This document shows, one piece after another, positions 1 through 64,000 of a DNA stretch of 64,000 bases. Positions within the stretch are counted from its first letter, which is position 1; each line of letters opens with the position of its first letter. The stretch lies in assembly GCF_003351105.1 (NCBI RefSeq), contig NZ_NKRG01000001.1, forward strand, positions 1 through 64,000, written 5' to 3'. Under the pieces are notes generated by a model. That model saw only the letters and a list, made by a program, of their open reading frames with translations, had not been told where the DNA came from and did not search any database. The DNA is from Thermosipho africanus Ob7. Its GTDB lineage: Bacteria > Thermotogota > Thermotogae > Thermotogales > Fervidobacteriaceae. The position numbers and the translations under genes were made by a program.

Positions 1-4
1 AGAT

Positions 5-439
5 TCATATCCATCTTATAGAAGATGGAGTCTTCTTTGCTTTTATTTCGATAAATTTTTCAAATATTTTTAAGACATCAATAGATGCTATTGTTGAAAG
101 CTTTTGGTTTATGAGTTTGAGCTTTATAATATCACTTTTTGTCACCTCTTGCTTTAAAAACACTTCTTCTAAATAACTAAAAAGCTCATTGTAAATACTT
201 GCTTTTAATTCAAGAATTTTTAAATTTTCTTCTTTTAGCATTTCTACTTCAGTTTGTTTGTTTAAAAGAAGTGATGTAATTAGTATAGTTATGACGGTTC
301 CTATAAAAGCGGCAAGAATTTCTTGGGAATAGGGAAAGTCAGAATTAGAATAATACATTTCTCTAAATAGGAAATATGTAATTATTGATAGAGCAATTGC
401 CAATATCATCATCAAAAGATTTTTGTTTTTTAATGACAA
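5..439 (-). CDS. small two-TM membrane protein of unknown function
   Basis: I do not recognise this protein. It has two hydrophobic segments (about residues 5-25 and 40-58) followed by a charged, helical, probably cytoplasmic tail of about 80 residues. The GTG at 448 abuts the AGAAAGG ribosome site, so I prefer the in-frame TTG at 439, which lies at normal spacing from GGGTG and gives 144 aa. It starts 18 bases after the stop of the WecA-like gene, so the two are probably cotranscribed. A hairpin (arms 10-17 and 22-29) overlaps the last codons. The stop lies at the very edge of the window, so nothing downstream can be judged. Confidence 0.55.
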   Translation of the reverse strand: MSLKNKNLLMMILAIALSIITYFLFREMYYSNSDFPYSQEILAAFIGTVITILITSLLLNKQTEVEMLKEENLKILELKASIYNELFSYLEEVFLKQEVTKSDIIKLKLINQKLSTIASIDVLKIFEKFIEIKAKKTPSSIRWI

Positions 440-457
440 ATAGAACACCCTTTCTTT

Positions 458-1390
458 TTAGTTTTCAGTCTCTTTGTTGTCATATTTTAAAAGAGACAGT
501 TTAATTGTTAAAATAGTCATCAAAAATCCTGTAAGAAAAAGTGAAAGTTTATCGTATTTTATGTATAAAATACCTAAAAGGCAAAAAATAGAACTTATCA
601 AAGCCATTGTGAAAAACGTTTTTCTTTTATCTTTTAATCTTTTTTGAAGTTTGTCATAGATATGGTCTCTGTCACCTTCAAAAGGTGATTTTCCAGCAAG
701 AACTCTTCTAGTCATACTTGTAAATGTGTCAAGGAAAAAAGGACTTAAAATTATTAGAGCTGCTATAGTGTGTGATAAACTCTTGGAAAAAGATGAAATA
801 ACGGAAACTCCTAAAATTGCTCCAATAGTGTAGCTTCCCATATCACCCATGAAAATTTTTGCTGGTGGAAAGTTGAATATAAGGTAAGCAAGTAATGAGC
901 CAATAAGTGATATTAGATAATATTTATCATTTGGAAATGTGACAGTCCATATAAGTCCAAATGCAGCTATGGTTGAAGTTATTGCACAAACTCCATCCAT
1001 TCCATCCATCATATTTACAGAGTTAATCAAAAAAGCGTAAAAAATTGTGGCAATAGTTATTTCAATAGGATTTGTCAAAAATCTTGTGGATACAAGAAAT
1101 CCTATTATAAATTCTATAGTTAATCTTAACCAAGGGTTTATTGATTTTAGATCGTCATAAAGTCCCATTAAACTAAGAACTACTATATACATTTTTCTAA
1201 ATAAGCTAAATGGTGTAAAAATCAGGAATGAGAAAACAAACGCTGCACCGCCCAAATAAGGAGTTGATTTCTCGTGGTTTTTAAGTTTGTTATCAGGTTT
1301 GTCTACTATACCAAATTTAAAAGCTATTTTTCTCAAAAAAGGGATTAAAATAAGCGTCAGAATAAAAGAACCAACGAATGCATAGAGCAT
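458..1390 (-). CDS. UDP-sugar:undecaprenyl-phosphate sugar-1-phosphate transferase (WecA/TagO type)
   Basis: Glycosyltransferase family 4 integral membrane enzyme of the MraY/WecA/TagO superfamily. It would transfer a HexNAc-1-phosphate from a UDP-sugar to undecaprenyl phosphate on the inner face of the membrane, starting a cell-surface polymer. Seen: about ten hydrophobic segments, GLYDDLKS, NMMDGMDG (the Asp-rich Mg site), FMGDMGS, and the WecA-type cytoplasmic loop SPFEGDRDHIYDKL, whose HIYD-type His motif separates WecA/TagO from MraY. At 310 aa it has the usual family length. The start follows GGAGGTCTTAT. The sugar specificity cannot be read from sequence. Confidence 0.85.
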   Translation of the reverse strand: MLYAFVGSFILTLILIPFLRKIAFKFGIVDKPDNKLKNHEKSTPYLGGAAFVFSFLIFTPFSLFRKMYIVVLSLMGLYDDLKSINPWLRLTIEFIIGFLVSTRFLTNPIEITIATIFYAFLINSVNMMDGMDGVCAITSTIAAFGLIWTVTFPNDKYYLISLIGSLLAYLIFNFPPAKIFMGDMGSYTIGAILGVSVISSFSKSLSHTIAALIILSPFFLDTFTSMTRRVLAGKSPFEGDRDHIYDKLQKRLKDKRKTFFTMALISSIFCLLGILYIKYDKLSLFLTGFLMTILTIKLSLLKYDNKETEN

Positions 1391-1493
1391 ATAAGACCTC
1401 CTTAAAATGAAAATATAAAGAATGTATTTACATATGATATTTTATCATAACTAAGATAAGAAAACTATTTTCTTTAAAATTTAACATTTATAC

Positions 1494-1522
1494 TTGACGA
1501 ATGATAAATGATGTTAGATAAT
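1494..1522 (+). promoter_or_regulatory. promoter for the FmdB-like gene
   Basis: TTGACG at 1494-1499, a 17-base spacer, and GATAAT at 1517-1522. This is a near-consensus housekeeping promoter about 50 bases before the start of the zinc-ribbon gene. Confidence 0.7.
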
Positions 1523-1570
1523 ATAAAATGAAAATATAAAGTTACTGAAAATAAGACAGGAGGTGAGAAT

Positions 1571-1786
1571 ATGCCAATGTATAGGTATGTATGTAAGAGT
1601 TGTGGTCACGAAAAAGTAGAACTTCATTCTATTAACGATAATCCTGATATCACCTGTGATGTTTGTGGTTCAAAAATGGAAAGAGCAATTGGAAGAGTTG
1701 GTATAGTTTTTAAAGGTAGTGGTTTTTATATTACAGATAGTAGAAAATCTTCTTCAACTTCTTCAACTGATAGTTCTTCAAAATAA
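1571..1786 (+). CDS. FmdB-family zinc-ribbon protein
   Basis: A 71-residue protein with the FmdB-type putative regulatory zinc ribbon: Y-x-C-x-x-C near residues 7-11 (YVCKSCGHEK) and C-x-x-C near residues 29-32 (CDVCGSKMER). The tail after residue 58 is almost only Ser, Thr and Lys, as in many members of the family. The first FmdB was named from an amidase/formamidase cluster, but the function of most homologues is unknown. It is monocistronic: its own promoter lies upstream and a hairpin follows its stop. The start follows AGGAGGTGAGAAT. Confidence 0.8.
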   Translation: MPMYRYVCKSCGHEKVELHSINDNPDITCDVCGSKMERAIGRVGIVFKGSGFYITDSRKSSSTSSTDSSSK

Positions 1787-1792
1787 ATTAAA

Positions 1793-1813
1793 AGCCCCCA
1801 TTAAATGGGGGCT
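1793..1813. terminator. bidirectional terminator between fmdB-like and csp
   Basis: A perfect 9-bp stem (AGCCCCCAT / ATGGGGGCT) with a 3-base loop lies between two convergent genes. On the minus strand it is followed by a T-rich stretch (TTTTAATTTATTTT), so it suits the cold-shock gene best. On the plus strand the T run is weak. Confidence 0.8.
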
Positions 1814-1841
1814 GATTATTATCCTACTTTAACTTTACAAA

Positions 1842-2039
1842 TTAAAGAGGTTTTACATTTGCTGCTTGTGGACCTTTTTGTCCATCTTGAACGTCAAATT
1901 CTACTTCTTGACCTTCTTTTAATGTTTTGAAACCATCTGTTTGGATTGCACTCCAGTGTACGAAGATATCTTCTCCGTCCTCCTTAGTAATGAATCCATA
2001 ACCTTTTTTTGCATCAAACCACTTTACTGTACCTTTCAT
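1842..2039 (-). CDS. csp: cold-shock domain protein (CspA family)
   Basis: A 65-residue single cold-shock domain protein that binds single-stranded nucleic acid and acts as an RNA chaperone. RNP1 (KGYGFIT) and RNP2 (DIFVHW) are intact and the length is standard. I place the start at the ATG at 2039 (MKGTVKWF) after a strong GAGGAGG site. The frame stays open to 2111, but that stretch is leader RNA lying downstream of the promoter -10. The gene is transcribed from its own promoter inside the end of rsmI and ends at the hairpin at 1793-1813. Confidence 0.93.
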
Positions 2040-2072
2040 AAAAAAACGCCTCCTCGTAAATCTTTTTACATT

Positions 2073-2090
2073 CCCCGTTTCCTTCCGGGG
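2073..2090 (-). promoter_or_regulatory. leader hairpin of the csp mRNA
   Basis: CCCCG (2073-2077) and CGGGG (2086-2090) form a GC stem around an 8-base loop in the roughly 50-nt csp leader, just upstream of the ribosome site. It stands out in such AT-rich DNA. It may stabilise the message or modulate translation; that role is inferred. Confidence 0.5.
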
Positions 2091-2094
2091 TTGA

Positions 2095-2793
2095 TTAGAG
2101 TATACACCCATTATTATTTTTTGTCAACAACTTATTTTTAAATACGACAGTAATTTCTCCTTTTACACCACCTGAAAAGTGCTCAAGGGCCTCTGAAATT
2201 GCTCCTTTAAAGTATTCTTGATGTATTTTTGTAAGTTCTCTTGCAATAAATATTTCAACATCTCCAATTATTTCAAGAATATCTTTTAGAGTTTTTAATA
2301 ACCTTTCTGGACTTTCAAAAAAAACAAAAACTTCTGCAAGATTTTCTTCCTTAATCATTCTTAAAAGTCTTCTTCTTTTTTTATCACGAGGCATGAAACC
2401 CAGGAATAAAAATCTATTTCCATAGAATCCACTAGCACTTAATGCTGTAATAGGTGCACTGGGGCCAGGGATAACATCCCAGGGAATATTGTTTTCAAGG
2501 CATATATTTACTAGTTCTGTGCCAGGATCAGATATAACAGGCATTCCAGCGTCGGAGATGTATGCTACGTTTTTATTATCTTTTAATAATTCTAAAATTT
2601 TGTTTTTCTTTTTTATCGATGAATGTTCATTGAATGAATCTACAGGCTTTTTTATATCAAAAAAATTTAAGAGCTTTAAAGCTCTTCTTGTATCTTCAGC
2701 AAAAATATAATCTATCTCTTCGCGAAGTATTCTCAGCGCTCTTAATGTAATATCTTCCAAATTTCCAATGGGTGTTCCAATTAAATACAGCAT
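2095..2793 (-). CDS. rsmI: 16S rRNA (cytidine1402-2'-O)-methyltransferase RsmI
   Basis: Tetrapyrrole-methylase fold enzyme that 2'-O-methylates C1402 of 16S rRNA using S-adenosylmethionine. Seen: the N-terminal [15 protein letters not shown], then [23 protein letters not shown] and the cofactor-loop [15 protein letters not shown], all in family order. At 232 aa it lacks the C-terminal helical extension of the E. coli protein. The start overlaps the preceding lipM/lplA-like gene by 13 bases, so translation is probably coupled. Its last codons contain the csp promoter. Confidence 0.92.
2099..2127 (-). promoter_or_regulatory. csp promoter inside the 3' end of rsmI
   Basis: Minus strand TTGACA (2122-2127), exactly 17 bases, TATACT (2099-2104). 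This is one of the best promoter matches in the window. It overlaps the last codons of rsmI, whose stop is at 2095-2097. Confidence 0.8.
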
Positions 2794-3497
2794 TTAAACT
2801 TCATCCTTTCATTTTCAGCTAGGGAAATAATCTCATTAACATTTTCGAACCTTTTAAGTTGAAATCTTTTACTAAACGATTTGTAGAGAGAATTCTTTAA
2901 TTCTTCTATATCAACTTCTTTTGCAAGATCCAATCCATATTGTATTATGGGCTTGCTTTGGTCTTTAAAACATTTTTCAATTCCTGTAGTTGTTTTAAGT
3001 ACTATTGAGCCGTGCTGCAATACAAAACTTTTTGTTCTCATTTGCGCACTTCCTATAATCTTTTTTCCATTAAGCACTATTTCATACCATGATGGAGCAT
3101 CAAAACACAACTGAGTATTTCCCCTACTAGAGTGAGAAACAATCTCAGCGGGGATACCTATATTGTTTAATGCCTCAACAATAATAGTTGAAATTTCTTT
3201 ATAAAGCTTTAAAACAGAGAGTCTAAACAATGGGTCAGTATTTGGTATAATAAAGCTGTATGTTAGCTCTTTGCTATGTAAAACAGCTCTTCCACCTGTA
3301 GGTCTTTTAACACAGTCGATTCCATTTTCTTTCAAATATGTAGTATTTACAACATCAACTGATTGATTTTTTCCAAGGGATAAAGTAGGATTTTTCCAAG
3401 TATATAGTCTAAAGTAAGAGCTTTGGCTTTTTCCCAAAACATAATCAATTGCCATATTTAAATCTCCAGGTATTTTCCAAGTCTCTATGTAAAACAT
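2781..3497 (-). CDS. lipoate-protein ligase / octanoyltransferase family protein (LipM-like)
   Basis: BPL/LPL-fold acyltransferase for lipoyl cofactor attachment. Seen: the hallmark RPTGGRAVLH at residues 65-74, and CFDAPSWYE followed by KKIIGSAQMR (residues 131-154). The invariant Lys and the Cys131 before FDAPSWYE resemble LipM, the octanoyl-ACP:GcvH octanoyltransferase in which that Cys carries the acyl intermediate. LplA-type ligases lack this Cys arrangement. I therefore favour LipM, but a lipoate ligase cannot be excluded. It is in the kinase-panD-rsmI operon; no lipoyl synthase or GcvH is nearby. Confidence 0.75.
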   Translation of the reverse strand: MFYIETWKIPGDLNMAIDYVLGKSQSSYFRLYTWKNPTLSLGKNQSVDVVNTTYLKENGIDCVKRPTGGRAVLHSKELTYSFIIPNTDPLFRLSVLKLYKEISTIIVEALNNIGIPAEIVSHSSRGNTQLCFDAPSWYEIVLNGKKIIGSAQMRTKSFVLQHGSIVLKTTTGIEKCFKDQSKPIIQYGLDLAKEVDIEELKNSLYKSFSKRFQLKRFENVNEIISLAENERMKFKCCI

Positions 3498-4097
3498 TTA
3501 CAACCTCCTAAATGCATCTAAGACACTTTCGGCAATTGCTGTATTTTTATCCTTTTCTATTGGAGCAGCTCCTATAATGCTTTCTTCTACATTTTTATAT
3601 TCTTTGGTAAGGTGAGTTATTAAAAAGTTTTTTCCGGCTAAAGAAACTTCAGCTATATCATCAACGGATATTACAAAATCGTGTATGTTTTCAAGAGCAT
3701 TTAAAACAGCATTTCCAATTACAATAGGTATATTTCTACTTGTTTTAGGACCGGAAAATTCACCGGACATTTTTTCCTGACCACGTACGATTTCAACAGA
3801 AACTTTAATATTTTTACCTTCATCTTTTACGTCTAATTTTTCAAGTCTGTAAGGTAAGACTTTAGAACTTTCAATTTTAGAATTTAATTGTGCTATACTT
3901 ATAACTTTTCTGTCAATTTTAATACCAAGGCTTGCAAATAATACTGTTTCTATATCTCGGACAATTTGCTTTGGAAGTTTTTCATCATCTGCAACTACAT
4001 GAAGCTCAACAATTTCTTCATCTTCAACAACAGCTTTTGCAGCCTGAATTCCAGGAATCTTAGTTAAAACTTCTTCGATGTTTGAAACATTAATCAT
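3498..4097 (-). CDS. conserved protein of unknown function
   Basis: A soluble 199-aa protein without a named domain that I can identify. The N-terminal part contains a segment of the type PKQIVRDIETVLFASLGI followed by KVISIAQL, which I recall from unannotated proteins of several Firmicutes and thermophiles (memory only). The second half ends in IGAAPIEKDKNTAIAESV. No signal peptide or membrane segment is present. The gene abuts the LipM-like gene with no gap and follows the 264-aa unknown gene by 3 bases. Confidence 0.7.
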   Translation of the reverse strand: MINVSNIEEVLTKIPGIQAAKAVVEDEEIVELHVVADDEKLPKQIVRDIETVLFASLGIKIDRKVISIAQLNSKIESSKVLPYRLEKLDVKDEGKNIKVSVEIVRGQEKMSGEFSGPKTSRNIPIVIGNAVLNALENIHDFVISVDDIAEVSLAGKNFLITHLTKEYKNVEESIIGAAPIEKDKNTAIAESVLDAFRRL

Positions 4098-4100
4098 ATG

Positions 4101-4895
4101 CTATCCCCCCATTTGAGCAACGAACCTCCTAAATTTTTCAAAATCGTCTATAAATTTTTCCAAAATTTTCCACTTTTCTTCGGAAAAAATTTCTTCTAAT
4201 TCAAGCTTAAACGTTCCAATAACTTTGTCTTTAATTTCCATAACAGGATAATATTTTCCAGAAGGTAGTTTATATTTTTCCTTTAAAAATCTGAAAAATT
4301 CAGCATATAGATTTTTATGTGGATCATTAATGATTCCGAAGAAATATATTCCATCATCAGTTAATGACATTTTTAGAAATCCTATTTTTTTACCATTTAT
4401 ATTCATAATTTTTTCATAAGCTTCATTGTCAATTATTTTTGCAAAATTAAGCCAAGGCTTTCCTGTAATTTCTTCTGAAAACATTTCTTTTGATACCAAT
4501 GATTTTTCACCACCAACAGCAAGAAAATGAGTTTGAAGTGGAAACCTTATAATTCCAGCTTGAACCTTAGAAATTGTGCTTTTATTAAAAATGGTGTTGT
4601 ATAACGCTTCAAACTCTTCGTTGACATATTCTTTTATTTTGTACAACGATGGAGATTTTAAAAAGGGGCTTGTGATTGAAATACCGTAAAAAAACTTACC
4701 CTCAGGATTAAAGCCAGCACTTAATGCAAAATCATTGTCGCTTGAAACCGTAACCAATATTAGATGTTTGTGAAAAACATCCAATTTTTCTTTATAGCTA
4801 TTTAGAAAATCTAAGAGTTTTTCTTTATCGCTGGACAGTATATTTTCCAACTTTTTACCAATATAACTTAACTTTTCGGGGCCGAAATATACCAT
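4101..4895 (-). CDS. hypothetical soluble protein, 264 aa
   Basis: I do not recognise this protein. It is Lys/Glu/Phe-rich with no membrane segment, no signal peptide and no cysteine cluster. Two loosely similar stretches (residues about 55-80 around FFYGISITSP and about 170-205 around IYFFGIINDP) suggest two related alpha/beta halves; this is by eye only. It sits 5 bases after panD and 3 bases before the next unknown gene. The start follows GAGGGAG. Confidence 0.65.
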   Translation of the reverse strand: MVYFGPEKLSYIGKKLENILSSDKEKLLDFLNSYKEKLDVFHKHLILVTVSSDNDFALSAGFNPEGKFFYGISITSPFLKSPSLYKIKEYVNEEFEALYNTIFNKSTISKVQAGIIRFPLQTHFLAVGGEKSLVSKEMFSEEITGKPWLNFAKIIDNEAYEKIMNINGKKIGFLKMSLTDDGIYFFGIINDPHKNLYAEFFRFLKEKYKLPSGKYYPVMEIKDKVIGTFKLELEEIFSEEKWKILEKFIDDFEKFRRFVAQMGG

Positions 4896-4900
4896 CTTTT

Positions 4901-5263
4901 TTAAACTCCCTCTTGCTTAATTTCAACTATTTCGTTTTTTTCATTCATTATAATCACTTTTGGGCCTTTATATTCATTGCTGTCATACATACCAAACGCC
5001 ATTATAATTACCCTGTCTCCTTGTTCTACCAATCTTGCTGCAGCACCATTTATCACTATCTTTTTACTTCCCTTTTCTTCGGGAATAATGTAAGTTACAA
5101 ATCTTTGACCATTATTTACATCGGCAACTAAAACTAGCTCATAAGGCTTCATTCCAGCCTTTTCTAATAATTCTGTATCAATTCCTATACTTCCCATGTA
5201 ATTAATGCTTTTGTCTGTTACTTTGGCCATATGAATTTTAGATTTTAACATTATCTCTTGCAT
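4901..5263 (-). CDS. panD: aspartate 1-decarboxylase precursor
   Basis: Converts L-aspartate to beta-alanine for pantothenate and CoA. It is made as an inactive pro-enzyme that cleaves itself at Gly24-Ser25 to form a pyruvoyl group. That site is present here as YMGSIGID with the same numbering as E. coli PanD. Also present are TYIIPEEKGS and INGAAARLVEQGDRVIIMAF. The length of 120 aa is standard. panB and panC are not in the window. Its ribosome site lies in the last codons of the preceding histidine kinase gene. Confidence 0.95.
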   Translation of the reverse strand: MQEIMLKSKIHMAKVTDKSINYMGSIGIDTELLEKAGMKPYELVLVADVNNGQRFVTYIIPEEKGSKKIVINGAAARLVEQGDRVIIMAFGMYDSNEYKGPKVIIMNEKNEIVEIKQEGV

Positions 5264-5264
5264 A

Positions 5265-7892
5265 CTAATCCTCCTTGTTTTCTAAAGGTAATTCGAATAT
5301 AAATCCATTCCCGTTTTCATCGGGTTCAACCCAAATTTTTCCATTATGTTCATCTTCAATTATTTTCTTACAGATCGGTAAACCTAAACCTGTACCGTGT
5401 ACCTTTGTAGTAAAAAATGGGGTAAATAATTTTTCAAGAATGTCTCTTGATATAGGTTTTCCTTCATTCCATATTTTTACTCGTACGGTTTTTAATAGTT
5501 TTTTAACCTCTATTATTATTTTACCACCAATAGGTGTCTCATCAATAGCATTTTGAATTAAGTTAATTAAAACTTGCTTGATTCTAGATTTATCCGCATA
5601 AATTTCTATATTTTCCTGGTCTGTCTTAAATTCAAAGAGTATGTTTTTTTCCTTAATCCTATCTTCGTGTAGAATGTAGACTTCAGAAATCAACTCGTTT
5701 AAATTGAATTCTGAAAATTCTATAATTTTTTTATCTCTACTAAACTCAAGAATTTCTGAGACAATGCTTTCAAGCCTTACAATTTCGTCGGATATTATTT
5801 TTAAATATTTTGATCTTTTATTTTCATCATTTGCGTATTTTTCAAGTCGCTTTACAAATCCTCCAAGAACAGAAATTGGATTTCTTAATTCATGGACAAC
5901 TCTTGCAGCCATTTCACCAAGGGCAGCTAATTTTTCTTGCTTTTTTCGCTCTTTTTCTAAAATAACTCTTTCCGAGACATCTTCAAAAGTTACAATTACA
6001 CCTTTAAGAATTATTCTTTCAGAGTCCCATAGTGGAGAAAAAGATACATCAAAGTATTTTTCCTGCCCCATTACTGGTATTAGGTAATTTGAAAGTTTAA
6101 TCTCTTCTTTTAATTTTAACACTTCAAGAGCCATGCTTTCTATATCTTCAAATTCTCCACCTAAATAGGCTAATTTTTTTTCTAACATTTGTTCTTTCGT
6201 TCTACCAAAGTAATATTCGGCTCTTTCATTCCATTCGGTTATTTTACCATCTTTTCCTAAGACAACAACTGCCGCTGAAAGATTTTGTAAAATAAGATCC
6301 GAAAATTCCTTTAAATACTCTACAAGGTTTTTTTGTTTTTCAAGATTCAATGTTTTTTCTTTTAACTCTTGGTAATTTATTGAATTTTCAATTGCAAGCC
6401 CTGCACTATCCGAGATAAGTCTTAAGATTTCTATATCTACACTATCAATTTCATGCTTTGAAAATTTATTATCTAATATTACAACCCCGATTGTGTCATT
6501 CTTACCTATTAAAGGTACAATTACAAATTCATCTACTCCAAGAAGCGGTACTAAAAAATCTACTTCTTCTAATCCGTCTAAAATTTTTTTGTTAACATGA
6601 ACAATTTTTCTTCTTAGAACAGCCCTTTCAAGAAATCTACTAGCGCCATATGGAATAATCTTATCTTTAATTTGCTTAGTTAATTCTCCATCAAGATCTA
6701 ATCCTAATGATTCTTCGCGAAGGTATTGAACCACATCTGCATATCTCATAGCACGTTGATTTGCTTTTTTCCATATTGTTTCTACTTCCTCTTCATTTGC
6801 AGGGCCAATCCATGCTTTACCGATAAGTGAGTTTTTTTCAAAATCTTTTAAAAGTAAAAGCGCACGATTAAAACCAAGGGTTCTTCCGGATGTAAGACCT
6901 ATTAGTAATATCTTCAAGACATTTTTTGGATCACTACTACTTCGCATTGCCTGACTGATATAGTGAACTATGCTCATTTTTCGCAGTTGCTCTTTTTGCT
7001 CTTCTATTAACCTTTCGTGTTCTTTTTTTAGTTCATTTAGTTTGTCAATTTCATTTTGGAGCTTTTTATAATACACAAGTCTTGAGATTGCAAGTTGGAA
7101 TCTTTTTACTGAGGCGACCACAAGTTCTAGATCAAAATCTTCATAACTTTTTTCTGGGATGTATCCTTCACCGTGTAGTTTATTTATGAAAATTAACCAT
7201 CCATCTTCTATGCCGTTTAAAGGAACACTCATTATCGACTTTATTTTTACTTTAAAATTTTTAAAATCTATATTGGCGCTTCTCAGAATTTGCGGTTCAC
7301 TTTTAAACACATGTATTGAAAAATCAGAAAAACCTGGTATTAAGCTTTCCGAAGGTTCAACTGGATAGGAATATTCAATAAAATAATCTTCTCCTGCTTT
7401 TTTGGCTAAAAACACAAATTCACTTGGAATGTACTTAAAAAGTTCTCCAACAAAATTTTTTTTGAGCTCTCCTAGACTATCACTTTTTTCAAATATGTCT
7501 GTAAGTTGTAGTATCTTCTCTAATTTTTCTTTTCTCCTATTAATTAAGAAAAGATCATAAACTAACGCAAAAAACTTTGAAAATTCGTTTATAAAAATTT
7601 GATCTTTTTCAAAGTTTTCTCCCACTATTATTGCGCCTATTTTTCTACCTTCAAATTCTAAAGGTATAATTTGTTTGTTGAAATTTTCATCATTAGCTTT
7701 TATTTTTTCCCCAGCATTGATACCAGCAACTATCCTGAAAATATTTTTTCTTTCTTCAAAGATTGCTAAACTTAATTCATTGACTTTGAGATGTTTTTTT
7801 AATGAATCAACTAATTTTTCCAAACTTTCATTTGGATATCCTTTTTCAAATAATTTATTTACAGCCTCATATATTAATGAATATTCTATCAT
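5265..7892 (-). CDS. soluble multi-GAF/PAS sensor histidine kinase
   Basis: An 875-aa kinase with no membrane segment. The order, by eye, is GAF-like region (about 1-115), second GAF-like region (about 125-290), short coiled coil, third GAF (about 310-510, ending SDSAGLAIENSINY), PAS (about 535-650, LSAAVVVLGKDGKITEWNERAE), HisKA and HATPase_c. The H-box is ARVVHELRNPIS; the N-box NLIQNAIDETP and G-boxes TGLGLPICKKI are intact, so it should be active. The nearest relatives in style are NtrB/AtoS-type kinases. I chose the ATG at 7892 after GGGGTGATTTTA rather than the GTG at 7901. There is no response regulator beside it; it heads the panD-lipM-rsmI operon. Confidence 0.88.
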   Translation of the reverse strand: MIEYSLIYEAVNKLFEKGYPNESLEKLVDSLKKHLKVNELSLAIFEERKNIFRIVAGINAGEKIKANDENFNKQIIPLEFEGRKIGAIIVGENFEKDQIFINEFSKFFALVYDLFLINRRKEKLEKILQLTDIFEKSDSLGELKKNFVGELFKYIPSEFVFLAKKAGEDYFIEYSYPVEPSESLIPGFSDFSIHVFKSEPQILRSANIDFKNFKVKIKSIMSVPLNGIEDGWLIFINKLHGEGYIPEKSYEDFDLELVVASVKRFQLAISRLVYYKKLQNEIDKLNELKKEHERLIEEQKEQLRKMSIVHYISQAMRSSSDPKNVLKILLIGLTSGRTLGFNRALLLLKDFEKNSLIGKAWIGPANEEEVETIWKKANQRAMRYADVVQYLREESLGLDLDGELTKQIKDKIIPYGASRFLERAVLRRKIVHVNKKILDGLEEVDFLVPLLGVDEFVIVPLIGKNDTIGVVILDNKFSKHEIDSVDIEILRLISDSAGLAIENSINYQELKEKTLNLEKQKNLVEYLKEFSDLILQNLSAAVVVLGKDGKITEWNERAEYYFGRTKEQMLEKKLAYLGGEFEDIESMALEVLKLKEEIKLSNYLIPVMGQEKYFDVSFSPLWDSERIILKGVIVTFEDVSERVILEKERKKQEKLAALGEMAARVVHELRNPISVLGGFVKRLEKYANDENKRSKYLKIISDEIVRLESIVSEILEFSRDKKIIEFSEFNLNELISEVYILHEDRIKEKNILFEFKTDQENIEIYADKSRIKQVLINLIQNAIDETPIGGKIIIEVKKLLKTVRVKIWNEGKPISRDILEKLFTPFFTTKVHGTGLGLPICKKIIEDEHNGKIWVEPDENGNGFIFELPLENKED

Positions 7893-7929
7893 TAAAATCA
7901 CCCCAATCTAATTTTAACATAAAATATAA

Positions 7930-7972
7930 CCTATTAAAAAAATAAAATGGCTTCGGAAGAGTCCGAAGCCAT
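7930..7972 (-). terminator. terminator after hpf, end of the recJ-atp-hpf run
   Basis: A perfect 11-bp stem (7947-7957 with 7962-7972) and a 4-base AGAG loop, followed on the minus strand by TTTTATTTTTTT. It separates the long atp/hpf unit from the histidine kinase operon. Confidence 0.88.
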
Positions 7973-7996
7973 TAGAAATTTTGTATTAGATTTTAA

Positions 7997-8527
7997 TTAT
8001 TCCTGAAATTCATATAAAACAAATTTACCATCTTTTCCCTTAATTAACATATTAATTTCATCTGTTTCCATATTTCTAAAAACGAAGAATTCATGATTCA
8101 TAACTTCCATTTGTGCGATTGCTTCTTCAACACTTGTTATCATTAGATTTACTCTTTTAACTGATGATATCTTTTCTTTAGGCTCTTCTACAGGCATTTC
8201 ATCTGTAAAGACCTCACCGAGCCCCTTCAAATTTGATTTATTTCTAGTTCTTGCATATTCTCTTTCCCTTTTTAATTTTTTTTCGAATGCATCTGATAGG
8301 ATATCAATTAAGTTATAAATATCATCGGAAGTTTCTGTAACTACAAGATCTTTGCCAAGATAATGCATCATTGCTTTTCCAATGAAACTAGTAGCATCTT
8401 TTTCTAATTTAATATCAAGATGTACTTCGTCTTCTAAAATCCTATCAACCTTTTGAAATCTTTTTTCAATATAATTTTTTACGGCATTTGTTAAATCAAA
8501 TCCTTTTGCGGATACTCTGTAATCCAT
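7997..8527 (-). CDS. hpf: ribosome hibernation promoting factor, long form
   Basis: Binds the 30S subunit in the A/P-site region and, in the long form, dimerises ribosomes into inactive 100S particles in stationary phase. The N-terminal S30AE/YfiA domain (about 1-100, VSAKGFDLTNAVKNYIEKRF) is followed by a linker and the C-terminal dimerisation domain (about 120-176, EEAIAQMEVMNHEFFVFRN). The length of 176 aa fits long HPF. It is the last gene of the run before the terminator, 11 bases after the membrane gene. The start follows GGAGGTGGTTTT. Confidence 0.93.
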   Translation of the reverse strand: MDYRVSAKGFDLTNAVKNYIEKRFQKVDRILEDEVHLDIKLEKDATSFIGKAMMHYLGKDLVVTETSDDIYNLIDILSDAFEKKLKREREYARTRNKSNLKGLGEVFTDEMPVEEPKEKISSVKRVNLMITSVEEAIAQMEVMNHEFFVFRNMETDEINMLIKGKDGKFVLYEFQE

Positions 8528-8538
8528 AAAACCACCTC

Positions 8539-9009
8539 CTAAAGTTCTTCTTTCAGATTTCTAAGTCTAAAGTTTACGTCTGGTGCTAATTCTAACAAAT
8601 AAAAAGTTAACGTTAATAATATGAACATAATTTTTAAAAATATATTACTTTGATGTATCTTTTTATCTATTGCTATTATTAATGATATCACAAGTGAACC
8701 GGAAATAAGAAATAACAAGGGAAAGAAATATGATAAAAAACAAAACAAAATAGATAAAATAACGTAGTTATAGAAAATTAAAACATTATTTTTAAGAAAT
8801 TTTGGTAAACTTGAGCACCATTTATATGCTATTAAAAGATAACCAAGGATCCCTACCAAGAATATCGTATTAGATATATAAATATTTTTATTTGTGAAAC
8901 TGAAAAAGAAATTTGCAGCAAAGCCTAGTGAGAAAAATACAGATACAAAAGCTACGAGGTCATCACCAGGAAGGCTGGCTGAAAATAATTTAGAAAGGTT
9001 TTTTTCCAT
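8539..9009 (-). CDS. polytopic membrane protein of unknown function
   Basis: About four or five hydrophobic segments over 156 aa with short polar ends; no recognised family. The open frame extends to a TTG at 9045, but that codon has no ribosome site, so I use the ATG at 9009 (MEKNLSKLF). The only good Shine-Dalgarno, GGAGG at 9026-9030, is 16 bases upstream of that ATG and could pair with CCTCC at 9015-9019, an unusual arrangement. It lies between degV and hpf in the same run. Confidence 0.6.
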   Translation of the reverse strand: MEKNLSKLFSASLPGDDLVAFVSVFFSLGFAANFFFSFTNKNIYISNTIFLVGILGYLLIAYKWCSSLPKFLKNNVLIFYNYVILSILFCFLSYFFPLLFLISGSLVISLIIAIDKKIHQSNIFLKIMFILLTLTFYLLELAPDVNFRLRNLKEEL

Positions 9010-9013
9010 AATG

Positions 9014-9031
9014 TGGAGGCTAATTCCTCCA
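9014..9031 (-). promoter_or_regulatory. hairpin covering the Shine-Dalgarno of the membrane gene
   Basis: On the minus strand TGGAGG, six-base loop, CCTCCA. The 5' arm contains the only plausible ribosome site for the gene at 8539-9009. Folding would hide it; alternatively folding shortens the effective distance to the ATG. Both readings are inference. Confidence 0.4.
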
Positions 9032-9048
9032 TTCCCCCCTTTCAAATA

Positions 9049-9867
9049 TTAACTGCTGACAACAAATCCAAAAACTTCTGGACCTGTATGGATTCCGACT
9101 GCTGCACTTATTTGAGTAATATCCTTTATATTGAAATGTTGCACTAGTCTATCTATATATTTCTTGTATTCTTTACTACCATAGGCTGCTAAAAAGTACG
9201 GATCACTTATTTTATGTTCTTTTAAGAAACTTTCGCCAAGCTCAATTAGCTTATTTACAAGCGAAGAAAGCTTTCGCTCCATTGCAATTGATTCTACGGC
9301 ACCTGTTTCATCAACGCTCAAAATTGGTTTTATTTTTAACATCTTTCCAAGTAAAGCCTTTGCTTTTCCAATTCGACCACCTTTTTCGAGGTATTTTAAA
9401 TCCATAACGGCGAAGTACATTTTTAAATTTTTTCTTATCTTATCAACTATATCTTGTGTGAGTTCTATATCTTTTTCTACGTATTCAACGAGTTTTCTAA
9501 AAATTGCGTATGATTCTATACTTGCGGTTTTTAGGTCTAAGACCTTTACTTTATCTTTAAAATTCTGACTTACCATTTGGAACATATTAAATGTTCCACT
9601 TAATTTACTTGATACTGAAAGCATGTATATTTTGTCATATTCATCGTACAACTTTTTAATTAATTCTTCAGTTTCTTTAGGGTTAGGCAAAGAAGTTGAA
9701 AAATCCTCTGCATCTTTAAGCATCTTGTAAAATTGATCAACTGTTAAATTAACTTTGTCTACAAACTCTTTACCATCAATTATAACCCTTAGTGGTGCAA
9801 AGAATATTGGGTATTTTGTCTTAACATTTGGCATATCAAAGGAAGAATCAGCTATAAATGCAATCAT
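9049..9867 (-). CDS. DegV family fatty-acid-binding protein
   Basis: DegV/FakB-type protein of 272 aa. Members bind a fatty acid in a cleft between two domains, and FakB forms present it to the kinase FakA. Seen: an N-terminal DSSFDMP, the SLPNPKE segment with the conserved TS-P type motif (STSLPNP), LSVSSKLSGTF, and the C-terminal GIHTGPEVFGFVV. No fakA homologue is in the window, so its lipid partner is unknown. Its ribosome site GGGAGGATAG overlaps the end of atpC, with a 4-base gap. Confidence 0.88.
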   Translation of the reverse strand: MIAFIADSSFDMPNVKTKYPIFFAPLRVIIDGKEFVDKVNLTVDQFYKMLKDAEDFSTSLPNPKETEELIKKLYDEYDKIYMLSVSSKLSGTFNMFQMVSQNFKDKVKVLDLKTASIESYAIFRKLVEYVEKDIELTQDIVDKIRKNLKMYFAVMDLKYLEKGGRIGKAKALLGKMLKIKPILSVDETGAVESIAMERKLSSLVNKLIELGESFLKEHKISDPYFLAAYGSKEYKKYIDRLVQHFNIKDITQISAAVGIHTGPEVFGFVVSS

Positions 9868-9871
9868 ATGA

Positions 9872-10147
9872 CTATCCTCCCAAATACTTGTGTGGATCTA
9901 TTTCTTTTTTTATATCCTCAGTTACTATTATAACATTTTCGCCATCACAATGTAAAAAACCGTCGTCAATAACATATTCGTATGTTTGTGTGTTATCTTT
10001 TGCAACAACCTTGTCAACTTTTAGTTTAGCAATTATTGGTGCACGCCTTTCAAGTAGTCCCATTTCTCCTTCAACAGTTCTAACAGTTACCACGGTTACA
10101 TCCTTTTCAAACATTAAACCGTTTGGAGAATAAATCTTTAACTTCAA
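9872..10147 (-). CDS. atpC: ATP synthase F1 epsilon subunit
   Basis: Central-stalk subunit that couples the c ring to the gamma shaft and can inhibit ATP hydrolysis. It matches the N-terminal beta-sandwich domain (KIYSPNGLMFEKDVTVVTV, GEMGLLERRAPIIAKL). At 91 aa the C-terminal two-helix regulatory domain of the E. coli protein (about 138 aa in total) is mostly missing, which is common in Thermotogales. The start is TTG at 10147 after GGGAGGGATCAT; the open frame upstream to 10192 covers only the intergenic hairpin. Confidence 0.9.
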   Translation of the reverse strand: MKLKIYSPNGLMFEKDVTVVTVRTVEGEMGLLERRAPIIAKLKVDKVVAKDNTQTYEYVIDDGFLHCDGENVIIVTEDIKKEIDPHKYLGG

Positions 10148-10166
10148 AATGATCCCTCCCAGATAA

Positions 10167-10191
10167 AATGCGTGAGCAACTTGCCCACGCA

Positions 10192-10193
<2 letters not shown>
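10167..10193 (-). promoter_or_regulatory. intercistronic hairpin between atpD and atpC
   Basis: AATGCGTG (10167-10174) pairs perfectly with CACGCATT (10186-10193), with three further pairs inside. It starts in the atpD stop codon and ends about 20 bases before the atpC TTG. On the minus strand it is followed by TTTTAT, so it could act as a partial terminator or as an mRNA processing and stability element between beta and epsilon. Confidence 0.6.
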
Positions 10194-11610
<1,417 letters not shown>

Positions 11611-11626
11611 TCACGCTCCTTTAAAA

Positions 11627-12448
11627 TTATTCCTCTTGCAGTGCTTGAGCGCCAGAAACTATTTCAATTAGCTCCTGGGTTATTGAAGCTTGTCTTTCTT
11701 TATTGAATTCAAGAGTAAGTTCTCTAATCACTTCATCAGCGTTTTCTGTAGCATTTCTCATAGCATTTTGTCTTGAGTATAATTCACTAACTTTTGTTTC
11801 GTATGCGTAAGAGTATATACTAGTTGCTACATAGAATACCAAAGCTGAATCTACTAAATTTTCTAATTCAGGTTCGTATTCATATCTTGAAGATTTGGTC
11901 TTTTCAATTTCAATTGGGGTAAGTTGTACAATTTCAGGTTTTTGCATAAGCCTATTTTTAAATTTTCCATATACAACAAAAATTTTACCAACCCCGTCAT
12001 TTACTAAATCATTTGTTAATGTTTTGGCAAAATCAAATGTAGGAACATCATAAATTCTTTCATAAATTCTCCTGGTACTTTTGTGCTTTTTAAAGAATGG
12101 AATTGTTTTATTTCCTATCGCATAAACGTAATCAATACCTTCTTTTTCAACAAAATTCAATGCAGCTCTTCCTATTTCAGTTGGAAAAGCACCACACAAA
12201 CCCATATCGGTCGAGATAACAACTAGAGCTTTTTTTCCTTCTCCGGTTATAAATGGGTGATTACCTACAAATTCTATATTTTCAAGAATTCGTTTTGTTT
12301 CATTTAAAAATTCTCTAACGCCTTTCAAGTTTTTTTCTACTTTTTTTACTCTGGCAGTAGCAACCATTTCCATTGCCTTGGTGATTTTCTTTAGTGATTC
12401 GGTTGATTGAACTCTCTTTTTAATTGAAAGTAGCTTTCCTCTACTCAT
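11627..12448 (-). CDS. atpG: ATP synthase F1 gamma subunit
   Basis: Rotor shaft that turns inside the alpha3-beta3 hexamer. The N-terminal coiled-coil helix (IKKRVQSTESLKKITKAMEM) and the C-terminal partner helix (FNKERQASITQELIEIVSGA) are both clear, with the Rossmann-like middle (ALVVISTDMGLCGAFP). The length of 273 aa is normal. It follows atpA by 6 bases. Confidence 0.96.
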   Translation of the reverse strand: MSRGKLLSIKKRVQSTESLKKITKAMEMVATARVKKVEKNLKGVREFLNETKRILENIEFVGNHPFITGEGKKALVVISTDMGLCGAFPTEIGRAALNFVEKEGIDYVYAIGNKTIPFFKKHKSTRRIYERIYDVPTFDFAKTLTNDLVNDGVGKIFVVYGKFKNRLMQKPEIVQLTPIEIEKTKSSRYEYEPELENLVDSALVFYVATSIYSYAYETKVSELYSRQNAMRNATENADEVIRELTLEFNKERQASITQELIEIVSGAQALQEE

Positions 12449-12454
12449 TTAGCA

Positions 12455-13978
12455 TCACTTCCCATATACTTTGACAAATTCACTTTTAAACTCTTCAATA
12501 GCTTCTTTTAGCATTTTTTCAGTTTCTTCTGAAAGATCTTTCTCCTCTCTAATCTTGTTTAAAATTTCTGATTTTTTATCTTTTAGAAATTCAATTAATT
12601 TTTTTTCAAAGAGTCTTACTTTTTCCACTTCAAGATCATCCAGATAGCCGTTTATACCTGCATATAGAACAGCAACTTGTTCTTCAACTTCCATGGGAGC
12701 GTATTGTTCTTGTTTCATTAGTTCCATTAATCTTTGACCTCTAGTAATTTGTGCTTGAGTTGCTGGATCAAGTTCTGTAGCAAACTGAGCAAATGTTTCA
12801 AGTTCTTGGTATTGAGCAAGATCTAGCTTTAATGAACCTGCAACCTTTTTCATAGCTTTGATCTGTGCAGCTCCACCAACACGAGAAACAGAAAGCCCTA
12901 TGTTTACAGCAGGTCTTTGGCCTGCATAGAAAAGAGAAGGTTCAAGATAAATTTGTCCATCGGTTATTGAGATAACGTTTGTTGGTATATATGCGGATAT
13001 GTCATTTGCTTGAGTTTCAATAATTGGGAGGGCAGTTAAAGAACCTCCACCGTATTTTTCATCTAATCTTGCTGCTCTTTCAAGAAGTCTGGAATGTAAA
13101 TAAAAAACGTCACCTGGATAAGCTTCACGGCCAGGTGGTCTTCTAAGTAAAAGAGAAAGTTGTCGGTATGCAACAGCATGCTTTGAAAGGTCATCGTAAA
13201 TAACTAATGCATCTTTTCCGTTATAGAGGAAGTATTCTCCCATTGCACAGCCTGCATATGGAGCTATGTATTGCAATGCAGCATTATCTGCAGCACTTGC
13301 AACAACAACTGTGGTGTATTCCATTGCTCCTGCTTCTTTTAATTTACTAACTAATCTTGCAACAGCAGATGCTTTTTGACCTATTGCAACATAAACACAA
13401 TATACACCTTTTCCTTTTTGATTTATTATTGTGTCAATTGCTATTGCAGTTTTACCTGTTTGCCTATCTCCGATTATTAATTCCCTTTGACCTCTTCCAA
13501 TTGGAATCAACGCATCAATTATCTTTATACCTGTTTGAAGAGGTGTATCAACTGGTTTTCTGTAAATAACACCAGGTGCTTTTACTTCAACATCTCTAAA
13601 TTCTTTTGCTTCAATTGGACCAAGACCATCTACAGGTTCACCAAGTGGATTTACGACTCTACCAAGAAGTGCTTCACCAACAGGAACTTGCATTATTTTC
13701 TTTAATCTTCTTACAGTATGTCCTTCTTTGATTCCTTTATAATCACCTAAAATTATTATACCTACATTATCTTCTTCCAAGTTAAATGCAACACCTATTG
13801 TCCCTGTTTCAACAAACTCAACCATTTCATTGGCCATAACGTTATTCAAGCCGTATGCTCTTGCAATTCCATCACCGACTTGTATAACCTTACCAACATC
13901 TTCTAAATTAATTTCTTCTTTGAATCCTTCAATTTTTGACTCAAGTACTTTTACAATTTCTCCGGGATTTATTCTCAA
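12455..13978 (-). CDS. atpA: ATP synthase F1 alpha subunit
   Basis: Regulatory nucleotide-binding subunit of F1. Seen: Walker [34 protein letters not shown], the arginine-finger region [20 protein letters not shown] (present here as [10 protein letters not shown]) and [15 protein letters not shown]. The length of 507 aa is standard. It sits between atpH (4 bases upstream) and atpG. Confidence 0.97.
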
Positions 13979-13982
13979 GATT

Positions 13983-14534
13983 TCACCCCTTTCTTAAGAA
14001 AAAAACTTCCTTAGCAATCTTGTCCATTCTTCCCTTTATTGACACATCTATCATTTTTCCTGCAAATTCTATAACTGCTCCTGCAATTAAAGATTCGTCA
14101 ATTGTTTCTTCAATTACAGGGGTTTTACCGACATATTTTTCTACAAAATCATTTATAACTTTTATCTCTTGGTCTGATAACTTTACAGCAGTTTTAACAT
14201 TAACCAATATCTTATTTTCAATATCAATAGCAGTGTATTTATAAAGTGATTGCATTTGAGGAATAAATTTTTCTCTTTTGTTTTCAAAAACAATATTGAT
14301 AAAGTTTAAGAAAGCTTCATCTGGGCTTTCTTTAAAAACTTCCTCAAATGCTTGCTTTATTACAAGAACCTTTTGTTCTGGTTTTACAATTGGATTGTTG
14401 AAAAATGTTGCAAAATTTTCATAAATATCCTTTACAAAAGATAGAAATTCACCATATTTTTCGATTTTATTTAATTTTTGTCCGACAATCAATAATGCTT
14501 TAACATATTTACTGGCAATAACAGAATATCTCAT
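13983..14534 (-). CDS. atpH: ATP synthase F1 delta subunit
   Basis: Peripheral-stalk subunit that links the top of F1 to the b subunits. It is poorly conserved, as usual. The N-terminal [24 protein letters not shown] helical domain and the C-terminal [20 protein letters not shown] motif (a typical OSCP/delta signature) identify it. 183 aa. The ATGA overlap with atpF implies translational coupling. Confidence 0.93.
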
Positions 14535-15016
14535 TTTTCAGACCCCTTTAAAACTTTCACAAGATATTCTCTCTTTGCCTTTTCGTCTAATGTGCCTTTG
14601 AGAACTTTCATTGCAAGAGCAACAGCGATTTCTCCAACCCTTTGTTCCACTTCCTTTATCATTTCTGCACGTTGTCTTTCAATTTCATCTTTTGCTGCAG
14701 CTATGATTTTTGAAGCTTCATCTTCTGCTTTTTTCTTGGCATCACTAATAATATTTTCAGCTTCATCTTTTGCCTTTTTTATTATTGAATCAGCTTCGCT
14801 TCTAATTTTCCTTAGTTCTTCAGTTGCTTCATTTTTGAGCTTTTCAGCTTCTTTTCTTAATTGTTCAGCTTTTGCTATTTCCCCTTCTATCTTTTCTTTT
14901 CTTGCGTCCATGACCTCAAAATATTTATCGTAGAGAAATTTCTTTAAAAAGTATAAAAGCAACAAAAAACTCATCAGTTGAACAACTGATGTCAAATTAA
15001 TTTCAAACATATCCAT
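14531..15016 (-). CDS. atpF: ATP synthase F0 b subunit
   Basis: Stator stalk protein. One N-terminal membrane segment (about residues 9-25, SVVQLMSFLLLLYFLKKFL) is followed by a long, highly charged Ala/Glu/Lys helix to about residue 140 that dimerises and reaches F1. 161 aa is the usual length. Only one b gene is present, so it should form a homodimer. The start follows GTGAGGCGATATT. Confidence 0.95.
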   Translation of the reverse strand: MDMFEINLTSVVQLMSFLLLLYFLKKFLYDKYFEVMDARKEKIEGEIAKAEQLRKEAEKLKNEATEELRKIRSEADSIIKKAKDEAENIISDAKKKAEDEASKIIAAAKDEIERQRAEMIKEVEQRVGEIAVALAMKVLKGTLDEKAKREYLVKVLKGSEK

Positions 15017-15030
15017 AATATCGCCTCACA

Positions 15031-15306
<276 letters not shown>

Positions 15307-16149
15307 TTATGATATTTTTTCTGAAATATATGCAACTGCTAACATTGAAAACACAAGCGCTTGAACCAAACCGACAAACATACCAAAGTAACCCCAAAAT
15401 ACCACAGGCATAAATAGATACTTAACTAGATACGAAAGCATAAATGTTAAAATTGCACCTCCACCAATATTTCCAAAAAGCCTTAAAGAGTGAGAGATTG
15501 GTTTTGCAAGTTCACCAATTATATTCATCGGAAGCATTATTGGTGTTGGTTCCATCCATGATTTAAGCCATCCGCCAAATCCCTTTGCTTTAATTGCAAA
15601 CGCATGACTTATTACAAAGACCATTAATGCATAAGTTAGATTTGTATTCAGATCAGCGGTTGGTGAAAACCAAGTATCCTGGAAGAGAGTAAATTTAACG
15701 TGACCATCTACCACACTTACATTTATACCTGGAATTGCACCACCAATTACATTAGCGATTGATATGTAGATAAACAAGGTGGTTGCAATCATAAAGGTAG
15801 GCTTTACAAACTTTGGATCATCAATAACACTTTCTACAACTTCATACATAAAATCCATTACTGATTCAGATAGAGCTTGCTTTCTATCCGGAATAACTTT
15901 AAAATTTTTTCCAACGCGTACTGCGAAAATAATAAGGCCTATAATTATAGCCCAACTCATTATTAGAGTTAGAGGATTAATTCGTGTGTACCAAGCTTTT
16001 GTATCAGAAAATTGCACTATCCATCTGTTAGCAAGTCCTTTTGTTACCTCGGCAGTGTCTTTCGGTACAAAGTAGATGGCATTGATAATTCCAACTACAG
16101 TATAAATTATTAAAAATATTAAAAGACCTGTGCTAATCTTTTTTTTCAT
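15307..16149 (-). CDS. atpB: ATP synthase F0 a subunit
   Basis: Membrane stator that forms the ion half-channels next to the c ring. About six hydrophobic segments are present. The essential Arg is in the conserved helix PISHSLRLFGNIGGGAIL. The start is the ATG at 16149 after GGAGGTGGCTGGC; the in-frame TTG at 16164 lies inside that ribosome site and is rejected. 280 aa. It overlaps the end of the atpI-like gene by 17 bases. Confidence 0.95.
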   Translation of the reverse strand: MKKKISTGLLIFLIIYTVVGIINAIYFVPKDTAEVTKGLANRWIVQFSDTKAWYTRINPLTLIMSWAIIIGLIIFAVRVGKNFKVIPDRKQALSESVMDFMYEVVESVIDDPKFVKPTFMIATTLFIYISIANVIGGAIPGINVSVVDGHVKFTLFQDTWFSPTADLNTNLTYALMVFVISHAFAIKAKGFGGWLKSWMEPTPIMLPMNIIGELAKPISHSLRLFGNIGGGAILTFMLSYLVKYLFMPVVFWGYFGMFVGLVQALVFSMLAVAYISEKIS

Positions 16150-16513
16150 GCCAGCCACCTCCAAATAAAAAGCCCACTAAATACGCAGAAATTTTTACAT
16201 TTATCAATCCTAAAAAAGCACTAATAATTGCTGTGAGTTTTTCTTCAAAAATAACTCCTACTAAAAGAAAAATACTGGCTGAAAAAATATAACGAATGTA
16301 GTATCCTTTTTTGCTGACTTTTCTTTTTAAATTCAGACTAATTATATCGTAATATAGTGAAATTATGTATAAAATTGCACCAAGTGTACCAAAAATGTAA
16401 CTTACTATAAACGTCGTTTTGTTTTTTGTAATAATACTACCAATAGTTATTACAATTAAAGCTATAAATATTATAACATAAATAAATTGTTTAATTATTT
16501 TTTCGTTTTTCAT
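16133..16513 (-). CDS. AtpI-like membrane protein of the ATP synthase operon
   Basis: A 126-aa protein with four hydrophobic segments. Position (between the AtpZ-like gene and atpB) and the C-terminal pair of helices (IFLLVGVIFEEKL... ISAFLGLINVKISAYL) fit the ATP synthase I family, which assists c-ring assembly in several bacteria. Sequence identity in this family is low, so the call leans on context. ATG at 16513 after AAAGGTTGATAAAA; it overlaps the AtpZ-like gene by 23 bases. Confidence 0.65.
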   Translation of the reverse strand: MKNEKIIKQFIYVIIFIALIVITIGSIITKNKTTFIVSYIFGTLGAILYIISLYYDIISLNLKRKVSKKGYYIRYIFSASIFLLVGVIFEEKLTAIISAFLGLINVKISAYLVGFLFGGGWHEKKD

Positions 16514-16742
16514 TTTTATCAACCTTTTCAACTTCTTTTAGCAGTTGCCGTATAGCATTATAAATACCAGATATAGCACCAAAAAACAGAAAAATAATTA
16601 CAAATAATTTGTCTTTTTCAAAAATTTTATCTAACCATTTTCCAATAAAATAGCCTACTACGACATTACCTATTACCGTTGCTCCAAAAAGAGTTAAAAG
16701 ATTTAATTTGTTTAATTCTTTTACGACATTGTCCTTTTTCAT
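16491..16742 (-). CDS. AtpZ/AtpQ-like small membrane protein
   Basis: An 83-aa protein with two membrane helices: a Gly-rich first helix (LFGATVIGNVVVGYFIGKWLD) and a second (LFVIIFLFFGAISGIYNAIRQL), ending in a charged tail. This is the pattern of the 'ATPase gene 1' family (AtpZ/AtpQ) found at the head of atp operons. In some bacteria AtpZ with AtpI forms a Ca2+/Mg2+ transporter or assists F0 assembly; the role here is unknown. It overlaps the pepQ stop by 4 bases. Confidence 0.78.
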   Translation of the reverse strand: MKKDNVVKELNKLNLLTLFGATVIGNVVVGYFIGKWLDKIFEKDKLFVIIFLFFGAISGIYNAIRQLLKEVEKVDKNEKRKNN

Positions 16743-17812
16743 ACTATAAAAATATCTCTTGGAAGACTACTTAAAACTTCACAGCCGCTTTCCGTGAGTA
16801 GAATATCGTCCTCGATTCTAATACCAAACTTGTTTGGCAAATAAATACCTGGTTCTACAGTTACAACGGAATTTGCTGGTAATTTTTCACTATTTAAATA
16901 ACTTAATCTTGGCTCTTCATGTACTTCTAAGCCAATACCATGGCCTAATGAATGTCCAAAATATTCTCCATATCCTTCATTTTTAATGTGTTCTCTAGCA
17001 GCAAGGTCAATTTCAGCACCTGTTAAAGATGCCCTCGCAATTTCTATAGCTTTTTCTTGAGCTTTGTATACAACACTGTGAACTTTTTTGACTTCTTCAG
17101 AAGGTTCACCAATGCAGAATACTCTAGTTAAATCACTTGCGTATCCTTTGTAAAATGCTCCCCAGTCAACAACAACAGGTTCACCTTTTTCTATGGCTTT
17201 TTCGCTAGCTATTCCATGTGGAAGGGAACCACGCCATCCGGACGCAACGATTGTATCAAATGAAAATTTATCTCCACCAAGCATTTTAATTTGGTATTCA
17301 AGGTAAGCTGCAAATTCTTTTTCAGTCATACCAACTTTAACTATTTCCAGAGTTTTTTTGAAAGCTTCTTCTGCTATATGAATTGCCTTCCTTATTAATT
17401 CAATTTCCTCATCTGTTTTAACTGCTCTAAGTCTTAAAAGCTCTTGTGAGACATCTATAAATTCAACACCATCAAGATTATTGTTTAAATATTCCATTAC
17501 TTTTGCTGATGTTTTATCTTTTTCAATTCCAACCTTTTTTGCTTTAATATCTTTTAGGAGTTCAACTATAAGATCTAAAAATTTTTTATCGCCTTTGAAC
17601 TTTACAAGATCAAATTCTGACTCCAATTTTACTTGTTCCCAATATCTTGAATCAGTTACGATTATTCTTTTATCTTTTGAGAATATTACACCAGAAAAGC
17701 TTCCACTAAAACCAGAAATAAATCTTGTAGTCGGTTTGTTAGAGCCTTCAAAATTAAGAACTAATAAAGTATCTAATCCTTTTTCGTTTAGTAAATTTAC
17801 TAAATTCATCAT
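16739..17812 (-). CDS. pepQ: Xaa-Pro dipeptidase / aminopeptidase P family (M24)
   Basis: Cytoplasmic two-metal peptidase that cleaves X-Pro bonds. N-terminal creatinase-like domain (about 1-120), then the pita-bread M24 domain. Metal ligands are visible: Asp in VVVDWGAFY and in ASDLTRVFC, His in GHSLGHGIG, Glu in VEPGIYLP and in IRIEDDILL. At 357 aa it has the family length. The start is the ATG at 17812 (or 17809) after AAAGGGGGAAA. The frame stays open upstream, but only because it reads through tRNA-Arg. It links tRNA-Arg and the ATP synthase genes in one colinear unit. Confidence 0.9.
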   Translation of the reverse strand: MMNLVNLLNEKGLDTLLVLNFEGSNKPTTRFISGFSGSFSGVIFSKDKRIIVTDSRYWEQVKLESEFDLVKFKGDKKFLDLIVELLKDIKAKKVGIEKDKTSAKVMEYLNNNLDGVEFIDVSQELLRLRAVKTDEEIELIRKAIHIAEEAFKKTLEIVKVGMTEKEFAAYLEYQIKMLGGDKFSFDTIVASGWRGSLPHGIASEKAIEKGEPVVVDWGAFYKGYASDLTRVFCIGEPSEEVKKVHSVVYKAQEKAIEIARASLTGAEIDLAAREHIKNEGYGEYFGHSLGHGIGLEVHEEPRLSYLNSEKLPANSVVTVEPGIYLPNKFGIRIEDDILLTESGCEVLSSLPRDIFIV

Positions 17813-17834
17813 TTTCCCCCTTTCATTTTTCACT

Positions 17835-17911
17835 TGGTGTGCCTGGCGGGATTTGAACCCGCAACCTCTGGATCCGGAGTCCAGGGCTCTATCCAATTGA
17901 GCTACAGGCAC
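17835..17911 (-). tRNA. tRNA-Arg (anticodon CCG), CCA encoded
   Basis: A full cloverleaf: acceptor GTGCCTG/CAGGCAC, D arm AGCTC...GAGC, anticodon stem CTGGA/TCCAG with loop CTCCGGA (anticodon CCG, reads CGG), T arm with GGTTCGAATCC, discriminator A and an encoded CCA. It sits 4 bases after the ruvX-like gene and 22 bases before pepQ on the same strand, so it may be cut from a protein-coding transcript. Confidence 0.97.
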
Positions 17912-17915
17912 TTAC

Positions 17916-18524
17916 CTAAACTAATATAATTTTACCACCACTTTTTAAAAAATTCTTTCCATTTTTTTCAAATTCTTTTTTTGTAATGACTATATTATAT
18001 TTTTTGTCAAGTGTATCGGGATTTGAATATGTAAAATTTCCAATACTTAAATGCAAAAAAGCTATTGAATAATCTTTAGTTAATGCGTCAGCTTTAATAT
18101 TTTTTGAAGGTGGAACTTCATAAAATAATGCATTTTCTTCCCTTAGTTCTAAATTTAAAAATTTTTCTTTTCTAAATTTTTGAGCAACACTTGGATTTTG
18201 TACAAAATCCATAAAGATCTGTCTCGCGCTAAAGGCGTCATCATCTTTAATACCAAAAGAGCTTGCCATTTTTGTAGTCAGCCGTTCATCAATTAAAAAA
18301 ACGTCGTACCCTTTTTCTACTAATTTATTTGCAAAAGTTAGAACTTTAAGACTCTGTGTTGAATAGTTTCCACTCATTGATAATGGGATACCCATGACGA
18401 TCTTTTTGGCATTTGAAATAAGTTTCATAATATCTTTAGTTTTTACAGCGCCGCTTTTTGAAATAAAGTTGTTTCCTATTGCGTATCCGCATTTGCTATT
18501 TCCATAGTCGATTGCTATTATCAT
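17916..18524 (-). CDS. YqgF/RuvX-like nuclease-fold protein with C-terminal extension
   Basis: RNase H-fold protein of the RuvX/YqgF family (16S pre-rRNA processing or putative Holliday junction resolvase). Conserved points are visible: AIDYGNSKCGYAIG with Asp6, MGIPLSMSGNYSTQS, FLIDERLTT with Glu80, and an acidic DDDAF near residues 94-98. Family members are usually about 135-150 aa; here the fold ends near residue 125 and about 75 more residues follow, including KYNIVITKKEFE. The function of this extra part is unknown. The gene follows recJ by 9 bases. Confidence 0.75.
   Translation of the reverse strand: MIIAIDYGNSKCGYAIGNNFISKSGAVKTKDIMKLISNAKKIVMGIPLSMSGNYSTQSLKVLTFANKLVEKGYDVFLIDERLTTKMASSFGIKDDDAFSARQIFMDFVQNPSVAQKFRKEKFLNLELREENALFYEVPPSKNIKADALTKDYSIAFLHLSIGNFTYSNPDTLDKKYNIVITKKEFEKNGKNFLKSGGKIILV
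17929..17938 (-). promoter_or_regulatory. possible extended -10 element for tRNA-Arg
   Basis: The minus-strand string GTGGTAAAAT lies about 18 bases upstream of the tRNA 5' end, inside the last codons of the ruvX-like gene. The same 10-mer context occurs at other likely promoters in the window. No good -35 is present, and the bases are also forced by coding for Gly-Gly-Lys, so this is weak. Confidence 0.3.
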
Positions 18525-18533
18525 TGTACACCT

Positions 18534-21461
18534 CTATATTTCAAGATATGTATCATACATATCTCTTTCTTCAATCATCTTATAAATATCCTTTATTGAA
18601 TTATTTAGTAAGAACATAGTATATCTTTCAAAGTATCTAAGTTCAAATTCACGTTCAATATTTCTAAGAATTTTTTTTCTTTCTTTGTAATCTTTTATTG
18701 CTTGATTTAATATCTTCGGAGAAATTGATACATTTTTGGAGAAATTCAAAAATTCTTCTTTGTTTTTTATATTATTTTCAAAGAATTCTTTTACTGCATT
18801 TTCGAGGTTTTCTGGAAATAGTTTTTTTAGATGTTCCATTCTCTTTTTGGCGTCCTCTTCGTTGTAATAAAGCTGCAAAATGGTATATGAATCTCCAGAA
18901 ACTGCATCTATCAATTCTTTAACAGAAAGTGGAAAATCAAAAAGTCTTATTTCTGAACCATTAGGAAGCATCGAAGGGAGTCCATCTGAATTTGTTGATG
19001 ATACTAATTTTTTTATTCTTCCTTTTTTAATAAGTGTGCTTATAGCCTTTTTTTGGAAATCCTCTAAAATTGGGCTGTAGAATACCAGATCTTTAAATTT
19101 GTATCCTTTAGTAATTAATTTTTCATAGAATTTTGTTACGTAGTTATAGTTTGAAAACAAGAATGCAATAGAATCAACGTCATAGTCAATAGTCTTTTTT
19201 GAATTCCTTCTATCTTCAAGGCCAAAGTTTAGTTTTCTTTCTTCACTATATAAAGGAATGTTGGTGTCAAATTTATATAGACTTGTAATTATCAATTTTT
19301 CTTTTTTTAATTTTTCTAAAAGTTTTTCATACATTTCAGTTGATAGAGCCGACAAAATATGTATTTCATTTAATACAATAAAGTCGAAATCATCAACCGG
19401 AATTTGTTCTTCAACTATCATAACTGCATTTGTAATAACATGGTTTGAAATTTTTCTATTTAAAGAATTTACAAATGAAAGGTCCTTAGGTGAGTGCCTT
19501 GAGAGGCTTTCATCTACATGGAGTGCCTCAATGTTATTTGGATTTACTATTAAAGTTCTTCCTTTTTGCATTAAAAGCATTAAAAATGCGTTTCTTGTCA
19601 TTGGATCCATTTGTAAAACAAAAGGTCTTTGGATATGAAGATACTTTTCAACTTTTTCATACCTTTGAGAAAGCTCATCAAAAACTCCAAAGTGTTTAAA
19701 TTCTTCTTCTTTTTGTGATTTCCAGTCATTTGTAAATGAATAAATGAAGTATTTATCGTTGTAATCTTCTTCGTGAATGGAAGAAATTTTAAAATCTAAG
19801 ATATTTAAAATAGGTCCAACTCCATTTTTCCTTATATTTGCAACAACATCTAATGATGTAAGAAATGCTTGAATTGCAGGTATATCATAATAGTTTTTTC
19901 TAAGACCAAATCCAATGCCTTCCACAGTTTGTTTGTTTTTGCCTTTAAGGATCATCCTTACGTTGGAGTTGGTGTTTCCAAAGAATCGTATTCTATCAAC
20001 AATACTATCTTTAATTAAGAAAACAGGTTCAGGATTTCCATGGCCAAATGGTTCCAAATACCTTAGGGAATCTATGATTTCATCATTTATATCATCAACT
20101 TCTAAAATTGAGTCTATCTCAATTTTTGAGTCTACTTCGAAAAATGTATTTCCAAATTTTTCTGATATTGCTTCAATTAATTCTGGTATTTTCTCGTTCT
20201 TTATGCTAAATCCTATTGCCATTGGATGGCCTCCAAATTCTTCGAAATAACTTGCAAAATCTGATAAAACTTCTAAAATATTTACACCATCCACGCTTCT
20301 ACCTGAGCCTCTTCCAATTCCGTTTTCCAAAGATACAACTAAAGAAGGTTTGTTATATTTTTGAACTAATTTTGTGGCTACAATTCCTAAAACACCTGCA
20401 TGCCAGTTGTCACCGCTTACAATTAAAATTGGCAGATCTTTAATTTTAGAATGTTCAATCTTTTCTATTGCTTCTTTGAAGATTTTGTTTTCAATCTCTT
20501 GCCTAGTAAAGTTGTATCCCATTAACATTTCAGCAAGTTGTTCTGCAGAAGAAATGTTATCAGTCATTATTAGTTTGTAAGCATCTTCTGCTGAATAAAG
20601 TCTTCCCGCTGCATTCAATTTTGGTGCAAGCCTGTATCCTATATCTTGACTTGATATATTTGTAATATTTAATTTTTTCATAAGTTGTAAAAGACCAATT
20701 CTGTTAGTTGCGTTTAGTCTCTTTAAACCTTCTTTTACTATATATCGATTTTCATCTACCAAATCCACCATATCGGCTATTGTTCCTAGCGCAACAATAT
20801 CTAATACTTCATCAACTTCATCACCTGGAATTCCAAGTTCTTGTGCGACAGCCGAAATTAATTTATATGCTACTCCAACTCCTGCAAAATCCCTGAAAGG
20901 GTATGTTTCATCTTCTCTTTTTGGATCAACCACAGCGTGAGCTTCAGGAATTTTATCTTTGATCGTATGATGATCGGTTATAATAACGTACATACCTAGT
21001 TCTCTTGCTTTTTCTACTGCTTCAAAACTTGTTATTCCACAATCAACGCTCAGGAGAACTCTGTAGCCTTTTTTGAAATATTCTTCAACAACTTGTGGTT
21101 GTATGCCATATCCCTCATCAAGACGGTTTGGAATGTAATAATCAACTTTCCAACCATATTTTGAAAGGAAAGTTACTAGGGTGGCCACACCGGTGATACC
21201 ATCTACATCGTAATCACCATAAACAAAAACTGGAAGCTTTTTTTCTCTTGCTTCCAATAAATACCTAACAGCCTTATCCATGTCTTTTAGTAAAAATGGA
21301 GAGCGAAGGTGTTTTTTAGATGGGTATAGGAATTTTTCAATTTCTTCAAAATCTGTATAGCCTCTTGTTACCAATAACTGAGAAGTTAAAAACGGAAGAC
21401 TTAACTCCTCAGAGATCTTCTGAGCAAGCTCCTTATTAAATTTTTTTAATTCCCATTTCAC
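18534..21461 (-). CDS. recJ: single-stranded-DNA exonuclease RecJ, long form
   Basis: 5'-3' ssDNA exonuclease of recombination and mismatch repair. The DHH-family core fills the first about 570 residues: FVYGDYDVDGITG, LLSVDCGITS, VIITDHHTIKD, ALGTIADMVDL, then the DHHA1 domain with GIGRGSGRSVDG and FGGHPMAIGFS, and an OB-like region. Another about 400 residues follow without clear motifs; RecJ of E. coli has about 577. GTG start at 21461 after AGGAGTAGGATA. It is first in the long minus-strand run, with a possible -10 at 21501-21506. Confidence 0.92.
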   Translation of the reverse strand: MKWELKKFNKELAQKISEELSLPFLTSQLLVTRGYTDFEEIEKFLYPSKKHLRSPFLLKDMDKAVRYLLEAREKKLPVFVYGDYDVDGITGVATLVTFLSKYGWKVDYYIPNRLDEGYGIQPQVVEEYFKKGYRVLLSVDCGITSFEAVEKARELGMYVIITDHHTIKDKIPEAHAVVDPKREDETYPFRDFAGVGVAYKLISAVAQELGIPGDEVDEVLDIVALGTIADMVDLVDENRYIVKEGLKRLNATNRIGLLQLMKKLNITNISSQDIGYRLAPKLNAAGRLYSAEDAYKLIMTDNISSAEQLAEMLMGYNFTRQEIENKIFKEAIEKIEHSKIKDLPILIVSGDNWHAGVLGIVATKLVQKYNKPSLVVSLENGIGRGSGRSVDGVNILEVLSDFASYFEEFGGHPMAIGFSIKNEKIPELIEAISEKFGNTFFEVDSKIEIDSILEVDDINDEIIDSLRYLEPFGHGNPEPVFLIKDSIVDRIRFFGNTNSNVRMILKGKNKQTVEGIGFGLRKNYYDIPAIQAFLTSLDVVANIRKNGVGPILNILDFKISSIHEEDYNDKYFIYSFTNDWKSQKEEEFKHFGVFDELSQRYEKVEKYLHIQRPFVLQMDPMTRNAFLMLLMQKGRTLIVNPNNIEALHVDESLSRHSPKDLSFVNSLNRKISNHVITNAVMIVEEQIPVDDFDFIVLNEIHILSALSTEMYEKLLEKLKKEKLIITSLYKFDTNIPLYSEERKLNFGLEDRRNSKKTIDYDVDSIAFLFSNYNYVTKFYEKLITKGYKFKDLVFYSPILEDFQKKAISTLIKKGRIKKLVSSTNSDGLPSMLPNGSEIRLFDFPLSVKELIDAVSGDSYTILQLYYNEEDAKKRMEHLKKLFPENLENAVKEFFENNIKNKEEFLNFSKNVSISPKILNQAIKDYKERKKILRNIEREFELRYFERYTMFLLNNSIKDIYKMIEERDMYDTYLEI

Positions 21462-21686
21462 TATCCTACTCCTTTCTTTTTTATTTTTTCTTTTGTAATT
21501 ATTTTACCACAACTAAAATTTAATTAAAAGAATTTAATTTTTTAAAAAAAATGTTGTATAATATAATTGCATTTCTAATTTTCTCTCCATCTTATTCTTT
21601 TTTTCTTGTTGTGTTCCATGTTCCACCAGCAACATTTTGTAAACGGAAACAAGCTTTACCAAAAAAACTTCATAGGAGGTGGAATT
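21462..21686. promoter_or_regulatory. 225-bp divergent promoter region (recJ / small protein-hslO)
   Basis: No gene seen. On the minus strand GTGGTAAAAT (21501-21510) is a likely -10 for recJ. On the plus strand two overlapping TATAAT copies (21557-21562, 21562-21567) are likely -10s for the small gene at 21687; the -35 matches are poor on both strands. About 110 bases of plus-strand leader precede AGGAGG; I find no known riboswitch fold in it. Confidence 0.5.
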
Positions 21687-21896
21687 ATGAGGAACACCCC
21701 TTACTATTGGCTAGTTCTTCTTGGAGAAAAAGAGTACCATATTTTACCAATACTTTTTGTTCCATCTCAATCTCATGTCGATAACATTCTTGAAACGATT
21801 TACAAAAACAAACTTATTGATTTTGAAGTCAAAAGGGTAATGTTTTCAGATAGTTTTGAAGCAGTTAAGAGGGTTACTGAAAGGTATCTTAATTAA
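21687..21896 (+). CDS. small conserved-looking protein, 69 aa
   Basis: I do not recognise this protein. It is a compact alpha/beta sequence (YYWLVLLGEKEYHILPILFV, then IYKNKLIDFEVKRVMFSDSF). The ATG at 21687 follows a strong AGGAGGTGGAATT; the longer frame from 21606 has no ribosome site and looks non-coding. It is 15 bases ahead of hslO and so presumably cotranscribed with it. Confidence 0.7.
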   Translation: MRNTPYYWLVLLGEKEYHILPILFVPSQSHVDNILETIYKNKLIDFEVKRVMFSDSFEAVKRVTERYLN

Positions 21897-21911
21897 GAAA
21901 GGTGGTTTTAT

Positions 21912-22775
21912 ATGTTGAAAAATGGTATTGCCTACAAGGCTCTTGTTAGGTTTTCAGTTATAGATAGTACACAAATTGTTAGGACTGCAACAGAAAAACA
22001 TAGACTTTCTCCAATTTCTGCGGTAGCATTAGGAAGATTGTTGACTGGAGCTGCATTAATGATTCCTTGGCTTTCTGAAAAAGAAACATTAACTTATATT
22101 ATTGAAGGTTCAAATCAAATAAAGTACATAGCTTCTCAAGCAAAAAGTGATGGTACTGTAAGAGGCTACGTTATTCCAAAGATAGTTGAAACAATGACGA
22201 ACGAACTTGGAAAATTTGATTTAAAAAAGGCTATAGGAAGAGGTACATTAAAGGTAGTAAAAGATCTAAATTTAAAAACTCCATATGTTACACCAGTTGA
22301 GTTAGTAAGCGGAGAAATAGCAGAGGATCTTGCACATTATTTTGCTGTTTCAGAGCAGCTCCCAACTGCTATAGCACTTGGAGTTTTAGTTGACAAAAAT
22401 GGTATTAAAAAAGCCGGTGGAATAGTTATTCAAATTTTGGATAAAAATTTACCTGAAAGTGATATACTAGAAATTGAGAAAAAATTTAAAGAAATTACTC
22501 CGATATCAAACTTTTTAGAGAATAATACTGTTGAAGATGTTGTAAAACATATATTTGGGGATAAAATTGAAAAAATTGAAGAAAGAGAAGTAGAATTCAA
22601 ATGTAATTGTTCATATCAAAAGGCTGTTGAGTCATTGAAGCTTTTAAAAGTAGATGAGCTTAAAGAAATGTTAAACGAAGGAAAAGCTGAAGTTGAGTGT
22701 AAATGGTGTAGTACAAAATATTATATTGAAAAAGAGGATATCGAAAAGATTTTGGAGGAAAAAGAAGAAAAATGA
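21912..22775 (+). CDS. hslO: Hsp33 redox-regulated chaperone
   Basis: Holdase activated by oxidation: zinc is lost from four cysteines, disulfides form, and the linker unfolds. The four cysteines are here as C231-x-C233 and C263-x-x-C266 (CNC and CKWC), the canonical pattern. The N-terminal domain (RTATEKHRLSPISAVALGRL, LTGAALMIPW) matches the family. 287 aa. The last bases ATGA overlap the start of the histidine kinase gene. Confidence 0.93.
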   Translation: MLKNGIAYKALVRFSVIDSTQIVRTATEKHRLSPISAVALGRLLTGAALMIPWLSEKETLTYIIEGSNQIKYIASQAKSDGTVRGYVIPKIVETMTNELGKFDLKKAIGRGTLKVVKDLNLKTPYVTPVELVSGEIAEDLAHYFAVSEQLPTAIALGVLVDKNGIKKAGGIVIQILDKNLPESDILEIEKKFKEITPISNFLENNTVEDVVKHIFGDKIEKIEEREVEFKCNCSYQKAVESLKLLKVDELKEMLNEGKAEVECKWCSTKYYIEKEDIEKILEEKEEK

Positions 22776-23968
22776 GTATTTCATCTAAAGTAACTTATAT
22801 AACTACTGTTATTACAGCTATTACAATGGCAATAGTTTTGATCCTTTTATACTCAAGTATTCGGTTGATGATCTATCAGTCGACTAAAAAAGATCTAATT
22901 GAAAGTGTTAGACCTTGGCTTGTTACACCCATGGGAAGAATGCACAATCCAAAAAATGATATTTATATTTCAAAAGATGGGATTGTTATTGTTGATCCTT
23001 ACGAAATTGGTCCAATAAATAAAATAGGGAAGTTTGAAATTAATGGTAGAACTTACATTTTTTTAAGGGCAGAAAATTTGATAGTTGGAAAAGATATTAC
23101 TCCTATAGTAAATTACTTAAATAACATAAAGAAAATTTTTGTGTATATTTTTGCTATTTCATTGTCACTTATTAGTTTTCTTACATACTTTATAACAAAG
23201 AAATCTACAAAGCATTTAAGAAATTTTGTCAGTGAGCTTTCAAAAATTAAAGGCGATAATTTAAGTTATAGATTTATAAAGCCGAATACTCATGATGAAG
23301 TAGATGAGCTTGTTGAAAAATTTAACGAACTTATGGATCGTGTTGAAAAAAATTACAAGCTTCAAGAAGAATTTGTATCAAATGTATCTCATGAATTAAA
23401 AACTCCAATAGCAAACTTAATAGGTTATTCGAAAATGCTTGAAAGATGGGGTCACAAAGATGAACAAATTTTAAAAGAGGCTATAGATTCTATTGCTCAA
23501 ACTTCCAAGAAGATGAAAGACTTGGTTGAAAATATGATATTACTTTCAAAAAATCTGGAACTTGATATGGAACAAATTAATTTAAGAACGCTAGTTGAAG
23601 GGATAGTAGCTGGATATAAAGATATTGAAATTAAAATAATCGGAGATGGAACAATTTTGGCCAATAAAGAAGCTTTAGAGATTGTAATTAAAAATTTAGT
23701 TGATAATGCTATATATCATGGAAAAGCACCTATTGAGATAAAATTGTATCAAGACAGAATAGAAGTATCAGATCACGGAGAAGGTATAAGCAATGATTTA
23801 AAAGAAAGGATATTTGAGAAATTTCATAAGTCGAGAAAATCTAAAGGTCATGGATTAGGACTATATATAGTAAAGAAACTTTGTGATCAAATGGGGCTTA
23901 ATATTTATATTAAGAATGATAAATATACCACATTTGTAGTTGAAAGGAGTGAAAAAGATGAAAACTGA
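22772..23968 (+). CDS. membrane sensor histidine kinase (HAMP-HisKA-HATPase)
   Basis: A 398-aa kinase. TM1 at about residues 8-30, an external segment of only about 85 residues, TM2 at about 118-140, HAMP, then H-box [15 protein letters not shown]-box [11 protein letters not shown]1 DHGEGIS and G2 [12 protein letters not shown]. All catalytic boxes are present. No response regulator is adjacent. It overlaps hslO by 4 bases and fhs by 11 bases, so its expression is tied to a redox chaperone and a one-carbon enzyme. The signal is unknown. Confidence 0.9.
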
Positions 23969-25613
23969 TATTGAAATTGCAAGAGAAGCAAAATTGGAGA
24001 AAATAACAAAAATAGCAGAAAAAATAGACATATCAGAAGAATATGTTGAGCCATATGGAAAGTACATAGCAAAAGTTGATTTGAAAATATGGGAAAAAGT
24101 TAAAAATAACAAAGATGGAAAGTTAATTTTGGTAACTGCAATGACCCCAACCCCAGCCGGAGAAGGTAAAACAACAACAAGTATAGGGCTTTCTATGGCA
24201 CTAAATAGACTCGGGAAAAAATCAATAGTGACACTTAGAGAACCATCACTTGGTCCGGTATTTGGAATTAAAGGTGGGGCTGCCGGGGGAGGCTATTCTC
24301 AAGTTCTCCCAATGGAGAATATAAATCTTCATTTTACCGGTGATATACACGCAGTTTCAGCGGCTCATAATTTGATATCAGCAGTAATAGATGCACATAT
24401 AAAGTTTGGAAATGAACTTGGAATTGATCCCACTCGTATATATTGGAAAAGAACCATTGACATGAATGATAGGGCTCTTAGAAATATAGTTGTAGGTCTT
24501 GGAGGAAGTGCAAATGGGCAGCCACGTGAAGATGGATTTATAATTACTGCTGCATCTGAAATTATGGCTATTTTGTGTCTTGCTAAAGATCTTAAGGATC
24601 TAAAAGAAAGACTTTCAAATATAGTTGTAGCTCAAAGTTATGACAAAAAGCTTATTAAAGTAAAAGATTTAAAAATTGAAGGAGCACTTGCAGTTTTATT
24701 GAAAGATGCTATTAAACCTAATCTTGTTCAAACAATTGAAAATACACCTGCATTTGTACACGGAGGGCCATTTGCAAATATTGCCCATGGAACAAATAGC
24801 ATAATTGCAACAAAATTAGCGTTAAAGCTTTCTGATTATGTAGTAACAGAAGCAGGATTTGCAGCAGATTTAGGTGCGGAAAAGTTTCTTGATTTTGTTT
24901 CTCCAACTGCAGGCTACGATGTAAATGCAGTTGTTGTAGTTGCTACAATAAAAGCTTTAAAATACCATGGTGGTGTAAAGAAAGACGAGCTTGACAATGA
25001 AAATGTTGAAGCTATGTTAAAAGGTATGGAAAATCTTAGGGTTCATGTTGAAAATTTGAAAAAATATAATGTTCCGGTTATTGTAGCTCTCAATGTGTTT
25101 GGAAGTGACACCCAAAGAGAATTAGATGAATTTTCAAAGAATTGTGAAATTCCTCATGCACTTGTTTATGCCTTTGAAAAGGGTGGAGAAGGTGCTGTTG
25201 ATTTAGCAAATCTTGTTCTTGAAAACATAAAAGAATCTCAATATAAACCTTTAATAACTTCTGAAATGAGTCTTGAGGAGAAAATTGAAACACTTGCAAA
25301 AGAAATTTACAGGGCAGGGAACGTGATTTATACCGATAAAGCAAAGAGTAAATTGAAGTTCTTAAGAAAGCATGGGTATGATACACTACCGGTAATTGTT
25401 GCAAAAACACAATCAAGTATTTCTGATGATCCAAAAAAGATTAATGCACCATCTGGTTATACTTTTACAATAAGAGATTTTGAACTTTCTGCAGGTGCAG
25501 GGTTTATAGTGGCACTTGCAGGTGACATTATGAGAATGCCGGGGCTTTCAAAAATTCCAAATGCGGTTAATATAGACATTGATGAAGAAGGAAATATAAT
25601 TGGTTTATCATAA
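23958..25613 (+). CDS. fhs: formate--tetrahydrofolate ligase
   Basis: ATP-dependent synthesis of 10-formyl-tetrahydrofolate from formate. The P-loop [17 protein letters not shown] near residue 60, [19 protein letters not shown] and the C-terminal [19 protein letters not shown] (in two shorter blocks) are family signatures. 551 aa is standard. I start at the ATG at 23958 after AAAGGAGTGAAAAAG; the earlier in-frame TTG at 23940 lies inside the kinase gene. A strong terminator follows. Confidence 0.95.
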
Positions 25614-25680
25614 TATAAGATCCTATAAAAAGTGTCTAGTTACTTTTTTAAAGAATAAAATGTGAAAAAATTATAGCAAT

Positions 25681-25707
25681 TTCCCCAGAATGTCTGGGGA
25701 ATTTTTT
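25681..25707 (+). terminator. terminator after fhs
   Basis: A perfect 9-bp stem TTCCCCAGA / TCTGGGGAA with a 3-base loop, followed by six T. It lies between convergent fhs and the helicase gene; on the minus strand the T run is weaker, so any effect there is partial. Confidence 0.88.
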
Positions 25708-27625
25708 ATACTAAATATACTCCTTTATTTTTTACAAACTCAATAAATTTTTTGTAAGTTGGATGGTTTTCAAGAGTTGATGAATCACCGATGCAAATTA
25801 ATTTTCTTTTTGCACGTGTGATTGATACATTTAAACGTCTCAGATCTGTTAAGAATCCTAATTCTTTTCTCTGATTTGATCTAACAAATGAAATGATTAT
25901 AACTTCCTTTTCTCTTCCTTGAAATCCATCAACTGTATTAACTTCTACTCCAAGATTGAAAGATTTAATTAAATCGACTTGGTCATCGTAAGGTGTTATA
26001 ACACCAATATATTCTCTATTTAACCCAAGTTTTAGAAATTTTTCAACAATATCTTTTACAATATTTGCTTCAAGCTCATTGAAATATGAAGTTGAATCCT
26101 TTTTTTGGTTTTCTGTTTTATTTTTTCTACTTTTTGTGTCAATGAAAATAATTGTATTTTCAGGTTTTGTAATTTCATCACTACCTTCAAATCCAAGATC
26201 TTTTAAAGTTATATTTCCAATGCCTGATTTGAGTTTTCCATTGTAAAATTCTATATTTGGAAATTCCATTATTTTTTCATTCATTCTATATTGAATATTG
26301 AGAAGTTCTTTCATGTGTGGATATTTATCAACGAGTATTTCAAATAATGTTATAGAAAGTTCTTTTGCTTTTTCTGAGATAATAGTTGGTGGAAGCTGTT
26401 TGTGATCTCCAGCTAGTACAAATTTTTTACCTTTTGAAAGCGGAATTAAAACACTAGGTATAGTAGTTTGTGCTGCTTCATCTATAACGACAACATCAAA
26501 TTCAAATCCTTTTAAAATTTCAGAATATGAGGATGAGTTTGTTGAAAATACAACACTTGAGTTTTCAATTATATCTTTTGAAATCTCTTCCTCAAGTTTT
26601 TCCATTTCTTCTTTGATTTTTTCTATTTTATTGTTTAAAGTTATCCACTCTGCCATGGCATTTATCATTTTTAATGGTATTCCCCTTGTTGTTTTACCTT
26701 CTTTTGAAAGTTTCAAAATTTGTTCATCCGAAAGTCCACGTCTCCACTTTTGTATAGGTTTTTGGAATTTCTCTCTTTTTTCTATTAAATTTGAAAACTC
26801 TTCTTTTAATTTATAGAGTTCTTTATATCTTTCATGTTTTTCTATTTTGAACAAAAGAGTAGAGGATAAAAGTTTTTTTGATACTCTTGAAGGATGACCA
26901 ATCCTTACATGAGAGACTTTTTCAGAGAGCCTTTCAACAAGATTATCAACAGCCATATTGCTATCTGCCGAAACAAGAACTTTTTTCCCTCTCTTTACTT
27001 CCTGTAAGATATACTCAACGAGTGTTCTTGTTTTTCCGGTTCCAAATGGACCGTGAATAAGGAAAAAGTTTTTGCTTGAAAGTGCTTTAGAAATGGAAAG
27101 TTTTTGAGAATAATTAAGATTTTTATCAAAAGGTTTAAAATCAATTTTTTTAATATCATCAAATTTGATATCTTTTAGAATGTAAGAAAGAACTTTTTTG
27201 CCATTTTCAGATAAGTTTTTTAAATTATCAATTTGCCTTTTATATGTTACGTCGCTTGCGTAGAGATCAATTCTAACTTCTTTAAAACTTTTTGGAAGGA
27301 GTTTGTCTAACGAAACTACTATAAATCTTGAACCTTTTTCAACTACAACACCTTTAAAATCGTCTCTAACTTTTCCTTTATTTTTATTTATTAATACTTC
27401 ATCACCAACATTAATTTCTGTTTCAATTATTTTACTTCTTCCAAATTTAATAAGATATAATCCAAGTTCTTCTCCGATTACTTTTGGCTTTAAATTTAAT
27501 ATTGCTCTTCCCTTTTTTTCTCGTTCAAAGCCAGATAAATTTTTTATTTCCCACTCCATTTTTTTTATTTCTTCATTTCTTTCTAATTGAACAAGTTTAA
27601 TTAATTTCTCAATGTATTTTTTCAA
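25706..27625 (-). CDS. superfamily 1 DNA/RNA helicase (UPF1/SMUBP-2 type)
   Basis: A 639-aa SF1B-like helicase. Motif I HGPFGTGKTRTLVEY, motif II VVIDEAAQTTIPS (DEAA box), motif III LAGDHKQLPPT, motif IV QYRMNEKIMEFP, motif V NTVDGFQGREKEVIIIS and motif VI NVSITRAKRKLICIGD are all in order. An N-terminal about 130 residues form the 1B-like beta domain of IGHMBP2-type enzymes. The start is TTG at 27625 after GGTGAGGTGATCAAAA. It is transcribed alone, from a TGATATAAT extended -10 at 27648-27656. Confidence 0.9.
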   Translation of the reverse strand: MKKYIEKLIKLVQLERNEEIKKMEWEIKNLSGFEREKKGRAILNLKPKVIGEELGLYLIKFGRSKIIETEINVGDEVLINKNKGKVRDDFKGVVVEKGSRFIVVSLDKLLPKSFKEVRIDLYASDVTYKRQIDNLKNLSENGKKVLSYILKDIKFDDIKKIDFKPFDKNLNYSQKLSISKALSSKNFFLIHGPFGTGKTRTLVEYILQEVKRGKKVLVSADSNMAVDNLVERLSEKVSHVRIGHPSRVSKKLLSSTLLFKIEKHERYKELYKLKEEFSNLIEKREKFQKPIQKWRRGLSDEQILKLSKEGKTTRGIPLKMINAMAEWITLNNKIEKIKEEMEKLEEEISKDIIENSSVVFSTNSSSYSEILKGFEFDVVVIDEAAQTTIPSVLIPLSKGKKFVLAGDHKQLPPTIISEKAKELSITLFEILVDKYPHMKELLNIQYRMNEKIMEFPNIEFYNGKLKSGIGNITLKDLGFEGSDEITKPENTIIFIDTKSRKNKTENQKKDSTSYFNELEANIVKDIVEKFLKLGLNREYIGVITPYDDQVDLIKSFNLGVEVNTVDGFQGREKEVIIISFVRSNQRKELGFLTDLRRLNVSITRAKRKLICIGDSSTLENHPTYKKFIEFVKNKGVYLV

Positions 27626-27647
27626 TTTTGATCACCTCACCTTTTTT

Positions 27648-27656
27648 ATTATATCA
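27648..27656 (-). promoter_or_regulatory. extended -10 element for the SF1 helicase gene
   Basis: The minus-strand string TGATATAAT (-10 TATAAT at 27648-27653 with a TG one base upstream) lies 23 bases before the TTG start. No clear -35. Confidence 0.5.
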
Positions 27657-27691
27657 TTACAGTTTCTAAGGATTTTTTAAGGTTAAATATA

Positions 27692-27697
27692 TATAAT
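27692..27697 (+). promoter_or_regulatory. -10 element for the SHOCT gene
   Basis: TATAAT within ATATATATAATG, 30 bases before the ATG at 27727. No convincing -35, so confidence is moderate at best. Confidence 0.4.
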
Positions 27698-27726
27698 GAA
27701 GATGTAAAGTGCAGGGAGGTGAGATA

Positions 27727-27987
27727 ATGCATTGGTTCTATCCAGTATGGTACCACGGCTTTTATGGATGGATTATTCCAGTAATTGGACTTGTTTTATT
27801 TATCCTAGTAGTGTTCTTATTTTATAGAATATTAAAAAACTTGATAAAAGATTTTAATGAAAAAACGTCTTCGTCGTACAATTTTTCAAATGATGAGAGT
27901 TTGAAAATTTTAAACGAGAGATTTGCCAGAGGAGAAATTAGTGAAGATGAATATAAAAGAATCAAAAGTCTAATCCTAAAAAACTAA
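27727..27987 (+). CDS. small membrane protein with C-terminal SHOCT domain
   Basis: An 86-aa protein. The N-terminus is rich in Trp, Tyr and His (MHWFYPVWYHGFYGW), one membrane helix follows (about 16-38), and the C-terminus is a SHOCT motif (LKILNERFARGEISEDEYKR). SHOCT is a short oligomerisation motif in many small proteins. The ATG at 27727 follows GGGAGGTGAGATA. It is paired with the secreted protein 23 bases downstream. The function is unknown. Confidence 0.82.
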   Translation: MHWFYPVWYHGFYGWIIPVIGLVLFILVVFLFYRILKNLIKDFNEKTSSSYNFSNDESLKILNERFARGEISEDEYKRIKSLILKN

Positions 27988-28010
27988 TTTTTAAATAGGA
28001 GGTGGAAGTT

Positions 28011-28571
28011 ATGAGAAAATTGGTGTTTTTACTTGTTTCAATTGTATTTATAAGTGCATTATTTGCTTTTCCTTATAATTATCAAACAGCTAAACCGATG
28101 GATTATGAAAATGTATGGGATAAGTTAAGAAATGTAGAAGTAAGTGAACCAGCAACATACACAGGAACAATAAAAGAAGTTTACATAATAGCAAATCCAG
28201 GTTTTTCAAAGTCAAAAATTATACTTGAAACAGATGAAGGAAGCGATGTTGAGATATTTGTTGGACCTATGTGGAGATTTTTTGAATTTAAACCTGGAGA
28301 AAAAGTAGAACTTGAAGTAGTAAAAGTTAATTTTAGCAAAGATTCATCATTTTATTTAGCATACAAACTTAGAAGTGAAGGTATTACAGTAGAAATTCCT
28401 TACAAACAAATGATAAAAGAAAGAATTGAAAATTTAAAAAGGCTCAAATTTCAAAATAATGTGGTCCCAGGATTTCAAAGAAGACCATTTAGACCGATGA
28501 TGCCACACTATGGTAATCCTTATGGAAATGGTTATCCTCCAATGAATAGGCCACAAAATGGATGGAAATAG
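28011..28571 (+). CDS. secreted or periplasmic protein of unknown function
   Basis: Begins with a clear signal peptide (MRKLVFLLVSIVFISALFAF, likely cleavage near residue 20). The mature part, about residues 40-130, is beta-rich (AIKEVYIIANPGF-like and VELEVVKVNFSK), and the tail from about residue 155 is rich in Pro, Asn, Gly, Met, Arg and His. Such tails can bind metals or surfaces, but nothing here proves that. ATG at 28011 after AGGAGGTGGAAGTT. It forms a two-gene unit with the SHOCT protein, closed by a strong terminator. Confidence 0.75.
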   Translation: MRKLVFLLVSIVFISALFAFPYNYQTAKPMDYENVWDKLRNVEVSEPATYTGTIKEVYIIANPGFSKSKIILETDEGSDVEIFVGPMWRFFEFKPGEKVELEVVKVNFSKDSSFYLAYKLRSEGITVEIPYKQMIKERIENLKRLKFQNNVVPGFQRRPFRPMMPHYGNPYGNGYPPMNRPQNGWK

Positions 28572-28572
28572 A

Positions 28573-28608
28573 AAGTAGGGCGCACTTGAGCGCCCTACTT
28601 ATTTTTTT
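28573..28608 (+). terminator. terminator after the secreted-protein gene
   Basis: An 11-bp perfect stem (28573-28583 with 28590-28600), a 6-base loop, and seven T at 28602-28608. The hairpin begins 2 bases after the stop codon. Confidence 0.92.
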
Positions 28609-28749
28609 GTAGTATTTCGTAAAGTATTTTATCACAATTTTTGAAAAAATAAACGTATCCTATTAAAAGCTTTGATTAGTATATTAAAGAATTATGTTAT
28701 ATTCTTCAATAATTCAGTTTTATGTTAGGATTTTCACAAAATATAAAGT

Positions 28750-28778
28750 TTGATAAATATACTAATATAAGTGATAAT
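28750..28778 (+). promoter_or_regulatory. gdh promoter
   Basis: TTGATA (28750-28755), exactly 17 bases, GATAAT (28773-28778). The predicted start near 28785 gives a 30-base leader. Another weaker candidate (TTGATT at 28672 with TGTTAT at 28695) lies upstream. Confidence 0.65.
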
Positions 28779-28814
28779 TTAAGTGTATTACAACAACATA
28801 GGGAGGTATTGAAA

Positions 28815-30098
28815 ATGAGATTAAGTGAACTTGGTAGATTAGAGGCTCCTGGACCACTTTATAAAATGGCACAAAACCAATTCTTAAGAGCTGCAAAACT
28901 CATGGATTTAGACCCAAACATTGGTAACTTTTTACTTTGGCCACAAAAATCACTAATTGTTCATTTTCCAGTAGTAATGGATGATGGGAGAGTTGAAATA
29001 TTCGAAGGATATAGAGTTCAACATAATACAGCAAGAGGTCCTGCAAAAGGTGGTATAAGGTATCACCCAGAAACAAATTTAGATGAAGTTTCTTCACTTG
29101 CATTCTGGATGACTTGGAAATGTGCTGTTGTTAACCTTCCATACGGTGGAGGTAAAGGTGGAGTTAGAGTTGATCCTAGAAAATTATCAGAAAAAGAATT
29201 AGAAAAACTCAGTAGAAGATTCTTCTCTGAAATTCAAATGATGGTAGGACCAACAAAAGATATTCCTGCACCAGACGTAAATACAAATGCAAAAATTATG
29301 GCATGGTTTATGGATACTTACAGCATGAATACTGGAAATACTACACTTGGTGTAGTTACCGGAAAACCATTAGACCTTGGTGGATCAGAAGGAAGACCAG
29401 AAGCAACCGGTCGTGGTGTTTCAATTACAGCTGCTGAAGCATGTAAGGCAAAAGGAATGGATATTTCAAAAGCAACAGTAGCAGTTCAAGGTTTTGGAAA
29501 CGTAGGTTCTTATGCAGCAAAAATTTTACATGAAGAATATGGTGCAAAAATTGTTGCAGTAAGTGACGTAAGTGGTGGCTTATACTGTGAAGAAGGCTTC
29601 GATGTAAATGACCTTATTAGATACAGAGACGAAAATGGAGGAGTTATCAAAGGATATCCAAAAGGTAAACCAATATCAAATGAGGAATTACTCACATTAG
29701 ATGTTGATATCTTAGTTCCTGCAGCGCTTGAAAATGCAATTAATGGAGAGATCGCAAAAGATGTTAGAGCAAAGATTATAGTTGAAGGTGCAAACGGTCC
29801 AACAACAGAAGAAGCAGAAAAAATATTAATCGAAAAAGATGTCCTTATTGTTCCTGATATTCTAGCAAACGCTGGTGGAGTTACAGTATCATACTTTGAA
29901 TGGGTACAAGACTTACAGAGCTTTTTCTGGGATATAGATGATATTAGAAAGAAATTGCACAGGATAATGACAAAATCTTTCAGTGAAGTGTACGCAACAA
30001 AAGAAAAATACAACACAGATATGAGAACAGCTGCATACATTGTCGCAATTTCAAGAGTAGCAGAAGCAGTCAAAAAAAGAGGATATTTCCCAATGTAA
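28815..30098 (+). CDS. gdhA: glutamate dehydrogenase (hexameric type)
   Basis: Reversible oxidative deamination of glutamate to 2-oxoglutarate. Seen: the substrate-binding YRVQHNTARGPAKGGIRYH, the catalytic-lysine region LPYGGGKGGVRVDP, DIPAPDVNTN, the Rossmann motif VQGFGNVGSYAAK, and ADILANAGGVTVSYFEW (as PDILANAGGVTVS). 427 aa is close to Thermotoga and archaeal enzymes. The ATG at 28815 follows GGGAGGTATTGAAA; the longer frame from 28722 covers the promoter. The terminator at 30117-30146 is shared with acpP. Confidence 0.95.
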   Translation: MRLSELGRLEAPGPLYKMAQNQFLRAAKLMDLDPNIGNFLLWPQKSLIVHFPVVMDDGRVEIFEGYRVQHNTARGPAKGGIRYHPETNLDEVSSLAFWMTWKCAVVNLPYGGGKGGVRVDPRKLSEKELEKLSRRFFSEIQMMVGPTKDIPAPDVNTNAKIMAWFMDTYSMNTGNTTLGVVTGKPLDLGGSEGRPEATGRGVSITAAEACKAKGMDISKATVAVQGFGNVGSYAAKILHEEYGAKIVAVSDVSGGLYCEEGFDVNDLIRYRDENGGVIKGYPKGKPISNEELLTLDVDILVPAALENAINGEIAKDVRAKIIVEGANGPTTEEAEKILIEKDVLIVPDILANAGGVTVSYFEWVQDLQSFFWDIDDIRKKLHRIMTKSFSEVYATKEKYNTDMRTAAYIVAISRVAEAVKKRGYFPM

Positions 30099-30116
30099 TA
30101 AAGTCTATAAAAAATC

Positions 30117-30147
30117 AAGCCCCCTTCAAATTTATGAAGGGGGCTTT
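30117..30147. terminator. bidirectional terminator between gdh and acpP
   Basis: An 11-bp perfect stem AAGCCCCCTTC / GAAGGGGGCTT around an 8-base loop between convergent genes. T-rich runs follow on both strands (TTTTAATTTT on plus, ATTTTTTATAG on minus). Confidence 0.9.
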
Positions 30148-30166
30148 TAATTTTGTATAGTAAAAA

Positions 30167-30397
30167 TTAAACTCTTGCGCTAATTAAATCAATAACATCT
30201 TTTACTGTGTTAATTTTTGAAAGATCGGAATCTTCCACTTTTACTCCAAATTCATCTTCAAAGGCCATGACTAAATCCACCATATCTAATGAATCAGCAC
30301 CTAAATCCTCAGTCAAACTCTTTTCGTCCGTAACTTCTTCAATATCCACACCAAGTTGGTCAGCGATAATTTCCCTTATTTTTTGAATTTTTTCCAT
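30167..30397 (-). CDS. acpP: acyl carrier protein
   Basis: Carrier of acyl chains in fatty-acid synthesis. The phosphopantetheine site is Ser36 in DLGADSLDMVDLVMAFE, with the same number as E. coli ACP. It is very acidic, 76 aa. I start at the ATG at 30397 after AGGAGGTGATTAAA. It is monocistronic, with its own consensus promoter and terminator, away from other fab genes. Confidence 0.96.
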   Translation of the reverse strand: MEKIQKIREIIADQLGVDIEEVTDEKSLTEDLGADSLDMVDLVMAFEDEFGVKVEDSDLSKINTVKDVIDLISARV

Positions 30398-30421
30398 TTT
30401 AATCACCTCCTGTCATAGGAA

Positions 30422-30450
30422 ATAATACCACAGAGAAAAGTTAGTGTCAA
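30422..30450 (-). promoter_or_regulatory. acpP promoter
   Basis: Minus strand TTGACA (30445-30450), exactly 17 bases, TATTAT (30422-30427), in the GTGGTATTAT context. The leader is about 15 bases before AGGAGG. Confidence 0.8.
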
Positions 30451-30479
30451 GTAAAAAAGTTAATGTAAATTAATTTTTA

Positions 30480-30513
30480 AAACAAAAATAAATCCCGCAT
30501 TCTTGCGGGATTT
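30480..30513 (-). terminator. terminator of the UPF0173-purA-TPR operon
   Basis: A 10-bp perfect stem AAATCCCGCA / TGCGGGATTT (30490-30499 with 30504-30513), a TTCT loop, and ATTTTTGTT following on the minus strand. It lies 8 bases after the end of the TPR-gene fragment. Confidence 0.88.
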
Positions 30514-30520
30514 ATTATAC

Positions 30521-30715
30521 CTATATGTTTAATATAAACTTCATTAATTTTCCAAGGAAAGTATTTTCATCTAATTCGTACTGAGTTGGTTCATAACTTA
30601 ATAGTTCTAAAAATTTTAAAATAAATTCTTCTAAATCATTTGGTTCGGTATAATTTTCCCAAAAATCTTCTAAGGAAGTTCTTTCAATTTCAAGCATGTG
30701 TTGGGCTTTTTTCAT
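30521..30715 (-). pseudogene. 3' fragment of the TPR gene, displaced by a frameshift
   Basis: The open frame with a start codon is only 64 aa (MKKAQHMLEIERTSLEDFW...). The same frame stays open upstream to about 30831 with no stop and no ATG, GTG or TTG, and reads like normal protein of this genome (FGRLFEKLNFEDLIDKSLEV). It joins the end of the TPR reading frame exactly if one T is removed from the T6 run at 30823-30828. I therefore read it as the C-terminal about 100 residues of the TPR protein, not as a separate gene. No ribosome site precedes the ATG at 30715. Confidence 0.65.
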
Positions 30716-30818
30716 TAAAGGAAAATCATACTCTGAAAGTACTTCTAAAGATTTATCTATTAAATCTTCAAAGTTTAATTTTTCAAAGAGTCTTCCAAAG
30801 TATATTATTTGAAAGACT

Positions 30819-31997
30819 TTATAAAAAACTAACTATCTTATCAATTTTAAATAAAACCATGGAAGCTTTTACAAGGTTTTTTTCAATTAATATTGGATCT
30901 GCACCGGCAATATAGGCACTTGAAATTATATATGAAAGTTTTTGATTAAAATCTTTAGCTTCTATTTTTGAAAATTCATCTAGGATAATTTCTCCTTTTT
31001 CATCCGTTAGATCAAATACTTTTTCTAGCTCGTCAAATTGAAAGTTTATATTGGAAAGCTTTTCTTCTAGTTCGTCTTTTAATTTGAATAGTACTTTTTT
31101 CAGGAAATCAACATATTCGGGATCATATTTTGTTAATTTATCAAGGATTTTATGATCGTATCCTTTAGTATAGAGCAAAATTTTTAAATAATTTTCTTCA
31201 TACTCTTCTCCAGCAAGTTTAAGGTTTTCCTCTGCATCTTCATACAAACCTAAATTTTTTTGTAGTAATCCAAGTTCATTATATACTTCTGGAGTTGGGT
31301 AATTATTTGCCAACTCCTTTAGAATCTGCAAAGCTTGAAAATGTTTTCCAAGTCTAATTAAAGTATATGAAAGGTTGTATGCAATTTCAGGTTTGTACTC
31401 CACAGATAATCCATCTCTAAAAATTTTTTCAGCCTTTTCAAATTTTTGAAGTTCATTATATAAGACCCCTAATCTCAAATATACCTGTGGTAGTTTTTCA
31501 ATTTTTAAAGCAGATTTATATGCAATTTCTGCATCTTTAAATTGACCATTTTCAAAGTATGTATCTCCAATTTTTAAAAGAGGTAATGAGAATTCTTTGT
31601 TTAATTCAAATGCCTTCATGTATATTTCTATTGCTTCATCGTAATCCTTTTTTAAATAAAGAACGTTCCCTAGTTCATAGTATCCAATATAGAAATTAGG
31701 ATTTAATGATACTGCTTGTTTTAACTCAATTTCTGCGTTATCATAATCACCTAGTTTAGCAAATAATAATCCATAGTAAAAGTGATATCTGTAATCGTAT
31801 AATACATTTTTTGCTTTTTCGAGTATTTTTCTCGCTTCTTCATATTTTTGTTCATTAAGTAATTTTTTAAACTTTTCATAGTAAAAATAAACAAGGTAAG
31901 TTGCCCAATAATCTGTTTTTTCAACAGAATATTGGGCTTCAAGTCCTCTTACTATGACATCTAAAGGTATTCTATCCATTTCTGTAATAAGCGGCAT
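30819..31997 (-). CDS. TPR-repeat protein (main fragment; probably extends at both ends)
   Basis: A soluble 392-aa protein whose middle (about residues 40-290) is a run of about eight tetratricopeptide repeats, such as YHFYYGLLFAKLGDYDNAE and GYYELGNVLYLKKDYDEAIE. TPRs form a right-handed superhelix for protein-protein contacts; the partner is unknown. The ATG at 31997 is the first usual start but lacks a ribosome site, and the frame is coherent upstream to 32084 (IKAIVYLPIKPEVAKKQ), where AGGAGG sits 9 bases before an ATC codon. At the 3' end it is cut by an apparent frameshift. The intact protein would have about 520 residues. Last gene of the purA operon. Confidence 0.7.
   Translation of the reverse strand: MPLITEMDRIPLDVIVRGLEAQYSVEKTDYWATYLVYFYYEKFKKLLNEQKYEEARKILEKAKNVLYDYRYHFYYGLLFAKLGDYDNAEIELKQAVSLNPNFYIGYYELGNVLYLKKDYDEAIEIYMKAFELNKEFSLPLLKIGDTYFENGQFKDAEIAYKSALKIEKLPQVYLRLGVLYNELQKFEKAEKIFRDGLSVEYKPEIAYNLSYTLIRLGKHFQALQILKELANNYPTPEVYNELGLLQKNLGLYEDAEENLKLAGEEYEENYLKILLYTKGYDHKILDKLTKYDPEYVDFLKKVLFKLKDELEEKLSNINFQFDELEKVFDLTDEKGEIILDEFSKIEAKDFNQKLSYIISSAYIAGADPILIEKNLVKASMVLFKIDKIVSFL
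30823..30828 (-). other. putative frameshift site (T6 run) in the TPR gene
   Basis: On the minus strand, AGT TTT TTA TAA ends the TPR frame. With one T fewer it reads AGT TTT TAT AAA GTC and stays open for about 100 more codons to the stop at 30521. The cause could be a sequencing or assembly error, a true mutation, or slippage on the homopolymer. Confidence 0.65.
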
Positions 31998-32081
31998 ATC
32001 CTCAACTAAAACAGGTAGTTTGACTGGTAAATTCTGTTTTTTGGCAACTTCAGGTTTTATTGGTAAATATACTATAGCCTT

Positions 32082-32100
32082 GATCCTATCACTCCTCCTA
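32082..32100 (-). promoter_or_regulatory. ribosome site facing an ATC codon at the likely TPR gene start
   Basis: Minus strand TAGGAGGAGTGATAGG then ATC AAG GCT. AGGAGG is the only strong ribosome site near the gene and is ideally spaced for ATC at 32082-32084. The nearby GTG at 32090-32092 is in another frame and hits a stop after six codons. Confidence 0.45.
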
Positions 32101-32104
32101 TTTT

Positions 32105-32440
32105 TTAACCAATTTTCCCAAATTTTCTTCCGGCAATTACATGAAAATGTATATGTGGAATTTCTTGTCCCGCTTGTTTTCCATTGTTTTGAACAATTCT
32201 ATATTCTTTAAAATTTAGTTCTTCTGATAATTTTTTAATTATATTAAATATTTTCCAAAATCTTCTTTGATCATCTTCTGATAATTCGTGTATTACAGGA
32301 ACGTGTTTTTTATAAATAACTAAAAGATGTATTGGGGCAACAGGGTTAATGTCTTTGATAACTATAAAATCTTCATCTTCGTATAACTTTTCGGATGGAA
32401 TTTCATTGTTTATTATTTTACAAAATACACAGTTTTCCAT
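32105..32440 (-). CDS. HIT family hydrolase (HinT type)
   Basis: Purine nucleotide phosphoramidase-like protein of 111 aa. The His triad is HIHFH in IPHIHFHVIAGRK, preceded by NNGKQAGQE; the N-terminal CVFCKIINNEIP has the usual zinc-type cysteine pair. It lies 11 bases after purA. Natural substrates of such proteins include adenylylated small molecules and aminoacyl-AMPs. Confidence 0.93.
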   Translation of the reverse strand: MENCVFCKIINNEIPSEKLYEDEDFIVIKDINPVAPIHLLVIYKKHVPVIHELSEDDQRRFWKIFNIIKKLSEELNFKEYRIVQNNGKQAGQEIPHIHFHVIAGRKFGKIG

Positions 32441-32451
32441 GTTTTCCCTCC

Positions 32452-33657
32452 CTACAATTTTATTATTTCTTCAACTTTTGGACCTACAGAAATATGTGTT
32501 ATTTTTCTTTTTACGTAAGATTCAATAAAGCTTAAGTATTCATTGAATTCTTTTGAAGTGTGATTTTCCCAGCCATCAAGAGTTTCATATATTGGTTCTG
32601 CTTTTTCCAAGTCATCTACTGAGCTAATTCTATCTACAATGTTACCGTCAATTTTGTATGCCACACAAACTTTTATTTTTTCCATGCCGTTTAGTATATC
32701 TCCTTTTGTCATTACAAGTTCTGTAGCTCCAGATACTGTAATTGCATACTTTAAGAGAGGAAGATCAAGCCAACCACATCTTCTAGGACGTCCTGTAGTT
32801 GCTCCAAATTCGTGACCTCTTTTTCTTATTTCTTCACCTTCTTTTCCAAATGCTTCTGTTGGAAATGGTCCATTTCCAACTCTTGTTAAATAAGCTTTGA
32901 AAACGCCTATATAATTCTCAGTTTTTACAGGAAAGCCAACACCATTTTGGATTCCAGTTGTATTACAATTTGCTCCAGTTACGTACGGATAGGTTCCAAC
33001 ATCTATATCCAGTAGTACGCCTTGTGTGCTTTCAAATAATATTTTGTTTTTGTTTATTAGGTTAATAATTTCTCCATGAGGGACTATATGGCTTTTTAGT
33101 TTTTCGTATGAGGTTAAAACATTTTCAATACTTTCGACTTCAATATTATATAGATTTTTGTAGAGTTTTGAAATGTTCTTTATTTTTTCATAGAATTTAT
33201 CTTTATTTTTAAAATCACTAAGTCTTATTCCTATTCTATGCACTTTATCAGCATAAGCTGGACCTATTCCGCGTTTTGTGGTTCCAACAGCATTTTTCCC
33301 TTTAATTTGTTCTAACTTTTCATCTAGTTTCTTATGATGTGGCAAGACAACATGTGCAAGTTCTGAAATGTAAAGTTTAGGATATGTACCTGTTTTACTT
33401 TTAAATTCTTCAATTTCTTCGACTAGTTGTTCTAAATCCAAAACAACTCCGTTAGAAATAATGGCTCCAACATTTTTTTTTACGTAAAATGAAGGTAGCA
33501 GGTGGTGAATCAATTTAAAATCAGTATATTCAACTGTGTGTCCAGCGTTGCTACCACCACTGTATCTTACCACATAATCATAATCCTTTGAGAAATAAGT
33601 TGTTACTTTACCTTTTCCTTCGTCCCCCCACTGTAATCCAAAAATAACGCTTTTCAA
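32452..33657 (-). CDS. purA: adenylosuccinate synthetase
   Basis: GTP-dependent first committed step from IMP to AMP. Seen: [12 protein letters not shown] (P-loop), [43 protein letters not shown] and the GTP-base TKGDILNG. At 401 aa it is about 25-30 residues shorter than the E. coli enzyme, but all motifs are present. TTG start at 33657 after GAGGTGAATTTTC. Confidence 0.95.
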
Positions 33658-33672
33658 GAAAATTCACCTCGC

Positions 33673-34935
33673 TTAATAATCTTCAATAGTAGATTTTTTA
33701 TCACTAACAATGTTTTCTATTTCTACCAATCTTTTCAACAATTTTGATTTTAATGTTTCAACTTTTTCTATTTTCGATTTATAAAATTTTCCAACACAAA
33801 ATGTATTTAATTTTAAACTTGCAAACTCAACATTTTTTCCATGAAAGTATACTCCTCTTTCAAATGTGACTTTTTCTATCTGAGAAAATCTTATTACAAT
33901 ATTTGAAAAATCAGCAACTGTTAAAGACTTGGATCTGAGATTATATATATTAATATTTGTTAGACCTTCCACTCTTGAATTAGTAGAGTCAATATTATTT
34001 AATATAACTTCTCTAGTATTTGCAATATTTAAATTTGTTATTGTTGAGTTTTCTAAAACTAGAAAAGCGATGTGTTTAGCGTTTATGCTAGAAATAACAG
34101 AATTTTTTATTACAACAACGTTAGTTTTTGAAACATTTACATTTTCAAGATGTGCATTTTCTATATAGACAAGTTGCCCTCCATTTGAGGAAATTTCACC
34201 ATCAAAATTTTTTGTTTTTGAGACAAATTTTCCATTTTCTGAAACATCAAAGCTAATATATCCAGAAAAAGAAACATTTTCTGGAATATAAACTGTTCCT
34301 TTTACTGTTATTCCACTTTTTCCTATACTCTTTAATTCAACACCTGGTTCAAAAAAGAGTACAGCTTTTTCAGGAATTACAACACGTCCAACAATTTTGT
34401 ATGGAGATTTTGAGCTGAGTAAAATATTCTTATTATTTATTCCTGATATAGGAGTTTTAGAGTCAAGCGGTGTTATATTGCTTATGCTTGGTGGAACTAT
34501 GGAAAAGCCTCCCATATTTTTTGCTTCATCTATATTGCAGAATAAGAAGGGAGCTTTTTCATCTCTTTTAAAGCTTCCGGTAATTTTTTCACCAAAGAAA
34601 TTTATTCTATTTTCGTAATTAATTTTTAAAACTTCATTTTCCAAAATAACAAGATTAGGATCCCTTGTGGTGAATATTGTAGAAGTTGGTGGAATAGTGT
34701 CTATAATAACTTTAAACAAGAATTCCTGGTAACTTCCTACCAATCTTAAAGAATGAACTCCTTCTTCAAAATCAAGACCATTTATTTTTTTATCTTTTAT
34801 AGCAACTCCATTAAAATATCCATCTAGATTTTCAAATTCAATTTCAACATCGTTACTTCCGATGTACCGCGGGATATTGAAAGAAAAAAGTGTTAAAGAG
34901 AAAAGTACTAGGAAAATTACAATAATTTTTTTCAC
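33673..34935 (-). CDS. exported beta-helix-like protein of unknown function
   Basis: Signal peptide VKKIIVIFLVLFSLTLFSFN, then a beta-rich protein of 420 aa. From about residue 170 it is made of short repeating turns (VVIPEKAVLFFEPGVELK, VYIPENVSFSGYISF, VVVIKNSVISSINAKHIAF, LVLENSTITNLNIANT), the pattern of a right-handed parallel beta-helix. A short coiled segment ends it. The GTG at 34935 lies 7 bases after GGAG and 1 base after the preceding stop. It is probably periplasmic or under the toga. No catalytic site is visible. Confidence 0.75.
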   Translation of the reverse strand: MKKIIVIFLVLFSLTLFSFNIPRYIGSNDVEIEFENLDGYFNGVAIKDKKINGLDFEEGVHSLRLVGSYQEFLFKVIIDTIPPTSTIFTTRDPNLVILENEVLKINYENRINFFGEKITGSFKRDEKAPFLFCNIDEAKNMGGFSIVPPSISNITPLDSKTPISGINNKNILLSSKSPYKIVGRVVIPEKAVLFFEPGVELKSIGKSGITVKGTVYIPENVSFSGYISFDVSENGKFVSKTKNFDGEISSNGGQLVYIENAHLENVNVSKTNVVVIKNSVISSINAKHIAFLVLENSTITNLNIANTREVILNNIDSTNSRVEGLTNINIYNLRSKSLTVADFSNIVIRFSQIEKVTFERGVYFHGKNVEFASLKLNTFCVGKFYKSKIEKVETLKSKLLKRLVEIENIVSDKKSTIEDY

Positions 34936-34936
34936 T

Positions 34937-35608
34937 TTATATCTCCACACTTTCGCCAGGTTTTAGAATAATGCACTTAACTCCTAATTGCTTGGAACCC
35001 TTTTTAAATTTTTCTTCATCAGCGCTTATAATATCCCATGTGTTATAGTGCATAGGAATTACTACCTTAGGTTTTATCATTTCTACAGCCTTTAAGGCAT
35101 CTTCAACATCCATTACAAAATTTCCACCAATTGGTAATATTGCAACATCAACACCACGTAAAAGTTCCATATCTTTTGTAAGACCTGTATCTCCTGCATG
35201 ATATACAGATTTTTCAGAATAAATAACAAATCCCCCAGGATTACCTCCATATATTATATTATCTCCTTCAATTATGCCTGACCCATGTAAAGCAGGCGTC
35301 ATTTTTAATTTGCCAAAATCAAAATTAAATGATCCTCCAATATGCATTGGATGAACTTTATTAACACCTTTCTTTTGAAGATAATTGCATATTTCAAAGT
35401 TTGAAACAACAGTTGCATTATATTTTTTAGAAAGCTCCACAGTATCTCCAATGTGATCTCCATGGCCATGAGTTACTAGTATATAATCTATTTTGTCAAA
35501 AGAAAAATCTTTTGGAAATGCAGGATTTCCAGTTATAAATGGATCAATTAATATCTTTTTATTTGTTTCAATAAGAAAAACAGCATGCCCTAAAAATGTA
35601 ATTTTCAT
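34937..35608 (-). CDS. UPF0173 metal-dependent hydrolase (metallo-beta-lactamase fold)
   Basis: A 223-aa MBL-fold protein. The zinc motif [10 protein letters not shown] is present, plus the later His and Asp ligands (YHAGDTGLT and [10 protein letters not shown]). The N-terminus [14 protein letters not shown] is typical of UPF0173 (YtkL). The substrate is unknown. First gene of the purA operon, transcribed from its own promoter. Confidence 0.9.
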
Positions 35609-35642
35609 ATTTTACACCTCCCTATCCATTTTTTACAACTAA

Positions 35643-35672
35643 ATTATACTCTATAACTTATATAACTTGCAA
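35643..35672 (-). promoter_or_regulatory. promoter of the UPF0173-purA operon
   Basis: Minus strand TTGCAA (35667-35672), 18 bases, consensus TATAAT (35643-35648). The plus-strand gene starts divergently at 35721, but I see no convincing promoter for it in the same gap. Confidence 0.6.
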
Positions 35673-35720
35673 TATACTTTTTCAACTTTCGTGTTAAAAT
35701 TTAAAAAGGGGGTGAATAAA

Positions 35721-37088
35721 TTGAAGGTTGATTTAGTTTTTGCAGAAATTGGTTCAACTACAACTGTGGTAACAGCCTTTCACAATTTGGATGGAAAAGT
35801 AAAAATTTTAGCTCAGGGAGAACATTGGACAACTGTAAATGAAGGGGACGTAACAATTGGAATAGAGAGAGCAATTGAAAATTTAAAAGAAAAACTGGGA
35901 GTCTCTAATTTTTCATGGGATAAATTTGCTGCTTCAAGTAGTGCAGCCGGTGGGCTAAAAATGACAGTTCATGGTCTAGTATATGATATGACTGTTCGAG
36001 CTGCAAAAGAAGCTGCACTTGGTGCGGGGGCTGTAATAAAATATATTACGGCAGGAAAAATGGATGAATTTCATCTTCACAAGATAAAGCAGATTTCGCC
36101 AAAATTAATACTTCTTGCCGGTGGAGTTGACTATGGAGAAAAAGAGACAGTAATTCATAATGCAAAATTACTGTCAAAGCTTGAGTTGGATGTTCCTATT
36201 ATTTATGCAGGTAATATCGCCGCAGCAGAACAGGTTGAATTCATTTTAAAAAATTCTGGAAAAACTGTTTTTGTGACTGAAAATGTTTATCCCAAAATAG
36301 ATCAGTTAAATGTTGAACCTACTAGAAATATAATAAAAGAAGTTTTTGCAAAACATATTACTAAAGCACCTGGCATGGAAAAGATTTATGATGTTGTAGA
36401 TTATGAAATTCATACAACCCCTGGTGCTGTAATGAAGGCGACGCAACTTTTATCTGAAATTTATGGAGATGTCTTAACAGTTGATATTGGTGGAGCTACA
36501 ACAGATGTAGATTCAGTAACAGAAGGAAGTAATGAAATTCAAGAGATTACAATTTCTCCAGAACCTGTTGCAAAGCGTACTGTTGAAGGTGATCTTGGAT
36601 TGTTTGTTAATGCTCACAATGTTATTGATTTAATTGGTAAAGAAAATTTAAAGCACGAATTTGAAAACTTAGATGAATTGATAGAAAGAATTTCACCTTA
36701 TCCAAAAACGGACCAAGATGAATATTTTATATCAAAACTTGCCTTATATTGCTTTCAGCAAGGAATAAGAAGACATGTCGGTAAAAAAAAGCATATATAT
36801 ACTGCGTTGGGAAGAAAATTAATAGCGGAAGGGAAAGATTTAACTGCTGTTAGGTATCTTTTTGGGACGGGAGGTTTTTTAAGTCGTTCAAAGTATGCAA
36901 AAGATGTTTTGAAAACTGTGAATAATCTGTCAAAATTACATCCGATGGAGCTTTTACCACAGAATGAAGTTAAAATATTTAGAGATAAATATTACATTTT
37001 TGCCGCGATAGGTGTAATTGCTAGTGAAATTGATAAAGAAATAGCTAAAAAGATATTATTAGAAGATCTAGAAGAATTGGGAGGTTAA
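35721..37088 (+). CDS. GlmL/MutL-family reactivating ATPase-like protein
   Basis: ASKHA-fold protein of the family named after MutL/GlmL of the glutamate mutase locus (not the mismatch repair MutL). Seen: the N-terminal phosphate motif AEIGSTTTVVTAF, KYITAGKMDEF, and VDIGGATTDVDSV. 455 aa. In other bacteria it sits beside B12-dependent mutases and is thought to reactivate them; none is in this window. TTG start at 35721 after AAAGGGGGTGAATAAA; the open frame from 35667 has no ribosome site. It heads the plus-strand ispE-lonB-trpS run. Confidence 0.85.
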   Translation: MKVDLVFAEIGSTTTVVTAFHNLDGKVKILAQGEHWTTVNEGDVTIGIERAIENLKEKLGVSNFSWDKFAASSSAAGGLKMTVHGLVYDMTVRAAKEAALGAGAVIKYITAGKMDEFHLHKIKQISPKLILLAGGVDYGEKETVIHNAKLLSKLELDVPIIYAGNIAAAEQVEFILKNSGKTVFVTENVYPKIDQLNVEPTRNIIKEVFAKHITKAPGMEKIYDVVDYEIHTTPGAVMKATQLLSEIYGDVLTVDIGGATTDVDSVTEGSNEIQEITISPEPVAKRTVEGDLGLFVNAHNVIDLIGKENLKHEFENLDELIERISPYPKTDQDEYFISKLALYCFQQGIRRHVGKKKHIYTALGRKLIAEGKDLTAVRYLFGTGGFLSRSKYAKDVLKTVNNLSKLHPMELLPQNEVKIFRDKYYIFAAIGVIASEIDKEIAKKILLEDLEELGG

Positions 37089-37091
37089 AAA

Positions 37092-37679
37092 ATGTATGAG
37101 AATGAGAAAGTTTTGGTTGTGCCGACAGAAGATGTGGAAAGACTTTGTAATAAAAGGCATGGATTAATTTTTGTTAATGAATATGATATAATTTCGTTAA
37201 TAGAAAATAAAGGTTTTTTTGTTGATAGAAATTCTGCAGAAACTGATGAAACTATAAGGCAAGTAATACCGTATATTGTATTAAGAGAAGAAAATAAATT
37301 TTTGCTTTTTAAAAGAACAAGTAAACAGGGGGAAAAACGATTACACAATCAAATAACTATAGGTGTTGGAGGACATATTAATACAGATGATTCGTTAGAA
37401 CCATTGGAAGCATTTAAAAATGGTCTTATACGAGAAATAAACGAAGAAGTTGACGTTGATATAAAATCTTTAAACTATGTCGGAGTTATTAACGTAGTGG
37501 ATACCCCTGTAAGTAGAGTTCATGTAGGTATATGTTACGTTGCAGATGTAAAATACAAGGGATTGAAAGAAAAGGACAAATTTATAGAACTGTTCACTGA
37601 AAATCCGAGGGAATATTTTGAGGAGATGGAAGGATGGAGCAAAACGGTAGTACAGTCGTTAGAGCTTATGCAAAAATAA
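37092..37679 (+). CDS. Nudix hydrolase family protein
   Basis: A 195-aa protein. The Nudix region is GGHINTDDSLEPLEAF followed by GLIREINEEVDVD. It keeps the REINEE metal core, but the spacing is longer than the classical GX5EX7REUXEEXGU and the final Gly is Asp. This type, with an N-terminal about 60-residue arm (VLVVPTEDVERL), is often annotated as phosphoesterase. The substrate is unknown. Its 3' end overlaps ispE by 46 bases. Confidence 0.8.
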   Translation: MYENEKVLVVPTEDVERLCNKRHGLIFVNEYDIISLIENKGFFVDRNSAETDETIRQVIPYIVLREENKFLLFKRTSKQGEKRLHNQITIGVGGHINTDDSLEPLEAFKNGLIREINEEVDVDIKSLNYVGVINVVDTPVSRVHVGICYVADVKYKGLKEKDKFIELFTENPREYFEEMEGWSKTVVQSLELMQK

Positions 37680-38461
37680 ATCTTTCTTTGGATGTAGTAA
37701 AAAAAAGAGACGATGGATATCATGAAATTAATTCATTATTTCAGAATATATCTCTTTATGATAGATTGTCAATTGTAAAGATAGATAGAGGACTTGAAAT
37801 TAAATCAAATGTTGAAATTGAGAATAATATACTTTATAAAGTATGGGATTTGTTTTGTGAAAAATACAAAGAGCCAGAATTTGGTTTTAGGGTAATTCTT
37901 GAAAAAAACATTCCAATGGAAGCAGGACTAGGTGGAGGAAGTGCTGATGCTGCAGCTTTATTGTTTTTTCTTGGAAAAACTTTTAAAATTCCAACTTCTG
38001 AACTTTTGAATTTAGCAATAAAAATTGGTAGCGATGTTCCTTTTTTTCTAATAGGAGGTACTGCAGTAGTTAAGGGAAAAGGAGAAAAAATTGAACCGCT
38101 TCCGGCTCTTAAAGGCTATTATGTAGACCTTTTGACTAGTGAAAATGGTATATCTACAAAGGAAGCGTATAGTCTTTTAAATCCTTCTTTGTTTAACAGA
38201 GCACCATGTTCTCCATATGTCTTATACGAAGCATATAAAAACAGGAATGCAGGAGAAATTAAAAGGTGTACTTATAATATTTTTGAAAGGGTGGTTGCAA
38301 ATAACTATAAAGAAATTATGGCGAATATAAAAAGGTTAAGAAGGACTCATATAACAGCAGCTTTAACAGGTAGTGGAAGCGCTGTTTTTGGCGTTTCGTT
38401 TAGAGATGGTAAGTATAAGTTTGTTTCAAGGGGGGTTGAATATGAAGAAACTAAGTTATAA
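37634..38461 (+). CDS. ispE: 4-diphosphocytidyl-2-C-methyl-D-erythritol kinase
   Basis: GHMP kinase of the MEP isoprenoid pathway. Motif 1 AYAKINLSLDV, the ATP loop MEAGLGGGSADAAALL, and the C-terminal TGSGSAVFGV are in order. 275 aa. It starts inside the Nudix gene (46-base overlap) after GAGATGGAAGG and overlaps the lonB start by 20 bases, so three genes are tightly packed. Confidence 0.94.
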   Translation: MEQNGSTVVRAYAKINLSLDVVKKRDDGYHEINSLFQNISLYDRLSIVKIDRGLEIKSNVEIENNILYKVWDLFCEKYKEPEFGFRVILEKNIPMEAGLGGGSADAAALLFFLGKTFKIPTSELLNLAIKIGSDVPFFLIGGTAVVKGKGEKIEPLPALKGYYVDLLTSENGISTKEAYSLLNPSLFNRAPCSPYVLYEAYKNRNAGEIKRCTYNIFERVVANNYKEIMANIKRLRRTHITAALTGSGSAVFGVSFRDGKYKFVSRGVEYEETKL

Positions 38462-40802
38462 TGATTTAAAAATAGATAATAAATTGTTTCCAAAAATTGC
38501 TACTTCAAAAAATGTAAGTCCTTGTGATACATTTATTGGTCGTGACAATGCTTTTGATTCTATGAATTTTGGGCTTTCAATAGATAAACCGGGATACAAT
38601 ATATTTATTGTCGGTCCCAGTGGGACGGGAAGAAAGTCATTTGCGCTCTCTGTTACAAAGAAATTTGCAAAATCAAAGAAAAATTATTATGATCTTGTTT
38701 ATACAATTGATCTTGATGATCCGTATTCTGCAAAAGCTATTTTGCTTCCTCCTGGGCAGGGTCGAAAATTAAAAGAAAAGCTTGAAAATTCGGCTGAGGA
38801 AATTTTTACAAATATTCAAAAGACATTTGAAAGTGAAGAATATGAAGAAAAAAGAAAAGAACTTGAAGAGGAATATAACGAAAAACGTGAAAGTATTATT
38901 AAAGAGCTTTCTAAAAAAGCTTTAAGATTGGGTTTTTTAATAAAACTTGCTCCAACAGGAATAATTTATATACCTCAGATTGATGGAAAGGCATTGACTC
39001 CTGAAGAATTTGAAAAGCTTTCAGAAGAAGTAAAACAGACATTTGAAGAAAATTCCAAAAAAGTAGAACATCTTATATCTGGTGCACTGCACCAGCTTCG
39101 AAAACTTGATTTAGAATACAAGGAAAAATTTAATGATTTAGATAAATATGCTACATTGTTTTCAATAGAATCTTTATTTGAAGAATTGAAAGACGAATTT
39201 AGATACAGTGAAAAACTTGTGAACCATTTTGAAAAGCTTAAAAATCACATTGTAAAGCATATAGGTCAAATAAAAAAATCTGATGACTGGAAAAATTACA
39301 TTAAACATATTCTAACTATTAATTTAATAGTTGACAATTCACAGGAGAATAGTGCTCCTGTAGTTTATGAAAATAACCCTACATATCCCAATCTTTTTGG
39401 AAAAGTTGAATACATTTCAAAATCTGGTGTTTTATACACAGATTTTTCAATGATAAGAGGGGGATCAATACATAGAGCAAATGGAGGCTATCTCATACTC
39501 AATGCGGAGGATTTGCTAAAATTTCCTTATGTTTGGGATAAATTAAAGAAAACTTTAATGTCTAAGAAAATTCAAATTGAGAATCTGGATAGTGCTTACG
39601 GAGTTAGTCCAACAATTACTTTAAAGCCAGAACCTATTGATTTGAATTTAAAGGTAATTTTAATAGGAACACCAGATTTATATTATATTTTATACGAGTA
39701 TGATGAAGATTTTAAAAAACTATTTAAGGTAAAAGTTGAATTTGATTGGGAAATGGATGCTACAAGGGATAACATTAAGCAATATTATTCCTTTTTGTCA
39801 AATGTTGTAGAAGCAAATGAATTAAATCCCCTTGATTCTTCTGCTTTAAAGAAAATAATCTGGTATTCTATGAGACTATCAGAAAATAAAGAAAAGATAT
39901 CGATGAAGATGGGAAGTATAGCCGATTTAGTTATAGAATCTGATTATTATTCAAAATTAAGAAATTCTGAGACAATTTCAAAGCAAGATGTTGAAAAAGC
40001 TATAGTATCTCGTGAAAATAGAACAAAACTTATAATGGATAAATACGATGAAGCATTGAAGAAGTACGAGATAATGATAGAAACTCATGGAAAGGTTGTA
40101 GGTCAGATTAATGGTTTAACTGTAAGTCAATTTGGTGATTTTTCTTTTGGAATGCCAGTAAAAATAACTGCAAAAACTTATGTTGGAAATACAGGAATTA
40201 TTGATATACAAAGGGAATCTGATTTAAGTGGAAACATTCATGGGAAAGCCGTGTTAACGTTAATGGGTTATTTGGGAAGTAAATATGCAAGGGAATTTCC
40301 AATTTCAATAGGGGTCTCGATTAGCTTTGAACAAGTCTATGGTGTGGTTGAAGGAGACAGTGCGTCTCTTGCAGAAACAATTGCAATAATTTCTGCTATC
40401 TCAAATATTCCAATTAGACAATCAATTGCTGTTACAGGATCTATAAACCAACATGGAATAGTTCAACCTATTGGTGGAGCAATTGAAAAAGTGGAAGGAT
40501 TTTATAGGTTATGCAAGCACAGGGGATTAGATGGAACTCACGGTGTTATTATTCCAGAATCAAATATCAAAAATTTGGTATTAAAAGATGAAATTTTAAA
40601 TGATATTAAAAAGGGACTATTTAACATATGGGCTGTTAAAACAGTGGATGAAGCAATTGAAATTTTGATGGAGAAACCAGCTGGCAAATTAAATTCAAAG
40701 GGTAAATATCCGCGCGGCACTGTAAATTATATCGTTGAGGAAAGATTAAAAAGTATATATGAAAAGCTGGAAGGAAAAACAAAAAGTAGGAGGTCAAAAT
40801 AA
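38442..40802 (+). CDS. lonB: LonB-type ATP-dependent protease
   Basis: A 786-aa protease of family S16 with an N-terminal AAA+ region. Seen: P-loop IVGPSGTGRKSF, a long helical insert (about 100-270), GGYLILNAEDLLKFPYVW, then the C-terminal protease domain with the catalytic Ser in EGDSASLAET and the Lys in GGAIEKVEGF. No N-terminal LonA substrate domain and no transmembrane helices are seen, unlike archaeal LonB. The ATG at 38442 follows AAGGGGGGTTGAAT; the longer frame from 38373 lies within ispE. Its stop overlaps the trpS start by one base. Confidence 0.9.
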   Translation: MKKLSYNDLKIDNKLFPKIATSKNVSPCDTFIGRDNAFDSMNFGLSIDKPGYNIFIVGPSGTGRKSFALSVTKKFAKSKKNYYDLVYTIDLDDPYSAKAILLPPGQGRKLKEKLENSAEEIFTNIQKTFESEEYEEKRKELEEEYNEKRESIIKELSKKALRLGFLIKLAPTGIIYIPQIDGKALTPEEFEKLSEEVKQTFEENSKKVEHLISGALHQLRKLDLEYKEKFNDLDKYATLFSIESLFEELKDEFRYSEKLVNHFEKLKNHIVKHIGQIKKSDDWKNYIKHILTINLIVDNSQENSAPVVYENNPTYPNLFGKVEYISKSGVLYTDFSMIRGGSIHRANGGYLILNAEDLLKFPYVWDKLKKTLMSKKIQIENLDSAYGVSPTITLKPEPIDLNLKVILIGTPDLYYILYEYDEDFKKLFKVKVEFDWEMDATRDNIKQYYSFLSNVVEANELNPLDSSALKKIIWYSMRLSENKEKISMKMGSIADLVIESDYYSKLRNSETISKQDVEKAIVSRENRTKLIMDKYDEALKKYEIMIETHGKVVGQINGLTVSQFGDFSFGMPVKITAKTYVGNTGIIDIQRESDLSGNIHGKAVLTLMGYLGSKYAREFPISIGVSISFEQVYGVVEGDSASLAETIAIISAISNIPIRQSIAVTGSINQHGIVQPIGGAIEKVEGFYRLCKHRGLDGTHGVIIPESNIKNLVLKDEILNDIKKGLFNIWAVKTVDEAIEILMEKPAGKLNSKGKYPRGTVNYIVEERLKSIYEKLEGKTKSRRSK

Positions 40803-41797
40803 TGAGAGTGCTTAGTGGAATGAGACCAACAGGAAAATTACATATCGGACATCTTTTTGGCGCACTTTCATCTTGGGTAGAACTTCAAGAAAAAGGTCAT
40901 GAATGTTTTTATTTTGTGGCTGATTGGCATGCACTAACTACTCATTACAATGACACCAAAGAAATTGTAAATAATTCAATAGAGCTTGTTAAATCTTACC
41001 TTGCAGTTGGAATTGATCCAAATAAATCTACAATTTTTATTCAATCTGAGATTAAAGAACATGCAGAATTAACACTATTATTTTCAATGTTTGTTTCAGT
41101 TTCAAGGCTAGAGAGAGTTCCAACTTACAAAGAAATAAAGCAGCAACTTTCCGATAAAGATCTTTCAAATGCTGGATTTTTAATTTATCCGGTACTTCAA
41201 GCTGCTGATATTTTAATTTACAGGGCAACAGGTGTCCCAGTTGGTGAAGATCAAGTCTATCATATAGAACTTACAAGAGAGATTGCAAGAAGGTTTAATT
41301 ACTTATACAAAGAAGTATTTCCAGAGCCTGAACCAATATTATCAAAGGTTCCAAAACTCTTGGGAACAGATGGGAGAAAAATGAGTAAAAGTTATGGAAA
41401 TACAATTCCATTAGTGGCTGATGAAGAAACTCTTAAAAAAATGGTTATGCCTATGATTACGGATCCGGCAAGACAAAGAAGAACAGATCCTGGAAATCCT
41501 GAAAAATGTCCTGTTTGGGACTATCACAAAGCTTTTGGAATTTCAGATAAAGATGCTGAATGGGTAAAAGATGGATGTACAAATGCAAAAATTGGTTGTG
41601 TGGATTGTAAAAAGTTGTTGTTAAAAAATATGAAGGAAAGACTAGAGCCTATTTGGGAAAGGTATAACAGTCTTACTGATGACTATGTAAAAGACGTAAT
41701 AGTTGAAGGAAATAAAAAAGCAAGACAAGTTGCAAGAGAAACAATAGAGATGGTAAGAGATGCAATGCAGCTAGATTACAATTTTTTAAGGAAGTGA
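40802..41797 (+). CDS. trpS: tryptophanyl-tRNA synthetase
   Basis: Class I aminoacyl-tRNA synthetase. Seen: the HIGH-type motif GKLHIGHLFG, ADWHALTTHY, GVPVGEDQ, and the KMSKS loop GRKMSKSYGN. 331 aa is normal. A cysteine cluster (about residues 258-279, DGCTNAKIGCVDCKKL, with the CP upstream) suggests the [4Fe-4S] site described for the Thermotoga maritima enzyme. Confidence 0.95.
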   Translation: MRVLSGMRPTGKLHIGHLFGALSSWVELQEKGHECFYFVADWHALTTHYNDTKEIVNNSIELVKSYLAVGIDPNKSTIFIQSEIKEHAELTLLFSMFVSVSRLERVPTYKEIKQQLSDKDLSNAGFLIYPVLQAADILIYRATGVPVGEDQVYHIELTREIARRFNYLYKEVFPEPEPILSKVPKLLGTDGRKMSKSYGNTIPLVADEETLKKMVMPMITDPARQRRTDPGNPEKCPVWDYHKAFGISDKDAEWVKDGCTNAKIGCVDCKKLLLKNMKERLEPIWERYNSLTDDYVKDVIVEGNKKARQVARETIEMVRDAMQLDYNFLRK

Positions 41798-41801
41798 AAA
41801 A

Positions 41802-42629
41802 ATGAAGGAAATATTTCAAAATTTTTGGGATGAGGTACTATTATCAATCATCTCTGTTTTAGTTGGTTATGTAGTTTATAAGTACTTAACTAAGATTATT
41901 CAAAAATCCTTAGAAGCTTTTGGAAAAGAGTTAAAAGCTCCAAAAACTGTAAAGTTTTTTGTTGGTGTTATTATTTCAGTTTTTGTAATACTTGCCTTGT
42001 TAAGCATTTGGAAAGTCAACCTTGTACCATATATAACTGGGCTTGGGATATCGGGTATAATTGTAGGTCTTGCCCTTCAAGAGCCGTTAACTAATTTTGT
42101 TTCAGGGATTCTAGTTATGTCTACTAGAAAGTTATTTGAAGGGGAAGTTGTAGACATAAATGGAGTTACAGGTGTTGTTGATGAGATAAAGATTAATCAC
42201 AGTTATATTAAAAGTTTTGACGGAAAATTAATTTTAATTCCAAATAAATCTGTATGGAGTGGAATAGTTACGAAATTTTGGCCAGGTCCTGTTAGAAGAG
42301 TAACAATGGATGTTGGAGTTTCGTATAACACTGATTTGGAAACTGCATTTAAATTACTTCAAAAAGCAATTGAAGAAGAACCACTTGTTGTAAAAGAAGG
42401 TGTTAGTAATTTTATTGCTTTTAAACAATTTGGGGCGAGTTCAATAGATTTTACTGTTTATTTTTGGGTTGAAAGAAGTACTTATTTTGATGCTGTTAAT
42501 TCACTTGCATTTAGAATAAAGAAAATATTTGATGAAAACAATATTGAAATACCATTTACCCAAATTGATGTTCATTTAGATTATCAAAATCTTGGAAAAG
42601 TTTTTATTTCAGAAGATAAAAAAATATAA
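41802..42629 (+). CDS. mscS: MscS-family mechanosensitive channel
   Basis: A 275-aa small-conductance channel. Three N-terminal membrane helices, of which TM3 is the Gly/Ala-rich pore helix (GLGISGIIVGLALQEPLTNF), then the beta domain (EGEVVDINGVTGVVDEIKIN) and the cytoplasmic alpha/beta vestibule. It releases solutes on hypo-osmotic shock. Last gene of the run from glmL; no terminator is visible after it. Confidence 0.93.
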   Translation: MKEIFQNFWDEVLLSIISVLVGYVVYKYLTKIIQKSLEAFGKELKAPKTVKFFVGVIISVFVILALLSIWKVNLVPYITGLGISGIIVGLALQEPLTNFVSGILVMSTRKLFEGEVVDINGVTGVVDEIKINHSYIKSFDGKLILIPNKSVWSGIVTKFWPGPVRRVTMDVGVSYNTDLETAFKLLQKAIEEEPLVVKEGVSNFIAFKQFGASSIDFTVYFWVERSTYFDAVNSLAFRIKKIFDENNIEIPFTQIDVHLDYQNLGKVFISEDKKI

Positions 42630-42996
42630 ATAACTTTACCAAGCAAAAGTTCATAAATAAGACTATACAGTAAAGAAATGTTAATAATGAAAAAGTGTTA
42701 GTCTTTAATGATTAAATTTATCCTTTTTGCTTTCCACGTATTTTATTTTTTAATAAATAATGGCCACACACTCCTTTTTTCCTGCCGTTAATATTATTAT
42801 TTCCACCGTATGCTTCTTAATGTTTTTCCAAGCTAAAATTATAAGTTTTTTGAAAAAATTATTTTAGTAGTTTTTTTGATGTTTTTTTATGGTAAAATAT
42901 TTATGTAATGTAAAAAAATGAATAAAAAAGCAAATATAAAATTAAAAAGGTTAAAAAGTTATTTTTTAAAGTTCAAGCTTTTATGGAGGTGAAATT
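42630..42996. other. 367-bp gap without a recognisable gene
   Basis: I see no gene. A likely -10 for the chemoreceptor is ATGGTAAAAT at 42889-42898, without a good -35. A slightly less AT-rich patch at about 42720-42840 can be read on the minus strand as a short frame (AWKNIKKHTVEIIILTAG) with no start of note. It may be a decayed gene or just chance. No terminator for mscS and no RNA fold that I recognise. Confidence 0.35.
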
Positions 42997-44988
42997 ATGT
43001 TTAAAAATTTGTCAATAAGGGCAAAGCTGTGGCTTCTTTTGATCTTATCTGCTGTCTTACCTCTTGCTATTATTTCAACTGTAGCAATAGTTAATTCATA
43101 TAGCGTCGGAAAGGAGTTAGGAACAACTTCTCTTTTATCGATAGCAACTTCGGGAACAAAAAATTTGGAAAATTTTCTTCAAGGATATGTAAATCTTGTG
43201 GATTTTCTTTCTTCTGATGCCAACGTTGTTGGTGCAAAGGAAAACAAGTACGATGAGGTTACATGGATGCTGAAAACTTTTAAAAATATTAAAGATAAGT
43301 ATAAAGATGCTTTGTGGATTTATCTTGGAACTTCAGATAAAAAATTTTATATATATCCCGATGCTGAACTACCAGAGGGTTATGATCCAACAAAACGGCC
43401 ATGGTACGTTGATGCAGTAAAAAACAAAGGTAAGGTAATTATAACTGAGCCATATCTAGATGCTTCAACAAGTGACATTGTAATAACTGTTGCAAAGGCT
43501 GTTGTGAATAATGGACAGATAATTGGTGTTGTGGCGCTTGATTTTAAGGCATCAGAACTTGCAAATTCCCTTCTTTCAAATAAATTTGGAGAAAATGGAT
43601 ATTCTTATCTGTTATCATCTGATGGTAAAACGTTATTACACGTAGATGAAGAAAAAATCGGTAAATCCGTTGCAGACATGGATTGGTTTAAACAAATGAT
43701 TAATAGTAAAAATAAATCAGGAGTTATAGAATATGTTTACGATGGAATAAAGAGAATGGCAGGATTTTCAAAGATGGATAATGGGTGGATATTTGTAACT
43801 GTTGCTCTTTCAAAAGAAGTAAATAAACGAGCAACTGAAATTATGATCTTACTTGTTGTCATTTCAATAGTTGCAATTGCAATTTCATTTATTTTTGGAA
43901 GCTTTACAGGAAATTCAGTAGTAAAACCTATAAAGTCACTTGTTGAGGTAATTGAAAAACTTGGAAATGGTGATCTAACTCAAAGAGTAGAGATTAATTC
44001 AAAAGATGAAATTGGGCACATGTCAGAACAGCTTAATAAAGCACTTGATAATTTGTCTGTACTTATTTCACAAGTTGATCAAAATACATTGAAACTTAGA
44101 GAAAATTCAGAAAAACTTACAACACTTTCTGTGGAGCAAGAAAATGAAGTGGAAGAACTTACTAAAAATATAGAAGAGATAAACTATGAAATTCAAAATG
44201 CATCATCTGCGATAGAAGAAACTACAAGTGGTGTGGAAGAAGTTGCAGCAAGCGCTCAAAACGTTTCAAAGACATCACAAGACCTAACTGAAAAAGCTAC
44301 AGAAGTTTCAAATTCTGCAAAAGATAGTGAAAAAGCTATAGATACTATAGTTCAAATTATTGAAAACATAAAGTTAAAATCTCAATCTATGTCAGAAAAA
44401 GTTGATGATCTTGCAAGCAATGCTAACAATATTGGAGAAATAGTTGAAACTATTTCAAGCATAGCCGAACAAACGAACCTTCTTGCATTGAATGCGGCGA
44501 TAGAGGCTGCAAGGGCAGGAGAGGCAGGAAAAGGGTTTGCAGTTGTTGCTGATGAAATTAGAAAGCTTGCTGAAGAAAGTAAATCTGCAACTGATAAAAT
44601 TACACAGATATTGAAAAATATTCAACAACGTTCTGAGGATGTTAGAACAGAAACAGGAGACATGGTAGAAATAGTTTCTAATGCAAGTAAAGAAAGTGAA
44701 AATATTGCAAGTAATTTAAGGGGAATATTAAATCAAATAACAGATATTTCCGGAATGATAGAAAATCTTGCTGCAATTGCACAAGAGCAAAGTGCTGCTG
44801 CAGAAGAGATGGCAAGTGCTATGGATGTTGCTAGTAGAAACGTGACAAGCGTTGCTGAAAAAATGGAATCAGTTGTTGATTCAACAAAACTTCAAAAGGA
44901 AAGATCGGTTGAGGTTAAAAATGCAGGAGATGAAGTATCACAAATTGCTAACAAACTTTATGAAGAAGTTAAGAAATTCAAGTTTTAA
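42997..44988 (+). CDS. methyl-accepting chemotaxis protein with dCache sensor
   Basis: A 663-aa transmembrane chemoreceptor. TM1 about 10-33, external double-Cache domain about 40-275, TM2 about 283-305, HAMP about 306-360, then the signalling domain with the conserved hairpin tip [19 protein letters not shown]. The dCache core carries Y129, R134, W136, Y137, Y153 and D182 ([11 protein letters not shown] ... EPYLDAS ... VVALDF), resembling the amino-acid-binding motif of dCache_1 receptors. It is monocistronic with its own terminator, just before the flagellar genes. ATG after TGGAGGTGAAATT. Confidence 0.93.
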
Positions 44989-45008
44989 TTGATTTTAATA
45001 GAAGCCAA

Positions 45009-45038
45009 GTTCCCTCCACAAACGTGGAGGGAATTTTT
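45009..45038 (+). terminator. terminator after the chemoreceptor gene
   Basis: A perfect stem TTCCCTCCAC / GTGGAGGGAA (45010-45019 with 45024-45033) with an AAAC loop, followed by TTTTT and a second T run. The T run overlaps the putative sigma-28 promoter of flgM. Confidence 0.92.
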
Positions 45039-45062
45039 AATTTTTTTACTTTTTTCCGATAA
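45036..45062 (+). promoter_or_regulatory. sigma-28-like flagellar promoter before flgM
   Basis: TCCGATAA at 45055-45062 matches the sigma-28 -10 GCCGATAA in 7 of 8 bases. At exactly 11 bases upstream lies TTTAATTT (45036-45043), a 5 of 8 match to TAAAGTTT. The -10 is far from the sigma-70 consensus and is placed 23 bases before the flgM ATG. Confidence 0.6.
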
Positions 45063-45084
45063 GTAATATTGGAGGTGAAAATGT

Positions 45085-45342
45085 ATGGAAATAAAAAAAA
45101 TAGGTGGATATGGGTATATTCAAGGAATAAATAGTAAGAATGCAGAAAAAATAAATAGGAAGAAAAATGGTAAAGATAAAGTTGATTTTTCTGCAACGCT
45201 TGAAATCAAAAAACTTTTGTATGAATCAAAAAACATTCCTGAGGTTAGAGAAAAGTTAGTAAATGAATTAAAACAAGCGATTGAAAATGGAACGTTCAAG
45301 ATTGATCCTGAAAAAATTGCAAAGGCAATATTAGGAGGTTAA
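45085..45342 (+). CDS. flgM: FlgM-like anti-sigma-28 factor
   Basis: An 85-aa protein, Lys-rich, disordered at the N-terminus. The C-terminal half matches FlgM: VREKLVNELKQAIENGTFKI then DPEKIAKAIL. FlgM holds sigma-28 inactive until the hook is finished, then is exported. It is the first gene of the flgMNKL set, which fits class-3 regulation. The ATG lies 7 bases after GGAGGTG. Confidence 0.82.
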   Translation: MEIKKIGGYGYIQGINSKNAEKINRKKNGKDKVDFSATLEIKKLLYESKNIPEVREKLVNELKQAIENGTFKIDPEKIAKAILGG

Positions 45343-45345
45343 AAG

Positions 45346-45780
45346 ATGAAAGATTTATTGAAAAATCAAATTAATTTGTTAAAAAGTATTATTGAATCTT
45401 TTAAGCTTGCAGAAAGAGCATTAATAGAGAAAGATGTACAAAATCTTACAAGACATATTTCAAAAGTTGAGGAATACTCTTTTGACTTTGAAAGACTTGA
45501 AGAAGAGCTAAATAAGGAAATAAATAAGATGGGTTATAAGTCAATAAAAGAATATATTGAAAAGACTAATGACAGTGAAGTTGCATATTTGCTTGCTACT
45601 TTAGTTGAGAATCTTAATGAATTGACTATCGTTATGTCTAATTTTAAAAATTTAGTGGATTTTGAAAACAAATATTTTGAATTTATAAAATCGTTATTTT
45701 CTAATAGTTCTACTACTTCAACTTATACAAAAAAAGGATATGGAGTTAATCAAAAATCATTAATTGATAAAGTATATTAA
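45346..45780 (+). CDS. flgN: FlgN-like flagellar export chaperone
   Basis: A 144-aa, almost fully helical, charged protein. Sequence conservation is low, but the length, helix content (QINLLKSIIESFKLAERALI) and position between flgM and flgK match FlgN, the chaperone for FlgK and FlgL. The tail from about residue 120 is Ser/Thr-rich. Call partly by context. 3 bases after flgM. Confidence 0.75.
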   Translation: MKDLLKNQINLLKSIIESFKLAERALIEKDVQNLTRHISKVEEYSFDFERLEEELNKEINKMGYKSIKEYIEKTNDSEVAYLLATLVENLNELTIVMSNFKNLVDFENKYFEFIKSLFSNSSTTSTYTKKGYGVNQKSLIDKVY

Positions 45781-45797
45781 TATAGAGGAGTGATTGA

Positions 45798-48341
45798 ATG
45801 CCAGATATTAGCCTTTTTGGGGCTTTAAATACAGGATTATTAGGAGTTTATACTAGTAAGCTTGCAATGAATGTTGTTTCACATAATATAGCAAATGCAA
45901 ATACTCCTGGATTTTCAAGGCAGGTTCCAATTATTAGGACAATGCCTCCTATACCTGCTACAACACTTACTCAACCTTCTATTCCTTTACAGATTGGTAC
46001 TGGTTCAAAGGTAAAAGATATTCAAAGAATTCGAGATGAATTTTTAGATATACAATACAGACAAGTAAATAACAAATACAATTATTGGGATTCAATTACT
46101 GCTAATCTGCATTTTGTCGAGCAACTTTTTGCTGAGCCTGGAGATTCGGGTATTAGGTACCTTTTTGATTCGATGTGGTCAGGAATAGAAGAAATTATTA
46201 CTGATCCAACAAATAGTGCAGCAAAGAGGGAGCTAGTAAGTAGGGCGGAAGAATTAGTTAAAAATGTAAAAGATTTGTATTCAAGACTCGAACAATTAAG
46301 AGAGGATCTTGACTATGAAATATCCCAAAGAGTTGAGCAAATTAATGGAATGGTAAAAAGACTTGCTGATATAAATTCAAAAGTAAGACTTTCTATGGCG
46401 TTGAAATCTACTCCAAATGATCTTTTGGATGAAAGAGATAGGATTTTAGATGATTTATCAAAATTTGCTGATATTTTTTATACCGAAGATGCATCAGGTC
46501 AAATATCTTTGAGAATAGGAGATCAAATCGTATTGACTGGTAGTGATGTTAATGAATTAAGAGCACTTGAAAGACCATATGGGAAAGGATTTAAAGAAAT
46601 TTTTGTAGGAAATTCAAAGGTTGATATACATGATGGAAGTTTGAAGGCAGCTATGGACTTGAGGGATGATATAATAGTCAAATATATGAATAGGCTTGAT
46701 GAATTTGTTCTTTACTTAACTGATAAATTTAATTTGATTCACAAAGATGGATTTAACTCTGATGGAAGTGTAACAGGGTTGAATTTCTTTAATGAAATGA
46801 CAGCTGATAATATAGAAAATTCTGTGTTATTTAGAATAGCAGGATCAAAGAGGGTTGAAGGTGGACCTATAAAGTATATTTCAGGAATGTCAAATAGGGA
46901 TAATTTGAGCGACATAACAACAAAACAATTTATTGATCAGGGTGCAATTGTATTTTTTGATGGTTCAAGCAATGCCCAGGCAATTTCAGTAAATGCTGGA
47001 GATACCATCCAGGATTTTATGAACACTGTCTCATCAAGTGGACTGTGGTTTAACTTTGAAACAGCAATTCATAATGATTCTACTTATTTGCTTAGAATGA
47101 CAAGTAATACAAATGATTTAAAAGATACACTTGCATTAGATTTTAATGGAAATATGTTCAATACTATGGGTTTTAATACTAAAGATGTTGATATTTACGT
47201 TATAAACCAATCTGAATTTAATGTTCAAGAAGGCACTTATAAGATAAAAATTAACGGCACCGAGGCTAATATCAATGTAACAAGTGGATATACAATTAAT
47301 GACCTTGCAAACGATATTAATTCCAATTTTTCATCTGATGTAAAAGCAGTTGTATATAATAGTAAACTTTTGATAATTCCTACAAAAAGTAATAGTTTTG
47401 ATAGAAATTTAGTTAATATACAAGATTCAGATGGGCTCTTTACTCAATCAAATCTTCATGTTGAAACATATAAGGCGTTAGATACAAGTAAGGAGACTTT
47501 GGATAATATTCTAGATCATACCTTGCCATTTAAAATAACAATAGGTGCTACAAGTATTGAGATTGATCCGACTCAAACTACATTAAAAGAACTTGCAGAT
47601 AAATTGAATGAGGTTGGAACAGGTATTTTGTTTGATGTTACACCTCACAATAAATTTGTAATTAGAGGGACAAGGTCTATGGATTTTAAAATTGATAAAA
47701 CAATAAAAGGGCCAGAGGCATTATTTGTAAAATTAGGATTTATAGATGCAGATTCTGATCCAACAAACGATTGGGATGAAGATTATGTATTTTTAAATCC
47801 TTTTGACGAGCCAAAGTCTTTAAGAGAAAGATTTGCAAAAGCTGATACTTTATTTGTTGATAAAATAACTACAAATGAACCTTTTAGATTTGTTGAAAAG
47901 TTTAAGGTAAATTCAACCGTGAGTGTTAATCCTGAAACTATTGCAGTTGATTATGGTAAAATAGAGGATAACACAAATTGGGATGCGAAAGTATTTAGTC
48001 CAACAGGTCAGGCAAATACAGCAATTATGGAAATTCTTTCAAAAATGCGCTTTGAAAAGATTTTAAATGATGGAAGAGAGAGTTTTGCAGAATATTTAGG
48101 TGGAATTGTTGCAGAGATGGGAGTTGAAGGTGAAACAGCGATGAAAATGAAAGATAATACGGATATTATAATGAAAGATATAAGCAATGAAAGAGAAAGA
48201 GTTAAAGGCGTTTCATTAGATGAAGAAATGGCAAATATGATAAAGTTTCAACATGCATTTAATGCCTCTGCAAGGGTAATGACTGCTGTGGATGAGATGA
48301 TAGGTAGGGTTATTGATAGACTAGGAGTTGTAGGAAGATAG
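45798..48341 (+). CDS. flgK: flagellar hook-associated protein 1 (FlgK), long form
   Basis: Hook-filament junction protein. The N-terminal D0/D1 helices (ALNTGLLGVYTSKLAMNVVS, NIANANTPGFSRQ) and the C-terminal heptad helices (EEMANMIKFQHAFNASARVM, VDEMIGRVIDRL) are clear. At 847 aa it is about 300 residues longer than E. coli FlgK; the extra part (about 330-720) is a beta-rich surface region with two similar stretches (EGTYKIKINGTEANINVTSG and PFKITIGATSIEIDPTQTTL) that suggest repeated domains. Confidence 0.92.
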   Translation: MPDISLFGALNTGLLGVYTSKLAMNVVSHNIANANTPGFSRQVPIIRTMPPIPATTLTQPSIPLQIGTGSKVKDIQRIRDEFLDIQYRQVNNKYNYWDSITANLHFVEQLFAEPGDSGIRYLFDSMWSGIEEIITDPTNSAAKRELVSRAEELVKNVKDLYSRLEQLREDLDYEISQRVEQINGMVKRLADINSKVRLSMALKSTPNDLLDERDRILDDLSKFADIFYTEDASGQISLRIGDQIVLTGSDVNELRALERPYGKGFKEIFVGNSKVDIHDGSLKAAMDLRDDIIVKYMNRLDEFVLYLTDKFNLIHKDGFNSDGSVTGLNFFNEMTADNIENSVLFRIAGSKRVEGGPIKYISGMSNRDNLSDITTKQFIDQGAIVFFDGSSNAQAISVNAGDTIQDFMNTVSSSGLWFNFETAIHNDSTYLLRMTSNTNDLKDTLALDFNGNMFNTMGFNTKDVDIYVINQSEFNVQEGTYKIKINGTEANINVTSGYTINDLANDINSNFSSDVKAVVYNSKLLIIPTKSNSFDRNLVNIQDSDGLFTQSNLHVETYKALDTSKETLDNILDHTLPFKITIGATSIEIDPTQTTLKELADKLNEVGTGILFDVTPHNKFVIRGTRSMDFKIDKTIKGPEALFVKLGFIDADSDPTNDWDEDYVFLNPFDEPKSLRERFAKADTLFVDKITTNEPFRFVEKFKVNSTVSVNPETIAVDYGKIEDNTNWDAKVFSPTGQANTAIMEILSKMRFEKILNDGRESFAEYLGGIVAEMGVEGETAMKMKDNTDIIMKDISNERERVKGVSLDEEMANMIKFQHAFNASARVMTAVDEMIGRVIDRLGVVGR

Positions 48342-48353
48342 GGAGGGATTTAA

Positions 48354-49241
48354 ATGAGAATAACTAATGGAATGATAAATGAAAGAACATTATTTAATAT
48401 ACAACATAGTTTGTATAGAATTTCAAAGCTTCATGATAAGCTTTCTTCGGGAAAAGAAGTTTCATATCCTAGTGATGACGCAGTAGTTGCAACGAGAGCT
48501 TCTAATATATCCAGCCGTATGAGAGAATTAAAACAATTTAAGAGGAATGTTGAACATACCCAAAACTTTGTGAATATATATGATTCTACCATACAAGAAC
48601 TTACAAATGTGTATCATAGAATAAAAGAACTTATTGTTAGAGGAGCTAATGGGACGAATGATGCTGCAGAAAGGGAAGCAATAGCTTCTGAACTTGAAAA
48701 ATTAAAAGAACATCTTGAAGATATTGCAAATACGCAACTTGGTGGTGAGTATATATTTGGTGGAGCAAAAAGTGATCTAAAGCCTGTTGAAAATGGAAAA
48801 ATTCAAACTCCTCCTGATGCAAATATAAAAAGAAAAGTAAACGCGATGGGTTTTACAATTGAGTATGGAGTAACCGTTTATGATGTTTTCAAGCTAGAAA
48901 ATGGAAAGGACGCATTTACAGTTATAGATGATGCAATAAATGCATTAAGAGAAGGGGACAGCTTAAAGCTTTCAAATATTACTTTAAAAGAAGTAAATTT
49001 ATTGGAAAGCTCTACAATGGAAGTATTTGCCCAAATAGGTGCAAATTCCCGTACATTAGAGTTGGTAAGCTCAAGGTTAACAGATATTGATACGTTTATG
49101 ACTGAATATCTTTCAAAGGAACAAGATGCAGATCTTACAAAGGTTTTAACAGATCTTTCTATGCAACAATCAGTTCTTCAAGCTGCTTTAAAATCAGCTG
49201 CACAAGTACTACAAAAAACGTTGGTTGATTTTGTATCATGA
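48354..49241 (+). CDS. flgL: flagellar hook-associated protein 3 (FlgL)
   Basis: Flagellin-like junction protein of 295 aa. N-terminal MRITNGMINERTLFNIQHSL and LSSGKEVSYPSDDAVVATRA are typical, and the C-terminal helix SMQQSVLQAALKSAAQVLQK closes the coiled-coil core. The final ATGA overlaps the next gene. Confidence 0.93.
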   Translation: MRITNGMINERTLFNIQHSLYRISKLHDKLSSGKEVSYPSDDAVVATRASNISSRMRELKQFKRNVEHTQNFVNIYDSTIQELTNVYHRIKELIVRGANGTNDAAEREAIASELEKLKEHLEDIANTQLGGEYIFGGAKSDLKPVENGKIQTPPDANIKRKVNAMGFTIEYGVTVYDVFKLENGKDAFTVIDDAINALREGDSLKLSNITLKEVNLLESSTMEVFAQIGANSRTLELVSSRLTDIDTFMTEYLSKEQDADLTKVLTDLSMQQSVLQAALKSAAQVLQKTLVDFVS

Positions 49242-49888
49242 TTAAACTACCACCGTTTGATAAAAATCTTGGAAGGGATATTAAAACTATTGATATTGGT
49301 GGACATAAGCCGACGCATGCGTCGGTATTTCTTTTGTGGTATTCATTACCAACAAGCGACATTAAGAATGTATGTGAATTGGGTAGTGGGACAGGTTTTG
49401 TAAGCTTTGGACTTTCGAAGTATTATAACTTAAAAGTTAAGGGAATTGAAGTACAAGAAGAGCTTTTTAATGCTTCAGTAAAAGCTATAGAGTTGAACAA
49501 TGTTTATAATGTGGATTTTTTTAACTTAGATCTTAAAGATGTAAAAAATCATTTTTCTGCGGAAAGTTTTGATATGGTAGTTTTTAATCCACCTTACCAT
49601 TTCTCTTCAAGTTCTGAAAATAAAATAAGGGAAATTTCAAGAAAATCAAATCAAGAACTTTTAGAAATTTTTATATCATCTGCTTCTTTTTTGTTGAGAA
49701 ATCGAGGAACTTTTGTGACAGTTGTCGCACCTTATATTTTTCCTCTGTTTAACAATATTCTTTTAAAATATAGATTAACACCTCAGCAGATGTGTATCGC
49801 ATATGGTAAAAAGGCAGAGTTAATTGCAATAAGAGGGCGTAAAAATGGAGGAATGCATTTTGAAATTGATAGACCGGTATATTTTTAA
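49238..49888 (+). CDS. TrmN6-like N6-adenine methyltransferase
   Basis: A 216-aa SAM-dependent methyltransferase. Motif I CELGSGTGFVSFGLS, acidic loop GIEVQEELF, and NPPY at about residues 113-116 (VVFNPPYHFSSSS), the N6-adenine signature. It is the size and shape of YfiC/TrmN6, which modifies A37 of tRNA-Val, but the exact target is inferred. It overlaps flgL by 4 bases. Its partner in many genomes is a GIY-YIG or RsmI gene, not present here. Confidence 0.82.
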   Translation: MIKLPPFDKNLGRDIKTIDIGGHKPTHASVFLLWYSLPTSDIKNVCELGSGTGFVSFGLSKYYNLKVKGIEVQEELFNASVKAIELNNVYNVDFFNLDLKDVKNHFSAESFDMVVFNPPYHFSSSSENKIREISRKSNQELLEIFISSASFLLRNRGTFVTVVAPYIFPLFNNILLKYRLTPQQMCIAYGKKAELIAIRGRKNGGMHFEIDRPVYF

Positions 49889-49895
49889 TTAATTT

Positions 49896-49905
49896 GTGGT
49901 AGAAT
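49896..49905 (+). promoter_or_regulatory. possible -10 element just before the cyclase gene
   Basis: GTGGTAGAAT ends 7 bases before the ATG at 49912. If it is a promoter, the transcript would be nearly leaderless. No -35 is evident. The cyclase gene has no real Shine-Dalgarno. Confidence 0.25.
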
Positions 49906-49911
49906 TATAGT

Positions 49912-51840
49912 ATGAAAATATTATATTATTTATCAGCGATTCTCATTATTGTTTATGGTTTATTTTTATTGTTTCAAGTACCTTTTATAGATTTTTTTGA
50001 ATTAAAAATTATGGATCTGTTTTATAGGATAAGGGGCTTAGTTAACATATCTCCTGATGTTGTAATTGTTGGAATTGATGAGTATTCTTTAACTTCCCTT
50101 GAAGCAGAAAAGGATGTATGGCCGTGGTCAAGGCACCACTATGGAAAGGTTGTTAAGAATTTATTTAATGCTGGGGCAAAAGTTGTTGTATTTGATGTGT
50201 CTTTTACAGAAGAAGATGAAACAAATCCAATGTACGATAATTATTTTGCAAGTATTATTTCAAAATACAAAAATGTGATTTTAGGTACCTATCTGATAAA
50301 TGAAAAAGATACATATCAAAAGTACAATGAAAAGATCAAAGAAAAACTTGAAAATAATATTACTTACCTAAATTATACCTACAAAATGAAAAATTTTAAA
50401 AGCCTAGATTTCATACAACCCATTGAAATTTACAAAGTCCGCCCGCCTATATTGAAGTTTTCATCACTTGTTCCTTCTGCAACATATGAAATTGGTGAAA
50501 TAGATGTAGATGGCGTTGTAAGAAGTTTACCTTTGTTTTTTAAGGAGTTATGGGCCAATGAAATGGGAATTTCTTCAGGATTTTTACCTCATATGGATGT
50601 TTTGGCGGTTGCAATGTTTAAAAATGCAGATTTAACAAATTTAATAGTTGATTTTGACAAAAGAATAGTTGAAATAAAAGATTTAAAAATTCCTTTTGAT
50701 TTAAATGGCCTTTTTAAAATTTTTTATTATGGAAATAATATATTTAAAGAAATTTCATTTTATGATATTGAAACGGGGAATTTTAACAAAGATATCTTTA
50801 AAAATAAAATTGTGATTATTGGGTACACAGCAACTGCTAAAGGATTGTATGACCTTAGAATAACTCCATTTTCAAACAATACTCCTGGAGTTTATATTCA
50901 TGCAACTGCTATTCAAAATATGCTATCAGGTGATACTTTAATTAGAGCATCAACTTGGTTGAGGTTATTATTTACTACATTAGCAATTATTTATGTTCTT
51001 TTGTTTTCAAGGTCAAAAAATATAAAAGTAAATATTTTGGCTCTTCTTTCTGTACCATTAATTTTTCTAGTTTCATATATGTTATTCTTAAATCAAGTGT
51101 ATCTAGATAGCTTTTTTCCGGTAGTTTCTTGTATTATTTTAAGTACTACAAATATTTCAAAGAATCTTATTCAAGAGAATAAAGAAAAAAAGAAAATCAA
51201 AGAATATCTATATAGATATGTTCCAGATAATGTAGCTGATTATTTGATAAAAAGTGGAAAGTTAACACTTGGTGGAGAAACAAGAAATATTGTTGTACTT
51301 TTTTCAGACATAAAAGGCTTTACAAGCCTTTCTGAAAAACTTGATGCAAAAGAATTAGTTGAGTTGTTAAATAGTTATTTAACCAGAATGAGTGACATAA
51401 TAAAAAATAAATATAATGGAACAATTGATAAATTTGTTGGAGATGCCATAATGGCTGTTTTTGGTGCACCAATTAGTTTTGAGGATGATATTGAAAGGGC
51501 TTTAAAATGTGCACTTGAGATGAGACAAGAATTAAGAAAATTTAACAGTGAGAATAATATGAATTTGGATAGCGGTATAGGAATTCATTTTGGTCCAGCA
51601 ATTGTAGGTAACATTGGAGCACCTTTTAGAATGGATTATACAAGCATAGGAGATACTGTTAATACTTGTTCAAGGATAGAACACTTAACGCGAGAACTGC
51701 CAGCAAATGTAATTGTTTCTGAAAGTGTTTACAAACTTGCAAAAGAAAAATTTGAGTTTATTTTTCTTGGAGAATATCGTGTTAAAGGGAAGAGCATGCC
51801 GTTAAAATTATATGAATTAAAGGGTGAGAAGAATGTTTGA
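49912..51840 (+). CDS. CHASE2-domain class III adenylate cyclase
   Basis: A 642-aa membrane cyclase. One N-terminal TM (about 4-22), extracytoplasmic CHASE2 sensor (about 30-330, VVIVGIDEYSL, DVSFTEED), three TMs (about 350-412), a linker helix, and the cyclase domain (about 455-635). Metal Asp466 and Asp511, adenine-selecting Lys507 (IDKFVGD) with Thr577 (DYTSIGD), and transition-state Asn584 and Arg588 are all present. The Lys/Thr pair is the class IIIb adenylate cyclase pattern, so cAMP is expected. The ATG has no good ribosome site. It overlaps the next gene by 8 bases. Confidence 0.92.
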   Translation: MKILYYLSAILIIVYGLFLLFQVPFIDFFELKIMDLFYRIRGLVNISPDVVIVGIDEYSLTSLEAEKDVWPWSRHHYGKVVKNLFNAGAKVVVFDVSFTEEDETNPMYDNYFASIISKYKNVILGTYLINEKDTYQKYNEKIKEKLENNITYLNYTYKMKNFKSLDFIQPIEIYKVRPPILKFSSLVPSATYEIGEIDVDGVVRSLPLFFKELWANEMGISSGFLPHMDVLAVAMFKNADLTNLIVDFDKRIVEIKDLKIPFDLNGLFKIFYYGNNIFKEISFYDIETGNFNKDIFKNKIVIIGYTATAKGLYDLRITPFSNNTPGVYIHATAIQNMLSGDTLIRASTWLRLLFTTLAIIYVLLFSRSKNIKVNILALLSVPLIFLVSYMLFLNQVYLDSFFPVVSCIILSTTNISKNLIQENKEKKKIKEYLYRYVPDNVADYLIKSGKLTLGGETRNIVVLFSDIKGFTSLSEKLDAKELVELLNSYLTRMSDIIKNKYNGTIDKFVGDAIMAVFGAPISFEDDIERALKCALEMRQELRKFNSENNMNLDSGIGIHFGPAIVGNIGAPFRMDYTSIGDTVNTCSRIEHLTRELPANVIVSESVYKLAKEKFEFIFLGEYRVKGKSMPLKLYELKGEKNV

Positions 51841-52771
51841 GTTTAAGAACTTGGTTGTAGACAGTTTTGGAAAAGCAGGAAAAAAAGTTATTTTAAAACT
51901 TGATATAAAAGATCATACTATAGAAATATATGATGCACTACCTGATTATGAAACACTTTATTTTATAGCAAATTTTTTTGAAATTTTTGATCCAAAATTT
52001 TCAGAAAATATAATTTCGAAAATAATAAATTCAAACAATTTAGATGATGTTCTAAATGCTATGAAAAAGGTATGGGATCTTGACGATGTATTATATGACG
52101 AAAATAATTTTGAAATTGAATTTAGTAATAATACATTTTACTTTCCAATATATAGTAAAACTGCCGGTAGGCTTGGAACTATTATTTTAAAAGGAAATTT
52201 AAGTTCTGAGTTTATTCTAAACTTTCTTGCAATTTCTGATGCTATAACTTCCATATTAGAAGGTTTTATATTAAAGATGAGAGTTTCTGAACTTTTATAT
52301 AGTACTTTAGAAGCTTTATCAAAAGCACTCACTAAGAAGATAAACGTTGATGAAAAATTGCAGAAAGAGATAGAAAATAAAATAATAGCCATTGGCGAAA
52401 AATTTAATATTCCAAAAGATATATTGAAGATTGCAAGTAAAATTTATGATTTAGGGAAAATAGGTGTGCCTGATTATGTATTTTCTAAAAAGGAACTTAG
52501 TAAAGAAGATTTAGAAATTTTAAATAAACATGTGGAATACGGGTATGAAATATTAAGTAAGATAGAAGATATTCCAGATCAAATATTAAAAGCAGTTTTG
52601 TATCATCATGAAAAGAAGGATGGAAGTGGCCCATTAAAAGTTAAAAATGTTCCACTATTAGCCCAAATTATTGGAATAGTTTTGGAAGTTGTTGAAAATA
52701 AAACTCCAATTGATGCTTTGCAAGGGAAATACGATGAAAAGCTCATTGAGGAGATGAAAAAGAATGGATAG
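51833..52771 (+). CDS. degenerate HD-GYP domain protein
   Basis: A 312-aa soluble protein. The N-terminal about 150 residues are unrecognised; the C-terminal about 140 follow the HD-GYP fold (LGKIGVPDYVFSKKELSKED, KHVEYGYEILSKI, YHHEKKDGSGP). Key metal residues are altered: the HD His is Tyr (IYDLGK), GYP reads GPL, and the downstream ADVYDAL is ...LEVVEN. It is probably inactive as a phosphodiesterase and may be a binding or regulatory subunit. ATG at 51833 after GGTGAGAAGA; 8-base overlaps on both sides. Confidence 0.8.
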   Translation: MFEFKNLVVDSFGKAGKKVILKLDIKDHTIEIYDALPDYETLYFIANFFEIFDPKFSENIISKIINSNNLDDVLNAMKKVWDLDDVLYDENNFEIEFSNNTFYFPIYSKTAGRLGTIILKGNLSSEFILNFLAISDAITSILEGFILKMRVSELLYSTLEALSKALTKKINVDEKLQKEIENKIIAIGEKFNIPKDILKIASKIYDLGKIGVPDYVFSKKELSKEDLEILNKHVEYGYEILSKIEDIPDQILKAVLYHHEKKDGSGPLKVKNVPLLAQIIGIVLEVVENKTPIDALQGKYDEKLIEEMKKNG

Positions 52772-53396
52772 GTTTATACATTTGTTTCTTGGACATCTTG
52801 TTGGAGACTATGTACTTCAAAATAAATTTATAGCATCTTACAAGCAAAAAAAATTAAAAGTTCTTTTGATGCACATAATTTTAATTTTCTTTAGTCAGGT
52901 TGCTTTTTTTGCGGGAAAAGACTTTAATATTAATTCAATATACATAATTTCTTTTGTAACACTTTCTCATTTTTTTATTGACTTTTTTAAATACAAAAAT
53001 AATAATAAGCCATTTTTTAAGAGTCCAAAATACTATTTGATAGATCAATTGATGCATATTTTTACACTTTTTCTAGCTTCTATTTTTTCAACTCAAACCT
53101 TTTTTTATATTCCAAATAAACTTGCAGTAATTTTAATTTCTGCTATTTTTAATGCCTATTTTCTTGGAATTTACACTTTTATTCTAAAAAATAATGTTGG
53201 TGAATATAAGCGTGATTTTGTAGGCTACATTGTTAGAGGACTTTGCCCTATCTTTTATATTTTTGGACCCCTTGTTTATTCAGTATATACTTTATTGACA
53301 GGGTTTTTTTCACTTTACTTTTTAAAAAGTTATCAGGTAATTTCCTGGGCTCTTTCAATCATATCGACCATAATTTTTATGGAGGTGTTATTATGA
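52764..53396 (+). CDS. DUF3307 family membrane protein
   Basis: A 210-aa polytopic membrane protein (about six hydrophobic segments). The N-terminal LFLGHLVGDYVLQNKFIA and the second SHFFIDFFKYK with YYLIDQLMHIFTL are the conserved Asp/His motifs of DUF3307. The function of the family is unknown. It is translationally coupled to its neighbours (8-base and 4-base overlaps). Confidence 0.82.
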   Translation: MDRFIHLFLGHLVGDYVLQNKFIASYKQKKLKVLLMHIILIFFSQVAFFAGKDFNINSIYIISFVTLSHFFIDFFKYKNNNKPFFKSPKYYLIDQLMHIFTLFLASIFSTQTFFYIPNKLAVILISAIFNAYFLGIYTFILKNNVGEYKRDFVGYIVRGLCPIFYIFGPLVYSVYTLLTGFFSLYFLKSYQVISWALSIISTIIFMEVLL

Positions 53397-55414
53397 AAAA
53401 AATACTTTTTCTCCTTATAGTTTTATTTTCAATTTCAATTTTTGCAAGTCTTACAGTTATACCTGATGCAACAGTTGTAGAAGTTGGAAGCCCGTTAGGA
53501 ATAAAGGTGATTTCTGATAAAACAGTATTTGTTGAATTTAGTCTTGGTGGTTTTGAACCAGCTGATGTGGTATTTGATGGAATTGCTGGAGACTCATATG
53601 TTTATTACATTGCTCCTTTAATTGAAGCGAGTGACACTCTTATTTTCAAAACATCGAATGAGTCAACGTCGATAACTATTTACTTTGTTAAAAGTAGTGA
53701 AGAGGTAAAAAATAAATCATTTGCAAAGGTCAAAAGTTTTTCTGGACACGTTGCAATTAAGAAAGGAGACCTTTGGAATTCAATAACATCTGAGACGGTA
53801 ATTGAAGAAGGAGACGAAATATTAACAATGGAAAATTCCTTTGTTGAAGTAGAGTTTGAAGATGGTAGTGTATCAAAAATACTAGAAAATTCCCAGGTTT
53901 TATTCGAAAGAATTAGATACGACAAAGGTGTAGTTGACATAGTAATGGACCTAAAAAAAGGAAAAAGTTATAATATAGTTCAAAAGCTTTTGAATAAGTT
54001 TTCAAAGTTTAGAATAAAAACCGAGAGTGTCACAGCAGGTGTTAGAGGAACAAGATTTGCTGTTTTTGAAAATGGAAAAATATTAACGTACGAAGGATCA
54101 GTGTTTGCCTATTTTTCAGATGGAAAGGTTTTACCGGTTAAAGAAGGATACGCTTTAGAATCATTTGAAAAACCGAAAAAGGTAGATATACCTGAAGAGG
54201 AATTTGTTAAAGTGATGCCCGAAAAGCCAACAACTAAAAAAGAAGAGGTTAAGGAAAAAGAGAAAACAACGTCTATACAACCGAGCGTTCCTCCAGTTTC
54301 TGTTGGACCTGTTAGAAAAGGTAATGATTATTATATGGTTTATTCGATAGCTCCTGAGTTTGATTTTGGTTTAGTAAGAGTTGGAGTTGGATTTACTGCG
54401 TATTCTACTGATGTTTCAGGTAATTTGTATTATGGACTTCCTTCGGATAATCCAAGTACAAATATAATCAATGGACTTACATTAAACTCTTTGGCCTTTA
54501 AAATTTTTAATGTGGATTTTAGATACGGTAATATGCTTCCAAAGTCACTTGGGCTTGGATTTACAACTAGAAATTATTACAACCCATTTTCAAAGAGTTT
54601 TGATATTGAATATGATAGTGATAAATTTTTGTTGTATGCTCGACTACCGTATGAGCTTTCAAAGATTTATCCAATTGAATTTTTAACGTCTGATTCTATT
54701 TTCTTGGCTGAGGCTAGCATAAAATTTAATTTACCATTTATTGGAGAATCAAGCATTGGTGTAGGTGTTACTATTGATACGCAGGCAAGTTCAGCTTTCC
54801 TAGAAGATATTTCTGCAACGCCGGTTGAATCTGCATATTCACTATTTTTGAAAAAAGAAATTTTTAAGAACTTTGATTTTGGAATAGAATTGTCTGTTGA
54901 AAATGGCTTAAATGACTATTCATTAGGAAGCTTTGCAGGCTTTTATGGTAACTTTTCATTTGTTAATCTAACCGCAGGTATATATTATTACCTAGATGGA
55001 TTTGTACCTTTCTATTTTAATAATAACTACTCTTATTTAAAGAGTACTAATAAATTACCAGCTATGGATAGTAAAAGTTCCTCAGGATATCTTTCTGGCT
55101 TTGACTTTGATACAAGTTTTGCTAAGGGTAAATTATATCTATATGGAACATTAACCAATTTTTCAAGCTCTACTCTTGAAGGACAAATTGAGATATCAAT
55201 TCCTCAAATTGGAACTTTTAGTGGTTTGTCTATAGCTGGATATTACTTTGATAAAACACCATTTGAAGGAAGTTTGTTCAGTTTAGACACAACATCTTAT
55301 TTAAAAATTATTTATCCTTTAGCTGGAGAATCATTCTCAGCAGGAGTAATATTTATGTGGGATGGAGAAAAGTGGAATGAAAATGTAATTATCGGAGTGG
55401 ATCTTTGGAGGTGA
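53393..55414 (+). CDS. exported FecR-domain protein with beta-barrel-like C-terminus
   Basis: A 673-aa protein with signal peptide MKKILFLLIVLFSISIFA. The FecR domain is at about residues 105-200 (SGHVAIKKGDLWNSI, VEEFEDGSV-like, SVTAGVRGTRFAV), then a Lys/Glu/Pro linker (about 205-240) and about 430 residues of alternating beta strands rich in Tyr, Phe and Ser (AGIYYYLDGFVPFYF), which look like an outer (toga) membrane barrel. FecR domains usually relay signals or bind glycans. The ATG at 53393 follows GGAGGTGTTATT; the longer frame from 53243 lies in the DUF3307 gene. Confidence 0.82.
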   Translation: MKKILFLLIVLFSISIFASLTVIPDATVVEVGSPLGIKVISDKTVFVEFSLGGFEPADVVFDGIAGDSYVYYIAPLIEASDTLIFKTSNESTSITIYFVKSSEEVKNKSFAKVKSFSGHVAIKKGDLWNSITSETVIEEGDEILTMENSFVEVEFEDGSVSKILENSQVLFERIRYDKGVVDIVMDLKKGKSYNIVQKLLNKFSKFRIKTESVTAGVRGTRFAVFENGKILTYEGSVFAYFSDGKVLPVKEGYALESFEKPKKVDIPEEEFVKVMPEKPTTKKEEVKEKEKTTSIQPSVPPVSVGPVRKGNDYYMVYSIAPEFDFGLVRVGVGFTAYSTDVSGNLYYGLPSDNPSTNIINGLTLNSLAFKIFNVDFRYGNMLPKSLGLGFTTRNYYNPFSKSFDIEYDSDKFLLYARLPYELSKIYPIEFLTSDSIFLAEASIKFNLPFIGESSIGVGVTIDTQASSAFLEDISATPVESAYSLFLKKEIFKNFDFGIELSVENGLNDYSLGSFAGFYGNFSFVNLTAGIYYYLDGFVPFYFNNNYSYLKSTNKLPAMDSKSSSGYLSGFDFDTSFAKGKLYLYGTLTNFSSSTLEGQIEISIPQIGTFSGLSIAGYYFDKTPFEGSLFSLDTTSYLKIIYPLAGESFSAGVIFMWDGEKWNENVIIGVDLWR

Positions 55415-55418
55415 TAGA

Positions 55419-56636
55419 TTGTATGCACCTTATTGGGTATCTGGGTACATTATTGATAAGGAAATAATTGGAAAAAAAAGTAAGATAAAGGTTAATATAG
55501 ATGGCATTGAGTTTTATCTTTTAGAGAAAGATATCAACTATTCGATTTTGAAAATGCTTGTGAGGCATGCAAAGAAAAAAAGTCTAAAAATATTAGATGA
55601 TGTTGAGAAAGTTTCGTTTATGGCTGCAAAACTTAATAGTTCATTGCGACTTTCTACTTTGCTAAAAAATATTCAGGAAAGTATATGCAATATTTTAGAT
55701 GCAGAAGCTGCTTCTGTGTTACTTTTAAAAGATGATCACTTGCAATTTCTTGTTACTGTTGGAAAGGCGAGCGGAAAGATAGAAAGTATACCAGTCCCTA
55801 TGGAATCAATTGCTGGGACAATATATAAAAGTGGAAAAGCTATGGTTTTTAACGACCTTTCTAAAGCTCCACACTTTAAGAAAGTTGATAAAGTTTCAAA
55901 GTTTAAAACTAAAAATATTGTAGGTGCACCAATATATTCAGATCAAGAAAAAGTTGGAGTAATTGAGGTTTTAAATAAAGAGGATGGATTTAATGATAGA
56001 GACGCAAAGATAGTTGAATTATTTGCAAAGTTAATAGGAAAGAAGTTATTGAGTACATGGGAACATGAAAAGTTTAGTAAGCTGTTTAAAAACATAATTC
56101 TTGCGTTTTCTACAATGATAGATAAAAGGGATAAATATACACATATGCATTCTAAAAATGTAGCGTATATTTCAAGGTTAATAGGAGAAGAACTTGGTTT
56201 TTCTGAACATACCCTTGAACAGATAGAATATTCTGCAATTTTACATGATGTAGGAAAAATTGGTATTCCTGACAGCTTGTTGCTAAAAAAGGGGAAATTA
56301 ACAGATGAAGAATATAAAATTATTCAGTCACATACTGTAATGGGTGCAGAAATTTTAGAAGAAATAAAACATACAACTTATGACATTATTTCTGGAGCTT
56401 TAGAGCACCATGAAAGACTTGATGGAACTGGTTATCCTTATGGAAAGAAAAATGGAGAAATAAGTCTTTTTGGAAGAATAATTGCCATTGCTGATGTCTA
56501 CGATGCTTTAACTGCAAAAAGACCTTATAAAGAACCATGGCCGAAAGAAAAGGTATTGAAAATTTTAAGACAAGATAGTGAAAATGGAAAATTTGATATT
56601 AAACTTGTTGAAATACTAGAAAAAATTGCCCCCTAA
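55419..56636 (+). CDS. GAF-HD-GYP phosphodiesterase
   Basis: A 405-aa soluble protein: N-terminal about 60 unrecognised residues, GAF (about 65-210), HD-GYP (about 225-400). The catalytic set is intact: ILHDVGKIGIPDS, HTVMGAEIL, LEHHERLDGTGYPYG and AIADVYDALTAKRPY. Such proteins hydrolyse cyclic dinucleotides, usually c-di-GMP. TTG start at 55419 after GGAGGTGATAGA (the nearby ATG is out of frame). It is the last gene of the flagellar-signalling run; its final codons form the terminator of the opposite tRNA. Confidence 0.9.
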   Translation: MYAPYWVSGYIIDKEIIGKKSKIKVNIDGIEFYLLEKDINYSILKMLVRHAKKKSLKILDDVEKVSFMAAKLNSSLRLSTLLKNIQESICNILDAEAASVLLLKDDHLQFLVTVGKASGKIESIPVPMESIAGTIYKSGKAMVFNDLSKAPHFKKVDKVSKFKTKNIVGAPIYSDQEKVGVIEVLNKEDGFNDRDAKIVELFAKLIGKKLLSTWEHEKFSKLFKNIILAFSTMIDKRDKYTHMHSKNVAYISRLIGEELGFSEHTLEQIEYSAILHDVGKIGIPDSLLLKKGKLTDEEYKIIQSHTVMGAEILEEIKHTTYDIISGALEHHERLDGTGYPYGKKNGEISLFGRIIAIADVYDALTAKRPYKEPWPKEKVLKILRQDSENGKFDIKLVEILEKIAP

Positions 56637-56648
56637 CAGGGGCAATTT
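56617..56648 (-). terminator. tRNA-Gln terminator embedded in the end of the HD-GYP gene
   Basis: A 10-bp perfect stem AAATTGCCCC / GGGGCAATTT (56623-56632 with 56639-56648), 6-base loop containing the HD-GYP stop codon. On the minus strand it starts one base after the CCA of tRNA-Gln and runs into TTTTTTC. It may also stop plus-strand transcripts. Confidence 0.85.
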
Positions 56649-56649
56649 C

Positions 56650-56723
56650 TGGCTGGGAGGGGTGGATTCGAACCACCACTGGCGGATCCAGAGTCCGCAG
56701 TCCTGCCATTAGACGACCTCCCA
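56650..56723 (-). tRNA. tRNA-Gln (anticodon CTG), CCA encoded
   Basis: Cloverleaf: acceptor TGGGAGG/CCTCCCA, D arm GTCT...GGAC, anticodon stem GCGGA/TCCGC with loop CTCTGGA (anticodon CTG, reads CAG), T arm GGTGGTTCGAATCCACC, discriminator G, encoded CCA. It is on the opposite strand to its neighbours and divergent from sdaAB. Confidence 0.97.
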
Positions 56724-56735
56724 ATTACATATTTA

Positions 56736-56760
56736 ATTTTATCATATTAAATGATAAAAT
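56736..56760. promoter_or_regulatory. perfect inverted repeat between tRNA-Gln and sdaAB
   Basis: ATTTTATCAT, 5 bases, ATGATAAAAT. The 10-bp arms overlap the likely -10 (TAAAAT 56755-56760) of sdaAB. It could be an operator or simply two facing -10-like elements. A related but less symmetric 25-mer (ATTTTAT...ATAAAAT) follows sdaAA at 58294-58318. Confidence 0.45.
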
Positions 56761-56787
56761 CAAGATATAAAAAGTGAGGTGAATCAT

Positions 56788-57435
56788 ATGAGTCTGTTGA
56801 AAATCCTTGGTCCAGTGATGGTAGGACCATCGAGTTCTCATACTTTGGGAGCATTGAAAATTTCAAGATTTGCTTATAAATTAGTTGGAAAAACTCCTGA
56901 TAGAGTTACATTTTTACTTCATGGTTCTTTTTCAAAAACATACAAGGGTCATGGAACGGATAGGGCTCTTCTTGCTGGGATAATGGGATTTAAACAGGAT
57001 GATCCAAGAATAAAAGATGCATTTAAAATTGCAAATGAAAGAGGTCTTGAGTATTCTTTTGAAATTCAGGATTTGGGTGAAGTACATCCAAATACTGTGA
57101 GAATAAAGTTTGAAGTTGATGGCATCTCCCATGAAATAGAAGGTTCATCAATAGGTGGTGGAGATATAAAAATTACAAATATAGATTCTGTTCCCTGTGA
57201 TTTGTCATGGGACTATGACACACTTGTTATTGTTAACAAAGATATTCCAAAGGCACTTGAGAAAATTCTTGATGCGATAAATGTTAATGTTGCAAATCTA
57301 TATTTAAGAAGAATAAATGCCTTACTTGAGAGGGCGCTAACAATTGTGGAACTTGATGAGCCTATAGACAATTTAGAAGAAATTACAAAGATTCCATACG
57401 TTTATGAATGCTATTTTATTGGGAGGGACTATTGA
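56788..57435 (+). CDS. sdaAB: L-serine dehydratase, beta subunit (iron-sulfur type)
   Basis: Smaller subunit of the oxygen-sensitive serine dehydratase (serine to pyruvate and ammonia). The N-terminal GPVMVGPSSSHTLGALKISR is the family hallmark. A C-terminal ACT-like region (YDTLVIVNKDIPKALEKIL) follows. 215 aa. ATG at 56788 after GAGGTGAATCAT. The stop overlaps the alpha-subunit start as TGATG. Confidence 0.94.
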   Translation: MSLLKILGPVMVGPSSSHTLGALKISRFAYKLVGKTPDRVTFLLHGSFSKTYKGHGTDRALLAGIMGFKQDDPRIKDAFKIANERGLEYSFEIQDLGEVHPNTVRIKFEVDGISHEIEGSSIGGGDIKITNIDSVPCDLSWDYDTLVIVNKDIPKALEKILDAINVNVANLYLRRINALLERALTIVELDEPIDNLEEITKIPYVYECYFIGRDY

Positions 57436-58292
57436 TGACCTGGAAAGAAATAAGTGAAATGTCGAAAAATATGGAGCTTCATGAAGTTATATTAACACTT
57501 GAAATGCTTGAGAATGGTGATGATCCAGTAAATCTTAAGAATATGCTAGGGGATATTTTAAAAGTAATTTTGGAAGAATCAGAAAAACAGTATGGTAAAA
57601 AACAAAAAACTTTAACAGGTCTTACTGGAGAAAATGCATTTAAATTTAGGAATTATTCTCCAAAATTAATGGGTGAGTTCAATTATATTGCTACTACAAC
57701 AGCACTTTCAATTGCAGAAAGCAATGCTTCAATGGGAAGAATAGCTGCGTGTCCTACAGCGGGTTCCTCGGGAATTATTCCAGGAGTATATTATTCCTTG
57801 TATAAATTATTTAACCCAAGTTTTGAAGATCTTTTAAATTCATTTATAGTTTCAGGTGGTGTAGGAAACGTTATTGCAAAAAAAGCAACACTTTCCGGTG
57901 CGGCGGGAGGTTGTCAAGCAGAAATTGCTGCTGCCGCAGCAATGGCAGCTGCAGGGCTTTCTTATTTTTTTATAAAATCCGCTGATGTTGCAGGTAATGC
58001 AGCAGCACTTGCGCTTAAATCACTTATGGGCCTTGTTTGTGATCCAGTAGGTGGATTTGTAGAAGTTCCATGTGTAAAAAGAAATGGAAATATAGTTAAT
58101 TTGGCAATTTCTTCCGCAGAACTTGCTATGTCAGGAATAAAAAGCGTAATTCCATTGGATGAAGTTATTGATGCAATGTATAAAGTAGGAAAAAGTCTTC
58201 CTGAATCTTTACGTGAAACTGGTGAGGGTGGAATTGCTGCTACTCCGACTGCAAGAAAATTAATTGATAATATTAAAAATAATCTTTTTTAG
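57435..58292 (+). CDS. sdaAA: L-serine dehydratase, alpha subunit (iron-sulfur type)
   Basis: Catalytic subunit with a [4Fe-4S] cluster. The ligand regions are AACPTAGSSGIIPG, GGCQAEIAAAAAM, CDPVGGFVEVPC and the closing GEGGIAATPTARKL. 285 aa. ATG at 57435 after GGGAGGGACTATTG, coupled to sdaAB. Together with Por, it feeds serine into pyruvate oxidation. Confidence 0.94.
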   Translation: MTWKEISEMSKNMELHEVILTLEMLENGDDPVNLKNMLGDILKVILEESEKQYGKKQKTLTGLTGENAFKFRNYSPKLMGEFNYIATTTALSIAESNASMGRIAACPTAGSSGIIPGVYYSLYKLFNPSFEDLLNSFIVSGGVGNVIAKKATLSGAAGGCQAEIAAAAAMAAAGLSYFFIKSADVAGNAAALALKSLMGLVCDPVGGFVEVPCVKRNGNIVNLAISSAELAMSGIKSVIPLDEVIDAMYKVGKSLPESLRETGEGGIAATPTARKLIDNIKNNLF

Positions 58293-58356
58293 CATTTTAT
58301 ACGATATTATCATAAAATATTCAAAAATATAGCGTTTTTACTCCTCCATACAACAG

Positions 58357-58385
58357 TTTACAACATTCTTTTATAATGTTATAAT
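58357..58385 (+). promoter_or_regulatory. promoter of the DUF4912-GH57 pair
   Basis: TTTACA (58357-58362), exactly 17 bases, TATAAT (58380-58385), about 60 bases before the DUF4912 gene start. Confidence 0.65.
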
Positions 58386-58445
58386 TTTTATTGAAAAAAT
58401 ATTTACTAAAAGTTTACAAAATTCTTAGTAAAAGGGGGGAGTAAG

Positions 58446-59231
58446 ATGGTTGATGGAAATATAGAAAAGTTAAAAAGATGGTTAGATTCAAATCCGACCA
58501 TTCAGGAGTTAAAATCTCAGGCAAGAATTTTGGGTTTAAAGGTAAAAAGGATGATGAAAAAAAGAGAAGTAATTAAACTTATAGAGGGTTACATTAATCA
58601 AATGCAAGAGCTTCAGGAAATTCAGAGACCTAGTTCGGCAAATTCTGCAAATAATGTAAAAGAAGATCAAGAAATTAAGCAAGAAGAGGATATTAAACTT
58701 CCAGAAAGTTACAATAAAAACAAGCTTGTTGTTTTACCGGTAAATCCAAATTGGTTACATGTTTATTGGGACCTTTCTGACAAAACTAGAGAATCTTTAA
58801 TGAATCTTCCAAATGGTTTTAGAATCGTATTAAGAATATATGATGTAACTTTCATAGATTTCAATGGTAATAATGCACATCGAACTTTTGAAATTTCGAT
58901 TGATTTAAGAACAATGAAAAATAACTATGTTAATGTTCCTATGCCGAATGCAGATTATCTTGCAGAGTTAGGATATGTATCCCCCGATGGAGAATTTCAC
59001 CCAATTATACGTTCCAATCTTTGTAAAACTCCCCCAAATTCTCCAAGTCAAAGCACACGTGAAAGATGGCTGGATATAAGGAAAAAGAGAAAAATAGTTA
59101 CCCCTTCAGATGGTGTTTTAGTAAAAGAAGTTGAAACCATTCCAGGATCTATTTTTAACAACAATCCTTTGTCCAAGGAAGAATCTATTTGGCAGCTCTT
59201 TAGCAGGCTCAGAAGCGGAAGGGGGATGTGA
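58446..59231 (+). CDS. DUF4912 protein with N-terminal SAP/Rho_N-like region
   Basis: A 261-aa soluble protein. Residues about 15-50 (TIQELKSQARILGLKVKRMM) resemble a SAP/Rho_N helix-turn-helix; residues about 95-205 are DUF4912 (VLPVNPNWLHVYWDLSDKTR, RIVLRIYDVTFIDFNGNN). The aromatic beta sandwich looks like a carbohydrate-binding fold, which fits its position before the GH57 enzyme, but binding is inferred. Its TGA lies in the ribosome-site region of the next gene. Confidence 0.85.
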   Translation: MVDGNIEKLKRWLDSNPTIQELKSQARILGLKVKRMMKKREVIKLIEGYINQMQELQEIQRPSSANSANNVKEDQEIKQEEDIKLPESYNKNKLVVLPVNPNWLHVYWDLSDKTRESLMNLPNGFRIVLRIYDVTFIDFNGNNAHRTFEISIDLRTMKNNYVNVPMPNADYLAELGYVSPDGEFHPIIRSNLCKTPPNSPSQSTRERWLDIRKKRKIVTPSDGVLVKEVETIPGSIFNNNPLSKEESIWQLFSRLRSGRGM

Positions 59232-59233
59232 TT

Positions 59234-60847
59234 ATGCCAAAGGGAAATGTTGTATTTGTTTTGCATGCACATTTGCCATATATTCATCATCCAGAGTATA
59301 AATTCTTTCTTGAAGAAAATTGGCTGTTTGAAGCTATAACGGAGACGTATGTTCCGCTACTTAGAATGTTTAAGCGACTTGAAAAAGAAGGGATAAAATT
59401 TAATCTAACGATGTCAATTACTCCACCTTTGATGGAAATGCTAGCAAATAAATCTTTACAAGAAAAGTACATAAATAGGATGACAAAGTTAATTGAACTT
59501 GCTGGAAAAGAAATAGAAAGAACAAAAAGTGAAAATCCAAAAAAACATAAAATGGCAAAGTATTATTATGAGGATTTAAAAGAAATATTGTATATATTTA
59601 AAGATGTATACAATGGAAATATATTGAACGGATTTAAAGAGTATTTGGAAAAAGATAGATTGGATATAATAACTTGTAATGCAACACATGGTTTTCTTCC
59701 GTTAATGGAAATGTATCCTCAAGCAATTAGGGCTCAGATTGAACAGGGAATTAAAACATATGAAAAACATATGGGAAGAAAACCAAGAGGAATATGGCTT
59801 GCAGAATCTGCCTATTTTTCTGGACTTGATAAGTATCTTAGTGAATATGGAATCGAATATTTCTTTGTGGATTCTCACGGTTTTTGGTATGCTGATGAAA
59901 GACCTAAATATGGTGTTTACAGACCTATAATTACTCCAAATAATGTCTTTGTATTTGCTAGAGATCCAGAAAGTAGTGAGCAGGTTTGGAGCGCAGAAAT
60001 AGGTTATCCTGGTGATGGACGATACAGAGAATTTTATAGAGATATAGGATTTGATCGAGAGTTTGAATACATAAAACCATATATTGATCCAAGTGGAGTT
60101 AGGATGAATACAGGAATTAAGTATCATAAAATAACCAGTAAACAAACTCCTCAAAATCAAAAGGATTTTTACGATATAGATGAAGCAATTCTGGCAGCAA
60201 AAGAGCATGCTATGGATTTTTTAAGAAAGAAAGAGCAACAATCTAAAAAATTGATTAGCTTGTTTAATGGAATTGAACCAGTCATAGTCGCTCCTTTTGA
60301 TGCAGAACTTTTTGGCCATTGGTGGTATGAAGGCCCAATCTTCCTTGAAGAATTTATGCGACAGGCTTCAAAAAGTTCTTTGGTAAGAACATTAAAGGCT
60401 TCTGATGTTGTAGATATAGTAGAAAAAGTACAGATTGCAACTCCTGCCACCTCTACATGGGGTGCAAATGGATACAATGAAGTGTGGTTGAATGGAACCA
60501 ACGATTGGATTTATCCCCATCTTCACGAAATGGTAGAAAAAATAACTGAACTTGCACAAAAGTATCCTAACAAGGATGAGGTTGAACCTGAAATAAGAAG
60601 GGCATTAAATCAAATGGCCAGAGAATTATTGCTTGCTCAATCAAGTGATTGGGCGTTTATAATGACAACAAGGACAAGTGTTGAATATGCTGTTAATAGG
60701 ACTAAAACTCACATAAAGCGCTTTTTGGAGTTATATGACATGGTTAATAACGGGAAAGTAGATACAAAAAAACTTTCATATTATGAATGGACAGATGATA
60801 TTTTCTCTGATATTGATTATACAATGTATTTGAAAACAGATAAGTAA
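59234..60847 (+). CDS. GH57 1,4-alpha-glucan branching enzyme
   Basis: A 537-aa GH57 enzyme of the AmyC/TK1436 branching-enzyme group, adding alpha-1,6 branches to glycogen-like glucans. The five family motifs are present: HAHLPY (11-16), THGFLPL, GIWLAESAY with nucleophile Glu191, APFDAELFGHWWYEGP with acid Asp356, and STWGANGYNEVW. A helical C-terminal domain follows. ATG at 59234 after GGAAGGGGGATGTGATT. Catalytic residue numbers are by analogy to TK1436. Confidence 0.9.
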   Translation: MPKGNVVFVLHAHLPYIHHPEYKFFLEENWLFEAITETYVPLLRMFKRLEKEGIKFNLTMSITPPLMEMLANKSLQEKYINRMTKLIELAGKEIERTKSENPKKHKMAKYYYEDLKEILYIFKDVYNGNILNGFKEYLEKDRLDIITCNATHGFLPLMEMYPQAIRAQIEQGIKTYEKHMGRKPRGIWLAESAYFSGLDKYLSEYGIEYFFVDSHGFWYADERPKYGVYRPIITPNNVFVFARDPESSEQVWSAEIGYPGDGRYREFYRDIGFDREFEYIKPYIDPSGVRMNTGIKYHKITSKQTPQNQKDFYDIDEAILAAKEHAMDFLRKKEQQSKKLISLFNGIEPVIVAPFDAELFGHWWYEGPIFLEEFMRQASKSSLVRTLKASDVVDIVEKVQIATPATSTWGANGYNEVWLNGTNDWIYPHLHEMVEKITELAQKYPNKDEVEPEIRRALNQMARELLLAQSSDWAFIMTTRTSVEYAVNRTKTHIKRFLELYDMVNNGKVDTKKLSYYEWTDDIFSDIDYTMYLKTDK

Positions 60848-60904
60848 AATTAATTAATCCATAGTTGTTAACAGAACAAAAACACATTTGAAACTTTTTT
60901 ACGT

Positions 60905-60933
60905 TTGTAGAATATCCTTTTAGGTGGTAAAAT
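60905..60933 (+). promoter_or_regulatory. promoter of the por operon
   Basis: TTGTAG (60905-60910), exactly 17 bases, TAAAAT (60928-60933) in the GTGGTAAAAT context, with a leader of about 85 bases. A consensus TTGACA at about 60958 has no properly spaced -10. Confidence 0.6.
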
Positions 60934-61027
60934 AGTCATGGGAATACTTTCACATTATTGACATTTAGATACAAACTATACTTGTTTTAGTGTTTAAAAA
61001 ATCTTTTTTGTAAGGAGGGAGATAACA

Positions 61028-61603
61028 GTGCCCGCAAAATATTTTGAGATTAGATGGCATGCAAGAGCAGGGCAAGGTGCAAAGAGTGCCTCCCAGATGC
61101 TTGCAGAGGCAGCTCTTGAAATGGGAAAATACGTTCAATCTTTCCCAGAATATGGTGCAGAAAGAACAGGAGCACCAATGAAGGCTTTTAATCGTGTTGC
61201 CGATGAACCAATTTTAGTCCATAGTTCAGTTGATAATCCAGATGTTGTAGTTATAATTGATGATACCATGTTAGGACAACCAATGCTTACCGAAGGAACA
61301 GATGAAAACACTGTATTTATAGTAAATACCGTTAAAGATGCTGAATATGTGAGACAGAAACTTGGAGCAAAAGGGAAAGTTTGTACAATTGCTGCAACAG
61401 ATATTGCACTTGAGGAAATTAAAAGAGGTATTCCAAATACTGTTATGTTAGGTGCTATTGCAAAAGTTACAGGAATAATAACACTTGAAAGTGTAGAACA
61501 AAGAATTAAAAAGGCATTTGCTAAAAAATTCCCTGAAGAAGTTGTAGAAGCAAATGTTAGAGCCCTTCGCCGTGGATTTGAGGAGGTGAAATGCAATGGC
61601 TGA
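61028..61603 (+). CDS. porG: pyruvate:ferredoxin oxidoreductase gamma subunit
   Basis: Gamma subunit (191 aa) of the four-subunit enzyme that oxidises pyruvate to acetyl-CoA and CO2 and reduces ferredoxin. Seen: RWHARAGQGAKSASQMLAEA, SFPEYGAERTGAPMKAFNR. GTG start at 61028 after GGAGGGAGATAACA. First gene of the porGDAB set, the gene order known from Thermotoga maritima. Overlaps porD by 8 bases. Confidence 0.95.
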   Translation: MPAKYFEIRWHARAGQGAKSASQMLAEAALEMGKYVQSFPEYGAERTGAPMKAFNRVADEPILVHSSVDNPDVVVIIDDTMLGQPMLTEGTDENTVFIVNTVKDAEYVRQKLGAKGKVCTIAATDIALEEIKRGIPNTVMLGAIAKVTGIITLESVEQRIKKAFAKKFPEEVVEANVRALRRGFEEVKCNG

Positions 61604-61928
61604 ACTCAAAGGATGGAAAGATATTCCAATTGGCGGAGTTATAGATAAACCCGCTACTGCAAAAGAATATCAAACAGGAACATGGAGAGTTATTAGACCC
61701 GTTCACCAACCAGAAAATTGTATTCATTGTATGATGTGTTGGCTTTACTGTCCTGATCAAGCAATTGTAATTGAAGTTGTAGATGGAAAGCCAAAAATGA
61801 AAGGATACAATTATTATTACTGTAAAGGTTGCGGACTTTGTGCAAATGTATGTCCAAAAACAAATGATAACCTTCCTGAAGAAAAAAGAGCAATTGTTAT
61901 GAAACCTGAAACGGAATTCCAAGACTAA
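61596..61928 (+). CDS. porD: pyruvate:ferredoxin oxidoreductase delta subunit (2[4Fe-4S])
   Basis: Ferredoxin-like electron-transfer subunit of 110 aa. Two CxxCxxCxxxC motifs: CIHCMMCWLYCPDQ and CKGCGLCANVCPKT. It passes electrons from the TPP site to the external ferredoxin. ATG at 61596 after GAGGTGAAATGCA, inside the end of porG. Confidence 0.96.
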   Translation: MAELKGWKDIPIGGVIDKPATAKEYQTGTWRVIRPVHQPENCIHCMMCWLYCPDQAIVIEVVDGKPKMKGYNYYYCKGCGLCANVCPKTNDNLPEEKRAIVMKPETEFQD

Positions 61929-61941
61929 GGAGGTGCCTGAA

Positions 61942-63120
61942 ATGCCAGAAGTAAAAAATAGACAAGCAGTTACTGGCGCGCAAGCGATTGCAAATGCTAT
62001 GCGTCAAATAAATCCTGATGTTGTTGCAGCTTACCCAATTACCCCTCAAACACCTGTCGTCGAATATTTTGCGCAATTTGTTGCAGATGGTGTTGTAGAA
62101 ACTGAAATGATCCCAGTTGAAAGTGAACATAGTGCAATGAGTGCTGTTGTCGGTGCAGCAGCAGCAGGTGCTCGTGCAATGACAGCAACAGCAGCAAATG
62201 GTCTTGCATTGATGCACGAAATTGTATACATAGCAGCATCTTCAAGGCTTCCAATTGTTATGGCTGTTGCAAATAGGGCTCTTTCAGGACCAATTAACAT
62301 TCACTGTGACCACAGTGATGCTATGGCAGAAAGAGATTCTGGATGGATTCAACTTTGGGCAGAAAATGCTCAAGAAGCTTATGATTTTACATTAATGGCA
62401 ATAAGAATTGCAGAACATGAAGATGTTAGATTGCCTGTTATGGTAAATTTTGACGGTTTTATTATTTCACATGGTGTTGAAGTAGTAGACTTTTTAGATG
62501 ATGAAGTAGCAAGGAAATTTGTTGGTGAGCCAAAAGTTATGTATCCACTTCTTGATACAGAGCATCCAGTAACACACGGTCCACTAGATCTATATGATTA
62601 TTATTTTGAACACAAAAGGCAACAAATTGAAGCAATGAAACATGTTAAAAAAGTATTTAAAGAAGTTGCAGAAGAATTTGCAAAGATTTCAGGAAGAAAA
62701 TATGATCTTCTTGATAAATATAAAGTTGATGATGCAGAGTACATAATGATTGCACTTGGTTCAACAGCAGGAACGATTAAATATACTGTTGATCTTTTAA
62801 GAGAAGAAGGACACAAAGTAGGAGTAATAAAGCCACAAATCTTTAGACCATTCCCAAAGAATGAATTGCAGGAATTACTAAATGGTCGAAAAGGTGTTAT
62901 TGTATTAGATAGAGCAGCATCATTTGGTGCAGAAGCACCTCTATATGAGGCTGTAAAGAGTGCACTTTATGAAGTTGCTGTAAAACCACAAATCGGAAGT
63001 TATGTCTATGGACTTGGTGGAAGAGATATTAAGATTGAGCACATTAGAAAAGCATTTGAAGATGCATTTAGTGGTAACTTAATAGCTGATGAAGAAAGAT
63101 ACCTAGGACTCAGGGAATAA
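61942..63120 (+). CDS. porA: pyruvate:ferredoxin oxidoreductase alpha subunit
   Basis: Subunit holding the pyrimidine side of TPP, 392 aa. Seen: AYPITPQTPVVEYFAQFV, the conserved VESEHSAMSAVVGAAAAGAR, and ANRALSGPINIHCDHSD. ATG at 61942 after GGAGGTGCCTGAA; the frame's earlier start at 61933 overlaps that ribosome site. Confidence 0.96.
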   Translation: MPEVKNRQAVTGAQAIANAMRQINPDVVAAYPITPQTPVVEYFAQFVADGVVETEMIPVESEHSAMSAVVGAAAAGARAMTATAANGLALMHEIVYIAASSRLPIVMAVANRALSGPINIHCDHSDAMAERDSGWIQLWAENAQEAYDFTLMAIRIAEHEDVRLPVMVNFDGFIISHGVEVVDFLDDEVARKFVGEPKVMYPLLDTEHPVTHGPLDLYDYYFEHKRQQIEAMKHVKKVFKEVAEEFAKISGRKYDLLDKYKVDDAEYIMIALGSTAGTIKYTVDLLREEGHKVGVIKPQIFRPFPKNELQELLNGRKGVIVLDRAASFGAEAPLYEAVKSALYEVAVKPQIGSYVYGLGGRDIKIEHIRKAFEDAFSGNLIADEERYLGLRE

Positions 63121-63133
63121 GGAGGTGTAATTG

Positions 63134-64000
63134 ATGGCTTTAAATATAATGCAACTTGCAACAATGTTTGCAGATAAACACCCTGGTATAACATCTGGTC
63201 ACAGACTTTGCCCAGGTTGTGCTGCTCCAAATGTAGCAAAATTTGCCCTTATGACAGCTGAAGCACTTGGTTATACACCAGTTGTTGGATTTTCAACAGG
63301 ATGTATGGAAGTTTCAACTACAATCTATCCATACACAGCATGGAATGTTCCATATATTCATAATGCATTTGAAAATGTTGCAGCAACAGTTAGTGGTGTA
63401 GAAACTGCATATAGGGCCCTTTTGAAAAAAGGAAGACTTGTTGATCCAAACAAAAAATATGCATTCTTTGCATTTGGTGGAGATGGAGGAACATACGATA
63501 TCGGTCTTCAAGCACTTTCTGGTGCAGTTGAGAGAGGACACAAATTTATTTATATAGTATACGATAATGAAGGTTATATGAATACTGGAAACCAGAGATC
63601 AGGTGCTACACCTCCAGGCTCTCAAACAACAACACAGCCAGTAGGTAAAAAATTATCTGGTAAGATTCAGCTTAAAAAGAACATTGTAGAAATTATGGCT
63701 GCTCACGAAAATGTATACGTTGCAACAGTATCTACTTCTGAACCAATGGATTTCTTCAAAAAAATTGAAAAAGCACTAAACTTTGATGGCCCATCATTTA
63801 TAGCTGCAATGTCTCCATGTGTAAGATTCTGGAGAGTTAATGATGATAAAGCAGTTGAGATTTCAAAACTTGCAGTAGAAACTGGTTATTGGCCATTGTA
63901 TGAAGTAGAAAGAGGAGTATATAGAGTAACAAAGAAAGTAAAAGAATTAAAACCAGTTAGAGAATTCATTGAAAAACAAGGAAGATTTAGACCTCTCTTG
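63134..64000 (+). CDS. porB: pyruvate:ferredoxin oxidoreductase beta subunit (cut by window end)
   Basis: TPP-binding beta subunit; 289 codons are visible and the frame is still open at the last base, so it continues outside (the family has about 320 aa). Seen: HRLCPGCAAPNVAKF with the first Fe-S cysteines, GFSTGCMEV, the TPP motif FGGDGGTYDIGLQALSG ending in YDNEGYMNTGNQRS, and AAMSPCVRFWRV with the fourth cysteine. ATG after GGAGGTGTAATTG. Confidence 0.96.
   Translation, partial: MALNIMQLATMFADKHPGITSGHRLCPGCAAPNVAKFALMTAEALGYTPVVGFSTGCMEVSTTIYPYTAWNVPYIHNAFENVAATVSGVETAYRALLKKGRLVDPNKKYAFFAFGGDGGTYDIGLQALSGAVERGHKFIYIVYDNEGYMNTGNQRSGATPPGSQTTTQPVGKKLSGKIQLKKNIVEIMAAHENVYVATVSTSEPMDFFKKIEKALNFDGPSFIAAMSPCVRFWRVNDDKAVEISKLAVETGYWPLYEVERGVYRVTKKVKELKPVREFIEKQGRFRPLL

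Follow-up and report, generated by a model that had tools for sequence, protein, structure and literature searches.

Organization of the TPR locus

The window analyzed here is the whole stretch of 64,000 nucleotides at the start of contig NZ_NKRG01000001.1, part of the draft assembly for Thermosipho africanus Ob7 (designated G000 in our genome set). A TPR gene lies on its minus strand, and the assembled sequence divides this gene into two parts. The first part (30819–32084) comprises 421 codons, beginning at a probable, non-canonical ATC start codon (32082–32084) that is preceded at a distance of 9 bases by the Shine-Dalgarno sequence AGGAGG (32094–32099). It ends within the minus-strand sequence GTT AGT TTT TTA TAA, where a T6 run at 30823–30828 is followed by the stop codon TAA at 30821–30819. 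When one T is removed from the run, the frame opens into about 100 more codons. These codons form the C-terminal tail (30521–30822, shifted frame), which ends with TAG at 30523–30521. With the T removed, the frame reads VSFYKVFQIIYFGR / YKVFQIIYFGRLFEKLNFEDL, and the residues across the run are SFYKVFQIIYFGR. Eight bases past the TAG is a stem of 10 base pairs (30513–30504 paired with 30499–30490) and then a T-rich stretch, which together make up an intrinsic terminator (30478–30513). An earlier note had placed the stop at 30819 and the run at 30823–30828, and had proposed that loss of one T would extend the frame to 30521, 8 bases before the terminator. All of this can be read directly from the minus strand, and the upper limit of 32084 given there coincides with the ATC codon.

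The first part contains several TPR stretches above Pfam family cut-offs and matches solved TPR structures, and in these respects resembles the TPR proteins of Pfam. It differs from them in that no NCBIfam equivalog reaches its cut-off for the protein and in that the last 100 residues fall outside the Pfam families. The upstream neighbours of the gene vary between families of Thermotogales.

Orthologues of the TPR protein

Orthologues were collected from 45 genomes of the order Thermotogales, Ob7 included, and one was found in each. Counted from the codon aligned to the Ob7 ATC, the other 44 read for 519 to 552 codons without a stop, compared with 421 codons in Ob7. Because all 44 read head and tail in a single open frame, the tail is part of the TPR gene, and the two parts are one gene. 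The earlier note had likewise described one interrupted gene, and had named orthologues that end like the 392-amino-acid form and lack the tail as the observation that would speak against it; all 44 carry the tail. No other interrupted orthologue was seen among the matches listed in a search of the phylum (103 genomes), in which a few fragmented genomes gave weak or partial matches only.

The closest comparison is with G002, whose protein is 97% identical and which has T5 where Ob7 has T6. Nucleotide differences between the two genomes fall 2/1/9 by codon position in the tail and 8/3/32 upstream of the run. The corresponding codon changes are 8 synonymous and 4 non-synonymous in the tail, and 30 and 12 in the remainder of the gene. 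The codon-position pattern of the tail thus reads as the signature of a translated frame.

Origin of the frameshift

The earlier note left three explanations for the break: an error made in sequencing, a genuine mutation, and slippage. This was the right set of options, and the evidence ranks error first and real mutation next and lends slippage no support. The frameshift is very probably a one-base overcall, with T5 having been read as T6. The Ob7 draft (23 contigs, 1,933,435 bp) was sequenced by Ion Torrent and assembled with NEWBLER (PMC6211235, Table 1), and the break is a single-base difference in a homopolymer that is missing from close relatives.

To count such breaks, about 632 kb from G000 was compared with 1.01 Mb from G002, which gave 370 genes with 353 kb of coding sequence common to both. 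The reading frame was tracked along nucleotide alignments, since tblastn alignments over-extend past shifts and miss the TPR gene. Breaks near the start of an open reading frame were excluded as effects of start choice. Mid-gene breaks were found in five genes of G000, each with one additional base and four of the five in runs of 6 to 9; no mid-gene break was found in G002 relative to G000 over the same 370 genes. Besides the TPR gene (T6 in G000, T5 in G002), the broken genes are those for a permease-like protein (A8/A7), a large protein of about 790 amino acids (A9/A8), an M42-peptidase-like protein (A9/A8 on the coding strand) and a small protein (TAA/TA). These four genes lie on contig C1 of G000 at approximately 151013, 180546, 207228 and 236382. 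A sixth candidate, close to a 5′ end, is ambiguous. One further gene, at 145697–146395 of contig C4, differs from G002 by a single base at each of two sites that lie 114 bases apart; the two differences compensate each other, and a stretch is left that the two genomes read in different frames.

Where the shorter of two aligned runs had 6 to 8 bases, G000 was longer by one base 8 times and G002 once. Where it had 4 or 5 bases, G000 was longer 5 times and G002 9 times, so the length bias of G000 is clear for the longer runs only. T5/T6 is a short run for a homopolymer overcall, and this counts against error as the cause. In Ion Torrent assemblies of Listeria, single-base homopolymer indels occurred in runs with a mean length of 5.5 and a maximum of 9 (PMC12046094). 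The artefacts described there resemble the Ob7 case in being indels of one base in short A/T runs, in breaking a conserved gene and in occurring several times in one assembly. They differ in that, at the Ob7 site, we infer the error status of this particular T by comparison. A second assembly was sought in genome contigs, among which only distant TPR proteins were found. Sequencing error is favoured because an Ion Torrent assembly, an excess of gene-breaking differences that are all +1, and intact orthologues coincide.

A genuine one-base insertion in Ob7, shortening the protein by about 100 residues and making the gene either a recent pseudogene or one with a C-terminally shortened product, is unlikely, though it is the strongest of the other explanations. 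The assembly does read T6 without contradicting reads here, homopolymer runs also suffer genuine slippage mutation, and the codon-position pattern of the tail would fit a very recent mutation equally well. However, truncation at the run is seen in no other Thermotogales orthologue, and five breaks in 353 kb, every one of them +1 and in the Ion Torrent assembly, are more than would be expected from recent real losses confined to this genome.

Programmed recoding, in which ribosomal or transcriptional slippage on U6 would yield both a 421-amino-acid and a full-length product, is unsupported and appears highly improbable. If the Phe codon slipped by +1 on U6, reading would continue in exactly the frame of the tail (SF, then YKVF), and U UUU UUA, with UAA next, is a textbook −1 heptamer. 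The heptamer does not join the two parts, however, because the −1 frame (ATA AAG TCT TTC AAA TAA) stops at its sixth codon, before the downstream coding part is reached. The interruption is not conserved in relatives: it is present in no other Thermotogales orthologue and in none of those listed in the phylum search, and the T5 of G002 requires no shift. U6 is also short for polymerase slippage, which is usually reported at longer runs. That head and tail are separate genes, with the tail independently translated, can be practically dismissed. The ATG inside the tail at 30715 speaks in its favour, but the first 36 or so codons of the tail contain no start codon, much as the earlier note had it (some 35 codons without a start), and head and tail share one frame in all 44 other Thermotogales orthologues.

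With sequencing error as the most likely source of the split, the living Ob7 cell would most likely make a full-length TPR protein of about 520 amino acids, predicted to extend from the AUC codon behind its strong Shine-Dalgarno sequence to an end just before the terminator. Until Ob7 has been resequenced at this position, annotation should treat the split neither as two genes nor as a pseudogene or recoding site, and the other single-base gene breaks in the assembly merit equal suspicion.

Probable initiation codon of the TPR gene

Reading the gene correctly reveals a probable start codon that is missed by the ATG/GTG/TTG set, and this is a more interesting fact about the locus than the split. 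No ATG, GTG or TTG occurs in the Ob7 frame from the upstream in-frame stop through codon 30. An open reading frame called with these three codons begins at 31997, and 29 conserved residues ahead of it are lost. Among 44 Thermotogales orthologues, codon 1 (the codon aligned to the Ob7 ATC) is ATA in 23, ATC in 9, ATT in 5, GTG, CTA and ATG in 2 each, and another codon in 1, such that codon 1 is AUA, AUC or AUU (AUH) in 37 of 44. Amino-acid entropy across these orthologues is 2.0 to 3.4 bits at codons −12 to −1, falls to 0.9 at codon 1 and is 0.0 to 0.5 at codons 2 to 8, while third positions remain variable. Coding conservation therefore starts at codon 1.

Start codons and Shine-Dalgarno spacing were tabulated for the Thermotogales orthologues through G042, leaving out the last two genomes. 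Fourteen genomes, Ob7 among them, have no ATG, GTG or TTG between the upstream stop and codon 1, and their AUH codon lies 7 to 9 bases from a Shine-Dalgarno sequence. Stop codons can be very close upstream: TAG two codons before codon 1 in G021 and G028, and TGA three codons before it in G040. An AUH start is less firm elsewhere than in those 14 genomes. In several genomes of genus g2 a GTG lies three codons upstream of codon 1, within the Shine-Dalgarno sequence; in most genomes of genus g13 an ATG lies five codons upstream, ahead of the Shine-Dalgarno sequence; and G029 and G030 have a possible ATG start two codons upstream. Outside Thermotogales, 20 genomes were sampled, and in nearly all of them a canonical start lies a few codons upstream; G046 has ATT instead.

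On this comparative evidence, the TPR gene in Ob7 appears to start at the AUC at 32084 and is likely to be a new case of conserved AUH initiation. The literature searched held nothing specific on AUA or AUU starts in Thermotoga. Genes known to start with AUU or AUA include infC, cvfC1, ccpN and citZ of Staphylococcus aureus and pcnB of Escherichia coli (PMC13009471 and references therein). Like these, the TPR gene combines an AUH codon with a strong Shine-Dalgarno sequence at normal spacing and with conservation in a clade. It differs from them in encoding a protein without an assigned role, in being conserved order-wide and in having a start that is predicted from sequence.

Other putative AUH initiation codons

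The AUH start is shared by infC of Thermotogales genomes, for which the loci that could be read have ATC, ATA or ATT as putative start after a Shine-Dalgarno sequence. These infC loci include L135 and others among L113–L142, and that of Ob7 is at about 96.5 kb of contig C4. In addition, 1.01 Mb of G002 was scanned for non-NTG starts preceded by a Shine-Dalgarno sequence. Beyond infC and the TPR gene, the scan matched four open reading frames with ATH, which resemble pth, dnaG, a lactate/malate-type dehydrogenase and a class-V aminotransferase; the remaining matches look like chance. The identities of pth and dnaG were confirmed by Pfam family searches, and in many other genera both genes start at canonical codons. 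Note that the names of the dehydrogenase and the aminotransferase were assigned by sequence recognition.

Given the ATH codons led by Shine-Dalgarno sequences in infC and these other genes, together with the known AUU/AUA genes, the start of the TPR gene probably adds one more example to a type already known. Whatever the cause of the frameshift, it is reasonably likely that an AUA, AUC or AUU start of the TPR gene is conserved in most Thermotogales, as for infC, and apparently also used for pth, dnaG, the dehydrogenase and the aminotransferase in Thermosipho. If so, AUH initiation would be recurrent in Thermotogales, and output of the TPR protein might follow the level of IF3; an AUH start kept throughout an order of bacteria would provide a case in which IF3-dependent control could be tested.

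In G002, pth lies at about 71214 of contig C2 and dnaG at about 540531 of contig C1, and the dehydrogenase-like and aminotransferase-like open reading frames are on the minus strand of contig C1; each of the four has an ATH behind a Shine-Dalgarno sequence and an N-terminus that contains no ATG, GTG or TTG.
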